A stretch of DNA of 64,000 nt from Streptosporangium album. Lineage in GTDB: Bacteria > Actinomycetota > Actinomycetes > Streptosporangiales > Streptosporangiaceae. Shown here in pieces: positions 1-64,000 of the stretch (its first letter is position 1; every line of letters starts with the position of its first letter). The notes under the pieces are model-generated. The model searched no databases and was not told the origin of the DNA. It worked only from the letters and a program-made list of their open reading frames with translations. The translations under genes were made by a program, and so were the position numbers. The DNA is taken from contig NZ_JACHJU010000004.1 in the NCBI RefSeq assembly GCF_014203795.1, positions 186,001 through 250,000 of the forward strand, in the 5' to 3' direction.

Positions 1-1494
1 GCCGGGCGGACATGTGCTTGAAGGCGTCCAGGAACCCGGTCCAGGAGTGCACCTCGAACAGCAGATTCGGCAAGTCGATCCTGGGGAGCATCGCCTCCGT
101 GGTGTTCTTCAGCCAGGTCAGCGACTCCGGCTCGCCGACCGCGCCGAGCTTGTCCACGCTCAGCCGGGCACGTCCCCCGCCCTCGGGGACGACGATCTCG
201 ACCTTCGTCTCATCCCCGGCCTCGGCCAACCGGTCGGCCATCTGCCGCCAGGCCGCATCCAGGCCCCGGGTCAGCCCGCTCAGATGCTCGCCGACATCAT
301 CGTTCAGGGACAGACCGGCCAGCACGTCCCCTCGCATCGCCTCCCACCTGGGCCCGTCCAGCAGCTGCGCCCGCGGGTCGGCCCACCGGTTGGAGGGGAC
401 GACGAAGATGTCCCGCCGGTTCAGCGCCCGGTGCAGCTGCTCCAGCATGCACACCACGTACGCATCGCGGTCGACTGCGCCCTGCGGCAGCTTGGCATTG
501 GAGAACACCGCCCGCCGCCACATCGCCGGCACCAGGTTCGCGTCCACCTCGCGCGACAGCAGCGGGCGCTCCTTGACCCGCCGCCGCGACAGGGCCGGGA
601 GACGTCGGACCGCCTTGAGGATGCGCTTGCCGCCCTGTGCGGCGCCCAGCGCGTTCGACTCGCCCAGCAGGGACAGGAACGGGCGAACGGTGTTGTAGCG
701 CAGGGCCAGCTTCTCGCGCATCGCCGCCTCGGCCGACCCGTCGCCCTCCGGCACCAGGGCCTCGACCATCGCCACCGCACCGGACACCGCCGCCCTCGGT
801 ACGGTCTCCTCCACCGCCGCCCACAGCGCCGCCAAGTCCAGGTCTGCGCCTTACTCAGCTGCCCATACCGGGCCAGCGTGTTCAGCCGGTTCACCGGCAC
901 CCTTGAGAGGTTCACCCGACCCAGAGCGAACGCCGAGATCTCCTCCACCCGCTCCATCGCGCGGGCCATCGCCGTGCCCGTCGACTTCGTCGGCGGCGTC
1001 CGCAGCCGCTCCAGCTCCGAGAGCCGCTTGCCCTCCGACACCTCCAGCAGGCCCACCAGCGCCGGCGCCAGTGTCCGGTCCGCCTTGTGCGCGGCCTTGG
1101 CCACCGACTCGTACAGCCGCCGCTCCGCCACCGTGCGGGCCTCCGACACCTGCCGGGCCAGCACCGAGACACCCGGCAGAAGTACGCGGTGCCGGCGCAG
1201 CCACGTCACCGCGTGGTTGAACGGCGCCACCGGCCCCTCGGCGTGCGTCCACGCCCGGCCATACAGGAACGTCCGGAACTCCCGCGACCACTTCCGGTCG
1301 CTGTAGTCGCGGTACCCGAACCGCTCCCGGATCTCCTGCGCGTGCTTGTACGGCGTCATCCGTCGCTCCGCGTACGACTTCACGCACGACGCGTCCTCGA
1401 TGCCGAGCTGGCCGGCCAGGTAGTCCACGACCTCCCACGGCACCGCCAGCGGATCGTCCCCCAGGAACGTGCCGATTCGGAAGCTCCACGCCGG
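1..1494 (-). pseudogene. Tn3-family transposase relic (cut at window edge)
   Basis: On the minus strand the reading runs from about 1494 through PWEVVDYLAGQLGIED (the DUF4158 N-terminal region of Tn3 transposases) to about 850. There a frameshift moves it to another frame, which continues with RYNTVRPFLSLLGES and ends in WTGFLDAFKHMSAR at the window edge. The intact family protein cuts and joins transposon ends and is near 1000 residues; about 490 are visible. The true start is missing: upstream of SFRIGTFLG the frame meets a stop at about 1526 with no family-like sequence, so the 5' end was lost in a rearrangement. The catalytic C-terminal third lies outside the window. The frameshift makes activity unlikely. 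Confidence 0.85.
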
Positions 1495-1530
1495 GGCTAT
1501 TCGCTGTGGTAGCGACCATGATCAATCTCA

Positions 1531-1826
1531 GCGCTACTTCCTGTACCGCAACTACTCACACCCGGGGTTGGCCGCGGCACCATCTACCGGGCGCTGCAGC
1601 AGACGCCCTGAACCCCTGGCTGCGGCGTTCCTATCAGGGGTGGCGCCGGTCGGGTCCCTGCTCGCGCACATGGCCGCGTTCGCGCCGGTCGCCATGCCCC
1701 AGCTCGTGCGGGAGGTCCTCGGCGTCGACCGGCTCGGTGGACTACCGCCGACTCTGCCGCGACCAGCTCGCCATGCTGCTCACACCGCCCGAGGACGTCG
1801 TGCCTGCCGTACGAGACCCGGACTAA
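1531..1826 (+). pseudogene. possible regulator relic upstream of the ABC exporter
   Basis: Translation of this stretch gives protein-like pieces in two frames, for example HMAAFAPVAMPQLVREVLGV followed after a shift by VDYRRLCRDQLAMLLTPPED and a stop at 1826. The composition and the position just before a drug-type ABC operon would suit the C-terminal ligand domain of a TetR-type regulator, but I do not recognise it firmly. Its 5' part ends at the break of the Tn3 relic. The call is an inference. Confidence 0.3.
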
Positions 1827-1851
1827 CTGGGGTTCCGGGCAGGTTGGATAC

Positions 1852-1879
1852 CGGGCATCATCCGATCGGATGATGCCCG
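1852..1879. promoter_or_regulatory. perfect 28-bp palindrome, likely operator
   Basis: Arms CGGGCATCATCCGA and its exact complement meet with no spacer, 53 bp upstream of the ABC ATPase start. There is no T-run on either side, so an operator for a dimeric regulator is more likely than a terminator. Confidence 0.6.
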
Positions 1880-1932
1880 CTCGAGCGTGATGGGCGATGC
1901 GCGGCAGGGGCCTCGGCCGTGATCATCGACGT

Positions 1933-2838
1933 ATGCCCGTCATCGAAGTCACCGGACTGTGCAAGTCCTACGGGGGCCGGCCCGTGGTCGACGGTGTCTC
2001 CTTCGCCGTCGAGGAAGGCGAGATCTTCGGCGTGCTCGGCCCGAACGGTGCCGGCAAGACGACCACGGTCGAGTGCGTCGAAGGGTTGCGGGCGCCTGAC
2101 GCCGGGCAGGTGCGGGTGGCCGGCTTCGACCCGCTCACCGAGCGTCAGGACGTTACCCGGATCCTCGGCGTGCAACTCCAGCAGAGCGCGCTGCAGGAGA
2201 ACCTGACCGTCCGCGAGGCACTGCAGCTGTACAGCGCCTTCTACCCGGCCCCGGCCGACTGGCGGCAGCTGGCCGAACGGCTCGGCCTGACCGACCGGCT
2301 CGACGCCCGCTTCGGCACGCTCTCCGGTGGTCAGCGGCAGCGCCTGTCCATCGCGCTCGCTCTCATCGGCGCTCCCAAGGTCGTCGTGCTGGACGAGCTC
2401 ACCACGGGACTCGATCCGCGCGCCCGGCGCGACACCTGGAAACTGATCGAGGATGTGCGCGACTCCGGGGTGACCATCCTCCTGGTCACCCACTTCATGG
2501 AGGAGGCCCAGCGCCTGTGCGACCGGATCGCCGTCCTCGACGCGGGCAAGATCGTCGCCCTCGACACGCCCGCCGGGCTGATCCGCCGCACCGACGCCGC
2601 CACGGTCATCACCTTCACCCCCTCCCGCCCCATCGGCGACCTCGACCTGGCCGCGCTGCCCGCTGTCGTGTCCGTGCGGCAAGCTGCGGACGGCCAGGTG
2701 AGCGTGCGCGGCACGGACGAGACGGTCGGGACGCTGATCGCCCTGCTCGCCAGGCACCAGATCACGGCACACCACCTCCAGGTCACCAACCCCACCCTGG
2801 ACGACGCCTTCCTCCACCTCACCGAACAGGAGACCTGA
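1933..2838 (+). CDS. ABC transporter ATP-binding protein (drug-export type)
   Basis: This 301-residue nucleotide-binding protein would drive export through the membrane partner encoded next. Walker A (GPNGAGKTT) lies at residues 36-44, the signature LSGGQRQRL and Walker B VVLDELTTGLDP follow, and the switch histidine is in LLVTHFMEEA. It carries the C-terminal extension usual in DrrA/CcmA-type exporters. The start at 1933 (MPVIEVTGLC) is chosen because ABC homology begins at once; a longer in-frame start at 1897 adds 12 unlikely residues. The permease begins 1 nt after the stop, so the two are one operon. A 28-bp palindrome lies just upstream. The substrate cannot be told; antibiotics or lipids are typical. 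Confidence 0.9.
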   Translation: MPVIEVTGLCKSYGGRPVVDGVSFAVEEGEIFGVLGPNGAGKTTTVECVEGLRAPDAGQVRVAGFDPLTERQDVTRILGVQLQQSALQENLTVREALQLYSAFYPAPADWRQLAERLGLTDRLDARFGTLSGGQRQRLSIALALIGAPKVVVLDELTTGLDPRARRDTWKLIEDVRDSGVTILLVTHFMEEAQRLCDRIAVLDAGKIVALDTPAGLIRRTDAATVITFTPSRPIGDLDLAALPAVVSVRQAADGQVSVRGTDETVGTLIALLARHQITAHHLQVTNPTLDDAFLHLTEQET

Positions 2839-2839
2839 C

Positions 2840-3577
2840 ATGTCCGCGTCCACCGCCGTGCTGAAAGCCGAGGCCCGCCTCATCGGCCGTAACCGTGCGG
2901 GGGTGTTCTGGGTCGTGGCCTTTCCCACCCTGCTGCTGATCATCCTCGGCCTGCTGCCGACCTTCCGGGCGGCCGACGCGGCACTCGGCGGCCTGCGGAT
3001 GGTCGATGCCTACGTCCCCGCGCTGCTGCTCGCCGTGATCATGTCCGGTACGCAGGTCATGCCGGGGTTCCTGATCAGCTATCGGGAGCAGGGGATCCTG
3101 CGCCGCATGTCCACCACGCCGGTACGGCCGCTCACCCTCCTGACGGCGCAGATCGTTCTGCACGCCGTCGTCGCCCTCGGCTCGGCGGTCCTCGTGATCG
3201 CCGCTGGCCGGCTCATCCACGGCGTATCGCTCCCGCGGCACCTGCCCGGGTACGTGGCGGCCCTCGTCCTGGCCACCCTGGCTGCGCTCGCGCTCGGCAC
3301 GATCATCGCCGCGTTCGTCCCGAACACGAAGCTCGCCACCACGGTCGCCACGATCGCCTTCTTCCCGCTGGCCATCTCCGCGGGACTGTGGGGACCGGTC
3401 CAGGTCCTGCCGGAGATCGCCCGGCGCATCATCGAGTTCACCCCGTTCGGGGCGGCTGCCCAGGCGCTCGACCAGGCGATGCGCGGCCACTGGCCCGACT
3501 GGTCGCTGCTGGGCGTGACGGCGCTGTGGAGCGTCGTCCTGATCGCCGCAGCCGCACGATGGTTCCGCTGGGAGTGA
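2840..3577 (+). CDS. ABC-2 type transporter permease
   Basis: A 245-residue membrane protein with about six hydrophobic segments, the usual length and pattern of DrrB-like ABC-2 permeases. A first segment (GVFWVVAFPTLLLIILGLL) follows a short cytoplasmic N-terminus, and the conserved region around RRMSTTPVRPLTLLTAQ matches the family. It sits 1 nt after the ATPase stop and would form a homodimeric export channel with it. No dedicated third gene follows. Confidence 0.88.
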   Translation: MSASTAVLKAEARLIGRNRAGVFWVVAFPTLLLIILGLLPTFRAADAALGGLRMVDAYVPALLLAVIMSGTQVMPGFLISYREQGILRRMSTTPVRPLTLLTAQIVLHAVVALGSAVLVIAAGRLIHGVSLPRHLPGYVAALVLATLAALALGTIIAAFVPNTKLATTVATIAFFPLAISAGLWGPVQVLPEIARRIIEFTPFGAAAQALDQAMRGHWPDWSLLGVTALWSVVLIAAAARWFRWE

Positions 3578-3654
3578 TCGGCCCGCAGAATGGGCCCATG
3601 GCGCGTGACGCGATGCCCGTGGAGGGGGTCCCGGTAGTACTGGGGAAATTTTCG

Positions 3655-3705
3655 ACGGATATGCAGGTCGAAGCCCCCGCAAAGGGCTTCGACCTGCATA
3701 TCCGT
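3655..3705. terminator. 22-bp perfect hairpin
   Basis: Arms of 22 bp (3655-3676 and 3684-3705) are exact complements around a 7-nt loop and are followed on the plus strand by TTGTTT. It lies 78 nt after the permease stop and could end that operon, but it also sits just inside the Tn3-like end, so it may belong to the transposon. Confidence 0.6.
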
Positions 3706-3730
3706 TGTTTCCTGCGTCCTTACTACTAGT

Positions 3731-5254
3731 CGGTGGTTTGTTGACATGGGGTCGATGTCGCGGTAAGCCGGTGGATAGGGGTAGTTGGTGCTGTTCGGGG
3801 GTGGTCGTGGTGGTGACCGCGCGGCGTCCGTGTCCACCGGCGCCGGGTCCGTTGGAGGAGTACGCGGCCCGGTTCGATGATCTGTGGTGCTCGCTCGCGC
3901 AGCGCCGGGGGTTCCGCGAATATCTGGCCGGGCTGTTGTTGCCGCGGGACCGGAACAAGACGCTGACGGCCCTGGCCGGTGCGGAGCCGGTGGTCGGGGC
4001 CCAGAACGCGGCGGTGCAGCGGCTGCAGTTCTTCTGAGTCGGAGTCGCCGTGGGATCACGAGAAAGTCAACGCCCGGCGCCTTGAGCTGCTGCGGGCCGA
4101 TCCGGTGACCGCGCCGCATGCGGGCGGGGTGCCGGTGGTCGATGACAGGAGGGGACCGCAAGGACGGCACCGCCACCGCGCACACCGCCCACCAGTATCT
4201 GGGCTCGGTCGGGAAGATCGAGAACGGGATCGTGGCAGTGACCACACTCTGGGCCGACGAGCGGGTCTACTACCCGCTGCACGCGGTGCCCTACACCCCC
4301 GCCGCTCGGCTGCCTCGCGGCCGCAGCGATCCGGCATTTCGCACCAAGCCGCAGCTCGCGGCCGCTCTGGCAGGTCGGGCTCAGGCCGCCGCCGTGCCGT
4401 TTCGGGCGCTGGTGGCCGACTGCGCCTACGGCGACAATGCGGCCTTCACCGCTGAACTGTGGGCCGCTGGATTGGCCGTTCGTGCTCGCGCTCAAGCCGC
4501 ACCAGGGCTCCTGGGCTCCGGTGGATGAGGCGCACACGCCGATCGACGCCGCCCGTGAGCTTGCCTGGGGAGGTCCCCAAGCGCCGGGCGCCTGGACCAA
4601 GGTCGTGCGGCGGTTTCGCGATGGCCGTAGCACCGTGTGGTGGGCCGCGGACGCGGTCTTGGGCGGCTACGGCCCGCACCAGGCGGTCCGGCTGATCGTC
4701 GCGACCGCCGACCCGGCGACGCTGCCGGCCAAGGCGACCTGGTATCTGGCCACCAACCTGCCCCGCCCTGGGAGCGTCCGTGCGGCCTGGAGCCCGCATC
4801 CGGCCGCCGGCCTGGCCGAGATCGTGCGCCTCTACGGCCTGCGGACGTGGATCGAACAGGGCTACAAGCAGGTCAAGGACGAACTCGGCTGGGCCGATTT
4901 CCAGGTCCGCTCCGATGCCGCGATCCGCCGCCACTGGGCCCTGGTGGCCTGCGCGTTCACCTTCTGCCGGCATGCCCGGCCCGCCGATCCGGTCCCGCCA
5001 CCACACCTCCCGCCCGCCCCGGCCGACACCGACGGCGGAGAGAGGGGGGCCCACCGCCACAGTGCCACCCGTGCCACTGTGCTGGCCTCGCGCCGCCCGC
5101 CACGTCCGCGGTTGGCTGACCCCCTGCGCACTGCTGCAACGCTGGTGGCGCAACTGGTCGAGCAGGCCCCCGCCCGCTGAACTACAGGGCCTGGTCACAG
5201 CCGTCACCGCGGGGCGGTCCCTCAACCTCTACGCCCCGCCTTAACAAACCATCG
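3731..5254 (+). mobile_element. IS701-family insertion sequence (degenerate)
   Basis: Ends are CGGTGGTTTGTTGA at 3731 and CGATGGTTTGTTAA in reverse complement at 5254. The left flank is TAGT (3727-3730). The right flank is TA followed, after the IS630 element, by TAGT, so the 4-bp duplication TAGT is reconstructed once the IS630 element is removed. The 1524-bp length suits the family. Confidence 0.8.
3813..5244 (+). pseudogene. IS701-family transposase, multiply frameshifted
   Basis: The protein starts around GTG 3813 (VTARRPCPPAPGPLEEYAAR), a typical IS701-family N-terminus. The reading breaks near 4035 (TGA), near 4142, near 4470 and near 5090, with family-like sequence resuming in a new frame each time: SPWDHEKVNARRLELLRADP, then GDRKDGTATAHTAHQYLG, then RLYGLRTWIEQGYKQVKDEL (which carries the catalytic-region WIEQGYK), then LLQRWWRNWSSRPPPAELQG and the usual C-terminal LNLYAPP. 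With at least four lesions this DDE transposase is dead and cannot move the element alone. Confidence 0.85.
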
Positions 5255-5256
5255 TA

Positions 5257-6492
5257 GTGCTGGGTTCCTCAAAGGGTGTTGAGCTGAGCGGTGGCCAGCC
5301 ATCCTGATCAGGGGCATCGTGGATGACAGGGAGGTGGTGTCATCATGCCGAAACTGCTGCACGCTCGAGCGCCGCGAGACGGCGAGGAGGAACGCCAGAT
5401 CCGTAAACTCGCCGGTGCCCGGCACGCCCCGGCCGACTGGATCCAGCGCGCCCAGATCGTCGTGTTGAGCTGGGAGGAGATGCGCGGCCCGGCCATCGCC
5501 GCGATGCTGGGCTGTCATCCGGAGACCGTGCGCCGCCGGTTGCGCCGCTTCAACGCCGAAGGCATCGACGGGCTCGGTGACCGGCCCGGGCCCGGTCGCA
5601 GACCGCGGATCACCCAAGCCGAACGATCGCAGCTCATCGCGCTGGTCAAGACGACACCGCCCGGGCAGCTGCGCTGGGAGCCCTGGGGTGAGCTGGAGGC
5701 CGACGACGAGGATGGGCCGGCGGTGTGGACCCTGGATGCCCTCACCGCCGCCGCCCGTGAGCAGGGCATCGACATTCACCGTTCCCAGGTGCGCCGGATC
5801 CTTCTGAAAGAGGGGGTGAGATGGCGCCGCACCCGGTCCTGGACCACCAGCAAGGACCCGGACTTCGCCGCAAAAGAACGCAGGTCGTCGGCCTGTACAC
5901 CGACCCGCCGGACGGCGCGGTCGTCGTCTGCGCCGACGAGCTGGGGCCGGTGACCCCGCGTACCTTCGGCCCCGCGCCCGCCTGGTCCGCCGACGGCCAC
6001 CGGATCAAAGCGCCGCTGGAATACTTCCGCGGCCCCGACAAGACCTGGGTGTACGGTGCGCTGCGCGTCGCCGACGGCGCCGCGGTCACCATGACCGCCG
6101 CCTCCCGCAACAGCGACTGCTACCAGCGGTTCCTGCAACGACTCGAGGACGCCAACCCCGGCCACGGTGACATCTGGGTGATCGCCGACAACCTGTCCGG
6201 TCACAACAGCCTCGCCACCCGCACATGGCCGGCCGACCATCCCCGCATCCAGCACGCGTTCATCCCCGTCGGCGCCTGCCGGCTCAATCTGCAGGAGGCG
6301 TGGTGGCGGATCTTCCGCCACCATGCCCTGGCCGGAGTGTCCTTCGCTGATAGCAAGGACATCGACCACGCCACCCGCATCGCCACCGCCCAGCTCAACC
6401 AGCGGGCCAAACCCTGGGTCTGGGGACGGCCACCACCGGCCCCCAGACACCTACGCCGCCAGTTCGTCTACAGCCTTTGAGGAACGGAGCAC
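5257..6492 (+). mobile_element. IS630-family insertion sequence, complete
   Basis: Inverted ends GTGCTGGGTTCCTCAAAGG (5257) and GTGCTCCGTTCCTCAAAGG (reverse complement, 6474-6492) match at 17 of 19 positions. TA flanks both sides (5255-5256 and 6493-6494), the hallmark TA target duplication of IS630. The TA used lies inside the TAGT duplication of the IS701 element, so this insertion is younger. Confidence 0.88.
5345..6480 (+). CDS. IS630-family transposase made by -1 frameshifting
   Basis: Two overlapping frames encode one transposase. Frame A starts at 5345 (MPKLLHARAP) and holds the N-terminal helix-turn-helix (IAAMLGCHPETVRRRLRRFN). Frame B continues from about 5872 with VVGLYTDPPDGAVVVCADEL, whose D and E begin the DDE core; VIADNLSGHNS supplies the second acidic residue and LNLQEAWWRIF the last. 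At 5872-5875 the run AAAA allows lysine tRNA to slip back one base from the codon at 5873 to that at 5872, as known for IS3 and IS630 elements. The fused product is about 378 residues. A plain frameshift mutation is the alternative, but the A-run at the exact junction favours programmed slippage. Confidence 0.8.
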
Positions 6493-7375
6493 TAGTCGAC
6501 CGCCGACTGGGCGACCAGCGCCAGCAGGATCGGATAGCGGCGCTCCCCGCGCCGCTGAAGCCCCTGCACCGTCGACCGCCGCCCCAACGTCGCCAGGAAC
6601 CGGCGCCGCTCGGTCGGCAGCATCGACAGATCCAGACGGTGGGCGTCCATCCCGCGCAGATACCGCAGCTTGGCGATCGCGACCTTCACCGCCGCGGCCG
6701 TCGCCTCCACCGCCGGCGTCGTCAACCACGCCAGCCGGGTCATCCCCAGCTCCTCGTCGAACACCAGCAGCCGGTCCACATCCGCTCGTATCGGTCCGGT
6801 CAACAGATGATCGACCTTCTCCGATGTCAACGCCCCCGCCGCGTTACGCGCCGACCCGACCATCTTCATTAACACGACCGCACCGGGCCGGACCACCTTC
6901 GAGCTGATCAGATGCTCGGCCGCCTGGTGGAACAGCAGCGACGGCGTGTCGTGCTCCATCGCCCGGTCAAGAAAGAACTGCTCCAGCTCCTTCAGCGTCT
7001 CGCCCCTGGTGGGAACCGGTTTCCAGTCCAGGTACTTCAGCACCAGCCTCAAATGATCACTACGGGTCTGCGCCCGCCCCCCGTCCGGCTCCAGGGCTCC
7101 CGAAACACCGCCAGCTGGTTCGCCAGCCGCTGCACCGCCGCCTGCGGCACCGACCAGATGTCATCCGGCACGAACCCCAGCCACGGCAACGTGCACAGCT
7201 GCACCGCCAACCCCAAGCGCGCCGCCGAACCCCGGCCCCCGCCCCGACTCAAGTTGTCGATGAACCCCAGATCCTTCCGCGTCAACGTGAAAAACCTGAT
7301 CAACTCCTCCCTGCCGATGTCCGGATACGACCGCAGCCGCTCCATCTGCTCGTCGGAGAAGAACTGAACCGCCAA
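6493..7375 (-). pseudogene. Tn3-family transposase N-terminal fragment
   Basis: The minus strand reads MAVQFFSDEQMERLRSYPDI from 7375, the DUF4158 start of a Tn3 transposase. A frameshift near 7080 leads into LKYLDWKPVPTRGETLKELE and the reading continues to 6493, where IS630 and IS701 cut it. About 290 of some 1000 residues remain and no catalytic residues are present. It is homologous to the fragment at 19203-19730 and lies inside the unit bounded by GGGGTCCCGG ends. Confidence 0.85.
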
Positions 7376-7547
7376 CCCCCGCCAATCTCCACGACCGCAC
7401 CGAAACCAGTACGAACCGTAGTAGCAGAGATCGCCAGGCGTCCCCCAAACCCAAATAGCCCCAAGTCAGGGGCGGGTTCGTTGGATTCTGCTTCATTGCT
7501 GCCGGGACCCCCGGAGGGATCGCGGTTGCGACGTCTATCCGGCTTCG

Positions 7548-8495
7548 TCATTTTCGAGTCCCTCGGGTCGAGCGCGGACTGACGATCAGTGCGTCGCGTT
7601 GTGCGGAGCTCAGGCGGTCCGGCCTCGGGGTGATGGCGTACGCGCCGCGCCCGACCTGCTCCATGGTGAGCGGGTCGGAGAGGATCGGACGACGGCTGAT
7701 CGCGTCCAGGGCGTCGGCCGCCCGCTGGATGGGCCAGTCCAGTGCCGTGGCGAGGTCGTCCACGGTAAGTGGCCGAGCGGCGTACACCAGCGCGGCCAGC
7801 ACTGTCAGCGCGTCGTGCACGACGGCGTCGGTGAGGCCGCTGTCGTTCATCTGCTCGCTGATCCAGGTGAAGAACTGAGCCATCTGGCCCAGCCGGGTGC
7901 CGGCGGGCGTGCCGACGCCGAAGATCTCGATCCCGTGCCGCGCGGCCGCCGCGACCTCGGCGTGTGCCCCGGTGTCGGCTTTGAACGCCCGGAGCCAGAC
8001 ATCGTCGTCGATGACGTACCGTTCGCGGCGGCCGGAATCCTGTGTGCGCCTGACCAGCTCGATCTCCTCGAGGTAGCCGATGGCCTTGGACACCGACGCC
8101 GGGCTGACCTGTAGCTGGCGTACGAGCTCGGCGGACGTCAGGCTCCCGGAGTCGGAGGCGAGCAGGCAGACGAACACGCGAGCGGGCATCCGGGGAAGGC
8201 CGGTCCCGACCAGCAGCGTCGCGAACTGCTCCACGAAACCGCGCACGGACTCGGCCGGCCGCCCGTCGGCTGGTGGCTCCGTGGCTTGAACTGGTCTGCG
8301 GCGGGCGCGCTGCCCGGCGGCCTGCTGGGCGCGGTCGGCCAGGTAGCCGCCGGGCGCGCTGTTGCGTGCCACTTCGCGGCTGATCGTGGATGTGGGCCTG
8401 CCCAGCCGCCGGGCGATCTCGGCGTATCCCAGCCCTTCGGCCAGCCAGATCGCGATCTGCCGGCGATCCTCGTGGGTCAGCCTGCCTCCGGGCAT
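7548..8495 (-). CDS. transcriptional regulator: IS30-like HTH plus MarR/GbsR-like domain
   Basis: The 315-residue product begins MPGGRLTHEDRRQIAIWLAE, an IS30/Hin-type helix-turn-helix (residues about 5-45, IARRLGRPTSTISREVARNS). A winged helix follows (about 95-160, SLTSAELVRQLQVSPASVSK) like GbsR/MarR regulators, then a C-terminal region with a second HTH-like stretch. The start at 8495 is preceded on the minus strand by AGGAGG, unlike the longer start at 8576. It is divergent from the serine hydrolase at 8717, with three TTGCAACG-like repeats between them, so it probably controls that gene and itself. Confidence 0.8.
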   Translation of the reverse strand: MPGGRLTHEDRRQIAIWLAEGLGYAEIARRLGRPTSTISREVARNSAPGGYLADRAQQAAGQRARRRPVQATEPPADGRPAESVRGFVEQFATLLVGTGLPRMPARVFVCLLASDSGSLTSAELVRQLQVSPASVSKAIGYLEEIELVRRTQDSGRRERYVIDDDVWLRAFKADTGAHAEVAAAARHGIEIFGVGTPAGTRLGQMAQFFTWISEQMNDSGLTDAVVHDALTVLAALVYAARPLTVDDLATALDWPIQRAADALDAISRRPILSDPLTMEQVGRGAYAITPRPDRLSSAQRDALIVSPRSTRGTRK

Positions 8496-8547
8496 CGGCT
8501 CGCCCTCCTGTCGGTTCGGGTTCACGGGTGCGTTCACCAACAGTACA

Positions 8548-8669
8548 TTGCAACGGCTGGTTGGCATGGATTGCATTTATCAACAATGCTGTTGCAACGA
8601 TCGGCTGAAAGTCCAGCATCCCAAGCGCGTTATTGGAGGTTTCTCGTTGACGAGACTTGAAATGCAACG
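8548..8669. promoter_or_regulatory. repeated TTGCAACG boxes in divergent promoter region
   Basis: TTGCAACG occurs at 8548-8555 and 8592-8599, with the variant ATGCAACG at 8662-8669. These same-orientation boxes lie between the regulator and the serine hydrolase and are candidate binding sites for the regulator. Confidence 0.45.
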
Positions 8670-8716
8670 TAGCCTTTTCCCGCTTGGAAAGAATCGGACA
8701 GGACGAGGAACCCCTT

Positions 8717-10372
8717 ATGGCAAGAGCGTTGGATGTGACCCGGATGCGAGCTCGCGTCTCCGAGCTGCTCGCGGAGTACCGGATTCCGAGTGCCGCGATC
8801 GGCGTCCTCCGCGACGGGGAGATCACCGACTTCGCGGTCGGCGTCAAGAACATCTCCACGCGGGAGCCCGCGACGACCGACACCATCTACCAGTGCGGCT
8901 CCGTATCCAAGACATGGACCGCCCTCGCCTTCATGCAGCTCGTCGACGAGGGGAAAGTCGCCCTGGACGAGCCGGTGCGGACCTACCTCCCTGATTTCCG
9001 GGTCGCCGACCCCGGCGTCAGCGCCAAGGTCACACCCCGCCATCTCCTCAACCACACCAACGGCATCGAGGAGAACTACGGAGATCCGGGCGAGGACGAC
9101 GACGTGTACGAGCGCATGGTGGAGAACATCGCCGGCGCATGCCAGGTCCACCCCTTGGGCCACACTCACGGCTACAGCGCGGCCCTGGGCTACGCGATCC
9201 TCGCCCGCATCATGGAGGTGATCGACGGCAAGCGGTGGGACGACATCATGAAGGATCGCCTGTTCGACCTCTTGGGACTGACCTCGACGAGCAGCCGGCG
9301 TGAGCACGCGGACCAGAACCGGGCCGCGACCGGATACCTGATCCGATCCCTCGAAGAGGGACCCATCTTCTCACCGCTGGGTCACCTGCCGCGCTCCTTC
9401 GGCCCCGGAGGCAACGTCAACACGACAGCCCGGGAATTGCTCACGATGGCGTACGTCTTCCTTAACGAAGGAAAGGCGCCGAACGGGACCAGAATCGTCT
9501 CACCCGGCATCATCCGCGAGATGACGGAGTCGCGGGTCCCCATACCTGACCCGTACATGTTCGGGCCGGAATGGGCACTCGGCCTCATCGTGTGCGATTG
9601 GCACGGCCAAACCGTCTACGCCCACGACGGCAGCGCAGTCAGCCAGAGCGCCCGCCTGCGGATCCTGCCGGAATCGAACATCGCCGTCTCGATGCTGGCG
9701 AACGCCGGGCCGCGCGACAGCTTCTACCGGAAGGTGTTCAACGAAATCCTGGCCGACCTCGGCGCGGTCACGATCCCCGACCTGCCGGAGCCCGACCCGA
9801 CCCTGGCCCTCGATCTGTCCAGGTACGAAGGCTCCTACGAGCGCCCCGGCACCCGCTACGAAGTGGCGGCCGACCGCGGAAAACTCCACCTCAAATTCAC
9901 CCTGAACCCCATGGAGGCGCAACTCCTCAATAAACCAGAACAGCTCGACTACGAGCTGTCCCCGATCAGCGAGACCCACTTCTTGATGCCTTCGGACGAT
10001 CCGCTCGAGGACCCTCAGACCGTCGCGATCTACGACTTCAAGAATGGTGCCGCACAGTATCTTCACATCAATTGCCGAGTAAATCCGAGAGTCAATGAGG
10101 AGGATGCCACGATGCACGTCATGGCTGTTTCCACGATTTCCGACAACGACGGTTTCTGGGATTCCCTGAAGAAGGCGTACGGCCAGCTTCCCAAGGGTTC
10201 CAAGTGGACGCTGGCGGTGACGAGCACCGACGGGACCAAGGCAGTGAACGTCATCGTCCATGACTCGATCGACGGCGTCAGGAGCTTCTTCGAGGATCAC
10301 GCCGGCCCCTTCGCTACGACGGAATACTTCGAGGCCGACGCGTCCAACGCGGTCGGCCTCCCCACGAAGTAG
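8717..10372 (+). CDS. class C beta-lactamase-like serine hydrolase with C-terminal extra domain
   Basis: The 551-residue protein has the serine beta-lactamase/PBP fold motifs: S62-V-S-K65, Y153-S-A, and H303-D-G-S306 in place of KTG. Such enzymes hydrolyse esters or D-peptides; the substrate is unknown. No signal peptide is visible, so it is probably cytoplasmic. From residue 466 a second domain of 86 residues (MHVMAVSTISDNDGFWDSLK onward) follows, which looks like an independent small protein. The start at 8717 (MARALDVTRM) is preceded by GGACGAGGA; a longer start at 8657 is less likely. It is divergent from the MarR-like regulator. Confidence 0.85.
   Translation: MARALDVTRMRARVSELLAEYRIPSAAIGVLRDGEITDFAVGVKNISTREPATTDTIYQCGSVSKTWTALAFMQLVDEGKVALDEPVRTYLPDFRVADPGVSAKVTPRHLLNHTNGIEENYGDPGEDDDVYERMVENIAGACQVHPLGHTHGYSAALGYAILARIMEVIDGKRWDDIMKDRLFDLLGLTSTSSRREHADQNRAATGYLIRSLEEGPIFSPLGHLPRSFGPGGNVNTTARELLTMAYVFLNEGKAPNGTRIVSPGIIREMTESRVPIPDPYMFGPEWALGLIVCDWHGQTVYAHDGSAVSQSARLRILPESNIAVSMLANAGPRDSFYRKVFNEILADLGAVTIPDLPEPDPTLALDLSRYEGSYERPGTRYEVAADRGKLHLKFTLNPMEAQLLNKPEQLDYELSPISETHFLMPSDDPLEDPQTVAIYDFKNGAAQYLHINCRVNPRVNEEDATMHVMAVSTISDNDGFWDSLKKAYGQLPKGSKWTLAVTSTDGTKAVNVIVHDSIDGVRSFFEDHAGPFATTEYFEADASNAVGLPTK
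10112..10372 (+). other. possible internal in-frame start for the C-terminal domain
   Basis: Within the serine hydrolase gene, GAGGAGG stands about 8-10 nt before the in-frame ATG at 10112. An 86-residue protein could therefore be made separately, or the two genes were once separate and fused by loss of a stop. Confidence 0.45.
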
Positions 10373-10785
10373 CCGCTCCTTGCACTGCCGTCCGCCCAAG
10401 CCGCGATGGCGGCGCACCATTCGGATCCATGCGACCGTTGTCCTGCTTGGGGGTACGTGCGGTCCTCGACCACTACGTTCAGGCCGCCCGCGACCCGGGC
10501 CGTCGGGGACCGACATCGGCGACCGCCTGGGCATCTCCAAGCCGGTCGATCTCGGCGTCGACACCGCCAAGATATAAGGGAGCTCTCCGACTGCGTTCCA
10601 CCTCCCCACGGCCCGCGCGCGGCACCAGCAAGCTCGCCAGGCGCAAGTCCGCCTGGCGGGCCTGCTCGTTTTGCCGGCCGCACCGACCCGCACCGGCCCA
10701 TGGTGCACAGCCCCGGCGTATAGATTTGGGTGTAGCTCTTTCTCAGGGACCGGGCTGATCAAGCAGTGAGGTTGAGTTCGTCCTG
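10373..10785. other. 413-bp region without a confident gene
   Basis: I see only short ORFs with biased composition. A hairpin (10635-10658) is the one clear structure. A piece ending in DRLGISKPVDLGVDTAKI before a stop at 10577 may be a gene relic, but it is not recognisable. Confidence 0.4.
10635..10658 (+). terminator. hairpin terminator candidate
   Basis: Arms CGCCAGGCG and CGCCTGGCG enclose a 6-nt loop, and TCGTTTT follows 9 nt later. It is about 260 nt after the serine hydrolase stop. Confidence 0.5.
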
Positions 10786-11336
10786 GTGCTCCGTTCCTCA
10801 AAGGCTGTAGACGAACTGGCGGCGTAGGCGTCTGGGGGCCGGTGGTGGCCGTCCCCAGACCCAGGGTTTGGCCCGCTGGTTGAGCTGGGCGGTGGCGATG
10901 CGGGTGGCGTGGTCGATGTCCTTGCTATCAGCGAAGGACACTCCGGCCAGGGCATGGTGGCGGAAGATCCGCCACCACGCCTCCTGCAGATTGAGCCGGC
11001 AGGCGCCGACCGGGATGAACGCGTGCTGGATGCGGGGATGGTCGGCCGGCCATGTGCGGGTGGCGAGGCTGTTGTGACCGGACAGGTTGTCGGCGATCAC
11101 CCAGATGTCACCGTGGCCGGGGTCGGCGTCCTCGAGTCGTTGCAGGAACCGCTGGTAGCAGTCGCTGTTGCGGGAGGCGGCGGTCATGGTGACCGCGGCG
11201 CCGTCGGCGACGCGCAGCGCACCGTACACCCAGGTCTTGTCGGGGCCGCGGAAGTATTCCAGCGGCGCTTTGATCCGGTGGCCGTCGGCGGACCAGGCGG
11301 GCGCGGGGCCGAAGGTACGCGGAGTCACCGGCCAAG
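10786..11336 (-). mobile_element. truncated IS630 copy
   Basis: This is the 3' 551 bp of the same IS630 element seen at 5257-6492, inverted. The right inverted repeat GTGCTCCGTTCCTCAAAGG is at 10786-10804. The encoded transposase part (MTPRTFGPAPAWSADGHRIK to RRLRRQFVYSL) differs from the complete copy at only about two residues, so the two copies are recent. Homology stops abruptly at 11336 and the frame-A part is gone. The preserved end is not flanked by TA, so later rearrangement trimmed it. Confidence 0.88.
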
Positions 11337-11442
11337 TGCCGCCAATTGCATCTAATGCGAATTCGCGACTCTTTGCGGATGGTCACTGAAGGGCGGGTGG
11401 CCACCTGGGCCGACCAGCGACGATGGAGCGCGGGCGACAGCA

Positions 11443-12702
11443 ATGACGATAGCGACTGGAGGAGGGGGATCGTTCACAAATTCGGGTCTCTGCTCGAATG
11501 ACCTGCGGGTCACCGAGCAGCTCGCATACGATGCGACTTTCTCGCATTTGATGCGAGTGGCGGAGGGTGGTGGGCGCGTGGGGGCGGACGGGTCGATACC
11601 GGGAGCAGCCAGGCTGCACCTCGTCGACGGGATCACGCTGCTCCGGCCGGAGGAGCAGGTCTTCACCGCGATGCTGACGGGATTCGCCAACCAGCAGTTG
11701 GCACGAAACCTGGCCCGCTCCACCGTGGAGGGGCGGGAGAACACCGTGAAGGCGTTCGCCGCCTACGTCAACGCCTATCCGTGGCAGTGGATGCCCGCCA
11801 TGGTGGACGAATGGCTCGGTGACCTGCGCTCCCTGCGCGAGCTGAAGCGCTCGACCATCCGCTCCTACTCCGAGGCGGTACGCGCGTTCTGCCACTTCGT
11901 CACCGATCCCCTCTACGAGTGGGCCATGACATGTGAAGAGCGGTTCGGAACCCACCCCATCCAGATCGTGCACGAGTGGAACACCGCGGTCCACGTTCAA
12001 GAACACGAAGCCGACGCGGCCAAGCGTGCGTTCACCAAGGCCGAGTTGCACGCCTTCTTCGAGCACTGCGATGACGAGGTCGCCCGCATCCGGGCCTTCG
12101 GCCGCAAGGGCTGGTTACCGGCCTTCCGGGATGCCACCTTGTTCAAGACCGCCTACTCCTATGGGCTGCGCCGCAACGAGGCACGGATGCTGGACGCGGC
12201 CGACTTCGGCCGCAACCCGCACGGCACGGAGTTCGGCGAGTACGGCCGCTGCCACGTCCGGTACGGCAAGGCCAAGAAGGGCTCACCACCCAAACGCCGC
12301 ACCGCCTTAACCGTGTGGAAGTGGACCCCCGACATCCTGGAGGAGTGGTTCACCGAGGTCCGCCCGCTGTTCGGCACCGACAACAACCCCGCGGCCTGGC
12401 CATCGGAGCGCGGACTGCGGATCGGCTGCCAGCGGCTCAACTCCCGCTTCATCGCCTACCGCCAGGCCCTGAGCCTGGATGAGGGCCTGGACTTCCACTC
12501 CTTTCGCCGCTCCTACGTCACCCACCTGATCGAGGACGGCTGGGACCCGCGCTTCGTTCAGGAACAGGTTGGGCACGAGCACGCGAGCACCACCGCGATC
12601 TACACCTGCGTCAGCTCCGACTTCCGCACCCGCACCCTGCGCCGGCACCTGGATGCCACCATCGCCGCCGCACTCCAGGCCCAGACGGGAGAAGAATCAT
12701 GA
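11443..12702 (+). CDS. tyrosine recombinase (first gene of a recombinase trio)
   Basis: A 419-residue site-specific recombinase. The catalytic set is present: R243/R244 in YGLRRNEARML, the lysine region KAKKGS (about 278), H352-x-x-R355 in HSFRRSYVTHL, H378 in VGHEH, and nucleophile Y387 in TAIYTCVS. An N-terminal SAM-like DNA-binding domain covers about residues 70-190. The start is uncertain: no strong ribosome site precedes 11443, and 11551 is an alternative. Its stop overlaps the next start by ATGA, so the trio is translationally coupled. It probably integrates or excises the element ending at the 14547 repeat. Confidence 0.88.
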   Translation: MTIATGGGGSFTNSGLCSNDLRVTEQLAYDATFSHLMRVAEGGGRVGADGSIPGAARLHLVDGITLLRPEEQVFTAMLTGFANQQLARNLARSTVEGRENTVKAFAAYVNAYPWQWMPAMVDEWLGDLRSLRELKRSTIRSYSEAVRAFCHFVTDPLYEWAMTCEERFGTHPIQIVHEWNTAVHVQEHEADAAKRAFTKAELHAFFEHCDDEVARIRAFGRKGWLPAFRDATLFKTAYSYGLRRNEARMLDAADFGRNPHGTEFGEYGRCHVRYGKAKKGSPPKRRTALTVWKWTPDILEEWFTEVRPLFGTDNNPAAWPSERGLRIGCQRLNSRFIAYRQALSLDEGLDFHSFRRSYVTHLIEDGWDPRFVQEQVGHEHASTTAIYTCVSSDFRTRTLRRHLDATIAAALQAQTGEES

Positions 12703-13046
12703 AACGCAAGATCGGCTACACCTGGAAGCTGCGCGAGATCATGGCCGATCGGCGCGTCTTCACAGCCACCGAGCTGGTGCCACTCCTGCGCGAGCGCGGC
12801 ATCGACCTATCGGCCTCTCAAGTCCACCGTCTGGTCTCCGGAACGCCTGAGCGCTTGTCGCTGCAGGTAATGTCCGCGCTTTGCGACATCCTTGCCTGCA
12901 CCCCGGCCGACCTGGTCGCCACCACCGCCGAGAACGCCGGCGTCCGCAAGACCGCCACTGGCGACCTGCCCACCCCGCCGGAGTCGAGAAGCTCCGGCCG
13001 CGCCCGGCTCGCATCCTTCCTGACGCATGACCCGCACCTACGCTAA
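12699..13046 (+). CDS. small XRE-type helix-turn-helix protein
   Basis: A 115-residue protein. Residues about 8-68 form a Cro/C1-type (HTH_26-like) fold: TATELVPLLRERGIDLSASQ then VHRLVSGTPERLSLQVMSAL. The tail is low complexity. It overlaps the recombinase before it by 4 nt and the zinc-finger protein after it by 20 nt. In this setting it is most likely an accessory DNA-binding protein or expression control for the recombinases (inference from position). Confidence 0.8.
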   Translation: MKRKIGYTWKLREIMADRRVFTATELVPLLRERGIDLSASQVHRLVSGTPERLSLQVMSALCDILACTPADLVATTAENAGVRKTATGDLPTPPESRSSGRARLASFLTHDPHLR

Positions 13047-14565
13047 CGACGAGCAATATGAGCGGTGGTATGCCGAGTGCTGCCGCTGCGGTCGCTGCGG
13101 ACCCAAATCCGGACGTTGGCCGGACGGCTACATCTGCCGGAACTGCGCCGATCGAGCGCTTCGCACCCGGGGCACCTGTCCCGAATGCGGTCAGGACCGC
13201 GCTCTTCCCGGACGTCGACGCGGCGACGGCGTCGCAATCTGCACCACCTGCGCGGGCTTCTCCCAGACCTTCGACTGCTCGCGCTGCGGGTTCGAGGGCA
13301 AACTCCTGGGCGGGCGACTTTGCGAACGCTGCACCCTCAGCGACCGGCTCACCGCTGTCCTGGACGATGGCACCGGCCACATTCGCCCGGAGCTGAGCCC
13401 CTTGTTCGACCTGCTCGTGGCGATGGAACGGCCCGCCAGCGGGCTGGCCTGGTTGGCGATGCGGCCCAACCATCCAGGAAACGCGTCGGCTCTTCTGCAA
13501 CGGCTCGCTCGCGGGCAGATCCCCCTCACCCACGATGCTTTCCACGAGCTCCAGCCCTGGCGGACCATCGCTCACCTGGAAGAACTCCTCGTGACCAGCA
13601 ACGTCCTGCCCGCCGCCGACAAGTACATCTGCTCCTTCCAACGCTGGCTCCCCGGCCACCTGGCCAGCATCGCCAACCCTGAGCACGTCAAGACGATCCG
13701 GCTGTTCGCGACCTGGCGCGTTCTTCCCGCCCTGCGGAACCGCGCCGAACGAAGCAACATCATGCCCAGTGTTCGCCGCAACGCCGCCGATCAGATCAAA
13801 TACGCAACGGCGTTCCTCATCTGGCTCGACAAGCGCGACCGCACCCTCGCCTCCTGCCGCCAGAGCGACATCGACGCCTGGTACGCCGAGAACACCGAAC
13901 ACACCCGCGCCCAGGTGCGAACTTTCCTCACCTGGGCTATGCAGAGCCGTCAGTGCTCACGATCGCTGTCCCTGCCTGCGGGAAAGATCTCGCGCCAGGC
14001 CTCCATGACCGAGGAGAATCGCCTGGCTGCCCTCCGCCGACTGTTGATCGATGCTGAGGTTCCCCCGCTTCTGCGTGTCGCCGGGATCATCGTGCTCCTC
14101 TACGCACAATCCCTTACCCGGGTCGTCCAGCTCACCGTTGATGACCTGCTCCGCGATGGAGAAACGGTGTTCCTGCGTCTCGGGGATCCGCCCTCACCCG
14201 TCCCCGAGCCGGTCGCGTCCTTGCTGCTGAACTACATCGCGGCTCGCGACAACATGAACACCGCCACTAACCGCGACTCTCGCTGGCTGTTTCCTGGCCG
14301 CCGAGCGGGCCAGCCCTGCCGTCCCGACCATCTGTCCGAGCTCCTGAGAGAAATCGGCATCCCAGCGGCCGCCGCCCGCGGCGCTGCGATCCGGCAGCAG
14401 CTCCTTGAGATGCCCGCCCCCGTCGTCGCCGATGCCCTCGGCTACCACGACAAGACCACCGCCCGACTCCTCAACGAGGGCGGCGGAACCTGGACCCGCT
14501 ATGCCCCCGGAGAGCACGGACGGTCACCATCGAGCTCCACGTCGCCGACAACTCGCGACAGTTGA
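13027..14565 (+). CDS. zinc-knuckle protein with recombinase-like C-terminal half
   Basis: The 512-residue product opens with a striking cysteine array in residues 18-102: CRCGRC, CRNC, CPECGQ, CTTC, CSRCG and CERC, enough for about three zinc ribbons. The second half resembles a tyrosine recombinase core: LLYAQSLTRVVQLTVDDLL matches the region of the first arginine, and VVADALGYHDKTTARL matches the GH-x-x-x-x-T box. A terminal Y (WTRYAPG) follows. The HxxR box is altered to AAIRQQ, so activity is doubtful and it may be a partner subunit. Its last codons lie inside the first terminal repeat (14547-14584), tying the gene to the element end. Confidence 0.75.
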   Translation: MTRTYANDEQYERWYAECCRCGRCGPKSGRWPDGYICRNCADRALRTRGTCPECGQDRALPGRRRGDGVAICTTCAGFSQTFDCSRCGFEGKLLGGRLCERCTLSDRLTAVLDDGTGHIRPELSPLFDLLVAMERPASGLAWLAMRPNHPGNASALLQRLARGQIPLTHDAFHELQPWRTIAHLEELLVTSNVLPAADKYICSFQRWLPGHLASIANPEHVKTIRLFATWRVLPALRNRAERSNIMPSVRRNAADQIKYATAFLIWLDKRDRTLASCRQSDIDAWYAENTEHTRAQVRTFLTWAMQSRQCSRSLSLPAGKISRQASMTEENRLAALRRLLIDAEVPPLLRVAGIIVLLYAQSLTRVVQLTVDDLLRDGETVFLRLGDPPSPVPEPVASLLLNYIAARDNMNTATNRDSRWLFPGRRAGQPCRPDHLSELLREIGIPAAAARGAAIRQQLLEMPAPVVADALGYHDKTTARLLNEGGGTWTRYAPGEHGRSPSSSTSPTTRDS

Positions 14566-14584
14566 ATGGGCGAGCTCACCAGTA
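14547..14584 (+). repeat. terminal/att-like direct repeat, copy 1
   Basis: This 38-bp sequence beginning GACAACTCGCGACAGTTGAA matches 34 of 38 bases of copy 2 at 15928-15965, with weaker similarity extending about 30 bp upstream of both. It overlaps the stop codon of the zinc-knuckle protein. Confidence 0.75.
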
Positions 14585-14660
14585 CTCCCGGCACCGGCGA
14601 TGTCGGTGGCGCCTGATGGAATTCGCGGGACCAAATAATGCGACGCCGTAGGAGCCCGCT

Positions 14661-15788
14661 GTGGACCGTCATGCATGGAAGCAGTTCCTTCAGCGCTGGA
14701 GCGAGGAATGGCGTATCGCCCACCCCGACGAGGAGCCGGACGGCGAGCCCTGGCTCGGGTGCTCGCCCGCCACCGAGGACGAGGTACGCGCCCTAGAGTC
14801 GCGTCTGGGGTGCGTTCTGCCCCCATCATTCCGGGAGTTCTTACTGGTCACCAACGGCTGGCGACACGCGGGCAACTTCGTCTGGAGCCTACGCGGCACC
14901 GAGGAGATCGGCTGGTTGACCGATCTGGAGCCGATGTGGGCCGATGCCTATGCCGACTGGGATGAGGAGGACGCAGAGCCCGCGGCGGCACGATCGTTGC
15001 TGATCTCTCTGGAGGCGGACGCCGGTGTTGTCTACCTCGACCCGGGCGACGTCGACGAGCGTGGTGAATGGGCAGCTTACGACGTGTTCTCGTGGACGGC
15101 CATGGGTCCCGAGCGGCATGGCTCGTTCTACGAGAAGATGCACGGCTTCTACACCGGATTCCACGCCCTCGACCGCCCCTCATGCGAAACCCAGCGTGAG
15201 TGGGACGTCATGGTCGAGGACGCCCGGCTGGCGAGCCTGCGCGGCGAGGTGGAGCGCCCGCTGGCCGTCTTTGCGCAGGCCGCGCGTTTCGGCCGTGACC
15301 GTGCCTCGTTCCTACACTTCCAGATGCGGACCTTGTTGAGGGAGGAGGACGACGATCCGTTCTACCGGCTGCTCACCCACGGCGACACCCGGTCGTGGAC
15401 CCTCGACGAGGACCTGTTCACCGCGCAGGCCCTGCCGCTGCTGTTCGCCGCGCACAAGCGGGCCCGCCGCTTCGGCTCCGGCTCCACCGCCCAGTCCTTG
15501 TGGGACCGCGGTCCACAGCGGGTCAAGCACCTGCTCGGCCGTTATCAGGCACGGCAAAAAGAGCCGGGATTCCGGCTCTGCTTCGGCAACCCGGAGTTCG
15601 ACGCGGCCGCGCACGCCGCTCTCGACGCCGGTGACGAGGCATGGCCGTGCCTGCGTGACGCCCTCATCCACTGGCGGCCGCTGCATGAGGACCATCTCGC
15701 ACCGATCGCCCTGCTGGCCGATCCCCGGGCCGCCCGCCTGATCACGCCGGAGCGCGGACGCGAACTCCTGGCCACGAGACGGTGCTGA
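14661..15788 (+). CDS. SMI1/KNR4 (SUKH) family protein
   Basis: A 375-residue protein whose N-terminal 150 residues match the SUKH fold: PATEDEVRALESRLGCVLPP, then SFREFLLVTNGW and later WTAMGPERHGSFYEKMHGFY. SUKH proteins are often immunity factors against nuclease or contact toxins. The C-terminal 200 residues are unassigned. The GTG start at 14661 follows TAGGAGCCCGCT, a good ribosome site. No toxin gene is adjacent, so it may be an orphan immunity gene carried by the mobile element; it sits between two 38-bp direct repeats. Confidence 0.82.
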   Translation: MDRHAWKQFLQRWSEEWRIAHPDEEPDGEPWLGCSPATEDEVRALESRLGCVLPPSFREFLLVTNGWRHAGNFVWSLRGTEEIGWLTDLEPMWADAYADWDEEDAEPAAARSLLISLEADAGVVYLDPGDVDERGEWAAYDVFSWTAMGPERHGSFYEKMHGFYTGFHALDRPSCETQREWDVMVEDARLASLRGEVERPLAVFAQAARFGRDRASFLHFQMRTLLREEDDDPFYRLLTHGDTRSWTLDEDLFTAQALPLLFAAHKRARRFGSGSTAQSLWDRGPQRVKHLLGRYQARQKEPGFRLCFGNPEFDAAAHAALDAGDEAWPCLRDALIHWRPLHEDHLAPIALLADPRAARLITPERGRELLATRRC

Positions 15789-15927
15789 ACGCAGGTCAAT
15801 TTGCCGCCGTGAAGTCAGTTGCGGCGGCGCTTGACTCGTTCCGCCAGCGGTGGCCCGGGAATCAACCACCGCCACGAGGGCGGCATCGACGACGAACACG
15901 GAACGTCACCATCAGGCCCATGGGAAC

Positions 15928-15965
15928 GACAATTCGCGACAGTTGAATAGACGAGCCCACCAGTA
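15928..15965 (+). repeat. terminal/att-like direct repeat, copy 2
   Basis: Second copy of the 38-bp repeat (GACAATTCGCGACAGTTGAA...). The recombinase stump on the minus strand ends exactly where this repeat begins, which marks an insertion junction at 15965/15966. Confidence 0.75.
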
Positions 15966-16305
15966 TCAACCCCGGCCCCGGCCGAAGTGCACATCGGCTC
16001 GATCCAACGGCGCGCACTCCTCCGAACGCAGGCCGGCGTGATAGAGCGTTCGAAACAGCGCGTAGTCGCGCGCCGCGGGCGCGTACTTGCGGGCGGTGGC
16101 GATCCGCGTCTTGAGGAAGTCAAAGAACTCCGTCACCCGCTCCGGGGTTGGCGGCGGCAGCTGGGCCGGGGAGTCATCGCCGACATGGCGGGAGGCGTTG
16201 AACTCATCGACCGGGCAGACCAGGCGGACCCCGAAGGCCGCCTCGATCTGGGCCGCCTTGCGGGTCTGCAGGAATCGATGGAACCCTTTGAAGATCTGCA
16301 CGTAA
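15966..16305 (-). pseudogene. tyrosine recombinase fragment between two mobile elements
   Basis: The minus strand encodes PYVQIFKGFHRFLQTRKAAQ through LFRTLYHAGLRSEECAPLDR, the middle of an integrase including its first catalytic arginine in AGLRSEE. It is cut on one side by the GGGGTCCCGG end of the Tn3-like element at 16306, and on the other by the 38-bp repeat. The HxxR and tyrosine motifs are missing. It differs from the other recombinases in this window, so it was probably the common landing site. Confidence 0.8.
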
Positions 16306-16443
16306 GGGGTCCCGGTAGTCCTGTCGAAGAATCCAACACATATAGCTCTGAACTGCGGTGATGCAGGAGCCGGTGTCGGGGCCTGAGATCGTTACCGCTG
16401 CGTTCTGTTCATGTTTGTCTGGTCTGGAGCGTGGGGTAGTACG
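16306..16443 (+). repeat. left inverted repeat of Tn3-like element
   Basis: Starts GGGGTCCCGGTAGTCCTGTC and pairs with 19729-19866 over about 138 bp. Confidence 0.88.
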
Positions 16444-16620
16444 AGGCCGCGCTGCTCACGGTCGGGTATCGGGCCGAGCCCGAACCCGGCGACGATCAGG
16501 TCCTGCGGGCGTGGCCGCCGTCGTAACCGTGGGAGGTCACCAGGCGGCCTGGAGGGTGGCGAAGTCGGGGTGCCGGTAAGACCTGCGTCACCAGCCCCAA
16601 GGGGGCATTGTTTAGTCAGG

Positions 16621-17637
16621 TCAGTGGTCGGTGATGAGCGCTCCCAGGGCGGCGGCGCGGTCGGCTGAGGTGGGCAGGGTGTATTGGCGGGTGGTGTCCA
16701 GGCGTTCGTGTCCCATGAGTTCGGCGACCAGGATGAGGTCTTTGCCGGCGCGCACGAGTTGGGTGCCGAAGGTGTGGCGTAGCACGTGCGGGCCGAACGG
16801 CTCGGTGGGGTCGTCGTTGATGCCGGCCGCGGTGCCCAGCCGGACGATGATGTTGCGGGCGGCCCGGTCGGTGATCCGTCCGCCGCGGGCGTTGAGCAGC
16901 AGCGCCGCAGCGGTGGCGGCGCCGGGCCAGACCGCGCGGGCCTGCAGCCAGGTTTGCAGCATCGTGCGCAGGTCGGGGTGGAGGTCGACGGTGCGGATCT
17001 TGCCGCCGCCGTGGCCCTTGCCGCGCACGCGCAGTTCGCCCTTGCGGGCTGAGATGCGCACGTCGGCCACGTCCAGGGCGACGACCTCGCCGATGCGTAG
17101 GCCCGCCAAATAGGGCAGCAGTGCGATCACGGCGTCTCGGGCGGAGGCGTTCTTTTCTACCTCGCGCAGGTAGCGGCGCACCTGGCGCTCGTCCAGCGCT
17201 TTGGACGCGGTGCGCCGCTGGGCGCGTTCGCGCCGCGCGGGAGTGACGGCCAAGGCGGATCGGGCGTGGAAGTCGTCGACGGCCGCCAGCACGTTGTCGA
17301 TCGTGGTGGCGGCGCGGCGGCCGTTTTTCAGGTGGCGGCGGTAGTCGCGCACCGCCCAGGTGGCGGCCGCGGGGTCGGTGAGCGCATCGCCGTCCAGCAT
17401 GCCGTCGGCTGAGGCCTCGGCGACGAAGGCGAGGAACCCGCGCACCCGCGACAGATATTTGGCCCGGCTGGATTCGGCCAGGGGCGAGCCGCTCAGCGCG
17501 GCGCCGTAGTCGGCCAGCGCGCGGTCGTAGGGGGGCGGGAGTTCGACCGGCTGGCGGCCCCAGGATCGTGGCGGCGTGTTTCCGGAAGCTGTTCCGGGCC
17601 TCTGCGGTACCGGCTTCTGCGTGTTTCCGGAAGTCAT
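16621..17637 (-). CDS. XerC/D-like tyrosine recombinase, probable transposon resolvase (TnpI-type)
   Basis: A 338-residue recombinase. R181 (GLRIGE), the lysine region GKGHGGGK, H284-x-x-R287 (HVLRHTF), H310 (LMGHERL) and Y319 (RQYT) give a complete catalytic set. Within a Tn3-like element a tyrosine recombinase acts as TnpI, resolving cointegrates at an internal site. Such a site lies exactly at its 5' end: two TTCCGG-based direct repeats overlap its first codons and a palindromic core sits just upstream. The start at 17637 gives MTSGNTQKPV; the repeated SGNT residues reflect the DNA repeats. It probably represses its own promoter by binding the site. Confidence 0.88.
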   Translation of the reverse strand: MTSGNTQKPVPQRPGTASGNTPPRSWGRQPVELPPPYDRALADYGAALSGSPLAESSRAKYLSRVRGFLAFVAEASADGMLDGDALTDPAAATWAVRDYRRHLKNGRRAATTIDNVLAAVDDFHARSALAVTPARRERAQRRTASKALDERQVRRYLREVEKNASARDAVIALLPYLAGLRIGEVVALDVADVRISARKGELRVRGKGHGGGKIRTVDLHPDLRTMLQTWLQARAVWPGAATAAALLLNARGGRITDRAARNIIVRLGTAAGINDDPTEPFGPHVLRHTFGTQLVRAGKDLILVAELMGHERLDTTRQYTLPTSADRAAALGALITDH

Positions 17638-17676
17638 TGCCGCAGTCTACTTCCGGAATTGAGTAATTCCGGAAGT
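17576..17676. promoter_or_regulatory. internal resolution site, Tn4430-like layout
   Basis: The core has perfect 12-bp arms, ACTTCCGGAATT (17649-17660) and its complement (17665-17676), around the spacer GAGT. Two further motifs, exact 13-bp direct repeats GTGTTTCCGGAAG, stand at 17576-17588 and 17621-17633. One inverted pair plus two direct repeats next to a tyrosine recombinase gene is the layout known for the TnpI site of Tn4430. Confidence 0.8.
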
Positions 17677-17836
17677 GCAACGGTAATCGCTGTCGTCGAC
17701 GCCAACGAGCCGCCGTCTCGGTCTGCCGCGATATGCCACGGTTTCCCCCGCTAGCTTCTACCATGATCAAAATGCGACATCGATATCCCGTGGTCTGCCT
17801 GGTGCTCGTCGCGACGGCCGCGTACACGACCTTGGG

Positions 17837-19201
17837 GTGGGTGAGTACGCAAGGTTCCGGACCGGCATCTACGATCTGGTGATCTTCGACCAGGCCGTTC
17901 GCGGCTATTCGCAATTCGGGATTCCCGGTTCCTATGTCAAGGACCAGTGGAACCAGCTCGGCACCGCGGTCTCGGTCCTCGGTGACCACTTCTCCCCGAT
18001 CCTGGCCGCGCTGGCACCGCTGTACTGGATCCATGACGGCCCGCAGACCCTCATCGTCGCGCAGGCGGCGCTGTTCGCCAGCGCCGCCGTGCCGCTGTGG
18101 GTGCTGTGCCGACGCCGCTTGGGAACCGGTGCGGCGTACTTGGTCGCTGCGGCGTACCTGTTGTCGTGGCCGATCGCAGAGGCCGTGGCCTTTCACTTCC
18201 ACGAGTACGCCTTCATGCCGCTATTGACGGCTGTGCCCTTCGAGCGTCTCGACGCGGGCCGGCGCTGGTCGGTCGCCGTCACGGCGGCCGCGCTGCTGCT
18301 CATCAAAGAGGACGTGGGATTCTTCGTCGCCGGGCTCGGTCTGGCCCTGCTGCTACGCAAGCACTGGCGGCTCATGGGCGCTGTCATGGCGCTGGCCGGC
18401 CCGCTGGCGGTGTGGATCTCAAGCCAGATCCTCATTCCAGCGTTCGGAGGCTCCGCACACCGTTACTGGTACTACAGCGGTCTTGGAGCAAGCCCAGGTG
18501 AGGCCGTGGCTCATATCCTCACCCACCCCTTGGACGCCCTGGCCGTGCTGACTTCCCCGAGCGTCAAGGTGAGCACGATGGTGCTGTTGCTGGCCCCACT
18601 CCTGCTCCTACCTCTGGCCTCGCCGTATGTGCTGGCGCCCGCGATGCTCATCTTCGAAAGGATGCTGGCCACCGACCAGCCGGGCTGGTGGGGTACCCAT
18701 TACCACTACAACTCAGCCCTCATCATGGCGTTGCTGTGCGCGTCAATCGACGGGATCCAGCGACTGCGGCGATGGCGCTTCGGGTCCTGGCCGAAGATCA
18801 GTCATCGGTGGGACCTCAGCCAGATCTGGGCCGGCGCCGTGGCAGTGATCGCTGTTGCGCTGGTGGCCTCCTTCCCGCTTCGGGATCTGTTCGATCCGGC
18901 CCGGTATCACAGCACAGGACGCGAGGACGCAGCTGCCGCCGCTATCGCGACCGTTCCTGATGGTGTGCTGGTGGAAGCGGCCAACCAGGTCGGCCCGAAC
19001 CTCTCGGGCAGGACCAAAGTAGTGATCTGGCGGTCAATGCCACGCCGCGCCCCGTGGGTCGTGGCCGATGTCGCCACACCGCAACCGATGTTCAAGACTC
19101 TCACTGAGCAGCGCGACGACGTCGCCGAACTGCGCGCGCACGGCTATCGGGTGCTCTTCGTGCGTGAAGGCTATGTCGTCCTTCACAGGACTGAAGGCTA
19201 G
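17837..19201 (+). CDS. DUF2079 membrane protein (5' end frameshifted)
   Basis: A 454-residue multi-pass membrane protein of the DUF2079 family (RTGIYDLVIFDQAVRGYSQF, then HFSPILAALAPLYW), related to GT-C type glycosyltransferase-like proteins of unknown substrate. A plausible original start is ATG 17763, giving MIKMRHRYPVVCLVLVATAA and the first membrane helix, but one extra base near 17840 puts it out of frame with the rest. The annotated GTG start at 17837 skips that helix. The gene therefore either starts late or is damaged. It is cargo of the Tn3-like element, divergent from the resolvase, and ends beside the tnpA stub. Confidence 0.75.
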   Translation: MGEYARFRTGIYDLVIFDQAVRGYSQFGIPGSYVKDQWNQLGTAVSVLGDHFSPILAALAPLYWIHDGPQTLIVAQAALFASAAVPLWVLCRRRLGTGAAYLVAAAYLLSWPIAEAVAFHFHEYAFMPLLTAVPFERLDAGRRWSVAVTAAALLLIKEDVGFFVAGLGLALLLRKHWRLMGAVMALAGPLAVWISSQILIPAFGGSAHRYWYYSGLGASPGEAVAHILTHPLDALAVLTSPSVKVSTMVLLLAPLLLLPLASPYVLAPAMLIFERMLATDQPGWWGTHYHYNSALIMALLCASIDGIQRLRRWRFGSWPKISHRWDLSQIWAGAVAVIAVALVASFPLRDLFDPARYHSTGREDAAAAAIATVPDGVLVEAANQVGPNLSGRTKVVIWRSMPRRAPWVVADVATPQPMFKTLTEQRDDVAELRAHGYRVLFVREGYVVLHRTEG

Positions 19202-19202
19202 G

Positions 19203-19730
19203 CACTCGAACACCGATTGACCGCATTCGCCAACGCGCTCGCCCCAGGCCGGATCACCTTCACCGACATCAGATACTCCCGCGCCAGATTGAACAACAAC
19301 GTCGGGGAGTCATGCTCCATGGCCCGGTCGGTGAGGAACTGCTCCAGTTCTTTCATCTCCTGGCTGCCGGCCGCGGCCTGTTTCCAACCCAGGTAATTGG
19401 CGACCTGCCCCAGGTGGTCCGCCCGGGTCTGGGCTCGCCGCCCGTACACCCGCAACGCCCCTGGGGCCATGCCCAGCCCCTTCGCCAGCCGGGCCACCGC
19501 TACCGGCGGAGCCGCACTCACCTCATCGGGCACGAACCCCAGCCAGGGCAGCGTCGAGACCGTCACGGCCACCCCCAGCCGATCGGCCGGACCTCATCCC
19601 CGCCCCGGATCCACGAACGCCACATCCGCCGGCGTCAACGTGAAGTACGTGATCAACTCATCGCGGCCGATATCCGGGAACGACCGTAACTGCTCCAACT
19701 GCTCCTTGGAGAACATCTTCTCCGACACCG
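19203..19730 (-). pseudogene. tnpA stub of the Tn3-like element
   Basis: The minus strand reads VSEKMFSKEQLEQLRSFPDI from near 19730, then TYFTLTPADVAFVDPGRG and an in-frame TGA, and continues in the same frame with VSTLPWLGFVPDEV to NAVNRCSSA near 19203. This is the DUF4158 N-terminus of a Tn3 transposase, about 175 residues of roughly 1000, with a nonsense mutation. The right inverted repeat overlaps its start. It is homologous to the fragment at 6493-7375. Confidence 0.87.
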
Positions 19731-19866
19731 AACCACCCCACGCCCCAGACCGGATAAACCGGAACAGAACGTAGCGGAAACGATCTCAGGCTCTGACGCC
19801 GACCCCTGCGTCGCCGCAGGTCGGAGCTATATGTGTTGGATTCTTCGACAGGACTACTGGGACCCC
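19729..19866 (-). repeat. right inverted repeat of Tn3-like element
   Basis: Reverse complement starts GGGGTCCCAGTAGTCCTGTC and pairs with 16306-16443. Confidence 0.88.
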
Positions 19867-20272
19867 GTCAGAGCCCGCGCTGGAGCCTGATGTTCCACCC
19901 GTGCCCGACCCGGGGGACATCTGCGTCCTCGGCGGGGACGTCTGGGACGTCCTGGTCGCGTTGCGGGACGTTTTGCGGGACGTCCTGGACGGGTGAGGCG
20001 GTCAGGACGCCCACACGCGTGGCGTGCCGGAGTCGGCGACGGTGGCCGCGTGACCGCGAGCGGTGGAGCCGACGGCCGAAGCCAGACGGGCGACGCTCTG
20101 GGCGAGATCGGCCACGCGCTCCCCCCCGCCGGTGACCGGGTCGCCGGCCGCCGCGGCGTCTGCCCGGCGTCGGCCACGATCTCCCGGCGCCCGCCTGGGA
20201 GCAGGTCGCCGTCGAGGTCAGGAGGCTGGCGTCCAGGGCTCGCGGGCGGCGGCCGTCCGGCGCGCAGCGAGG
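19867..20272. other. 406-bp region, possible gene relic
   Basis: No confident gene. A minus-strand frame ends in a run of DVP repeats (VPQNVPQRDQDVPDVPAEDA) before a stop near 19880, which looks like the tail of a degraded protein rather than random sequence, but the family is not recognisable. Confidence 0.3.
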
Positions 20273-20839
20273 CTAGACGAGCCGCTCCACGGCGCGGGCG
20301 ACGAGGTCGTCGGCCTCCTGCTCGGAGTACACCTCCGGCAGCGTGAGGCGCTCGACGATCAGCCAGTTCAGCACCATGTGCAGCAGCCGCACCGAGGTCG
20401 CGTCACCGGGCAGCCCGGACGCCCGGTGGCCGGCGACGTTGGCATCGACGTCGGCGCGCACGCTCCGCGTCAGCAACGCCCGCAGTTCGGGACGCCGTGT
20501 CGCCTCCAGCCGCAGTTCCAGCAGCGCCAGGTATCCCGTCCGGAAACCGGCGACCTGGCGGACGGTCTCGCGCATCACTGCGGCGAACTTCTCCCGGTCC
20601 TGCGCGCCCTCCAGGTGGCGGGCGACGGTCTCCTCGTCCGGCTGGAGGCGCTCGTAGATGCGGCCGCCCGCCTGGGTGAGCAGGTCGTCCCGGTTGGCGA
20701 AATAGTTGGACGCCGTTCCGCCGGGCACCTCCGCCTGAGCGTCAACGGCGCAGAAGGGCAGGCCGCGCGCCCCCTCGCGAGCCAGCACGTCGATGGCGGC
20801 GTCGAGCAGCGCGGCTCGCCTCGCCCGGTTCTGTCGCAT
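20273..20839 (-). CDS. TetR-family regulator
   Basis: A 188-residue repressor. The N-terminal helix-turn-helix runs from RRAALLDAAIDVLAREG through SNYFANRDDLL, the usual TetR pattern with NYF in the recognition helix, followed by a ligand domain ending in DDLVARAVERLV. The ATG at 20839 (MRQNRARR) is preferred; a TTG at 20878 would add 13 residues. It is divergent from the reductase at 20916. The palindrome GTAGTACTAC (20862-20871) between them is the likely operator, so it should control itself and the reductase. Confidence 0.88.
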   Translation of the reverse strand: MRQNRARRAALLDAAIDVLAREGARGLPFCAVDAQAEVPGGTASNYFANRDDLLTQAGGRIYERLQPDEETVARHLEGAQDREKFAAVMRETVRQVAGFRTGYLALLELRLEATRRPELRALLTRSVRADVDANVAGHRASGLPGDATSVRLLHMVLNWLIVERLTLPEVYSEQEADDLVARAVERLV

Positions 20840-20861
20840 CTCGGTTGACACCACTCCACTT

Positions 20862-20871
20862 GTAGTACTAC
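20862..20871. promoter_or_regulatory. palindromic TetR operator candidate
   Basis: GTAGTACTAC is a perfect 10-bp palindrome in the 76-bp gap between the divergent TetR gene and the reductase gene. Confidence 0.45.
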
Positions 20872-20915
20872 GATTCAAACCACTACGAACAGAGTGCTAC
20901 ATCTGGAGTTATTGC

Positions 20916-21509
20916 ATGCGAAAGCTTGTCTACTACATCGGCGTGTCCATCGATGGCCGCATCGCGGGCCCCGGCGGGGAGGCGGACTTCTACCCGGTCG
21001 GCGAGGGCGAGGCCGCCGCCGCGTACATGGCCTGGGTCAACGAGCGCTATCCCGAGACCGTTCCCACGCAGTACCGTCCGCACGCCGGCCTCGTGGACGT
21101 CCCCAACAGGCGCTTCGACACCGTCCTGATGGGGCTGAACACCTACCGGGCCGTGCTCGACCAAGGGATCAGCAGCCCGTACGCGCACCTGCGGCAGTAC
21201 GTCGCCTCCAGCTCCCTGGACCGCATCGACGACCCGGCGGTGGAACTGGTGCGCGACCCCGCCGCGCTCGTCCGGGACCTCAAGCGCGAGGACGGGCTGG
21301 ACGTCTGGCTCTGCGGCGGCGGAGGGCTGGCCAACTCGCTGCTGACCGAGATCGACGAACTGATCGTCAAGAGCTATCCCGTGGTGGCGGGCGCGGGCGC
21401 CGCCCTCGTCGATGGCGGATTCCGTCCCACCGCGTTCACCCCGACCGACCGCAGGTCGTTCCCGAACGGAGCCAGTATCACCTGGCACGCGAGGCGGGCC
21501 GGCGCTTAA
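20916..21509 (+). CDS. dihydrofolate reductase/RibD-like reductase
   Basis: A 197-residue protein of the RibD C-terminal/DHFR superfamily, NADPH-dependent reductases acting on folate- or flavin-like substrates. It begins MRKLVYYIGVSIDGRIAGPG, has the usual FDTVLMGLNTYRAVL and the cofactor region DVWLCGGGGLANSLL. The ATG at 20916 follows CTGGAG; the longer frame from 20793 has no support. The true substrate is unknown for most actinobacterial members. Control by the divergent TetR is likely. Confidence 0.85.
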   Translation: MRKLVYYIGVSIDGRIAGPGGEADFYPVGEGEAAAAYMAWVNERYPETVPTQYRPHAGLVDVPNRRFDTVLMGLNTYRAVLDQGISSPYAHLRQYVASSSLDRIDDPAVELVRDPAALVRDLKREDGLDVWLCGGGGLANSLLTEIDELIVKSYPVVAGAGAALVDGGFRPTAFTPTDRRSFPNGASITWHARRAGA

Positions 21510-21569
21510 CCCTTGGGCGGCTCGATCCGGCGTCCTACCGATATGAGCCGTAAATGCCCGAATGGGGCT

Positions 21570-22304
21570 TTATGGCGCTAATTTCACAAGCACAGCAAGT
21601 CGGTCCACAACCTGCCATGCCCGCTCGGTCAGCCGTACCTGATCCCATGAAGGCAGCGCCGCCCGGTCCTGCTGAGCCTGCTCGATCGCGGCCATCACCC
21701 GGCGGGCGCCAGCCAGCACGTCGGCGTCGCCGAGCATGTAGTGGATGCGGCCGAGGTCATGCACAGCGAACGCGACGTGCGTGTCAATGGCCAGCAGCTC
21801 GGCGCGGTGAAATTGCAGCAGCGTCACGACGTGCCGCAGCTCGACGGCGTGCTCATCCAGCCATGCCCGCTGCCCGGCCGCCGCCGGGCGGGGTCGCTCA
21901 AGTTCCGGCCGGTAAGCATCCAGGCGAGCCGCGTCGCGCTGCCTGCGCTCGAACCTCTGCTTGGCGCCCTGCTTGGAGGTGTTGAGAGCGCGGCCGAGTG
22001 TCTCCCACGGCACGGGCTGCTCCAGGCTGCGGGCGAGCGTCATCGCGAGATGCTCGTACAAGTCCCACACATCCTGGCCGCGCGGCGTCAACGCGACCAG
22101 GGCCACGAGCGCGTCAGGGCTGGGAGAGGGGTCGCCGAGCACCGCCAGCGCCGCGGCCTCCGGCGACAGGGTGACGCCCTGCTCCTGCCACGCCAGCCGG
22201 TCAGCACCGGCCGCGTACCGCTCGGTAAGCAGCCGTGCGGCATCATCGGCGTCGGTCGGATCAGCAACGTCGAACGGGGCGGGCGGCGTGGCCTCGGAAG
22301 GCAT
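21570..22304 (-). CDS. hypothetical actinomycete protein with HTH-like segment
   Basis: A 244-residue acidic, alanine-rich protein. The segment WETLGRALNTSKQGAKQRFE (about 99-118) looks like a helix-turn-helix that may bind DNA. The C-terminal half is helical. I do not recognise a family. It lies 33 nt downstream of the decayed replication-type gene on the same strand; such genes commonly accompany actinomycete plasmid or integrative-element replication genes (inference). Confidence 0.65.
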   Translation of the reverse strand: MPSEATPPAPFDVADPTDADDAARLLTERYAAGADRLAWQEQGVTLSPEAAALAVLGDPSPSPDALVALVALTPRGQDVWDLYEHLAMTLARSLEQPVPWETLGRALNTSKQGAKQRFERRQRDAARLDAYRPELERPRPAAAGQRAWLDEHAVELRHVVTLLQFHRAELLAIDTHVAFAVHDLGRIHYMLGDADVLAGARRVMAAIEQAQQDRAALPSWDQVRLTERAWQVVDRLAVLVKLAP

Positions 22305-22337
22305 GACACCAAGGTAAGGCGATCACCCCAGAATGAT

Positions 22338-23617
22338 CTAGGGTTCAGCGCTTATTCCGGCCCCGACCAAGGAAGGTGGCCCGTGCGGCTCGGCCTCCAT
22401 CCACGGCGGCGGGCCCGCATCCGCGATGTCCTGCAACGGAATCGGGTGATTCTCCAGGTGAATGTCCTGACGGCCGAACGCCTCCACGACCGCGAGGAAC
22501 CTCCTCCACTCGGCGCGCTGCCGCCGGTACTTCGCGATGATCCGCTTGACGAGTTCAGGCACGCCGAGCCGGGTGGCGACGTCGCCGGGGTCGGCCGGCC
22601 CACGAACCCACCCACCACGCACCCGTTCGGCCATCCCTTCCTCCGCGAGAGCGAGCAGGCCCGTGGAGACTGCGGTCGCTGACAGGCCAGTGAGGGAGCG
22701 CAGCTCGAACCTGCTCGTCGGCGTGTCAGTGGGGAGATGCTCGTACAGGAACGCGGCAGGGGAGCCCAGCATCCGGAATACCGGGTGGATCCCTCCGAGG
22801 CGGCCGGGCTGGAAGCGCCGCCACGCGGCAGCCTCGGCGTACCCCTGGGGGATGAGAAGCCGGTAGGTGTCGGCCCGGTCGCCGTGGTGAGCTCGCACCA
22901 GGTCGATGAACGGGTCCGCTTCATCGCGCAGGATGCGGAGGATCTTCGCGACGGTGCTTTCGTCCAGACCGGCCAAGAGAGCAAGGTGCCGGATCCCGAA
23001 GTCGATGACCATGGAGTGACGGAGCTGAGCGGCCTTGAGTACAGCTCGGAGGACACGGCGGATGGTCAGGCCGCGGGCTCCGGTCCACCGGTACGACTCG
23101 GCAGCGCGCATGGCGGAGTACCAGCGTCGTGTCTGTTGCAGCTCCGCGACCGTGTCGGTTTCGGAGGTCGGACGTTTCACCTCCAGCCGCAACCCTTCGA
23201 GGGACACCTGCCGGACCCCCCGTGAGTTCTCCCCCGTGTGTGGATCTCACGGCCAGATTCTCTCCCTGCGATCCAGGGCACTGCTTTTTCCCAGTCGGCT
23301 CATAGCGCGTTGCGCTGCTCCCGCTCGCCGCCGTACCGGGCGTAGAACGATGCGAGGCCAAATCAATCACCAGAGAGACGGCGGGTGACGTCGGAGAGCT
23401 GCCAGCCGCACGCGACCGCGCCGGAGATCACGGCTTGGCGGGCTTCGGATGGAGAGTCGTACTGCCGGGAGTTGAAGGCGCCAGTGATGGCGATGGTCTC
23501 CAGGCGGGGCGACAGGCGGGGCAGGGGCCCGCCTGGGCGGGGCAGCCACTGCTCTCCCAGCTCGTCGGTCTTCCACACGGCGGGCGGCGGGTCTTGCTGG
23601 TTTGGGGCTGCTGGCAC
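22338..23617 (-). pseudogene. replication/primase-associated protein, frameshifted
   Basis: Two readable parts on the minus strand seem to belong to one gene. The first (MPAAPNQQDPPPAVWKTDEL, 23617-23363) ends at a stop after VTRRLSGD. The reading resumes in another frame with GLASFYARYGGEREQRNAL, a stop, then DWEKAVPWIAGRE. The last part (23207-22338, VLRAVLKAAQLRHSMVIDFG) has a winged-helix stretch HLALLAGLDESTVAKILRIL. The pattern recalls proteins of actinomycete plasmids and integrative elements with a primase-like function, but I cannot name it exactly. At least two lesions separate the parts, so it is probably inactive. Confidence 0.6.
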
Positions 23618-23784
23618 GTTTCTTAACGGCGCCCCTACTCCGGACCTGCCGAGCTCTCGAAGATCGAGCGGGTCAGGACAATATCTCCTCGACGTCAGTC
23701 AGCCCTGCCTAGCCATCCAGGCCAGGGCTTCGTAGCGTCCGGTTTGATGGCGCACGTCTCGGTACCCGACGGCGAGGGGCATGT

Positions 23785-24192
23785 ATGGGGCTCTGGGCAC
23801 GATTCAAGGCGGGCAATAGCAGCGTCAACGGACACCACCCCGACCTACCGCCAGCCGAACCGCCACCAGTCGCCCCGCTCACCGAACCCCGCATGGCGAC
23901 CGACCTCGGCGACGCACTGACGGCCTACTGGCGCAGCGGAAAATGGTGGGGCAGTGATGCCTTCATCAAATGGCTGATCGACAACGGCCACATGTCCGAG
24001 GCCGCGTACGCACTGCGGGAGGTCATGAAGGTGCCGCCCCCACGCAAGAAAACGCTGCAGGCGTTGCGGAGGCAAAGCAGGAGGCTGGAGGCTCTGGCAC
24101 GCGGGGCTGAGGAACGGCCGACGCTTCAACCACCTGACAGTCTTTCGGCTCAACGCTCTGGAGAGCCGCACCGCGACGGCTCCCAGCAATAA
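23785..24192 (+). CDS. hypothetical protein
   Basis: A 135-residue protein. The conserved-looking middle is DALTAYWRSGKWWGSDAFIK WLIDNG, with a proline-rich N-terminus and a basic stretch RKKTLQALRRQSRRLEAL. No signal peptide or membrane helix is seen and no family is recognised. It stands alone, about 100 bp before the toxin-antitoxin promoter. Confidence 0.55.
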   Translation: MGLWARFKAGNSSVNGHHPDLPPAEPPPVAPLTEPRMATDLGDALTAYWRSGKWWGSDAFIKWLIDNGHMSEAAYALREVMKVPPPRKKTLQALRRQSRRLEALARGAEERPTLQPPDSLSAQRSGEPHRDGSQQ

Positions 24193-24273
24193 GCGATCTT
24201 CCTGTGAGAATTCAGATTCCCGGTAATAAAAACCGAGACGCATATTCGCTGCCTTCCTACTCGATGGAATACC

Positions 24274-24292
24274 ACGTAGGTACACTCTACGT
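24274..24292 (+). promoter_or_regulatory. leaderless promoter with operator for the toxin-antitoxin pair
   Basis: Inverted repeat ACGTAG (24274-24279) and CTACGT (24287-24292) ends directly at the antitoxin ATG. Between them TACACT (24281-24286) has the -10 pattern, so transcription would begin at or near the start codon. Operator over -10 suits autorepression by the antitoxin. Confidence 0.6.
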
Positions 24293-24553
24293 ATGACCAA
24301 AGGGAAGACCTCAGTGAGCATCGCCCCGTGGATCCTGGAGGCGGTACGCAAGCATGCCGAAGCCAACGGGCTCAGCGTCTCGACCGTCCTGGAGCGTGGC
24401 GCACTCCGCGAGATCGCCGCCACCCACAGCCCGACCGCACGCGCTGCGGTGTACGGCGCTGACGCGTCCACCACACAGGAAGCCGACGAGCAGATCGTCA
24501 CCGAAGACACCACGCGGGCCGCCGACGAGCGCCGTTCGAGCGAGGCCGCGTGA
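24293..24553 (+). CDS. antitoxin-like ribbon-helix-helix protein
   Basis: An 86-residue protein beginning MTKGKTSVSIAPWILEAVRK. The N-terminal 40 residues suit a ribbon-helix-helix or related short DNA-binding fold (strand TSVSI, then two helices), and the acidic tail (DASTTQEADEQIVTEDTT) would bind the toxin. Its stop overlaps the next start (GTGA), the common arrangement of type II modules. An operator overlapping the start codon implies autoregulation. Confidence 0.75.
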   Translation: MTKGKTSVSIAPWILEAVRKHAEANGLSVSTVLERGALREIAATHSPTARAAVYGADASTTQEADEQIVTEDTTRAADERRSSEAA

Positions 24554-24861
24554 GCCACCGCTTCGGGGAGCTGTGGTCGGTCGCGCTCGGCGACCGCGAG
24601 GAAGTCCGGCTCATCGTGTCCGGCGACTTCTACCACACGCTGTACAACGACAACGTACTCACCGCGCACGTCGAATCCGCCGACATGGCCAACACCCTGA
24701 CGGCGTTCGCGATCGACGTCGGCGAGGGCCAGGCCGCCATAGTGGACCGGATCTCCACGGTGGCCGCCGTCCGGTTAAAGGGCAAAGTGGGCGACCTACC
24801 AGAGGCACAACTGGCCACGGTGCGCGGCATGATCAGCACCATTTTCGGCCTCACGGGCTGA
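24550..24861 (+). CDS. probable type II toxin (MazF/PemK-like)
   Basis: A 103-residue protein starting at GTG 24550. GELWSVALGDREEVRLIVSG near the start and the later ALATVRGMISTIFG-type end (here AQLATVRGMISTIFGLTG) match the layout of MazF/PemK/CcdB-like toxins: G-E-L-W at the N-terminus, VDRIS in the middle and a C-terminal helix. MazF members cut mRNA; CcdB members poison gyrase, and sequence alone does not decide. It is coupled to the antitoxin by 4-nt overlap and followed by a terminator. Confidence 0.72.
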   Translation: MSHRFGELWSVALGDREEVRLIVSGDFYHTLYNDNVLTAHVESADMANTLTAFAIDVGEGQAAIVDRISTVAAVRLKGKVGDLPEAQLATVRGMISTIFGLTG

Positions 24862-24875
24862 GCGAACGCCTGAGA

Positions 24876-24909
24876 CGGTCCAGGAGCCACCGAGGCCGCC
24901 CCTGGACCG
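24876..24909 (+). terminator. hairpin after the toxin gene
   Basis: Arms CGGTCCAGG and CCTGGACCG (9 bp, perfect) around a 16-nt loop begin 15 nt after the toxin stop. No T-run follows, as is common in actinomycetes. Confidence 0.55.
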
Positions 24910-25053
24910 GCTACCCTTCGGGATCCCGCGTTCGCCCGCCAGCGTCCATTACAAAGAGATCATTTAGCGAAGATCGTTGGATGTGAACCCGACACAGCGT
25001 TACGACGCCCCCAAAGCGGACGTTTGCCAGCCGAAGTCGGTCTCAGACCACCA

Positions 25054-25167
25054 ACCCGAAGCCAGCCGCGCCGGCGCCGGTTCGCCACCATCCGACGCAA
25101 CCACCAGGCCGAGCAGCGGCGGCAGTGGTTCCCCAAGCTGTTCCCGGCAACCCGCCACTTCAAATGA
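25054..25167 (+). pseudogene. C-terminal relic of a tniQ gene
   Basis: One frame ends HQAEQRRQWFPKLFPATRHFK and a stop at 25167. The intact TniQ at 32588-33610 ends HQAEQRRQWVPKPFPEKGHFR, so this is the tail of a second, related tniQ. Only some 37 residues remain. No matching right end follows it. Confidence 0.75.
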
Positions 25168-25288
25168 GAAACAGGGTGTCTTGGCTCAGTCCTTCGGCGG
25201 CATCACGGGAAGTCGGTCTACTTCATCTACGGTCAGGCTGTCGACGCGCCTCACCGGTGACGCACTACGGCCCGGTTACCGTGACCGG

Positions 25289-26395
25289 ATGACGCCGATT
25301 TTCGAGCTTTGTGATGGGTATGTCGGGAAGTCGACCACGCTCGACCCGATCAGCGCGGAGATCCGCGGAGTCGCCGGCGGCTTCGTCGCGGCCACCGACT
25401 ACAGCCCAGATGGCCATGCCGCCCGAGCCGAGCTGATCCACCGCACCCTGGCCGAGCTCGCTGGGCTGCGCGTGACCTCCGAGGCCGACCGGCACGCCGC
25501 CGAGCATCTACGGAAACGTCTGGAGGCCGAGTCGGCCTGGCACGCGAGCGGGGAACCACTGCGCATGCTGCGCGGCCAGTTCGGACTGCTCAACCTCATC
25601 CGCGACAGCGTTGACCTGCTCCCACGCAGTGACGACGATCAGTGGCGCAATGTCGCCGCCCGCCTGGCGGCCGTGCCGGTGATGCTGGTGAGCTGGTGCA
25701 CGAGCCTCGACCTCGGCCTGGAGAAAGGGCTGACGGCGGCCCGGCGACAGGCGTTGGAGTCTGCCGCCCAGGCAGAGCGTTTCGCCGGGGTTCACGACGC
25801 TCTGGTGACTTCCTACGGCGACGGCCGGCTGGCCGGTGAACTTGCCCGGGCGGCGGCCTTGGCGCACATGGCCTACACCGAGACGGCCCGCTACCTGCGT
25901 CAGGATTACGTGCCCCGGGCGGCGGAGCAGGACGGGGTCGGCGCCGAACGCTATGCCGTGGCCGCCCGGCAGAGTCTCGGCGCCGACATCGACCTGGCCG
26001 AGGCCTACGCGTGGGGCTGGGCCGAGCTGGGCAGGATCGAGGCGGAGATAGCCGACGAGGTTGAGCGCGTCCGCCCCGGTGCGAGCTGGGAGAAGGTGAG
26101 CGCGCTCCTCGACCAGAGCCACTGCGTGGTCGGCGCGGACGCCTACCGGGCATGGCTGCAGGAACGGCACGACCAGGCCGGCGAACTACACGGCACGCAC
26201 TTCGACATCGCCGATTCGCTGCGCACGCTCCAGGTGGCCATCGCTCCCGCCTCGGCCTCCGGGTCTCCCTACTACACTCCGCCGACCGAAGACCTGTGTG
26301 AGGTCGCAGCCGGAGTGGCGAGTTCTCAAGAGATCTGGCGGAGCCAGTGGCGAAGAGGTGTCGGTTCTCATCTGATGTGGCGAGCATCGGATTGA
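25289..26395 (+). pseudogene. DUF885-like protein, 3' truncated
   Basis: From ATG 25289 (MTPIFELCDGYVGKSTTLDP) the product resembles DUF885 proteins (predicted metalloprotease-like, helical), with RQDYVPRAAEQDGVGAERYA and AYAWGWAELGRIEAEI. Near 26297 the family sequence (SGSPYYTPPTEDL) breaks off and unrelated sequence carries on to a stop at 26395. Full-length relatives are near 550 residues and bear the C-terminal HExxH-type region, which is missing, so the protein is likely inactive. The break coincides with a sequence resembling the Tn7-like left end. Confidence 0.7.
26297..26395 (+). repeat. possible diverged Tn7-like left end
   Basis: It opens TGTGAGGTCGC, against TGTCAGGTCGC at 26535, and contains GATCTGGC and GATGTGGC boxes like those in the intact left ends. 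It interrupts the DUF885 gene. The similarity is partial. Confidence 0.45.
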
Positions 26396-26534
26396 GGACC
26401 GACAGCTTCCCACGCTGCTGAAGAACAGGCAGCAATCGGTTCCTCAACCAGGCCGAACCTGCCCTGCCACCGAATCAATACGAAGATCAACGCTCTACCG
26501 CTGATCTCCGCACCGGTCCTCCCCAGAGGCCTAT

Positions 26535-26736
26535 TGTCAGGTCGCCGTTGATCTGGCCGATTCCGCGGCGATGTGGCCAAGTAGGTGGCCAGTTCGGGGA
26601 GATGTGGCCAGGATGATGATCGGGTGAGCGGCGTGTTCACTGGATGTGGTCGAACGGTTTCGAGGCGACGTACGTCGGCGTGGATGGCGTTGAGCGCCGG
26701 GTCATGAACAGCGGCCAGATCAATCCGGAACTGACA
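26535..26736 (+). repeat. mini-element: left end joined to right end (internal deletion derivative)
   Basis: This 202-bp piece starts with a left end (TGTCAGGTCGCC, several TGGCC boxes), keeps a degenerate first part of tnsA, then ends in a right end (GGCCAGATCAATCCGGAACT then GACA). It aligns with 28450-28612 at the left and 33672-33697 at the right. Confidence 0.75.
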
Positions 26737-26822
26737 GTTTGAGCCGGATGGCTCCTTCGCGGTCGATCCGGTCGAGCGATTGGCCCGCACTCCACCGCGG
26801 CAGTCGGCCCCGCGCATTGTTA

Positions 26823-26838
26823 GGATACGACTGTATCC
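26823..26838. promoter_or_regulatory. palindromic operator of the hydrolase/TetR operon
   Basis: GGATAC-GACT-GTATCC, with perfect 6-bp arms, stands 20 nt before the hydrolase ATG. It is a typical TetR-type operator, presumably bound by the downstream TetR protein. Confidence 0.65.
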
Positions 26839-26858
26839 ATTCGGGAGATGAGGTCACC

Positions 26859-27779
26859 ATGCGCATGCCTGACCGGCCGTCCGCCTTCACCAGCGACTCC
26901 GCCCGTGACAAGTACCACGCCGTCTATGACCGAGTGCTCGGCGAGCTGTGGCCGGTGCCGGTGGACGCCCTCGACGTCGAGACCCGCACAGGCAGCGTGC
27001 GGATCCACCGGGCCGGGCCCGCCGAGGGGGATCCCGTGGTGCTCCTGGCCGGTGCCGGCGGGAACGCGCTGGCCTGGTACCGCTACATCGAGCCGCTGGC
27101 GCGCACGCGCCCGGTTTTCGCCGTCGACCCGCTCGGCGAGCCCGGCCGCTCGGTTCAGAGGCGGCCGCTCGCGACCGGTGCCGAGGTCGGCGGCTGGGTC
27201 ACCGACGTCCTGGCCGCGGTCGGAGCCGAGCGCGCGCACGTGGCGGGTTTCTCCGCCGGCGGCTGGGCCGCGGTGGAACAGCAACTCGGCGGGGGCGGCC
27301 GGGTCGCGGCGCTGACGCTGGTGGACCCGGGCGGCTTCGCGCCGTTGCCCAGGCGGTTCATCCGCTGGGCCCTCGCCGGCGCCATCGCCTCCATGCTTCC
27401 TCGTACGTTGCGACACCGCATGGCCGACGTAGTGGACAACGGGGTGCTGCGCGAGGATGGGCTGGTGGAGCTGATGCGGGCCGGCTGGTCCTTCCGCCGA
27501 CGTGTGCCCATCCCGCCCGCCTACACCGACGAGCAGATACGCGAGGTGTCCGTGCCCGTGCAGGTGCTGCTGGGCGCCCGCAGCGCACTGCTCGACGCGC
27601 GGGCGCTGGCCGCGCGGCTGGCCGACATCGCACCGTCCTGGCGGGTGGAGATCGTGCCCGGCACCGGACATTCGCTGCCCGTCGAAGCTCCGGACTTGGT
27701 CGCCGAGCGGATCCTCACCTTTCCCAGCCAGGCGCGGCCCAGGAGCACACCTCCGAAGCACGGCACGAACAACAGGTAG
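26859..27779 (+). CDS. alpha/beta hydrolase
   Basis: A 306-residue alpha/beta-fold hydrolase. The nucleophile elbow is G-F-S-A-G-G (VAGFSAGGWAAVEQQLG), the oxyanion region is LLAGAGGNALAWYRY, and the catalytic histidine lies in PGTGHSLPVEAPDLVAERI. Substrates of such enzymes are esters, lactones or amides; none can be named. ATG 26859 follows GGGAGATGAGG. It heads a two-gene operon with the TetR gene 9 nt downstream, both carried as cargo between internal Tn7-like ends. Confidence 0.85.
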   Translation: MRMPDRPSAFTSDSARDKYHAVYDRVLGELWPVPVDALDVETRTGSVRIHRAGPAEGDPVVLLAGAGGNALAWYRYIEPLARTRPVFAVDPLGEPGRSVQRRPLATGAEVGGWVTDVLAAVGAERAHVAGFSAGGWAAVEQQLGGGGRVAALTLVDPGGFAPLPRRFIRWALAGAIASMLPRTLRHRMADVVDNGVLREDGLVELMRAGWSFRRRVPIPPAYTDEQIREVSVPVQVLLGARSALLDARALAARLADIAPSWRVEIVPGTGHSLPVEAPDLVAERILTFPSQARPRSTPPKHGTNNR

Positions 27780-27788
27780 GAAACGGGC

Positions 27789-28394
27789 ATGCCCCGACAG
27801 GTGGATCATGATGAGCGGCGGCGCCAGTTGACCGAGGCGCTGCTGCGCATCGCCAGCACCCGCGGCCTGCAGGCGGTGTCGATGCGTGAGATCGCCGCCG
27901 AGGCCGGGGTCTCACTGCGCGTCGTCCAGTACTACTTCACGAACAAGCAGGCCCTGCTTGAGTCCGGCCTCACCGAGCTGGGTGCCCGCATGGACCGCCG
28001 GGTCAAGCAGCGGGCCGCCGCCATGGGCGAGCTGACACCACGAGGCGTTTTCGCCGCCGTCCTCGGCACGATCCTGCCCTTCGATGAGCAGAGCACACTG
28101 GACTCTATGGCCTGGACCGCCTACTACACCGCCGCCCTCACCGACCCGGCGCTCGCCGCGGTCGGGCTCACCCTGCCCAACGCACTGGAAAACTTCCTCA
28201 CCGTACGGTTGACCGCCGCACAGCAGGCCGGGGACATCGCCCCCGATCGTGACCCGCGTACCGAAGTCGCCGGCCTTCTGGCTCTCGCCAACGGCCTGAC
28301 CTCCAGCGTCCTCAGTCAACAGCGTAGCCACGAGGCCGCCACCAAAATCATCGACTACCACCTGGACCGCCTGTTCGGACCGGCGATCTCTTGA
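27789..28394 (+). CDS. TetR-family regulator
   Basis: A 201-residue repressor. [27 protein letters not shown] is the helix-turn-helix (about residues 28-54), and the C-terminal TetR_C domain follows the RutR/BetI-like pattern ([19 protein letters not shown]). It is the second gene of the hydrolase operon, 9 nt after its stop, and likely binds the GGATAC/GTATCC operator upstream of both, giving feedback control. Confidence 0.87.
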
Positions 28395-28449
28395 TCCACG
28401 GCACCTCTGATCAGGGAAAATTCTGCTCGTTTGGGGCTGGCGGCACGTT

Positions 28450-28535
28450 TGTCAGGTCATCGTTGATGTGGCCGATTCCAAGGAGATCTGGCCAAGTAGG
28501 TGGCCAGTCCGCGGAGATGTGGCCACGATGACTAA
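28450..28535 (+). repeat. left transposon end next to tnsA
   Basis: Starts TGTCAGGTCATCGTTGATGT and holds three or four TGGCC-type boxes (GATGTGGCC, GATCTGGCC, GGTGGCC, GATGTGGCC), candidate TnsB binding sites. The flank before it (ACGTT) does not match the flank at 33698, so it is not the outer end of the present insertion. Confidence 0.7.
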
Positions 28536-29285
28536 GTGAGTGCGGATTCGCTGGATGTGGCCAGCAGGTTCGATGTGGCCTATGTGGATGCGGACGGCGT
28601 CGAACGGTCGGTGAAGCTGGAGGAGCTGAGCCGGGTGAAGCTGGAGGCGGCTCGTCCGGTCCGGTCGTTTCCGTCATACGCGGGGCAGCGGAACTATCCG
28701 GGCTGGTACTGGTCGGCAACGATGGGCCGCCTGGTTGGGTTCGAGTCGTGGGTTGAGCGGGACCACCTGATCGCGATCGACTTCGATCCTGTGGTGACAG
28801 CGGTTGCGTCACAGCCGTTTTGGCTGCGATGGAGCGTCGATGGCCGACTACGCAGACATGCTCCTGATTTCTTCGTCCGGGTGGCCGGGGGCGGGGTGCT
28901 GGTGCTGGACTCACGGCCGCTGGACCGGATCGGTGAGAGTGACCGGGAGGCGTTCCAGGCCACGCAGCAGGCGTGTGACCTGCTGGGATGGCGGTATGCG
29001 GTGTGGGGCACGATGAATGGGGTGGTGGTGGCCAACCAGCGGTGGTTGGCGGGTTACCGGCATCCGCGGTGCATGGATGAGGCGGTCGCGGCCCAGTTGC
29101 GTGAGGTGTTCGCCCAACCGCTTGCCCTGATGGACGGGGCCGAGCTGGTCGGGGATCCGATCGCGACGCTGCCGGTGCTGTTTCACCTGATGTGGCGGCA
29201 CGAGCTGGAGGCGGATCTGTCTTTGGTGCTCAGCGACCGCAGCATCGTGAAGACGGCCATGGGGGCAGGGGGCCGTCGTGGTTGA
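28536..29285 (+). CDS. tnsA: TnsA-like endonuclease
   Basis: A 249-residue endonuclease that would cut the 5' ends of the transposon, allowing cut-and-paste rather than copy-in movement. The restriction-like core shows E70 in GFESWVERDHL, then IDFDPVV, D111 in RRHAPDFFVR, and VLVLDSRP, where the canonical QxK is replaced by S-R, as seen in many actinobacterial relatives. The GTG start at 28536 lies just inside the left end. It overlaps tnsB by 8 nt; all four genes are coupled. Confidence 0.88.
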   Translation: MSADSLDVASRFDVAYVDADGVERSVKLEELSRVKLEAARPVRSFPSYAGQRNYPGWYWSATMGRLVGFESWVERDHLIAIDFDPVVTAVASQPFWLRWSVDGRLRRHAPDFFVRVAGGGVLVLDSRPLDRIGESDREAFQATQQACDLLGWRYAVWGTMNGVVVANQRWLAGYRHPRCMDEAVAAQLREVFAQPLALMDGAELVGDPIATLPVLFHLMWRHELEADLSLVLSDRSIVKTAMGAGGRRG

Positions 29286-31482
29286 CCGGCCGGTGCTGCG
29301 CATCGGCGACCGGGTGCGGTTCGAGGGCGCCGAGCACCAGGTGGTGGCATTGTCCGGCAACGCGGTGCGGTTGTTGTCGACGGCGAACGAGGCCAGTGTG
29401 GTGCTGGCGCCGTATCTGCAGGCTGCGCCGGACTTCGCCGTCTTGGGCGGGGGAGATCAGGGCGACGGGCGCGTGGCGCGGGTGCCGCCGCTGGGGTTGT
29501 TGGCCACCTTGCCAGAACAGGTGCTGACGGCTGCCCGGGAATGGGAGCGGCATCTGGTGGAGGTGGAGACCGGGCTCCCGCTGGGCGCACCCGAGGGAAC
29601 ACAGCCTCGTCCGGAGTACGACCCGGTGCTGCATTCTCTGGTCGAGCGGGAGCGCGCCAAGGCAGAGGAGTTGTGCAGGGCGGGGACGAAGGCGAGTGTC
29701 CGGACGGTCCGGCGGATGCGTGCTCGCTACCGTGATCAGGGGTTATGGGGGCTGGTCGACACCCGATACGCACGGCGGGCCAAGCCGACCGGGAACGTGG
29801 ATGCCCGTGTGGTCGAGGCCGCGGCCCGGGTGATCGACGCGCAGACCAGCACGTCGACGGGCACCAAGGGCAGGGTGATCAGCCAGATCAAGCAGGGTCT
29901 GGAAGAGGAGTATGGGCCCGGGACAGTGCCATTGCCGGGGAAGACGACCTTTTACAAGCTGGTGGATGTGCTGGCGGCAGGGAAGCACACTTTCGGGTCG
30001 GCGACCACCCGCCGCCAGATGGCCAACCGCCCTGAGGGCGCGTTTACCGCGACCACCGCGTCCCGGCCCGGCGAGCAGGTCCAGATGGATGGCACTTTGC
30101 TGGATGTGATGGCGGTGATGGACGATGGGGTGATCGGCCGTCCCGAACTGGTCGCCGCGGTTGATGTCGCCACCCGGACCATCTGCGCTGCGGTGTTACG
30201 CCCGGTCGGTGCGAAGGCGGTGGACGCGGCGTTGCTCCTGGCGCGGATGATGACGCCGGAGCCGATGCGGCCCGGCTGGGATGAAGCGCTGGCGATGAAG
30301 GCCTCCAGGATCCCGCATCAGCGGCTGGTGAGCATCGACACGCGGCTGGAGTTGGCGGCGGCCAAGCCGGTCATAGCGGCTGACACCGTGGTGATTGACC
30401 ACGGCAGGGTGTTCGTGTCGGAGGTGTTTCTACGTGCCTGCGACACCCTCGGCATCTCGGTGCAGCCCGCCCATCAGCAGACCGGCACCGACAAGGCGAT
30501 CATGGAGCGGACGTTCGAGTCGATCAACACCCTGTTCTGCCAGCACGTGGCCGGCTACACCGGCCGGGATGTCACCCACCGCGGCGCCGATGTCGATGAG
30601 CGAGCGGTGTGGTCACTACCTGACCTGCAGGAACAGCTGGACGAGTGGGTTGTTGCCGGGTGGCAGTCGCGACCGCATGAAGGCTTGCGCCACCCATTCA
30701 CCCCTGACCAGCCCGCCTCCCCCAACGACGCATACGCTGCCCTGGTCACGGCTGCGGGCTACATCCCGATCGCGTTGTCGGGTGAGGACTACATCGAGTT
30801 GCTGCCGGCGGAGTGGCGGGCGATTGGGGATGGCGGAGTGCAGATCAACTACCGCACCTATACCTGCCCCGAGCTGCGCGCCTACAGCCACTACCCGTCG
30901 CCGATCACGGCCAAGGGCGGTCGGTGGGAGGTTCATTACGACCCTTACGACGTCACCCGGGTCTGGATTCGCAACCACTACCGGGGCGGGTGGATCATGG
31001 CGCCGTGGCGTCACGCGTCCCTGGTGGCGCAGCCCTTCGCCGACTTCACCTGGAGGCACGCCCGCAAGATCGCCGCGCAGCGCGGGGTAGACGCCACCAA
31101 CGAGACCGCCGTCGCGGTGGTGCTGGCCGCGTTGCTGCGGCGGGCTGGGCAGGGCCCCGATCCGACTGAGCGGGCCTTGGCTCGCACCCGGGCCGCCGCG
31201 GCGGTCCGCAATCACCTGCCGCCTGACCTGCTGCCCACGCTCACGGCCAGCACCATCGCGGCCGATGAGATCACTGAGCAGGCCGATGCGGAATCCGTAA
31301 CAACCGCAGAGTCATCGGTCGCTGGACACCCTGCCAACCAGAAGGCCCGGCGAGCGCGGGCAGCCCAGATGACCGATCGAGACGCCGACGAAAGCGACGA
31401 GGACGAGCCGTTACAGGGCACGGTCGTCGGATTCGGACTCTTCGATCCCTTCGCTGACGACCAGGAGGGCCTGGCCCGGTGA
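29278..31482 (+). CDS. tnsB: TnsB-like DDE transposase (Mu/integrase catalytic region)
   Basis: A 734-residue transposase that binds the end repeats and joins 3' ends. The catalytic triad is D271 (EQVQMDGTLLDV), D374 (VVIDHGRVFV) and E410 (TDKAIMERTFESIN). N-terminal HTH domains around 120-230 (TVRRMRARYRDQGLWGLVDT) bind DNA, and the Mu C-terminal beta-barrel follows (INYRTYTCPELRAY). The acidic tail would contact TnsC. The GTG start overlaps tnsA, and the stop overlaps tnsC. All catalytic residues are intact. Confidence 0.92.
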   Translation: MVDRPVLRIGDRVRFEGAEHQVVALSGNAVRLLSTANEASVVLAPYLQAAPDFAVLGGGDQGDGRVARVPPLGLLATLPEQVLTAAREWERHLVEVETGLPLGAPEGTQPRPEYDPVLHSLVERERAKAEELCRAGTKASVRTVRRMRARYRDQGLWGLVDTRYARRAKPTGNVDARVVEAAARVIDAQTSTSTGTKGRVISQIKQGLEEEYGPGTVPLPGKTTFYKLVDVLAAGKHTFGSATTRRQMANRPEGAFTATTASRPGEQVQMDGTLLDVMAVMDDGVIGRPELVAAVDVATRTICAAVLRPVGAKAVDAALLLARMMTPEPMRPGWDEALAMKASRIPHQRLVSIDTRLELAAAKPVIAADTVVIDHGRVFVSEVFLRACDTLGISVQPAHQQTGTDKAIMERTFESINTLFCQHVAGYTGRDVTHRGADVDERAVWSLPDLQEQLDEWVVAGWQSRPHEGLRHPFTPDQPASPNDAYAALVTAAGYIPIALSGEDYIELLPAEWRAIGDGGVQINYRTYTCPELRAYSHYPSPITAKGGRWEVHYDPYDVTRVWIRNHYRGGWIMAPWRHASLVAQPFADFTWRHARKIAAQRGVDATNETAVAVVLAALLRRAGQGPDPTERALARTRAAAAVRNHLPPDLLPTLTASTIAADEITEQADAESVTTAESSVAGHPANQKARRARAAQMTDRDADESDEDEPLQGTVVGFGLFDPFADDQEGLAR

Positions 31483-32591
31483 GCAGCGACTACCAGCCAC
31501 CGGAGAGATCGCCGGTGACGCAGCCGGAGATGGAGATCTTCGACGACCTGGGCCAGCACTCGCTGGCGACCAGGGAGGGCTTCACCGCATTCACCTCCCA
31601 GGGCATCATCGAGCCGCCCGAGCTGCTGTCGGCCGCTGACCTGATCGCGTTGACCGACCCTGAGCTGGATATCTACAACGACGTCCGGCAGCGGTTCCAC
31701 AGTCAACTGCTGCTGGTCGCCACCCCCGACATCATGCGAGTCACAGCGGTCGGACAGAAACTGATCCGCAACAACCGCGGCAAGCAGCTCGGCCGCAAGG
31801 GGCTGGCGGTGGTGGGCGCCGCCGGCACCGGCAAGTCGACCTGCATCACCCAGCTCGGCAAGAAGCACCAGATCGACCAGCAGCGTCGTGCTCCCGGCTT
31901 GCAGGGCCGGATTCCAGTGGCCTACATCGTCGCCCCGCACGAGGCCACTCCGGTCAAACTGTCGCTGGAGCTGGCGGCCTTCCTCGGCTTGCCGGTGAAC
32001 CGGTGGGACGGCGAGCCCTACATCACCCGCGCCGTGGTGTCGGTGCTGCGCAAGGTCGGCTGCGGCCTGGTCCTGGTTGATGAGATCCAGCGAGTGGAGC
32101 TGGGCACCGCCGACGGCGCCAAGGCCGCCGACTACCTGAAATACCTGTTCGACAGCATCCCGGCCACCTTCGTGTTCGCGGGCACCCCCGACCTGACCCT
32201 GTTCGACGGGCCCCGCGGACAGCAGTTCGCCAGCCGATTCAAGACCATCACCACCACCGCGTTCGGCTACGGCCTCAAGGCCCACCGCGAACTCTGGGAC
32301 AAACTGGTGGTGAGCATGGAAGAACCCCTCCGGTTGCACAAGCATCGCCCCGGGATGCTTTTAGAACACGCCCACTACCTGCACAGCCGCACCGGTGGCA
32401 TGATCGGCAGCCTGGACCAGCTCATCCATGACGCCGCCAACGACGCCATCGCCGACGGCACCGAGAAGATCACCAAGAAGCATCTGGACGAGGTGCTGTT
32501 GGACACCACCGCTGAACAACAGTATTCCCCTGTCCCGCACCCGCGCCCCGCCACCGCTGGCATGGCCGCCCGGCGAAGGGGCCGGCCATGA
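31479..32591 (+). CDS. tnsC: TnsC/TniB-like AAA ATPase
   Basis: A 370-residue regulator linking target choice to transposase. Walker A is at 113-121 (GAAGTGKST) and Walker B at 197-202 (LVLVDEIQ); a sensor-like segment FVFAGTPDLTLF follows. The N-terminal region contacts TnsB and the C-terminal region TniQ in the family. The GTG start overlaps the tnsB stop by 4 nt. No lesion is visible. Confidence 0.9.
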   Translation: MSSDYQPPERSPVTQPEMEIFDDLGQHSLATREGFTAFTSQGIIEPPELLSAADLIALTDPELDIYNDVRQRFHSQLLLVATPDIMRVTAVGQKLIRNNRGKQLGRKGLAVVGAAGTGKSTCITQLGKKHQIDQQRRAPGLQGRIPVAYIVAPHEATPVKLSLELAAFLGLPVNRWDGEPYITRAVVSVLRKVGCGLVLVDEIQRVELGTADGAKAADYLKYLFDSIPATFVFAGTPDLTLFDGPRGQQFASRFKTITTTAFGYGLKAHRELWDKLVVSMEEPLRLHKHRPGMLLEHAHYLHSRTGGMIGSLDQLIHDAANDAIADGTEKITKKHLDEVLLDTTAEQQYSPVPHPRPATAGMAARRRGRP

Positions 32592-33610
32592 AACTCTGGC
32601 AGGCGCCGGCCCGGACGCTCCCGATTACCATCCGTCCGATCGGTGGCGAGACCATCCCCTCCTACGCCCGCCGCCTGGCCGAGGCCAACGACCTGTATTC
32701 CACAGCCATCTTGCGCGCGATCGGTGAACACCGTTACGGCACTGGCCGCCACCTGTTCCGTCATGATGCCTGTCTCAACGACCAGGCCGCCGACCGGCTG
32801 GCCGTCTTCGCCGGGATGCCCCGCGACCGCCTTCGCCGTGCCCTTCCCGCTCTCAGTCAGGGTCTGCCCGCTTACCAAAAGCCTCTGCCGATGGACCGTC
32901 CGGCCGTCTACACCTATACCCCGATCCCCAACCCTCGGCTCGCCTGCCACCACTGCCAGATCCGCAACGCCGTCAACCCAAACCCGCCCACCGTGCTGGT
33001 TCGCACCACCGATCCACGATCACCGCTGATTTGCTACCGTCACCGTCGCTGGCTGGGCAACTTGGCCGACACCACCCAGTACGACCTGCGCCATGCCGAC
33101 GAAATCATCACGGCAGAACGACGCTACCAGCGGCTCCTCGCCGGTCGTCGTGACACAGGGTGGGTCAGCGACCTCCTGATCACTGCATGGAACATCACCC
33201 AAGCCTGGGCCACGCACCCGCCCATCCGACTCCCCACTGTTGTCAAGTGGTGGCGAGCCCGAGCCGTCGCCTTAGGCATTCCCGACGCGCCCCGACAGCC
33301 CATCGTGACTTTTCCTGAAGCCGTCACGCTCACCGAGATTCTCACCAACTTGGACTGGAGACAGCACGTCGCTATGGCCGAGGACTACGACCTCGGACGC
33401 TTCTACCAGCACATCGCTCGCAGCCTGGGAGAAACCCACCCACAAAGTGCACAGGCCACACGCCGGATCATTTGGGGACAACGTGATGCGCTCACCTACT
33501 GGGTCGCCGCCCATCGTCACCGGTTCCGTGACCTCCGCCTGCGGCATCAAGCCGAGCAACGTCGACAGTGGGTTCCCAAGCCTTTTCCAGAAAAGGGCCA
33601 CTTCAGATGA
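32588..33610 (+). CDS. tniQ: TniQ-family target selector
   Basis: A 340-residue protein. It begins LPITIRPIGGETIPSYARRL, the TniQ signature, and has a zinc site C120-x-x-C123 (CHHC) with C149-x-x-H152 (CYRHRRW). TniQ proteins couple TnsC to a target-site DNA-binding protein; here it is longer than the ~300-residue small TniQ and shorter than TnsD, so the target rule is unknown. The ATG overlaps the tnsC stop (ATGA). It lies 87 bp from the right end. Confidence 0.9.
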   Translation: MKLWQAPARTLPITIRPIGGETIPSYARRLAEANDLYSTAILRAIGEHRYGTGRHLFRHDACLNDQAADRLAVFAGMPRDRLRRALPALSQGLPAYQKPLPMDRPAVYTYTPIPNPRLACHHCQIRNAVNPNPPTVLVRTTDPRSPLICYRHRRWLGNLADTTQYDLRHADEIITAERRYQRLLAGRRDTGWVSDLLITAWNITQAWATHPPIRLPTVVKWWRARAVALGIPDAPRQPIVTFPEAVTLTEILTNLDWRQHVAMAEDYDLGRFYQHIARSLGETHPQSAQATRRIIWGQRDALTYWVAAHRHRFRDLRLRHQAEQRRQWVPKPFPEKGHFR

Positions 33611-33697
33611 ACAGCTCGCCCTCCAATCCGTTCAGCGAGAACTGGCCAACAGCAGGTCAGAGGCGTTAACGATGGCCAGATCCATCTGGAACTGACA
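33611..33697 (+). repeat. right transposon end
   Basis: Contains AACTGGCCAACAG and GATGGCCAGATCCATCTGGA then ACTGACA. The last 26 bases match the internal right-type end at 26711-26736 at all but a few positions. The CCTAT duplication follows at 33698. Confidence 0.85.
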
Positions 33698-33791
33698 CCT
33701 ATCCGTCGGCGAGGGCGGGATAGAGCGTGCGTACCCGGGAGGCGTCAAAGCCCACAATCCATCATGATTCGGGCGGGAGCCCAAGGAAGGG

Positions 33792-34790
33792 TCAGAGCCA
33801 GCCCCGCGCCGCCGCCTCCACGCCCGCCTGGAACCTGGTGGTCACGCCGAGCCGTTCCACGACCGCGGCGATCTTCCTGGTCGCGGTGCGGGCGCTGACG
33901 CCCAGGTGCCTGCCGATGGCTTCGTCCTTGAGCCCCGAGTTCAGCAGCCGCAGCACCAGCAGGTCCTCCTCGGCGGGCCTGTCATCCGCCGGTGGGGAGT
34001 CGCCGGTGAGCGGCTGGCCACGCTCCCAGTAGACGTCGAACAGCTCGATGAGCGCGTCCAGCAGCCGCGAGGGGTGCAGCAGCGCGATGTTGTCGTAGAC
34101 GCCGTCCACCAAGGGCAGTAGCCCGACCCTCCGGTCGGCGATGCGCAGCTTGAACGGCAGGCGCGACAGGAACCTGGAGCGCTCGCCCTCCTCGGCCAGG
34201 CGCAACAGGGTCTCCATGCGGCCCGGCCTGGCGAGCGAGCCGGGGCAGTACACCACCCTGATGTCCACGCCGCGGGCCAGCAGTTCCCTGGTTTCCTCCA
34301 GCTCCGACTCGTTGGTGTCGTGGGAGGAGTCGGGGCGGCCCAGGTACGGCGGGCTGTCGAAGCAGAGCAGCTCGGTGGTGACCGAGCGGGCCAGCTCGGT
34401 CATCTGCCGCTTGACGGCATCCTCGCCGGAGAGGATCTCCACCACGCCCGCGGGCTCGGCCCACATCCGACCCGAGTGGTAGAGCTGGGTGAAGTTGCCC
34501 ACCATGGTGCGCACCCTGGCCAGGCTCGCCTCCGCCTCCAGGCGGCGCCTGTCCACCAGCCAGCCGAGCGCCGCCTCGGGCGAGACCGGCTCGTAGCCGC
34601 CAGGGCCGGTCCTGCGCAGCAGGCCCACCTCGGCCAGCCGGCGCAGCGCGAGCCGCACTCGCGAGGAGGTGACCCCGAGGGCCGCGGCGAGCTCGGCGGT
34701 GCGCCGGCCCGGCTGCCTCAGCAGCAACCGATACACCCGCTCGTCGAACTCCGCGATCCCAACCCCGCCGAGAACCCGCCGCTCCTCCAC
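33792..34790 (-). CDS. TrmB-like/LuxR-type regulator
   Basis: A 332-residue regulator. The N-terminal winged helix (EFDERVYRLLLRQPGRRTAE, then LGVTSSRVRLALRRLAEVG) is TrmB-like. A middle domain of the phospholipase D/TrmB-sensor type (VVYCPGSLARPGRMETLLRL) follows, and the C-terminus is a LuxR-type helix-turn-helix (LLNSGLKDEAIGRHLGVSAR). The start is GTG 34790. It is divergent from the secreted subtilase gene with 155 bp between, a pairing often seen in actinomycetes, so it probably controls that protease. Confidence 0.82.
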   Translation of the reverse strand: MEERRVLGGVGIAEFDERVYRLLLRQPGRRTAELAAALGVTSSRVRLALRRLAEVGLLRRTGPGGYEPVSPEAALGWLVDRRRLEAEASLARVRTMVGNFTQLYHSGRMWAEPAGVVEILSGEDAVKRQMTELARSVTTELLCFDSPPYLGRPDSSHDTNESELEETRELLARGVDIRVVYCPGSLARPGRMETLLRLAEEGERSRFLSRLPFKLRIADRRVGLLPLVDGVYDNIALLHPSRLLDALIELFDVYWERGQPLTGDSPPADDRPAEEDLLVLRLLNSGLKDEAIGRHLGVSARTATRKIAAVVERLGVTTRFQAGVEAAARGWL

Positions 34791-34945
34791 GTACCACCTG
34801 ACCGGATCGTGTCCCTTTTGGCCATATGGCCGAAAATGTCATAACCATATCTCGACAAGGGATCCTCGCAGGCCGTTGACTGCTCACCGGCCCCTCCGGC
34901 GATCTTGGCCGGGCGGGTGGCAGACTCATCCCCTCAAGAGGAGCA

Positions 34946-37867
34946 ATGTCCCGCAACCCCCGCGTCTACAGCGCCATGGCGCTCGCCGCCGCGCTGGCGG
35001 TCACCTCCGCCGCGGCACCGGCGCTCGCCGAACCCGCTGCGACAGGCACCCCCTCCACTTACATCGTCACCCTCGCAGGGCAGCCGCTCGCCACTTACGG
35101 CGGCGGCGTGGACGGCATCGCCGCCACCAAGCCGGGCAAGGGCAAGGGCAGGAAGGTCGACACGGCCAGCGCCGACGCCAAGCGCTACCGCGAGCACCTG
35201 ACCAAGCGCCAGGACGAGGTCGCCCGCAGCGTCGGCGTGACCGCGCAGCGGCATAACTCCGTCGCCTCCAACAGCTTCGTCGCCGAGCTCACCCCCGCTC
35301 AGGCGCTCAGGCTGCACCGGACGGGCGGCGTCGTGTCCGTCGTCCAGGACACCCTGCGCAAGGCTCTGGACGACCGCAACTCCAGCGACTTCCTCGGCCT
35401 GTCAGGTGACAAGGGCGTGTGGGCCTCGCTCGGTGGCGCCGCCAAGGCGGGCAAGGGCATCGTGGTCGGCGTCATCGACACCGGCGTTTGGCCGGAGAAC
35501 CCCTCCTTCGCCGGCCCCTCGCTCGGCGCCGAGGCGCCCGCCGCCGCCGACCCCTACCGGCCCTACCGCCAGGGCACGGCCACGGTCATGAAGAAGGCCG
35601 ACGGCTCCACCTTCACCGGCCTGTGCGAGACCGGCACGGAGTTCACCGCCGATCTGTGCAATCAGAAGCTGGTGGGTGCCAGGTACTTCGGCAAGGCCTG
35701 GCTGAACCACAACGACCCCGCCGCCACCGGCGAGTACGCCTCGCCGCGCGACCGGGGCGGGCACGGCTCCCACACCGCGAGCACCGCCGCGGGCAACCAC
35801 GCCGTCCCCGCCACCGCCAACGGCATCGACTTCGGCCAGATCTCCGGCGTCGCCCCCGGAGCGGCCGTCTCCGTCTACAAGGCGCTGTGGGAAGGCCCGA
35901 ACGGAGGCACCGGCTACACCTCCGACATCATCGAGGCCATCGACCAGGCCGTCGCCGACGGCGTCGACGTGATCAACTACTCGGTCGGCGGTGCGAACGA
36001 GTCCTCCACCGACGACCCGGTCCAGCTGGCCTTCCTGGCCGCCGCGGACGCCGGCATCTTCGTCGCCACCGCGGGCGGCAACTCCGGCCCCGACGCCTCC
36101 ACCTTGGACAACACCGCCCCGTGGACGACCACCGTCGCCGCGAGCACCGTCGCGCCCTACCTGGCCGACGTGCGGCTGGGCGACGGCAGCACCTTCCGCG
36201 GCGCCAGCACCACCGTCAGCGCGCCGTTCGGGCCCAAGCCGCTGGCCACCTCGGTGTCGGTGAAGAACGCCGCCGCCTCCGACTCCGACGCCCAGGTCTG
36301 CGCGGAGGGGTCGCTGGACCCGGCCAAGGCCGCCGGGAAGATCATCTACTGCGTGCGCGGCGTCACCCCGCGCGTGGACAAGTCCGCCGAGGTCAAGCGC
36401 GCCGGCGGCGTGGGCATGGTGCTGGGCAATCCCAGCGACCAGGACACCGGCGCCGACGTGCACGCCGTACCGACCGTGCACATCAACACCCCCGACACCG
36501 AGAAGGTCCTCGCCTACGCCGCCACCCCCGGCGCGACGGTGACGCTGCTCCCCTCCTCCTCCACCGAGGGTGCCGTATACCCGCAGGTCGCCAGCTTCTC
36601 CTCGCGCGGCCCCTCCCTCAGCAACAACGGCGACCTGATCAAGCCCGACATCGCCGCCCCCGGCGTGTCGATCCTCGCCGCCGTCGCGCCCCCCGGGAAC
36701 CAGGGCAAGGACTTCGACTTCTACTCCGGCACCTCGATGGCCACCCCGCACATCGCCGGTCTGGCCGCTCTGTACCTGGGCACGAACCCGCTCCTGTCGC
36801 CCGCCGCCGTCAAGTCGGCGATGATGACCACCGCCTACGACACCAAAACGCCCGACCTCTTCGCGCAGGGCTCAGGTCACGTCGACCCCGCCCGCATGCT
36901 GAAGCCCGGCCTGGTCTATGACGCCGCGGCCCAGGACTGGTACGGGTACCTGGAGGGGCTGGGCGTCAAGACCGGCACCGGCGCCGCGCCCGTCGCCACC
37001 AGCGACCTGAACTACCCCAGCATCGCGGTCGGCGCTCTGTTCGGCTCAAGGACCCTCACTCGCAAGGTCACGGCGCTGACCCCCGGCGTCTACCGCGCGG
37101 CCGTCGACCTGCCGGACATCAAGACCAAGGTCAAGCCCTCCAGCCTGGTCTTCAAGAAGGCGGGTGAGACCAAGGAGTTCACCGTCTCCATGGAGATGAC
37201 GCGCCACACCGGCGCCGGCGCCATCGTCGGCTCGCTGACCTGGCAGGGTGAGAACACCGCCGTCCGCAGCCCCATCATGGTCACCCCGCTGAGCGCCAAG
37301 GCGCCCGCCGAGGTCAAGGGCGCGGGTCCGCAGGGCTCGCTCACCTACGACGTGACCCCCGGCGTGTCGAAGTTCCCCGTCAAGGCCTACGGCCCCGTCT
37401 CCGCCGACCCGGTGCCCGGCACCGTGAGTCCCGGCGACATCTGGGGCAAGGAAGTCTCCGTCGTCGTGCCCGAAGGCGCCAAGGCCGTCTCCTTCAAGCT
37501 CATCCCCGGCGACCCCGAGACGGAGGTCGGCGCCATCCTGGGCTACACCGAGGGCGGCGCGATGCAGGGCCTGGCCTGGGTCACCTCGTGGGAGGACTAC
37601 CGCGCGGTCCTGGCCAATCCCAGGCCCGGCAAGTACACCCTGTCCGTGCTCACCTTCGGGAGCGCCGAGACGCCGTTCAGTACGCAGGTCAACGTCGTGG
37701 ACGCCGGCTCCGGGTCCGGCGCGCTGACGGTGACGCCCGACAAACCGAAGGTCACGCCGGGAACGACGTTCCCGCTGACGGCCACCTGGTCCGGCCAGCC
37801 GGACCGGACGGCGACCGGCTACATCGAGTACCCCAGCGGGGTCGGCACGATCGTGACGATCAACTGA
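34946..37867 (+). CDS. secreted subtilisin-like serine protease (S8)
   Basis: A 973-residue exported protease. A signal peptide ends after ALA near residue 28. An inhibitor-I9 propeptide (STYIVTLAGQPLATYGG) runs to about 150. The catalytic triad is D178 (GVIDTGVWPE), H273 (DRGGHGSHTA) and S597 (YSGTSMATPHIAG), with oxyanion N379. A PA-type insert sits around 430-540 between H and S. C-terminal beta domains follow (fibronectin-III-like and a pre-peptidase-like end). ATG 34946 follows AAGAGGAGCA. A strong hairpin follows the stop. It degrades proteins outside the cell. Confidence 0.93.
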   Translation: MSRNPRVYSAMALAAALAVTSAAAPALAEPAATGTPSTYIVTLAGQPLATYGGGVDGIAATKPGKGKGRKVDTASADAKRYREHLTKRQDEVARSVGVTAQRHNSVASNSFVAELTPAQALRLHRTGGVVSVVQDTLRKALDDRNSSDFLGLSGDKGVWASLGGAAKAGKGIVVGVIDTGVWPENPSFAGPSLGAEAPAAADPYRPYRQGTATVMKKADGSTFTGLCETGTEFTADLCNQKLVGARYFGKAWLNHNDPAATGEYASPRDRGGHGSHTASTAAGNHAVPATANGIDFGQISGVAPGAAVSVYKALWEGPNGGTGYTSDIIEAIDQAVADGVDVINYSVGGANESSTDDPVQLAFLAAADAGIFVATAGGNSGPDASTLDNTAPWTTTVAASTVAPYLADVRLGDGSTFRGASTTVSAPFGPKPLATSVSVKNAAASDSDAQVCAEGSLDPAKAAGKIIYCVRGVTPRVDKSAEVKRAGGVGMVLGNPSDQDTGADVHAVPTVHINTPDTEKVLAYAATPGATVTLLPSSSTEGAVYPQVASFSSRGPSLSNNGDLIKPDIAAPGVSILAAVAPPGNQGKDFDFYSGTSMATPHIAGLAALYLGTNPLLSPAAVKSAMMTTAYDTKTPDLFAQGSGHVDPARMLKPGLVYDAAAQDWYGYLEGLGVKTGTGAAPVATSDLNYPSIAVGALFGSRTLTRKVTALTPGVYRAAVDLPDIKTKVKPSSLVFKKAGETKEFTVSMEMTRHTGAGAIVGSLTWQGENTAVRSPIMVTPLSAKAPAEVKGAGPQGSLTYDVTPGVSKFPVKAYGPVSADPVPGTVSPGDIWGKEVSVVVPEGAKAVSFKLIPGDPETEVGAILGYTEGGAMQGLAWVTSWEDYRAVLANPRPGKYTLSVLTFGSAETPFSTQVNVVDAGSGSGALTVTPDKPKVTPGTTFPLTATWSGQPDRTATGYIEYPSGVGTIVTIN

Positions 37868-37880
37868 CCTGAACCGATCC

Positions 37881-37916
37881 GACGCGGGCCGTTCCCTCCC
37901 GGGAGCGGCCCGCGTC
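37881..37916 (+). terminator. terminator hairpin after the subtilase
   Basis: Arms GACGCGGGCCGTTCCC and GGGAGCGGCCCGCGTC pair at 15 of 16 positions around the loop TCCC, 13 nt after the stop codon. Confidence 0.85.
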
Positions 37917-37920
37917 GCGC

Positions 37921-38045
37921 GTGTCCCCCAGGACGATCCACGCCGCGCTCGACGCCGGCGTCACCCTCGTCGACACCGCCGACGCCTACCCCCCACCAGC
38001 GCCGAGGTCGGGCACAACGAGCGCCTGGTGGCGCTGCCTACGACG
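37921..38045 (+). pseudogene. aldo/keto reductase fragment
   Basis: VSPRTIHAALDAGVTLVDTA DAYP matches the N-terminal region of aldo/keto reductases (cofactor-binding GVTLVDTADAY). A shift then gives TSAEVGHNERLVALP before the sequence breaks off. It is a fragment only, with no start and no active-site lysine. Confidence 0.7.
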
Positions 38046-38050
38046 ATTCC

Positions 38051-38493
38051 TCATCCTGTACGGCCGACGCCGGCAAGCGCCACCCGAGCCCCGAGGTGGA
38101 GCCCGCCGCTGGTGTCCAGCACCTGCCCGGTCACCCAGCGAGCATCGTCGGAGGCAATGAAGGCCACCACGTCGGCCACGTCCTCGGCCCGGCCGACTCG
38201 CCCCAGCGCCGCCTGCCCGGCGAGGAACGCCGCCGTCTCAGGGGGGAACAGCGACGCGTTCACCTCGGTCATGGTCGCGCCCGGTGCGACGACGTTCACG
38301 GTGATGCCGCGGTCGCCCAGTGCCAGGGCGAGGGTGCGACTCATGGTCTCTACCGCGCCCTTGGTCATGGCGAAGGAGGTCTGCGCGGGGTTGGCGATCC
38401 GGGTGACGGCCGAGGAGAGGCTGACGATGCGTCCGCCATCGGCCAGCAGCGGGAGCGCGCGCTGGATGATGAAGTAGGGGGCGTGTATCGAAT
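38051..38493 (-). pseudogene. SDR oxidoreductase, 5' truncated
   Basis: The minus strand encodes the C-terminal two thirds of a short-chain dehydrogenase: HAPYFIIQRALPLLADGGRI, then SLSSAVTRIANPAQTSFAMT KGAVE (Ser, and T-K in place of the usual YxxxK) and ITVNVVAPGATMTEV, ending LDTSGGLHLG. The Rossmann TGxxxGxG start is missing. At the break near 38479 the plus strand reads GGGCGTGTATCGAA, which resembles the IS5 end at 40910-40925, so an IS event may have removed the 5' part. Confidence 0.75.
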
Positions 38494-38592
38494 GTAGCCG
38501 GGGGCTGCTCGTGCCGCACAACCACACCTCGACTGCCGATGCACCACTGCTCCCCCAGCGAGCTCACCGGTCAGGCACCCCCACCCCCGTCT

Positions 38593-38637
38593 ATTGACCA
38601 TGCGGTCAATTGGGATAGTATTGACCGCATGGTCAAT
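38593..38637 (+). promoter_or_regulatory. promoter with two TetR-type operators
   Basis: Two 18-bp palindromes, ATTGACCATGCGGTCAAT (38593) and ATTGACCGCATGGTCAAT (38620), flank TAGTAT at 38616-38621. TTGACC of the first box (38594) and TAGTAT form a -35/-10 pair with a 16-nt spacer. The second box covers the start codon at 38629, so the transcript would be leaderless. Confidence 0.8.
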
Positions 38638-39081
38638 AGCGTTGAAAGAGATGAGCTCGGGTCGACATCGCTCGCGTCTGTATCGCTCGCGAGAGTGAAG
38701 CGACTGGTAGCCGCCTACGTGGTCGTGGCCTTGGGCACGCTGGTGGCCCTGGCCGTCCTGGCGGTGGCGGCACCACATCTGGCGACCTCAGAGGCATGGG
38801 GTCACGCCGTGATCGTCGCCGTGTTCGCGATCGTGTTACCCGTGCGGACGCGCGCCGCACTCAAAGGGAGCCCCTCCGGCCTTCGTGCGCTCACCATCAT
38901 CGGATGTGTCTTGCTGGTGGTGAATCTCGTCGAGGCCGCGCTGCCTGGCGTCTTCCCTGCGTGGATGCGCGTCGAGATGCTCGTCATCGCCGCAATGATG
39001 CTGACCCTTGCGATCCTGTCAATCCGGGTTCGCCGGAACCGTCAGCCAGTCGCCGATGACCAGGCCAATGATCCACGGTGA
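38629..39081 (+). CDS. small integral membrane protein
   Basis: A 150-residue protein with four predicted membrane helices (LVAAYVVVALGTLVALAVLA, VIVAVFAIVLPV, ALTIIGCVLLVVNLVEAA, EMLVIAAMMLTLAILSI). It is a hypothetical of the type often paired with a TetR gene. ATG 38629 is set by the promoter geometry: the second operator covers it and the -10 is 7 nt upstream. The TetR gene starts 4 nt after its stop, so both form an operon under the two operators. Function unknown; a role in solvent or drug tolerance would be speculation. Confidence 0.72.
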   Translation: MVNSVERDELGSTSLASVSLARVKRLVAAYVVVALGTLVALAVLAVAAPHLATSEAWGHAVIVAVFAIVLPVRTRAALKGSPSGLRALTIIGCVLLVVNLVEAALPGVFPAWMRVEMLVIAAMMLTLAILSIRVRRNRQPVADDQANDPR

Positions 39082-39085
39082 CGGC

Positions 39086-39721
39086 ATGACCACTTCGTCC
39101 TCACAAATCACAAGGTCGGGTGCGCGTCGGCGTCGACTCGACGAGAATCAACGCCGGGCACAGATCATGACCGCAGCCGTGGAGGAACTCGCCGACTGCG
39201 GTTACGACGGCCTGTCGTTGACTCGCATCGCCGAGCGGGCCGGCGTTTCCAAGGGCCTGCTCTGGCACTACTTCGCCGACAAGGACGACCTGATGGAGTC
39301 CACCGCCAAAGCGACGATGACTACCATCCGCGACCGCATCGCGAACTCGCTCGACCTGACCGAGCCCGTCCCGGACATCATTCGCGCAGCTCTACGCCGA
39401 GCTGCGGCCTTGACCGTCACCCACCGGGGAGAACTCACCGCACTCAACCACATCGCGCACAACCTGCGTCACCCCGATGGCACGCCGCGCCTGACGCCTG
39501 ACGCCTACGAAGAGACCTACCAAGCACAGGAATCGCTGTTCCGACGCGGCCAAGCCGAGGGAACCCTGCGCGACTTCGACACCCGCGTGATGGCCATCAC
39601 CTACCAAGGCGCGATCGACATGATGATCGGATACCTCGGAACCAACCGCCCCCACATCGACCCTGACGACTACGCCGACAAACTCGCGGACATCCTGCTC
39701 ACTGGCATCCAGCGAAGCTGA
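39086..39721 (+). CDS. TetR-family regulator
   Basis: A 211-residue repressor starting at 39086 (MTTSSSQITRSGARRRRLDE). The helix-turn-helix is GLSLTRIAERAGVSKGLLWH YFADKDDL, with the LWHYF recognition core. The C-terminal domain (YEETYQAQESLFRRGQAEG) is of the TetR_C_6/BetI type. It is the second gene of the operon controlled by paired TTGACC/GGTCAA operators and is expected to bind them, closing a negative feedback loop. Confidence 0.87.
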   Translation: MTTSSSQITRSGARRRRLDENQRRAQIMTAAVEELADCGYDGLSLTRIAERAGVSKGLLWHYFADKDDLMESTAKATMTTIRDRIANSLDLTEPVPDIIRAALRRAAALTVTHRGELTALNHIAHNLRHPDGTPRLTPDAYEETYQAQESLFRRGQAEGTLRDFDTRVMAITYQGAIDMMIGYLGTNRPHIDPDDYADKLADILLTGIQRS

Positions 39722-40006
39722 TCCTGGTGGCACAACCCCAGACTCACCGAGCCATCTCACGCCACCTAATAGATCGCGCACGCTAAAGCCGGGTCCGCAG
39801 GGGGAAGGGCCGGGGCAAACCGGGTCTGGTCTGCTGCACTTGCTCGCCGTTGACCTGCCGGTCGGCCCCGGCCCCGCCACCAGGTGATCGCGCTGCACCC
39901 GGCCACCATGCCGCCCGTGTGGGGTGGCGGGCGCGGGCCGAGCCCGCCACCCTCACCCGCCTGCCGCGACCACGAGATCGTCACCTGCGACTATCACACG
40001 TGCTGG

Positions 40007-40881
40007 TCACAGCCACTCGTTGATGGCCGCTACGAGGACGGTCGCTTCGTAGCGGACCGCGAGTTTGTCGTACCGCGTCGCCACCGCCCGGTGCCTTTTG
40101 AGCCGGTTGATTCCACACTCGACGGCGTGCCGCTCCCGGTAGTCGACTGGGTCGAATTTCGGCGGACGGCCGCCACGAGAGCCGAGTTTCTTTCGGTTGC
40201 GGGCCTGGTCGGCCTTGTCCGGGATGGTGGAGCGGATGCCACGTCTGCGCAGGTAGGCGCGGTTCTTGCGGGAGGCGTACGCCTTGTCGGCCCGAACCCG
40301 CCTCGGCCTGGTGCGTGGTCGGCCCGGCCCCAACCGGGGCACCCTGACGCGGCCCAGAACGGCCTCGAACTGCGGGGAGTCCCCGCGCTGCCCAGCGGTG
40401 ATCACGATGGACATGGGCTTCTGCCCCTGCTCGACGGCCAGGTGCAGCTTGGTGGTCAGGCCGCCGCGCGAGCGTCCGAGGCCGTGGTCGTCGGGCTCGG
40501 TGGCGCCGCCGCCGGGCGGCTCCTTTTGCAGTTCCCCCTTTTCCTCGCTCCGGCGGCGTGCTGGTGTGCCCGGCAGACAGTGGAGTCGACGTTGAGATCC
40601 CAGGTGATCAGGCCCTTCGCATCGGCCCGGGCCTGGAGCAGGGTGAAGACGTACTGCCAGGTGCCGTTGCGCTGCCAGCGGCGGAACAGGTCGTACGCCC
40701 GGCCCCACGGCCCATACTCCTCGGGCATGTCCCGCCACGGGATGCCAGTACGGACCCGGAAACGTATGCCGTCGATCAGCTGCCGCCGTGTCCATGTCCG
40801 TGGCCGGCCGGGCTTCTTGCCCTTCGGCAACAGTGGCTCCAGCACGGCCCATTGCTCGTCCGTCATATCTCCACGCCCCAC
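40007..40881 (-). CDS. IS5-family (IS427-type) transposase by frameshift
   Basis: Two minus-strand frames make one transposase. The first (40881-40456, [20 protein letters not shown]) is the N-terminal DUF4096 domain with [18 protein letters not shown], where D begins the DDE core. The second continues with [20 protein letters not shown] and [19 protein letters not shown], then [20 protein letters not shown] and [20 protein letters not shown] with the final E. They join by a -1 shift at the A/G run CCCCCTTTT (plus strand 40534-40542), as in other IS427 members. The upstream end near 40925 is GGGCGTGTATCGAAAGTGG in reverse complement. Whether the shift is programmed or a mutation cannot be proved here. 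Confidence 0.78.
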
Positions 40882-40926
40882 GAACCAAGATCATCTCACG
40901 GCCAAGATCCACTTTCGATACACGCC

Positions 40927-42081
40927 CTAGCGGTGGGAGGCCAGGAGGGCGTGGTGATCGGCGCTGTCGGTGCCGTCCGGGTCGGCGTGTACGGTGGCGG
41001 CGCGCAGGCGGGGCAGGTCGTGAATCAGCCGGTGCTCGGCTTGCACCGCCACGGCGTGCGCCTGGACCAGCGACAGGTCGCACTCGACCACGATGTCCAC
41101 CTCGGCGCGCAGCGCATGACCGATCCAGCGCAGCCGCAGCGATCCAACCCGTTGCACGCCGGGGGTGGCGGTGAGGATCTGCTCCGCCTGGTCGACCAGG
41201 GCGGGATCGACGGCGTCCATCAGCCGGTGGTAGATCTCACGGGCCGCATCCCGCAGCACGAAGCAGATCGCGACGGTGATCGTCAAACCGACGATCGGGT
41301 CGGCGATCGGCCATCCCAACTCCGCGCCGCCCGCGCCGATCAGTACGGCCAGCGAGGTGAAGCCGTCGGTGCGGGCGTGCAGGCCGTCGGCGACCAGCGC
41401 GGCCGAGCCGATCTCGCGGCCGACCCTGATCCGGTAGCGGGCCACCCACTCGTTGCCCAGGAAGCCGATCACCCCGGCGGCGGCGACCCAGCCGAGCGCT
41501 TGGACGTCTTGGGGGTTGATCAGGCGCTTGACGGCCTCGTACCCGGCGAACGCGGCCGAGCCCGCGATGATCAACACGATGATGATCCCCGCCAGGTCTT
41601 CGGCCCTGCCGTAGCCGTAGGTGAAGCGGCGAGTGGCCACCCGCCGCCCCAGAGCGAAGGCGATCGCCAGCGGCACCGCGGTCAGGGCGTCGGCGAAGTT
41701 GTGCAACGTGTCGCCCAGCAACGCCACCGAGCCGGAGAACGCCACGATCACCGCCTGGGCCACGGCGGTCACCGCCAGGGCGGCGAAAGAGATGGCCAAT
41801 ACGTGCATTCCGCGGCTGCTGGACTCCAGCGCCGCATCGCTCTTGTCGGCGCTGTCGTGGCTGTGCGGGGTGAAGGCATGACCGGCCCGCGCCATCAAGC
41901 GCCTGAGCCGGCCGCCCCCGACCGACTCACCATGGCCGTGCCCATGGCCGTGCCCATGTCCGTGCCCATGTCCGTGCCCGTGGCCGGATTGGGGTCCGTT
42001 GCCGGACTCGGGCCCATGCCCATGCCTGTGTCCGTGGGACTCCTGGGGGGATAAAGAACCGGCATCCTGCTGGTCAGACAT
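40927..42081 (-). CDS. cation diffusion facilitator, histidine-rich (zinc exporter)
   Basis: A 384-residue CDF-family exporter. A long HGHG repeat near residue 35-50 would bind metal. Six membrane helices follow: motifs [16 protein letters not shown] and [20 protein letters not shown] carry the HxxxD pairs of the metal site. The cytoplasmic C-terminal domain (LHARTDG then [20 protein letters not shown]) is present. It swaps zinc or a related cation for protons. The start at 42081 follows a divergent ArsR gene across a 48-bp gap, so control by that repressor is likely. Confidence 0.9.
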
Positions 42082-42115
42082 CGCTACCTCACTTGTAATC
42101 GGTGCCCTTCTCTCG

Positions 42116-42129
42116 GACTATATGTAGTC
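42116..42129. promoter_or_regulatory. operator between exporter and ArsR
   Basis: GACTA-TATG-TAGTC, with 5-bp arms, abuts the ArsR start codon in the 48-bp gap between divergent genes. Confidence 0.5.
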
Positions 42130-42489
42130 ATGTACGCACGCGACAACGCCTCAGGTGCCAACCCGCCGCAAGAACAACCCACCAGCGCCCAGGTGGAGGC
42201 CGCCGTCGAGGCCTTCCGCATGCTCAGCGACGCCACCCGGCTGCGCCTGATGTGGCTGCTGGCCTCGGGCGAATACGACGTCGGCTCCCTGGCCGAGACC
42301 ATCGCGGTCGCGCGCCCCTCGGTCTCCCAGCACCTGGCCAAACTCCGCCTCGCCGGCCTGGTCCACACCCGGCGCGACGGCCGCCGCGTGCTGTATCGCG
42401 CCCGCGACGTCCACGTTTGCACCCTCATCGGCGAGGCCCTTTTCCACGCCGACCATGAGGTCTCGAACATCCCCCGCCACCAGGACTGA
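42130..42489 (+). CDS. ArsR/SmtB metal-responsive repressor
   Basis: A 119-residue winged-helix repressor. The DNA-reading region is MLSDATRLRLMWLLASGEYD and ARPSVSQHLAKLRLAGLVHT. The last helix holds DVHVCTLIGEALFHADHEV, with the D-x-H...H-x-x-E pattern of the alpha-5 zinc site of SmtB/CzrA. It is divergent from the CDF exporter and likely releases the shared operator when zinc (or cobalt/nickel) binds. Confidence 0.9.
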   Translation: MYARDNASGANPPQEQPTSAQVEAAVEAFRMLSDATRLRLMWLLASGEYDVGSLAETIAVARPSVSQHLAKLRLAGLVHTRRDGRRVLYRARDVHVCTLIGEALFHADHEVSNIPRHQD

Positions 42490-42499
42490 CGGCGGGCCA

Positions 42500-42742
42500 G
42501 TGGTTGAGCTGCGTCGTCAGTCGCTCCCGCCCTGTCAGACTGCCGTCCCCGCACTTGTCGCGCCGATCGCAGGAACCGGCCTTGCCGCCTTGCTCACGGC
42601 CGCGGCCGCCTTCCTGACCGTGCTCATCGTGCTGGCCACCGGCGAGGAAGACCTACGCGCCGCTCGCTGCCGCCGCACGGGAGTCGTTGCCCCCGTGCAG
42701 ATTCACCGCCTCCAGCCGGGATCCGATGCCGTATTCGGATAG
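42500..42742 (+). CDS. small membrane ORF, doubtful
   Basis: An 80-residue frame from GTG 42500 with one hydrophobic stretch (AGTGLAALLTAAAAFLTVLI). No ribosome site is clear and no family is recognised. It may be real or a gap ORF; the 341-bp stretch between the ArsR gene and the GNAT gene holds nothing else. Confidence 0.25.
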   Translation: MVELRRQSLPPCQTAVPALVAPIAGTGLAALLTAAAAFLTVLIVLATGEEDLRAARCRRTGVVAPVQIHRLQPGSDAVFG

Positions 42743-42830
42743 GAGGCCGCGCCGCGTGGGCGGGCGGGCTGCGAAACAGCGAATGCCTGGGGCCGGCATT
42801 GTGAGTGGACGGGGCGCGGCGCGCCGGGGT

Positions 42831-43367
42831 TCAGGTGAGCTGTTTGTAGAAGAAGCCGGACTCCTGGAGGGTGCCGTGCGGGTCTGCCGCGTAACCGGGG
42901 ACGACGCCGTACCGCTTCCAGCCCGCGCTCGTATAGAGGTGCTCGGCCGCCGTGCCGCTCACGGTGTCCAGGAGGAGAAGGGTGATCCCGGCCTCGGCCG
43001 CGGCGCGTTCGGCGGTGGCCAGGAGGGCGCGGCCCAGGCCCCGGCCTCGGGCGTCGGGGTGGACCATGATCTTGACGATCTCGGCGCGGTGCCGTCCGGC
43101 GGGCCTGTCCTCCAGGACGAGGCAGGCGGTAGCGATGATGCCGTCCGGCCCGTGGGCCGCCCAGACTCTGAGGCCTCCGCCGTCCACGGCGGGTTGCTGG
43201 TCTCGCCACCAGGCCGCCGCCGCGTCCTGGTCGAAGGGGGCGAGGAAGCCGAGCGAGTAGCCCTCGGCGACGACGTCGACGAGGAGGTCGGCCAGGCTCT
43301 TGATGTTCTCGCGGAACTCATCGGCCGGCAACCGGGTGATAGGGGACAAAGCAGTGGTTCCTTTCAT
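42831..43367 (-). CDS. GNAT-family acetyltransferase
   Basis: A 178-residue N-acetyltransferase. The acetyl-CoA site is VKIMVHPDARGRGLGRALLA (R/Q-x-x-G-x-G/A) and the second half ends LYTSAGWKRYGVVPGYAADP, a typical GNAT beta-bulge region. The start at 43367 (MKGTTALSPITRLPADEFRE) removes a low-similarity extension from 43424. The acceptor is unknown, possibly an aminoglycoside, amine or peptide. It is not operonic with its neighbours. Confidence 0.85.
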   Translation of the reverse strand: MKGTTALSPITRLPADEFRENIKSLADLLVDVVAEGYSLGFLAPFDQDAAAAWWRDQQPAVDGGGLRVWAAHGPDGIIATACLVLEDRPAGRHRAEIVKIMVHPDARGRGLGRALLATAERAAAEAGITLLLLDTVSGTAAEHLYTSAGWKRYGVVPGYAADPHGTLQESGFFYKQLT

Positions 43368-43512
43368 GGTGGGACGGTCACCAGGACATAGCGGGCTTGG
43401 TGGGAGTTCGGGCAGCGAAGCCACATGCTGTCCCCCAGGAAACGCGGGCAGTTCCCTGCCCGAATCTCGTGCTTGGCAGTGCCTGGGCGAGAGCCGGGCC
43501 TACAGGGTCGTG

Positions 43513-44118
43513 TTACCTCGATCCGTGGAAGTCCGGTGGGGGAGGCGATAGGAGCGACTGCACCGTCGCGGTGACGACGCGGGCGGCGTCCTCTGTCTTC
43601 AGGCGCTCGGCGCGGTTCTCCTCCGCGGCGCCTTGCAGGATGTAGTGCACGGCGCTGACCAGCCAGGCGATCGGCAGGTCGGTGCGGAACGCGTCTTCGT
43701 TCTGGCCGCGGCGAATGAGCTCTTCGACACGCTGGGCGGGGGCGGCGTGCAGCTGGCGAATGCGTCCGGCGGGAAGAGTTCCCTGGGCGGCGGTCAACAA
43801 CGCCATGGACTCGGCCACGAGGGACCAGCCGGAGTCGAGCAACCGGGCCAGAGCGTCTTGAGCGTCCCCGGTGAGATCGACGGCTGACAGCGTCTCCTCG
43901 CCGGCGCGCAGTGCGTCGATCAGGGCGGCCTCGACTAGTTCTGCCCGGGTGCCGAAGTGGCCGTAGAGCGTCATCCGGCCCACTCCGGCGGCTTTGGCGA
44001 TGTCGTCGACGCTCGCGTTCGGATCACCGCTCAGGCTCTTGCGTGCGGCGGAGACGATGCGGGCGATGTTGCGTTCGGCGTCCGCGCGCCGACGCGGACC
44101 GGCAGCGGCGGTAGGCAT
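43513..44118 (-). CDS. TetR-family regulator of the MFS pump
   Basis: A 201-residue repressor. SVDDIAKAAGVGRMTLYGHF is the helix-turn-helix, and the TetR_C-type ligand domain follows. It is divergent from the MFS transporter gene with 91 bp between them, where TAACTCGTA/TACGAGTTA boxes lie. Drug binding would lift repression of the pump, the standard arrangement for multidrug efflux. Confidence 0.87.
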   Translation of the reverse strand: MPTAAAGPRRRADAERNIARIVSAARKSLSGDPNASVDDIAKAAGVGRMTLYGHFGTRAELVEAALIDALRAGEETLSAVDLTGDAQDALARLLDSGWSLVAESMALLTAAQGTLPAGRIRQLHAAPAQRVEELIRRGQNEDAFRTDLPIAWLVSAVHYILQGAAEENRAERLKTEDAARVVTATVQSLLSPPPPDFHGSR

Positions 44119-44128
44119 ACCACCATCC

Positions 44129-44193
44129 TAACTCGTACGGGGATGTATGTGTTACCCTCCCGGACTAGAAGCCGTACACGAATATACGAGTTA
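44129..44193. promoter_or_regulatory. inverted repeats between TetR and MFS genes
   Basis: TAACTCGTA (44129-44137) and TACGAGTTA (44185-44193) are perfect 9-bp inverted copies at the two edges of the divergent promoter region. CGTAC and TACG half-sites repeat inside. Confidence 0.6.
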
Positions 44194-44209
44194 TTGCCGG
44201 AGGTCCTGG

Positions 44210-45607
44210 ATGGCACAGCAGGAGATCAACAAGACATCCGCGCAGAGCGGTTCGGCCCATCCGTTGCGATGGCGCATCCTGGGTTTCCTGGGTGTGGCCC
44301 AGCTGATGTTGATCCTCGACATCACCGTCGTGGCCATCGCGCTGCCACACATCGAGATCGACCTGGGCCTGAGCCGCCAGGCGGTGACGTGGACGGTAAG
44401 CGCGTACACGTTGACGTTCGGCGGCCTGATGCTGCTGGGCGGGCGCCTTGCTGACCTGATCGGGGCCAAGCGAGTAGTACTCGCCGGCCTGCTGATCTTC
44501 ACGGCGGCATCGCTGGTGACCGGATTCGCCGACTCGGCCGGCATGCTGCTGGGCGGCCGCATCGCGCAGGGACTCGGCGCGGCACTGCTGTCCCCGTCTG
44601 CCCTGTCACTGGTGGTGAGCCTGTTCGACGGTGACGAGCGGAACAAGGCGCTGGGGGTTTGGTCCGCGCTCGGCGGTGGGGGCGCGGCCCTCGGCGTGCT
44701 GCTGGGAGGGCTGCTCACCGCCGGCCCGGGCTGGCCATGGGTCTTCTTCATCAACGTGCCCATCGGGTTGATGATCCTCGCCGCTCTCGCCCGGATGCTG
44801 CCGCACCAGGCCGTGGCCGCGCCTCGGCCCCGGCTCGATGTGCTCGGTGCGCTGCTGGTCACCGCTTCATCCGGCGCCTTGATCTACGCGATCACCCGTG
44901 CCGGAGACCACGGGTGGCTCACCGCCACGACCGGGTGGCTCGTGCTGTCGGCCGCGATGGGCTACCTGGCGTTCACGGCCAGGCAGAAGGCTGCCAGGTC
45001 GCCCCTGATGGACCTCGCGCTGCTGGCCCGGCACCCGGTGGCCACCGGCACGTTCCTCATCTTGATGGCAACGGCGCTGATGATCGCGGTGTTCTTCCTG
45101 GGCACCTTCTACTTCCAGCACGCGCAAGGGTTCGGCGCCTTGCAGACCGGTCTGCTGTTCCTCCCGGTCGCGGTGGCGACGATGCTCGGGGCCAACCTCA
45201 CCGGCCGGGCCATCGCCCGGGCGGGAGCGCGCCGGCTCGCCGTGGCCGGACTGCTCGTCACCGCGGTCGGCATGGCCGTGCCCGCCCTGTCGATGCACCC
45301 CGCGACCGTGGTGGTGGGCACAGCGGTCGCAGCCGCCGGGACCGGCGCGATGTTCGTCGTCGCGTCAGCGACCGCTCTGGGCCAGGTGGCCCCACACGAA
45401 TCCGGCATCGCCTCCGGCATCGTCAGCACATTCCACGAGTTCGGTGCCTCCATCGGAGCCGCTGTCATCTCCAGCGTCGCAGCGGCCAGCCTGATCGGGG
45501 ACACGCTCTCCGGGTTCACCAACGGCTTCATCCTCGCCGCGGTCGCCGCAGGTGCCGCGGCCCTCGTGGCCGCCGTCCTGACACCCGGCCGAGCCAACAC
45601 ACGCTGA
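44210..45607 (+). CDS. MFS multidrug efflux transporter (DHA2/EmrB-QacA type)
   Basis: A 465-residue exporter with 14 predicted membrane helices. Motif D1/C region: RILGFLGVAQLMLILDITVV AIALP matches the LDITVVNVALP-type start of the DHA2 family, and motif A is GGRLADLIGAKR. Such pumps expel cationic drugs or antibiotics using the proton gradient. ATG 44210 follows GCCGGAGGTCC. The divergent TetR gene and inverted repeats suggest drug-induced expression. Confidence 0.9.
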   Translation: MAQQEINKTSAQSGSAHPLRWRILGFLGVAQLMLILDITVVAIALPHIEIDLGLSRQAVTWTVSAYTLTFGGLMLLGGRLADLIGAKRVVLAGLLIFTAASLVTGFADSAGMLLGGRIAQGLGAALLSPSALSLVVSLFDGDERNKALGVWSALGGGGAALGVLLGGLLTAGPGWPWVFFINVPIGLMILAALARMLPHQAVAAPRPRLDVLGALLVTASSGALIYAITRAGDHGWLTATTGWLVLSAAMGYLAFTARQKAARSPLMDLALLARHPVATGTFLILMATALMIAVFFLGTFYFQHAQGFGALQTGLLFLPVAVATMLGANLTGRAIARAGARRLAVAGLLVTAVGMAVPALSMHPATVVVGTAVAAAGTGAMFVVASATALGQVAPHESGIASGIVSTFHEFGASIGAAVISSVAAASLIGDTLSGFTNGFILAAVAAGAAALVAAVLTPGRANTR

Positions 45608-45759
45608 CGATGATCTCCCGGCGCCGACCAGCTCGAATGCGTCAGCGGCAGGTGGTTGAAGCGGCATGGTCTCTTCGTGTGACCCCATGCTGTCGGTGAA
45701 GTTTGCCACGATGACACTCGCCCGGTTTGTCCGGGTCTGATGGTGGTGGTATCCGCAGT

Positions 45760-45934
45760 GTCATAACGGAGGTGTGGGCGTTCGCTTCGCCGCCCAGGGC
45801 GGCCAAGGCGCTGTTGTGGATCCACATCCTCAACCAGGTGGGCGCTTATGCGATCGCCTTCCTCGCGGTGCTCGCCGGCCCCGACCTCGGTGACCGCCCT
45901 GGTGATCTTCGAGGTCGCGGCGCTGATCTCCTGA
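45760..45934 (+). pseudogene. MFS-type transporter fragment
   Basis: Plus-strand reading gives RAAKALLWIHILNQVGAYAI AFLAVLAGPDL and, after a shift, TSVTALVIFEVAALIS and a stop. This is the first helix pair of an MFS transporter with a frameshift; nothing more remains. The rest of 45608-46004 holds no other gene. Confidence 0.55.
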
Positions 45935-46004
45935 TGACGCTCTATGGAAGTGCCCAGTGCTGCTCATCGAAAATGCTCACCTGGTTGATCTCTAGAGTAC
46001 GGCT

Positions 46005-46417
46005 TTAGCTGTGGTTCGTCACGGATTGTGACGGCGCGTTGACGTACGCTGCCGCGGGCGTGACGAGCAGGTTGATAACGGCGACCGGTTCGTGGCAGTT
46101 CGGGCAGTTCTGGATGCCGGTCGGGGCCTGGTCGGTGCGGTATCCGGCTTCGTACGGGTGGTACGGATGGTGACGGCGTTCGCCGTACCGACTTCGGTCG
46201 TGCTGTCGGTATGGGGCTGTCTTGTGTTCGTGGTGAGCTCGGCGGTGTCCGTGCTGGCGGCCGTGTCGCCATCGTTGTTGCTGGCGCGCCACCAGCGGGC
46301 CTTGCAGATGGGATCGCAGAAGCGGCGCTTGGGGTTGCGGCTGGTCCAGGTGAAGGCCTGCCCGCAGGTGGCGCACTTGCGGGTGGCGGTGCGAACCTGC
46401 TTCTTGGCGCGGGTCAC
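46005..46417 (-). pseudogene. zinc-finger protein downstream of istB (frameshifted)
   Basis: The minus-strand frame from 46417 gives CATCGQAFTWTSRNPKRRFC DPICKARWWRA, a zinc site with CxxC and CxxxC. Near its end another frame (to 46005) has CPNCHEPVAVINLLVTPAAA, a second CxxC, so a frameshift separates two ends of one protein. It overlaps the istB fragment by ATGA and is probably the third gene of an IS21-type unit. Confidence 0.55.
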
Positions 46418-46860
46418 GACCCGGCCGCCCTGCTGGCGGTGGGTGTGCCTGCGGCCTTGCGGAGGGCGTCGGCTCGGGCCTGGTGGGAGCGCATCCGGTA
46501 GGACGGGCCGTCGACGCCGACGATGATCCCGCGGTGCAGCAGCCGGTCGATGAGCGCGGCAGCGAGCATGGGATCGCCGAGGCGTTCGGCCCAGCCGTTG
46601 ATGCCGACGTGGCCGGTGGTAATGATGGAGCCCTTCAGATAGTGGGCGTTGATCACCTCGAACAGCAGGGACCGGCCGTCCTCGTCAAGCTTGCGATAGC
46701 CGAACCCGTCGATCACGAGAAGGCGGGGCTGGGCGAAGAACCGCAGCCCGGTTTGGAAGCGGTGCTCGGCGATGGCCTTCTTCAACCGGCGCACGAGGTC
46801 CTCGCAGGTGGTGAAGTAGGCCTCGTGACCGGCTTCGAAGGAATCCACGCGGCCGCCACC
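46414..46860 (-). pseudogene. IstB-like ATPase fragment (IS21 family)
   Basis: The C-terminal part of an IS21 helper ATPase: AYFTTCEDLVRRLKKAIAEH, then RLLVIDGFGYRKLDEDGRSL (Walker B-type LLVIDGFG, E changed to G/F), GSIITTGHVGINGWAERLGD and ALIDRLLHRGIIVGVDGPSY R. The Walker A region (GxxGxGKT) and the istA gene are missing, so this is a 5' truncated relic. Confidence 0.8.
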
Positions 46861-47083
46861 ACCCCAAGCACCAGGACCAGATGTCACGATCCGGTACTCG
46901 AACATCCCGGGAAGCACCCGCTACCTCGGAACGCCCTTACCTACGGATTGGGAATCCCGATGAGGTTGATCTTGCTGGGGGTCTGCGTACTTCGCGGGGG
47001 CTTCGAACTGGCGGGGTACGGCACCGGACCGCGCCGAACACGGCCGCAGATAGGTCCTGCCCTTTCGAGCCACAACTGCGCGC

Positions 47084-49270
<2,187 letters not shown>

Positions 49271-49335
49271 TCTACAAAGGGTCACGAACCAGCGGCGCAC
49301 ACGCTGCTCGTGACCCGGATCTGCGCAGGGCTGTC

Positions 49336-49614
49336 TCAGTCCGCCTGCACATGATCGACAGTTTGGCCCCTGGCCGCAGAGTTCTTACTAACGCCCCTGG
49401 TGCAGACGGTGATCCAGTCGAGATCGAGCTGACGGTAGCGCCGTCGGCCGCCGACGGTGCGACCCACCGGGGTGACGACCAGACCAGCGCGCTCGTAATA
49501 GCGCAGGGTGTGCACGCTGACCCCGGTGCGCCGAGCGGCCTCGGCGATGCTCACGCCCGCCTCAGGGACGGAGCGAGCGGGCCCGGATCCCGGCTGCTGC
49601 TTGACTTCGAGCAC
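49336..49614 (-). pseudogene. MerR-type regulator, truncated
   Basis: The minus strand reads EAGVSIAEAARRTGVSVHTL RYYERAGLVVTPVGRTVGGR RRYRQLDLDWITVCTRG, a MerR helix-turn-helix with its wing. Sequence after WITV departs from the family, so the coiled-coil and effector parts are lost. It is divergent from the SDR gene at 49714. Confidence 0.8.
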
Positions 49615-49713
49615 GCTCTAAGTCCTAGCGTCCGTGGTCATGAGTGCTTCAAAGCTGTCGAAGATCACGGCCGGCGAGTACGGGCGGGCCGTCCGTGGGA
49701 TGGGGGTGTCCCG

Positions 49714-50457
49714 ATGAAGGTGCTGGTGACCGGCGGGACGAGCGGACTCGGACTCGCCATGGCCTCCGCCCTGGCAACGGCGGGAGCGACGGTCGCGCTG
49801 ACCGGCCGATCCGGCCGTCGTGCGAGCGAGGTCGCCGCCGAACTGCCGGGGGCGGTCGGCATCGAGCTGGACGTGCAAGACGAGTCGTCGGTGGCCAAGG
49901 CGGTCGATGAGGCGTGGTCGCGGCTCGGCGGCATCGACATGCTGGTGAACAACGCCGGGATCGGCATGCGCACGGTCAACCCCCGCTTCATGACGCACTC
50001 GCAGGGCTTCTGGGAGGTGCCGGCCGACGGCTTCCGTGCGGTGATCGAGACCAATCTGACCGGCTACTTCCTGGTGGCGCGCGAGGTCACGCTGCGGATG
50101 CTGGCCGCCGGCGGTGGCCGTGTCGTCAACATCTCGGTGAGCGAGTCGACCATGCACCGAGCCGGGTTCGTCCCCTACGGGCCGTCGCGTGCCGGCAGCG
50201 AGGCGCTGTCCCGGATCATGGCCGCCGATCTGCGGGACACGGGCGTCACCGTCAACGTGCTGCTGCCCGGAGGCGCGACCGTCACGGGGATGCTGCCCCT
50301 CGACGCCGTGCCCGAGGGCCGGAAGTTCCTGGAGCCCGAGGTGATGGGTCCGCCCATCGTGTGGCTGGCGTCCGACGATGCGGCCGGCGTGCATGACGAG
50401 CGCATCGTCGCCGCCGAATTCGAGCGCTGGCTGCGCGATAGGAACGGCAGACGGTGA
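49714..50457 (+). CDS. short-chain dehydrogenase/reductase
   Basis: A 247-residue NAD(P)-dependent oxidoreductase. The cofactor site TGGTSGLGLAMASALA (6-21), NNAG (89-92), and the catalytic set S in VNISVSESTMHRAG and Y-x-x-x-R/K (YGPSRAGSEAL) are visible; the usual lysine is arginine, which may lower or alter activity. ATG 49714 begins MKVLVTGGTSGLG. A truncated MerR gene is divergent upstream. The substrate is unknown. Confidence 0.85.
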   Translation: MKVLVTGGTSGLGLAMASALATAGATVALTGRSGRRASEVAAELPGAVGIELDVQDESSVAKAVDEAWSRLGGIDMLVNNAGIGMRTVNPRFMTHSQGFWEVPADGFRAVIETNLTGYFLVAREVTLRMLAAGGGRVVNISVSESTMHRAGFVPYGPSRAGSEALSRIMAADLRDTGVTVNVLLPGGATVTGMLPLDAVPEGRKFLEPEVMGPPIVWLASDDAAGVHDERIVAAEFERWLRDRNGRR

Positions 50458-50479
50458 GGCAGGGCCCGCGGCCCCGCCC

Positions 50480-50720
50480 TCGACCGGTCAGGCGTCGTCG
50501 CTGAAGTCCAGGTTGCGCGGCGGCCGGGAGATCGTCGCGCAACCGCCCCGAACTGGACGTATGCCACGTGGACGGCGCCTCGCCCCCGCAGCCGGACGCC
50601 GAAGGCGATGGCCCCGGCCCTGACCGGGACGTCGGGCGTCACCTCCAGCCGGTGCCAGCCGAACGTGCCTTCGAGCACGGTTGACTGGACCCGATGGCCC
50701 AGGTCCTCGGCTCGCCTGTC
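50480..50720 (-). pseudogene. unidentified gene relic
   Basis: The minus strand gives FGWHRLEVTPDVPVRAGAIA FGVRLRGRGAVHVAYVQF, then after a shift RPPRNLDFSDDA and a stop near 50490. It looks like a C-terminal beta-sandwich-like part of a larger protein, but I cannot assign it. The remainder of 50458-50810 shows nothing else. Confidence 0.4.
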
Positions 50721-50810
50721 CATGAGCTACACCGAGAGCGCGACGGAGCCTGCCTCAGGTCCGCCATGCGCATGGCGGACAGGCCCAGCGCGCCGGCGAC
50801 GTCGAGGGTG

Positions 50811-53237
50811 TCAGGACGCAGGCGGGGGGAACAGGCCGGGCAGGTGCCGGTTCATGTCGAGCTCGAAGCGGCCGTACAGGTTCAGGTGGGTCCAGAACAG
50901 CGCGGACAGGCCGCGCCGGTCGGCGGCAGTGAGCCGCTTGTTCCAGGCGGGGTCGCGTAGGACGAGCTGGACCAGGTGGGTGTTGAGGTAGACGATGGTG
51001 GCCGCGACCAGGTGCAGGGCGAGGGCGGAGACCTCCACGTGTTCGCGGTCGTCGCCGGTCAGGTCGCCGGCCTTGCCGTAGAAAATGTCCTTGCTGGCGG
51101 AGTTCCAGTTCTCCACCACGTTCAGGCCTTCGTGGATCTCCCGTCGGAGTTCTTCGTCGGCGAGGTAGTCGCAGATGAAGATGGTGCGGATGACACGGCC
51201 GAGTTCTTCGATGGCCTGGTAGGTGGGGTGCTTGGGGCCGCTGCGGGCGAACCGGCGCAGCATCTGGTGGGACTCGGCGGTACGCAGCCGCAGCGCGGTG
51301 GCGTACTTGATCATCTGGTCGTAGTGCCGGGCGATCAGGTCCCAATCGATCGTCTTGTTCGACGGCATCTCATCCAGCCCCGGCCACGCCTCATCTTCGC
51401 CGGTCCCGGGCCGGTACAGCCGCGCGGAGCCGATGTTCTTCAACCGGGGCAGGAGCTGGAAGCCCAGCGGGTGGGAGAAGGCGAGCCCGACGATCGAGGC
51501 GCCGTGGGTGTCGGTGTACTGCCGGTCGATCCCACAGGCTGGCGTCGCGGACCTTCAGCGTCTCATTCACCACGGTGCGGATCGCCGCACGCAGGTTGTT
51601 GCGGTTGATGAACAACCGGCGGGTGCGCCGCAGCGCCGCCTCGTTATCGACTTCATCACCGTCGGCGACGCGCTTGATGCCCACGTTGGTGCCCAGCCCA
51701 TACAGGCACAACAGCAGCCGGCGCTGCAACACGGCCGCATCGGTCACGGTGCGGGAGGCGACCGAGGTGAAGTCCGCCGTGAAGCCGGTGACGTGGTCGA
51801 CGTCCTTGGGCACGTCCAGCAGGTCGATCACACCCCAGCGGCGGGAGATCTCCTCCTTCAGCGCTTTGAGCCTGGCCGGTTCGGGCTGCTTGGTGACCGG
51901 CGGGACGGCGATCCACGGCTCGCCCTTCTTACGAGTGATCCGCACGCCGCCGGTGGTGCCTTTCCGAAGGGCCTTGTTCAGCCGGTTCAGCGCGGCCACG
52001 TGGCGTTTCTGCAGGTCGGCGACGAACTCGGCCGGGTCCCTCGGCTTGGACGGCGCCTGGTAGTGCACGTCCTGGTTGTCTTCGAAGTCTGGCGGCAGGT
52101 CGGCGTCGGGGTTGCGCCAGACCTTGCTGCCCTCCACCCAGATCTCCCGTCGGCGGATCGCCTGGCGCAGCGCGACCAGCACGCACAGCTCGTACGGGAT
52201 CCGCTCGATCCGGCCGGTGTCCGGATCGACGACTGCGTCCCGCCAGTCCTCGGGCACCACGTGCTCGATCGGCACCTGCTCGGCCGCGTCGTAGAACACC
52301 GCCTCGGAGTCGGCGTAGCGGTCCAGCAGCGCCAGGGCGTCCATCACCGGCCGGAACGCGGTGCTGGAAGAACCGAAGGTGACCGCGCGCAGCAGCTTGG
52401 GCAGACCCCGCCGGTAGTGCCTCGAGTAGGAGCCGCGCAGCTCGGCGTTGATCTCGTTTTCGACCTTCTTCTCGGCCCGCACGCTGATCTTGTGCACCAG
52501 CTGAATCAGCAGATCGACCAAGCCGTCGATCATCTCGGTCTTACGCACCCAGCACAAAGCGGCCAGCAGCGTCAGCCGTACCGGGGCCTGGGCGGCGGCG
52601 AAGTCCGAGAGATACATTTTCATCGCCCGGGCCCGCCAGCCCTCCACGACTTTCTCCGACACCCCCTCGAACAACCCTTCGGCAGACCGGTCGCCTTGAC
52701 CCGCTCCAGCTTGACGATCTCGGCCAGCAGCGTCTCCAGCTGCAGTGGCCCCGGATCCTCCTTCAGCTCCTGCAGGAAACTTCGCATCCCGCCGGATCCA
52801 CCGTCGGGATCGGGGTCATCGACCGCGATCAGCTCCTCCAGCTTCACCACCGCCTCCGCCGACAGTCGGTCGAGCGTGCGCATGGTGAACTGCCGCTCGA
52901 ACATCGCCTCGGCCGCACCCAGCAACCGCTCGATCGGCGCCGGCCGGGGCGGCTCGATCCTCTCCTCCCGGCACCGCGCCAGCAGCGCCGCCCGCAGCCG
53001 GTCCCGCGACATCTTCAGCGGGCAGATCTCGGCGGCGAGCCAGAAGACCAGCTTGTCCTCATCGGCGACCGTCGGCACGTCCTCCCACCGCGGGAACCGC
53101 GCCTCCAGCTCGAAGAACTTCAACAGCAGGGCGAACCCCAGCCGCGTCGCCCCGGACGTGTTCGCCAGCAGCTCCCGCTCCGCCTCATCCAGCGTCCAGC
53201 GCTCAATGAGGTCTTCCAGCTCCCACTCCCGCCGCAT
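50811..53237 (-). pseudogene. Tn3-family transposase, frameshifted and deleted
   Basis: Three readable pieces on the minus strand make one transposase. 53237-52680 starts MRREWELEDLIERWTLDEAE and shows an internal deletion of about 50 residues (FPRWEDVPTVADEDKLVFWL). A shift near 52678 leads into LFEGVSEKVVEGWRARAMKM and GLPKLLRAVTFGSSSTAFRP. Another shift near 51536 gives [20 protein letters not shown], whose D is a catalytic residue, then [20 protein letters not shown] to FPPPAS at 50811. No flanking GGGGTCCC ends were seen. It is unrelated in detail to the other Tn3 relics. Confidence 0.88.
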
Positions 53238-53721
53238 GACCGCGCTCCCTTTCTCCCGACTCGCACCGAACGCCAGAAGAAATGTGAAACGTGATCACGC
53301 GACTACCGACTGACATCACCCAGCCGTGACTACTACGTGCCGGTTTCGCAACGTCACACACAGCTACTTTGGGGCTCATCGCGCGGACCCGAGTGGAGGG
53401 CCTTCACCGAGGTGGACGCGGAGGACATTCTTCGAGACTGGCGCAACGCGGAGTCGCGATGTACTCAGGGTCGGTGAGCGCCCTCTCGAACGGCTGCCGC
53501 TGGAAATAGCAGCACCACTTCGATGGTCGGTCGCATCTGCCCGAGGCGCGTCCCGCTGATCGTGGGACATTCGCTCGGATACCTCAGATATGTAAGGTGG
53601 CACGCTCCTGACCTGGCTCGGCCATATGCGACCACAATGAGGATCACCCCATGATCAGTGGGACAAGACACCTTTTCACCCATCCGGTAAGGCCATCCGC
53701 GTCCCCCGCCCGCGTCTTCGC
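53238..53721. other. 484-bp region without recognisable gene
   Basis: Both strands were read. I see only short frames with no family-like sequence, and no clear promoter or repeat. Confidence 0.4.
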
Positions 53722-53733
53722 ATGGAAGGTCTC

Positions 53734-53900
53734 ATGACCCGCGTCCCCACTGATGCCTCCCGGCCTCCGGCCGGGCCGCGCCCGCCCCGGCCGCCGTGCC
53801 ACCGGTCCGGCACCAACCCGCCGCTGCCGCCCACCGCGGTGTGGGTGGGAGAGGGCTCGAACTGGGCCAACCCGTTCGCCGTCGGCCGCCCGATCCGCCC
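53734..53900 (+). pseudogene. DUF4326-like fragment
   Basis: The plus strand gives TAVWVGEGSNWANPFAVGRP, a diverged form of the VGRPSKWGNPF core of DUF4326 proteins. It then loses the frame into an arginine- and proline-rich tail. Only the N-terminal core remains. A degenerate repeat tract follows. Confidence 0.5.
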
Positions 53901-54010
53901 GAACCGGGCGAGGCCGCGGCCTTGCCGCCGACGCCGTAGACGGCGGGGAGAAGGCCCGGCGCGCCGTGACTGCGGCGGACCCCGCCCGCCTTTCCCGGCC
54001 CCGGCCCGCC

Positions 54011-54060
54011 CGGTCGGCGGGTGCCCGGTCGGCGGGTGCCGGGTCGGCGGGTGCCGGGTC
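54011..54060. repeat. 15-bp tandem repeat
   Basis: Two exact copies of CGGTCGGCGGGTGCC and one variant beginning GGG stand head to tail, followed by a 5-base partial unit. Confidence 0.85.
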
Positions 54061-54189
54061 GATCATCGTGCTGATTCCCTGCATCCTCCTCATCGCAATC
54101 ACGGTGGTAGTGTGGCTGCGCACGCGTCGGACGGGACCGGCCCTCACCCCCTCGGATAGAAGTGATCCGTCTAGGTTATTGACGGCAGA

Positions 54190-55395
54190 ATGAGGTTCAT
54201 GGGTGATTGGTCGGCGGTCAGCGCGCGTCGGTTCGAGACCTACGCGCGCTGGTCCACATACAGCGCCGTTTCGACCCCGATCGTCACCCTCCCCGCTGGA
54301 GTGATAAGCGCCTACCGACTCATCGGGACGCACCTCGTCGTGTTCTTCGTGGCCGTCGCGCTCGCGCTCGTCACCGGGAACATCCTCGTCAGCCGGTGGA
54401 GCTTCGACGTCCTCGGCGGCCGCGCCCGGCGGCTCGCAGTCGGCGGTGTCATCGCCTGGGGGCTCGCCCTCGTGGCGCTTGTCGCCGCGACCCTCACGAT
54501 TCCGGTCCCCGCGATGGGCGTGACGGTCGCGGCGGCAATCGGGTCGGTCGCCGCGAGCTTCGTGCCTGTGCTCGACGTGCGACGGACGCTTCACCTCAAC
54601 GCGGCGATTCTCGTCCTGGCTGTCCCGCTCGCGGCCGTCGCGGACATCCCGCTCCTCATTGTCGGGGCGGCGGTGATCAGCCTCATCCTGTGGACCTGCT
54701 GGTCGAGCGCGTGGATGCTGCGGGTCCTGCGCGAGTTGCAGAGAGCGCACGAGGATCGCGCCGCCCTCACGCTCGCGAACGAACGCTTGCGCATCTCGCG
54801 CGACCTCCACGACGTGTTCGGCCGCACCCTCGCGACGATCGCGGTCAAGAGCGAACTCGCATCGGAACTCGTTCGCCGCGGCAGCGACGAACAGGCAGCC
54901 GATGAGATCACCGGCGTCCGGCGGCTCGCCGAGGAGGCGGGAATCGAGGTCCGTCGCGTCGTGCGCGGCGAGCTTCGTGCGACCTGGGATGGCGAGGTGT
55001 CGGGCGCGCGTTCGCTGCTCGACTCTGCCGGCATCCGCTGCACGGTGACCGGTGACCCCGTACCCGAGGAGTGCGCCGAGGCGCTCGCGTGGGTCGTCCG
55101 CGAGGGCGTCACGAACGTGCTGCGCCACTCGGCGGCGACGCAGGTCACGCTCGCGACGACGAACGAGGACGGGCAGGTTCTCCTCACGATCGCGAATGAC
55201 GGGGCCGACCCCGTCGACTCCGTGGAGACCGACGCGGCAGACGGACCCGCAGCGGCAACCCCCAACGCCGGCACGGGACTGCGTGCGATGTCCGAGAGGA
55301 TCCGAGCGCTCGGAGGGCACATCGCAACGCGCCGCGACGGAGACTGGTTCCTGCTCGAGGCCACGATCCCGCTCCCGGAGAAAGACCGCGCATGA
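54190..55395 (+). CDS. sensor histidine kinase, DesK/NarL-partner type
   Basis: A 401-residue kinase. Four or more membrane helices occupy about residues 40-175 (HLVVFFVAVALALVTGNILV, WGLALVALVAATLTIPVPA and others). The HisKA_3 phosphorylation site is H207 in RISRDLHDVFGRTLATIAVK. The ATPase domain ends GTGLRAMSERIRALGGHIAT. The start may be 54190 or 54199. Its stop overlaps the response regulator start by 4 nt, so they form a two-component system. A homologous N-terminal fragment lies inverted at 56497-56892. Confidence 0.9.
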   Translation: MRFMGDWSAVSARRFETYARWSTYSAVSTPIVTLPAGVISAYRLIGTHLVVFFVAVALALVTGNILVSRWSFDVLGGRARRLAVGGVIAWGLALVALVAATLTIPVPAMGVTVAAAIGSVAASFVPVLDVRRTLHLNAAILVLAVPLAAVADIPLLIVGAAVISLILWTCWSSAWMLRVLRELQRAHEDRAALTLANERLRISRDLHDVFGRTLATIAVKSELASELVRRGSDEQAADEITGVRRLAEEAGIEVRRVVRGELRATWDGEVSGARSLLDSAGIRCTVTGDPVPEECAEALAWVVREGVTNVLRHSAATQVTLATTNEDGQVLLTIANDGADPVDSVETDAADGPAAATPNAGTGLRAMSERIRALGGHIATRRDGDWFLLEATIPLPEKDRA

Positions 55396-55997
55396 TCCGC
55401 ATCCTCGTCGCCGACGACGAACATCTCATCCGCGACGCCATCGCCGGGCTGCTCGCCCTCGATGACGACTTCGAGGTCGTCGGGCAGGCGGCGTCAGGTG
55501 ATGAGGCGATCGCAACGGCCCTCAGACTCCGTCCCGACGTGGCCCTGCTCGACCTGCAGATGCCCGAGCCTGACGGCATCGAGGTGGCCCGACGGCTCGC
55601 GACCGAGCTGCCGGGCTGCCGCTGCGTCATCGTGACTTCGCACGGTCGTCCCGGCTATCTGAAGTCGGCACTCGCTGCGGGTGTGCGCGGCTTCCTGCCG
55701 AAGACCGTTTCCTCTCGCACCCTCGTACACGTCGTGCGAAAGGTCGCGAGTGGCGGCCGGTACGTCGACCCCGAGCTCGCGGCGGAGGCGATCGGCGCGG
55801 GCGACTCTCCGCTCACTCCGCGCGAGACCGATGTTCTCGCCCTTGCGCGCGACGGCGCGCCCGTTGACGAGATCGCGCAACGCGTCTCGCTCTCCCGTGG
55901 GACCGTGCGGAACTACCTCGCAGCCGCCATCGCGAAGCTCGGCGCTGCGAACCGGCACGAGGCCGCGCGCATCGCCACCAAGCACGGCTGGATCTAG
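55392..55997 (+). CDS. NarL/LuxR-type response regulator
   Basis: A 201-residue regulator. The receiver has D8-D9 acid pocket, D54 (ALLDLQMPE) as phosphoacceptor, and K104 (GFLPKT). The LuxR-type helix-turn-helix follows (LTPRETDVLALARDGAPVDE then SRGTVRNYLAAAIAKLG). It pairs with the kinase whose gene it overlaps and probably controls a nearby transporter or membrane gene, now lost from this region or represented by the broken MacAB-like relic at 59.3 kb (inference). Confidence 0.9.
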   Translation: MIRILVADDEHLIRDAIAGLLALDDDFEVVGQAASGDEAIATALRLRPDVALLDLQMPEPDGIEVARRLATELPGCRCVIVTSHGRPGYLKSALAAGVRGFLPKTVSSRTLVHVVRKVASGGRYVDPELAAEAIGAGDSPLTPRETDVLALARDGAPVDEIAQRVSLSRGTVRNYLAAAIAKLGAANRHEAARIATKHGWI

Positions 55998-56038
55998 GAG
56001 CCGTTTTGTGGATCTTCGCCGTGATGCGATAGAAGATC

Positions 56039-56497
56039 ATGGTGCAAGATCGCCATGACCTGACCGACGCGGAGTGGCTCCTCCTCAAACCGCTCATGCC
56101 GGCCCATCCGCCTCAGGGGCACCGGTGGGCGGACCACCGAACCGTGATCAACGGAATTCTGCGGCAGACGCGGACCGGGTCGCCCTGGCGTGATCTTCCC
56201 GAGCGCTACGGGCGCTGGGAGACCGTCTACGGGCGCCATCGCCGCTGGTCAATCGATGGAACCTGGGAAAACATCCTTGATCGGCTTCGGGCCGGCTGCG
56301 ACGAGGCCGAAGGCGACCAGTGGACGACGAGTGTGGACTCCACGGTCAACCGGGCGCACCGGACAGCGCCGGACAGCGCCATGACGGCATCATGTTCCAG
56401 CAGGTCATGAGCCAGGTCCGCGTTCCACGCCGTGGGCAGGGTCGTCCACGGACCCGGCCGGCCGTCGTGATGTGCGACAAGGCCTACTCTTCGAAGT
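56039..56497 (+). pseudogene. IS5-family transposase remnant
   Basis: The plus strand from 56039 gives MVQDRHDLTDAEWLLLKPLM and RTVINGILRQTRTGSPWRDL to WTTSVDSTVNRAHRT, the N-terminal domain of an IS5-type transposase with the first catalytic D. An internal deletion near 56385 joins it in another frame to HDGIMFQQVMSQVRVPRRGQ and MCDKAYSSK, then it is cut at 56497. The final E is missing. Confidence 0.8.
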
Positions 56498-56892
56498 AGC
56501 GTGCGGCGGGCGTTGAGGATGGGGACGATGCTCGCGGCCGCAGAGGCGATCGCAGCGGCCGCCGCCACCCGCATGGCCGGTATCGGGAGGACGACGGTCC
56601 CCGCTAGGACGGCGGCGAGCAGGAGCAGCCACGTGACGAGGAGAGCGATCGGGAGGCGCTTGCCGCGTCCTTCGAGGGTATTGAAGCTCCATCGGCTGAC
56701 CGCGATGTCGCAACACACCAGTGCCAACGTGGCGACGGCCACAGCGCTCACCACGGCGACGTTCTCCGTGGTGAGCGGCTGGGCGCTGGCGAGGCCGCCG
56801 AGGAGAGTGGAGATCGGGGTGGAGACGACGGCGTATGTCGACCAGCGCACGTAGCTCTCGAACCGGCGTGCGCTCACCACCTCCACGGCCAT
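56497..56892 (-). pseudogene. inverted paralogue of the histidine kinase N-terminus
   Basis: The minus strand reads VSARRFESYVRWSTYAVVST PISTLLGG from near 56892, close to VSARRFETYARWSTYSAVST PIVTLPAG of the kinase at 54190. About 130 residues of membrane domain remain (to RRTLLRR); the IS5 remnant cut away the catalytic part. It is a second, related kinase gene in opposite orientation. Confidence 0.82.
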
Positions 56893-56930
56893 GCGACCGC
56901 CCTCCCCTCTTCTCAGGTTCTACGACCCTG

Positions 56931-58649
56931 TCACGGTAGCTGCACCTCACACCACACGATCTTGCCGATGGCGGTCGGCCGGCTGCCCCACCGGTGCGAG
57001 AAGCGGTCGATGAGGTTGAGGCCGTGGCCGGACTCGTCCTCCTGCGTGGGCTGGAAGCGGGTGGGCCGCTGCGGCGAGCGGTCGGCCACCTCGCACAGCA
57101 GGGTCGCGCCGCGCAGCAGGCTGAGCTCGATCGGCCCGGTGCCGTGGTTGACCGCGTTGGCGACCAGCTCGCTGACCATCAGCTCGGTCACCTCCAGGAC
57201 GGACGTCTGCCCCCAGGCGCGCAGCGTGGACCGCACCAGCCGCCTGGCCTCCCCGGCCGAGCGGGCGTCGAAGGGCAGGGTCCAGGTCACATACTCCGAC
57301 GGCGACAGGTCGTGCACCCTGGCCAGCATCAGCGCGATGTCGTCTCGCTCGTCGCCGGGCCGCTGGGTGGCGATGGTCGCGTCGCACAGGTCCTCAAGGT
57401 CCCGGTGCGAGTATTCGAGCAGCCGGCACAGGTCGCTGATCCCGGAGTCGAGGTCCCGGTCCCTGCTCTCGACCAGCCCGTCGGTGTACAGCGTGAGCAC
57501 GCTGCCCGCGGGCAGCGTCAGCTCGCGCATCTCGAACGGGTCGCCGCCGATGCCGAGCGGCAGCCCGGGAGGCAGCTCGATCAGCTCGGTGCGCCCGTCG
57601 GGCCGCAGCAGCACCGGCGGCACGTGCCCGGCGCGGGCGATGGCGCAGGTATGCGAGATGGGGTCGTAGGTGGCGTAGACACAGGTCGCGATCTGGGTCG
57701 TGCTGAGGTCCTGGGTCATCCGGTTGAGCCGGTAGAGCACCTCGTTGGGCGGCAGGTCCAGGCCCGCCAGGGTGCGCGCCGCCGTACGGAGCTGGCCCAT
57801 GGTGGCCGCGGCGCGGGTGCCGTGGCCCATGACGTCGCCGACCACCAGCGCGGTGCGGTGCCCGGGCAGCGGGATCACGTCGTACCAGTCACCTCCGACG
57901 CCGGTCAGGTCGCTGGCCGGCAGGTAGCGGGAGGCGATCTCCAGGCCGGGCGGCGTGGGCAGCTCGTTGGGCAGCAGGCTGCTCTGCAGGGTCAGCGCGG
58001 TGCGCCGCTCCCGGTCGTACAGATGTGCGTTGTCCAGGCAGAGCGCGGTGCGGGCGGCGAGCTCCTCGGCGAGGCTCACGTCCTTCTCGTGGAACGGCGA
58101 GCTGCCGGCGTTCCTGGTGAACACCACGAACCCGAGCACCCTGCCCCTGGCCTGCAACGGCACCACCAGGAACGAGCTGTCCTCCAGCAGGGAGGCGATG
58201 ATGTCGCGCTTCCAGGCGATCGCCAGCTTCCTGGCGGTCATCGCGTCCATCCGCGGGTACAGGATCGGCTGCGCGGTGGCCATGCAGCGCGCCTGCGGCG
58301 ACCAGGCGGGGTGGACGCCCACCTCGTCCGGTGGGAAGGCCGCCTGGTAGTCGTCGGCACGCTCGCTGAGGCCCATCGCGATCCGGCGCACCAGCGGCGA
58401 GCCGTCGGCCGGGCGCGCGGGGAACTCGCCCTCGACGACCAGCCGCTCGTGCACGAGGACGCCCGCCGCGTCGGCGAAGCGGGGCACCGCCACGTCCATC
58501 AGCTCACGGCCGGTCTGGCCGAGGTCCAGGGTGCTGCCGATGGTACGGCTGGCCTCGTTGAGCAGGGCGAGCTGCTCCTTGGTCGAGGCGGGGCTGCTCA
58601 GCCGCCTGCGCTCGGGAGAATGCGGGTTGATCACGACGTTGCCGGTCAT
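56931..58649 (-). CDS. SpoIIE/RsbU-like PP2C phosphatase with GAF and ATPase domains
   Basis: A 572-residue regulator. A GAF-type sensor domain (residues 25-190, STLDLGQTGRELMDVAVPRF) is followed by the PP2C domain (LTGVGGDWYDVIPLPGHRTA, VVGDVMGHGTRAAATMGQLR, LYTDGLVESRDRDLDSGISD), and a C-terminal HATPase_c_2 anti-sigma-like kinase fold (LVANAVNHGTGPIELSLLRG, DESGHGLNLIDRF). The metal-binding aspartates are in GGDWYD and VGDVMGHG. Such proteins dephosphorylate anti-sigma-factor antagonists and release sigma-B-type factors. The start at 58649 (MTGNVVINP) is chosen over 58739. No partner genes are adjacent. Confidence 0.9.
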   Translation of the reverse strand: MTGNVVINPHSPERRRLSSPASTKEQLALLNEASRTIGSTLDLGQTGRELMDVAVPRFADAAGVLVHERLVVEGEFPARPADGSPLVRRIAMGLSERADDYQAAFPPDEVGVHPAWSPQARCMATAQPILYPRMDAMTARKLAIAWKRDIIASLLEDSSFLVVPLQARGRVLGFVVFTRNAGSSPFHEKDVSLAEELAARTALCLDNAHLYDRERRTALTLQSSLLPNELPTPPGLEIASRYLPASDLTGVGGDWYDVIPLPGHRTALVVGDVMGHGTRAAATMGQLRTAARTLAGLDLPPNEVLYRLNRMTQDLSTTQIATCVYATYDPISHTCAIARAGHVPPVLLRPDGRTELIELPPGLPLGIGGDPFEMRELTLPAGSVLTLYTDGLVESRDRDLDSGISDLCRLLEYSHRDLEDLCDATIATQRPGDERDDIALMLARVHDLSPSEYVTWTLPFDARSAGEARRLVRSTLRAWGQTSVLEVTELMVSELVANAVNHGTGPIELSLLRGATLLCEVADRSPQRPTRFQPTQEDESGHGLNLIDRFSHRWGSRPTAIGKIVWCEVQLP

Positions 58650-59250
58650 GCGGGCTCGTCGCCCCGCTCGGACCCGGACCGGAGGGGACACATAAGGGGA
58701 GGTTGACCGCCGCCCTGCCGGCCCGCCACGCTGCCGCACATTCCGCCGATCAGGAGCACGAAGGCGAGAAGGTCTCGCCCGATCCGGCGCTTCTCACCGG
58801 AGAGGACACGGTGATACGGAACACCCGGCGGGGCCGGCTGCGGACCACCGCGGCGTCGCTCACCCTTGAGTGGAACGGCATTCCGATCCGCGTGTGGCGT
58901 TCGGGCGGCAGGACCTGAGGAACCTGTTGGAGAATCGGGGCGATCGTAGTCATGTCTCCACACTCCCGCCGCACGGGTTCGCTCCCCAGTGTCGTCCGTA
59001 ACGACTTCGTCGGCGTTCCGCACGACTCACGCATGACAAGTGTCATACGGGCCACCGCAGCCGTCCTTCTCGTCTCCGTCAGGGCGCGGTACCGCACGGC
59101 CAGCCACACCACATGACCTGATCCGAGCAGCGGACCCCACCAAGCCTGCCGAACGGGCGCGGTGGTGAATGGTCAGAATGGGCGCGGTCCGACGGTCGGC
59201 ACGGCAGCCGCGCTCCACGCCGGCCGTCAGCTGTTCTCGGGCGCGGCCCG
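58650..59250. other. 601-bp region with one operator-like palindrome
   Basis: No confident gene. At 59033-59046, ATGACA-AG-TGTCAT is a perfect inverted repeat, suitable for a LuxR-type regulator. Short frames on both strands look like chance ORFs. Confidence 0.4.
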
Positions 59251-59412
59251 GAAACGGACCTCGACGACGAGCACTTCGGCGTCGAAGTCGTGGGCCCGAA
59301 AGGCTCGGTCCGCCGCGTCCCTGTCACGACGGGACTCTTCGCGGGCGACCGGGTCGAGATCTCCGGTGACGGACTGGAGGCAGGGCAGAAGGTGGTGATC
59401 CCGAAGCTATGA
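59250..59412 (+). pseudogene. C-terminal fragment of a MacA/HlyD-like adaptor
   Basis: The frame ending at TGA 59412 reads [46 protein letters not shown], the last strands of a membrane fusion protein of the MacA type. Its stop overlaps the ATPase start by ATGA, as in macAB-like operons. The N-terminal part is missing. Confidence 0.7.
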
Positions 59413-59595
59413 CCGAGATCATCCGGCTCGACGGCGTCGAGCGCAGTTACGGTCAGCCGGCGGTCCTCGCCTGCGCGGGCGTGAGCCTGACCATCGATCA
59501 GGGCGAGCTTGTGGCCGTCGTGGGCCCGAGCGGGTCCGGGAAGTCCACCCTGCTGAACCTCATCGGCACCCTCGACCGGCCGACCGCCGGCTCGG
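59409..59595 (+). pseudogene. MacB-like ABC ATPase, truncated after Walker A
   Basis: [20 protein letters not shown] onward reaches [31 protein letters not shown], the Walker A and start of the ATPase, then the sequence switches near 59595 to an aldo/keto reductase in another frame. The D-loop, signature and Walker B are absent. Confidence 0.8.
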
Positions 59596-59926
59596 CGTCG
59601 TCACCCAGTCCTGGTCCCCGCTGGGCGGGGTGAACATGTACTGGGAGGACGGGCGCAACGCGGCCAGGAACCCGCTCGATCACCCCACAGTCACCGAGAT
59701 CGCCGCCCGGCACGGCAGGACGGCGGCCCAGGTCGTCCTGCGCTGGCATCTGGAGCACGGCCTGTCCGCGATCCCGAAGTCCGTCCGCCCGCACCGCATC
59801 GCGGAGAACTTCGACGTCTTTGACTTTGCCCTCACGGCCAACGAGGTCGCGGCGATCGATGCGATCGACACCGGGGTGCGAGGCGGGCCCGCCCCTGATG
59901 CGGTGGGGCCCGGCGACTTCAGCTGA
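59596..59926 (+). pseudogene. aldo/keto reductase, C-terminal part
   Basis: [20 protein letters not shown] and TVTEIAARHGRTAAQVVLRW HLEHGLSAIPKSVRPHRIAE NFDVFDFALTANEVAAIDAI form the last 110 residues of an aldo/keto reductase (NADPH-binding IPKS-x-x-x-x-R-x-x-EN). It is joined out of frame to the MacB-like start. An N-terminal fragment of such an enzyme lies at 37921, too far to be the same gene without rearrangement. Confidence 0.82.
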
Positions 59927-59948
59927 GTCGCCGCCTCACACCTCCGTG

Positions 59949-60854
59949 CTACGCGGGTTCTACCTTGCGGGCGCTGTCGCGAAGCTGTGCCACCGCGCGG
60001 GCGATGAGGTCGCTGCGGCGTCGATCCTGGCGGGCGTGGACGACGATGCGCCGCAAGACGGTGGGGCGAACCACGGGCCTGGCGACGACTCCGTCGGGGA
60101 TCTCCGCAACGGCCAGGCGCGGCAGGACGGTGACGCCGATGCCCGCCTCCACAAGTCGCAGCGCCGCCCGGTGATCGTCCAAGCGGGCGGCATAGCGCGG
60201 CGTGAATCCGGCGGCCCTGCAAGCGGTCAAGATGATCTGTCCGATCGGGCTGTCGTAGATGTCGTGATCTATCCAGGGCTCACCTTCGAGGTCCCGGAGA
60301 GCGAGTTCGCGGGCATCGGCGAGGAGGTGGGCACCGGGGAGCACGGCGACGAGCTCCTCGATGGTGAGTTCATGACGCTGGTAGCCGTCAAGGTGTACTT
60401 CGGCTCCGTTGGCGGGCTCAGTCCGGATGTCGAGGTCTGGTCGTCGGCGGCCGCGCCCATCGACGGGTTCGTTGAGGCTGATCTCGACGGTGAGGTTCGG
60501 GTGGTGTCGGCGAACGGTCCGCACGACCTCTGGGATCCACCGCTCGGCCGCAGAAGCAAAGCAGGCGATCGCCAGATGCTGCGACTGACCGCCCCGGAGG
60601 TCTGCAACGACTCGTTCAAGGCGTCCGAAGTCGGCGAGGAGCGACTGAGCTTGATCTGCCAGGTGCCGTGCGGCATCGGTGGGGCTGATACCGCGTCCTT
60701 GCTTCTCGAAAAGGACTAGTCCGGTTTCCTTCGCCAGGGTGGTCATGTGCTGGCTGATCGTCGCGGGAGAGTAGCTGAGGTTCCGCGCCGCTTTGTTGAT
60801 CGACCCAGCTGCCAGGACTGCGCACAAGATCGCGAGACGTTGCGGGTTGAGCAT
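59949..60854 (-). CDS. LysR-family regulator, probably of the dialkylglycine decarboxylase
   Basis: A 301-residue LysR protein. LAAGSINKAARNLSYSPATI SQHM is the HTH, and the effector domain follows (HLAIACFASAAERWIPEVVR, then LRLVEAGIGVTVLPRLAVAE). ATG 60854 (MLNPQRLAIL) drops an unlikely 22-residue extension. It is divergent from the decarboxylase gene with 131 bp between, the same order as dgdR/dgdA in Burkholderia, so it is likely its regulator. Confidence 0.87.
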   Translation of the reverse strand: MLNPQRLAILCAVLAAGSINKAARNLSYSPATISQHMTTLAKETGLVLFEKQGRGISPTDAARHLADQAQSLLADFGRLERVVADLRGGQSQHLAIACFASAAERWIPEVVRTVRRHHPNLTVEISLNEPVDGRGRRRPDLDIRTEPANGAEVHLDGYQRHELTIEELVAVLPGAHLLADARELALRDLEGEPWIDHDIYDSPIGQIILTACRAAGFTPRYAARLDDHRAALRLVEAGIGVTVLPRLAVAEIPDGVVARPVVRPTVLRRIVVHARQDRRRSDLIARAVAQLRDSARKVEPA

Positions 60855-60886
60855 GGCATCAAAGGTAAGGCAATGCCGAATGATGA

Positions 60887-62293
<1,407 letters not shown>

Positions 62294-62790
62294 TGTGAAT
62301 CAGTATCCCACGCCCGTCGCCGTCGGCCCTCGAAGCTCGTGCAGGGATTCAAGGTACTGCTCCGATTCGGGCTCAGGCGTCGTACCGTGGTCTGCATCAG
62401 GGGTGAAAGAGGGCATCTACGCCTGCCTCCGATCTGGCGGGCCGTATCAGGACACAAAGCGGCCCACCTCAGCGCTGGTGGGAGCCAATGGCAACTTGGC
62501 CACTGCAGCGGTCACAAGGAGCATCGAGGTGATCCGCTAGCTGCGTGAGCCATGCCACTACTGAGTCTTACGCTAGCACCAAATATTACTTAGCGTCACG
62601 GAATAACCACAATGGGTTCCGAAAACCTTCGGGGGAGCCCAACGCTCCGATCCATCATTGCTGTCTCTCTGGTGCCGCCATCGGCTTCCACTGTGTCGAA
62701 CTGCCGCCACGAGGTTGGAGCCCGCTCCTTCTCCTGCCTGCTGCGCCAACACGACTGCCCGGCTTCGGCGAACTCGCGAACACTAAGCGG
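62294..62790. other. 497-bp region without recognisable gene
   Basis: After the decarboxylase stop I find no family-like sequence, strong repeat or promoter. AT content rises locally near 62570-62620, as often at insertion junctions. Confidence 0.35.
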
Positions 62791-63323
62791 CTCAGCCCGC
62801 TGGAGCGGGCGGTGTTTGTGCTGCGGGAGGTGTTCGGCTTCGGGTTCGACGAGGTCGCCGCGGCGGCGTTCCGGCAGCTGCTGGTGCGGGCGCGGCGGCA
62901 TATGGAGGCCGGGCGGCCGCGCTTCGAAGCGGTCCGCAAAGAGCGGGAGGAATTGGCGTCGCGGTTCTTTGACGCCCTCCGCGAAGGCGACGTCGCCGGC
63001 CTGCAGGAACTGCTCGCCGCCGACGTATCGATGGTCGGCGACGGCGGCGGCAAGGCCCCGCAGCTGGCCAGGGCCGTCATCGGCGCCGAGAATGTGGCTC
63101 GGCTGCTTGCCGCCGTCTTCCCCGGATGGCCCGGATCGACGTGACGTTCGAGCCGCACGAGGTCAACGGCCAGCCGGGCGCGATCTTCCGTGACCGGGAC
63201 GGCAAAGTGCTCCACACCCTGGCGCTCGATGTACTCGACGGGCAGATCCAGACGATCCGCTCGGTGATCAACCCCGACAAGCTCGGGCACGTGGGCCCAG
63301 TAGCGGACGCCTGGGCAATCGAT
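62791..63323 (+). pseudogene. ECF sigma factor (SigJ-like) relic
   Basis: LSPLERAVFVLREVFGFGFD EVAAAA is region 4 of a SigJ-type sigma factor, but the helix-turn-helix is shortened (AAFRQLLVRARRHMEAGRPR), a deletion of about 12 residues. The SnoaL-like C-terminal domain follows (FFDALREGDVAGLQELLAAD), shifts frame near 63125, and ends IDVTFEPHEVNGQPGAIFRD to [15 protein letters not shown]. Region 2 is missing. It is non-functional. Confidence 0.8.
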
Positions 63324-63353
63324 CGCACCGCAGCCTGGCCAGCAGCGCTGGCT

Positions 63354-64000
63354 CTACCGCACGTTTCCGGTCCGTTGTTCTTCGGCCCCGGATTCCGCCG
63401 AGCTCCCCCACCGCCGCCGGCGGGCGCGAATCACGCCAGGTCCATCTCCCGGTCTCGGGCTGCTCCCGGCCGATCTTTCTTCCGCGCTGCCAAGATGATG
63501 AGTGCCCCGGAGATGATCCCGGCGAAGAACGGGGATGGCACAAGAAGGACGCCGCCTAACACGCACCACGTTGCGAGGCCCCAGCCGATCCCGGCGGGCA
63601 CAGCCACCCCGGAGGTATCGGAAAGGCGCGATGGCGGCCATGTAGAGCCGCCCGAACCATCCGTTGGGCTTGACGAGGACGGCCATCCGCAGCTCATAGT
63701 CGCCGTTCGCTCCTTGAACCCAGCCGAGATGCATCACGGTGTGCACGGTCTTGTTCGCCAGCTCGCGTGCGGACTCCATGTCGAGCTCGTAGATCGCTTT
63801 GAGGGGCATGCTCTCGTTGTCTGGGCCGCGGGGAGCGTCGCGGACGTCGCGGGGCAGGCGGTCGCGGAGCGAGGCAACCCGCGCACCGACGCCCGCTGAT
63901 GGTTTATCCCAGCCGAGGAGTACGCCGAGCTTCCACCGAACGGCGAACAAGAACCTCACCAGCCAGGGCTGCTTCACGGGTCCGCCGGCAGCTCGCATCG
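63354..64000 (-). pseudogene. DUF2867-like protein, cut by window end, damaged 3' end
   Basis: The minus strand reads LRDRLPRDVRDAPRGPDNES and MHLGWVQGANGDYELRMAVL VKPNGWFGRLYMAAIAPFRY L, typical of DUF2867 proteins. Near 63625 it loses the frame; another frame gives [39 protein letters not shown], two membrane helices, to a stop near 63431. The second part may be a different gene joined here. The start is probably just outside the window. Confidence 0.6.

Follow-up and report, generated by a model that had tools for sequence, protein, structure and literature searches.

A probable composite transposon with Tn7-like ends from two sublineages in Streptosporangium album

Introduction

When four ends of one transposon family lie in a row, it has to be asked which of them delimit the mobile unit and how the genes between them became cargo. 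This question is raised by a stretch of 64,000 nucleotides in the genome of Streptosporangium album (9.02 Mb, 14 contigs), namely G000:C4:186001-250000, which is referred to here as the window and from whose first letter all positions are counted. A sequence-only reading of the window had described a Tn7-like transposon with nested ends, in which an internally deleted copy seemed to have given a new left end and a hydrolase/TetR gene pair to have been caught between two ends. The ends, the genes and the insertion site of this element were compared with those of its relatives, and the explanations for its layout are weighed below.

Methods

From a scan with a TnsB alignment, the best 80 of at least 337 confirmed loci were kept. 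Altogether 87 loci were examined, and 33 had an adequately scoring end pair with a duplication. After one duplicate (L134, the same as L175) and two doubtful loci (L183 and L201) were dropped, 30 delimited relatives were available for comparison.

Results

Ends, target duplication and genes of the element

The Tn7-like family ends in the window are located at 26535 and 28450 (left-type, L) and at 26736 and 33697 (right-type, R), exactly where the sequence-only reading had placed them (Table 1). Both L tips read TGTCAGGTC and form a direct repeat of 83 nt with 88% identity, and both R tips read GAACTGACA, with 24 nt alike at 92%. A matching 5-bp duplication, CCTAT, is present only on the outermost tip pair, which delimits a unit of 7163 bp; the flanks of the inner tips, GTTTG and ACGTT, do not match, as had also been noted from the sequence. 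With the base composition of the window, the chance of a single 5-bp match is approximately 0.0018 per pair, and with three possible L-R pairings the probability that CCTAT arose by chance is therefore below 1%. The arrangement is that of a composite: two related elements flank cargo, and the matching duplication stands on the outermost tips only.

Table 1. Positions of the features of the element and its insertion site in the window
Feature	Position	Strand	Basis
Tn3-family terminal repeat and leader, relic without transposase gene	26434..26531	-	82% over 94 bp to G011 DNA before DUF4158 gene
Left target-duplication copy CCTAT	26530..26534		sequence
202-bp miniature: outer L (26535-26696) joined to short inner R (26713-26736)	26535..26736	+	end alignment
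GTTTG, flank of inner R tip, putative half of old target duplication	26737..26741		sequence; meaning inferred
16-bp palindrome GGATACGACTGTATCC before hydrolase gene, probable TetR operator	26823..26838		conserved at cassette border in relatives; role inferred
Alpha/beta hydrolase (cargo)	26859..27779	+	Pfam Abhydrolase_6 1.5e-16
TetR-family regulator (cargo)	27789..28394	+	Pfam TetR_N 3.2e-11, TetR_C_6 2.8e-12
ACGTT, flank of inner L tip, putative half of old target duplication	28445..28449		sequence; meaning inferred
Inner L end, tip used by same element in G012	28450..28606	+	comparison with G012
tnsA-like	28536..29285	+	NCBIfam NF033179 TnsA_like_Actin 1e-90; no Pfam match
tnsB-like transposase	29278..31482	+	Pfam Mu-transpos_C 2.2e-7, weak rve; D271, D374, E410
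tnsC/tniB ATPase	31479..32591	+	Pfam TniB 2.4e-16, AAA_22 9.4e-16
tniQ target selector	32588..33610	+	Pfam TniQ 1.7e-4, under curated cut-off
Outer R end	33603..33697	+	95-bp stretch common with G007, 95%; cores 20, 50, 98
Right target-duplication copy CCTAT	33698..33702		sequence

TGGCC cores occur at positions 20, 40, 52 and 71 of both L ends, so that the four-core array is the same although the intervening sequence differs. Cores at 20, 40 and 52 are present in all five compared L ends with an intact tip. The core at 71 is found in both window ends and is altered in G127 and G251; the L stretch of G007 that was compared is too short to reach this position. The outer R end has cores at 20, 50 and 98, and the inner R end, compared over its first 60 bp, has a core at 20 but lacks the one at 50. 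A single core is weak evidence of a poor end, because only one exact core is present within the first 100 bp of the R end of the G007 element described below, though that element did move.

According to the reading-frame list and Pfam, six genes lie between the outer tips, namely four tns genes, the hydrolase gene and the TetR gene, and no resolvase was found among them. The four tns genes (28536-33610) overlap by a few bases, and by profile matches the operon of the 28450-33697 unit is apparently intact, in agreement with the sequence-only reading. In TnsB, D271, D374 and E410 are invariant in eight aligned relatives and are the putative DDE residues. E70, E74, D111, D125 and R127 of TnsA are invariant in 17 of 17 aligned proteins. 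The TnsA of Tn7 has a lysine where R127 stands in the TnsA-like proteins here; D-x-R is present in all 17 aligned members of the TnsA-like group. The TniQ profile is matched with 22.7 bits, below its cut-off of 27, and the position of the gene and its relatives fit tniQ. With its TnsA-type gene, a TnsB carrying the Mu-C domain, a TniB ATPase, the 5-bp duplication and the end repeat arrays, the element is Tn7-like.

Origin of the two left ends

A copy in a congener (G012) shows that the inner L end is real, since 3040 bp at 98.0% identity start there exactly at the base matching 28450 and lie beside other DNA. TnsA and TnsB are present in this copy; no match to TnsC or TniQ was found in the 19-kb stretch, and no right end was found in the fetched stretch. 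As the 28450 end is complete, the autonomous unit of 28450-33697 may still be able to move by itself.

The outer L end is only distantly similar to this resident end (77% over 162 bp). A closer match, 92% over 77 bp, is provided by the L end of the G127:C1 satellite from another genus, which is 84% identical to the resident L. Judged by these comparisons, the outer L end is part of a 202-bp deleted element from another, diverged sublineage. The earlier proposal is thus retained in so far as a miniature supplied the new left end, and abandoned in so far as the miniature was taken for a copy of the resident element. No further match was obtained when the own genome was searched with the 202-bp element.

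Distribution of the cargo genes

Of 340 other genomes of the family, with two candidates scored in each, 27 contain the hydrolase/TetR stretch at almost its full length, and in all 27 the match does not reach as far as the transposon ends. The occurrence of the pair without these ends is in line with the view that it was captured between them. In five congeners the pair is present at 86-96%. The borders of the cassette differ among the 11 distinct genomes compared, so that the cargo behaves as a roaming gene pair, and neither satellite nor element was found at these borders. A donor with satellite, cargo and element was not found in the congeners or in the 340 family genomes.

Other nested elements, satellites and neighbouring ends

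A second nested element, G007:C44:10379-8351 (minus strand), is 2029 bp in length and has GCCGA at both outermost tips. Its order is L (65 bp, 97%), cargo, inner L (151 bp, 93%) and R (95 bp, 95%). The inner L has the tip TTTCAGG and has partly lost its cores, and no TnsB match was found in the fetched stretch. The outer L, consisting of 65 bp without an adjoining R, may be of different origin. The cargo was also considered to contain a piece of a Tn3 transposase, and this candidate was rejected as Pfam gave no match.

Satellites with one gene between a simple L and a simple R were found in G127:C1 (1252 bp, duplication AGCGT) and G251:C168 (1147 bp, duplication GTGGC). Read from the sequence, their genes are putatively dienelactone-hydrolase-like and maleylpyruvate-isomerase-like, respectively. 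G009/G241 have 1495 bp in common from the L tip, yet no R end was found, and they were rejected as a satellite. In Actinoallomurus purpureus (L175), only 9 bp separate a satellite of 257 bp (duplication CCGGG) from a full element (duplication GGTTG); both point in the same direction and have an end type that differs from that of the window.

By blastn, a second left end between L and tnsA was found in none of the 30 delimited relatives, and L212 gave a weak partial match. The nested case of G007 and the two single-gene satellites suggest a recurring process, though none of the 30 others is nested. Another family end lies within 16 bp in four of the 30 (L143, L175, L190 and L197); for L143, the putative neighbouring tip was placed by how far it lies from tnsA, and a right end to match it was not found. 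At 8146-8152 of L190, the duplication AGTGA comes after the right tip, and a further left end of the family begins immediately behind it. Two Tns gene sets stand side by side, in the same or opposite direction, in L143, L173, L183, L194 and L197.

Insertion site and targeting

The DNA at 26442-26534 is 82% alike to the DNA preceding a DUF4158 gene in G011, and DUF4158 is taken here to mark Tn3-family transposases. In G011 and G045, the outer 36-41 bp of this Tn3-like DNA have an inverted partner copy approximately 6 kb off, which identifies them as a terminal repeat with its outermost base at 26531 +/-1; a relic in G080 has no good inverted partner copy. Since the terminal repeat ends at 26531, CCTAT takes in two tip bases together with three that lie beyond them, and the insertion is situated approximately 3 bp outside a Tn3-family tip. 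The same is observed in a distant relative, L140 (G127:C11; TnsB 51% identical), where CCTGG (8098-8102) likewise joins three outside bases to the first two bases of a Tn3-family tip. The tip base of L140 is the commonest start in the order-wide match list, and a piece of a DUF4158 gene follows; no second Tn3 tip was found in that genome. In the window the Tn3 tip is turned towards the L end, in L140 towards the R end, and no flank motif is shared by eight L flanks of the window's end type, so this geometry is a lead and not a rule. If a Tn3 element had landed later beside a Tn7-like end, two bases would be shared by chance with an estimated probability of approximately 0.1 per case. Tn3 neighbours are not general, because tblastn with Tn3 pieces gave a match in only three of the 87 loci (L140, L149 and L185). 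Against plasmids, the left flank had no match and the L140 tip just a short unrelated match in five records.

Among the flanks of the 30 relatives and the window, the three clusters of at least three loci represent lon (three loci) and, in the other two cases, parts of adjacent Tns operons. At equal distance from the L tip, at least 13 of 14 bases are alike in only one pair, L147/L150, and in no pair of R-side flanks. A single attachment gene for the whole family was therefore rejected, as these comparisons gave no common gene. The sequence-only reading had regarded the target rule as unknown; the left flank can now be named as a Tn3-family terminal repeat, and neither a common flank motif nor a common gene was found. 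In both L147 and L150, GTTTTTGAACTGAC occurs at offset 34 from the L tip and is a possible attachment motif. Three loci of another branch (L157, L167 and L175) are located on the 5' side of lon genes, approximately 100 bp from the lon reading frame in L157 and L167, with the satellite intervening in L175.

No empty site was found with the right flank in 16 genomes of the genus, with the left flank in 200 genomes of the family or with the joined flanks as a query against five loci. The right flank is kept in seven congeners from 33721 or approximately 33790 onward, with 95-97% identity over the main stretch in four of these; to the left of it all seven have other DNA, so these do not represent an empty site.

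Several other traces of mobile DNA were observed in the window. The stretch at 26310-26400 contains TGGCGAG-type repeats and, at 26359, a tip-like TGTCGGTTCTCATCTGATGTGGCGAG; it has a partial match in G201:C144 (L131) and resembles a relic end from a further Tn7-like element. To the left of this relic end, a DUF885 gene (24977-26395) matches approximately the first two thirds of the profile only. Reading frames at 6492-7375 and 50811-53237, named by eye, resemble further pieces of Tn3-family transposases.

Discussion

We consider the unit between the outermost tips to be a composite Tn7-like transposon, moved by pairing of the satellite L end with the autonomous R end, with a probability of approximately 0.75. 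A satellite of 202 bp, with L and R and no genes, and an autonomous TnsABC-TniQ element in the same orientation would once have flanked the hydrolase/TetR pair. TnsB would have bound the L of the satellite and the R of the autonomous element, where TnsA and TnsB would have cut. The 7163-bp segment would then have been inserted as a single unit at a site picked by TnsC and TniQ, with duplication of CCTAT, and the two inner tips would have been carried along, each with half of an old duplication (GTTTG for R and ACGTT for L). Movement as a unit is deduced from the outer duplication, and the donor layout, the biochemistry and any present activity of the composite are presumed.

The duplication on the outermost pair only counts for this reading, as do the start of the G012 copy at 28450, the foreign outer L with the same core array and the presence of the cargo elsewhere. 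The nested case of G007, the gene satellites of G127 and G251 and the close neighbours of L175 also count for it. Against it stand the lack of an empty site and of a donor, the absence of nesting in all 30 delimited relatives and the missing right end of the G012 copy. On balance, the composite interpretation given from the sequence is supported by the apparently intact operon, the outer-only duplication and the cargo captured between ends.

Neighbouring family ends, as in the four relatives mentioned above, count in favor of an alternative in which the miniature and the autonomous element inserted independently beside the hydrolase/TetR pair at this site, with CCTAT being a coincidence. However, each insertion would then need its own duplication, yet CCTAT/GTTTG and ACGTT/CCTAT are unmatched, and the outer match has the low chance probability given above; independent insertions are thus improbable. 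A circular or plasmid copy of the cargo and the autonomous element could instead have recombined with a resident miniature through the R ends, so that the order L-R-cargo-L-R would have arisen although the unit as a whole had not transposed. Both R ends are alike over 24 bp, and the product would keep the outer duplication of the resident element, but the common stretch is short, and the inner flanks should match as the duplication of the incoming element. Such homologous integration is disfavored because GTTTG and ACGTT differ, and we regard it as very unlikely.

In a further alternative, 26535 would be the native left end of the element, its left-side cargo would be of the ordinary kind, and the inner tips would have come later by rearrangement or insertion. 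More than 0.5 kb separates the L end from tnsA in nine of the 30 delimited relatives (for example L147, L176 and L178), which is consistent with such an explanation. This is contradicted by the origin of the outer L in another sublineage, by the 28450 end, which leads into tnsA without a break and serves as the tip in G012, and by the right-type tip 202 bp after the start of the outer L. An own left end at 26535 is accordingly held to be highly improbable.

For the composite transposon, one consequence is that boundaries called from the end nearest tnsA can be wrong. A wider, tentative possibility, which we doubt more than we favor, is that actinobacterial Tn7-like elements keep end-only and single-gene satellites and tend to land beside other transposon tips, both of their own kind and approximately 3 bp outside Tn3-family repeats, so that pairing of ends across copies makes the intervening DNA cargo. 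Landing beside other transposon tips would then lead to accumulating clusters of compatible ends, and the capture of genes would follow as a matter of course from family targeting and loose end pairing. If the Tn3-tip geometry holds, it would represent a new target class for TniQ-guided transposition.

Several known systems share parts of this layout. The res-site hunters of the Tn5053/Tn402 type have relatives of TniB and TniQ, a 5-bp duplication and an attraction to Tn3-family DNA, lack TnsA and possess their own resolvase. In contrast, the window element has a TnsA-like gene and no resolvase among its six genes, which places it outside this type, and the Tn3 feature struck is the terminal repeat and not res. 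Mobile insertion cassettes, known from insertion-sequence families, consist of ends around a passenger gene without transposase, and the G127 and G251 satellites are alike in being ends around a passenger gene with no transposase.

The closest family is that of the actinobacterial Tn7-like transposons, probably clade 2 in the scheme of Benler et al. 2021 (PMC8649781), with which the element has in common the TnsA/TnsB/TnsC/TniQ genes, the end repeat arrays and the 5-bp duplication, whereas its cargo lies between a borrowed and its own left end. As far as the available part of that study describes it, the Actinobacteria-dominated clade is experimentally uncharacterised, and cargo is gained via nested insertion sequences. 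With a spare end supplied by a crippled relative from the family itself, a neighbouring gene could become cargo in a single step; the accessible literature attributes the cargo of Tn7-like elements to the insertion of other mobile elements. Tn7706 from Rhodococcus erythropolis (PMC12915292) is likewise actinobacterial and has tnsA, tnsB, tniB and tniQ; it contains 19 genes, and nested ends are not mentioned in the available part of its description. The words 'composite' and 'miniature' are absent from the main text of Faure 2023 (PMC10293859), as far as it is available, and no description of a composite built from Tn7-like ends was found in the open-licence literature.

The closest precedent, judged by the accessible parts of the reports, is provided by the TIME-COMPs (PMC4133298, PMC13367494), composites of Tn3-derived miniature elements that follow the same principle: miniatures at the ends mobilise the intervening DNA, and the 5-bp duplication stands on the outer tips only. 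They differ in their transposase family and in having two miniatures, whereas here one miniature is combined with an autonomous element of another sublineage, and the window miniature bears ends of the Tn7-like family and not Tn3-derived ones. The element described here is thus also a composite transposon, but one of Tn7-like ends from two sublineages.
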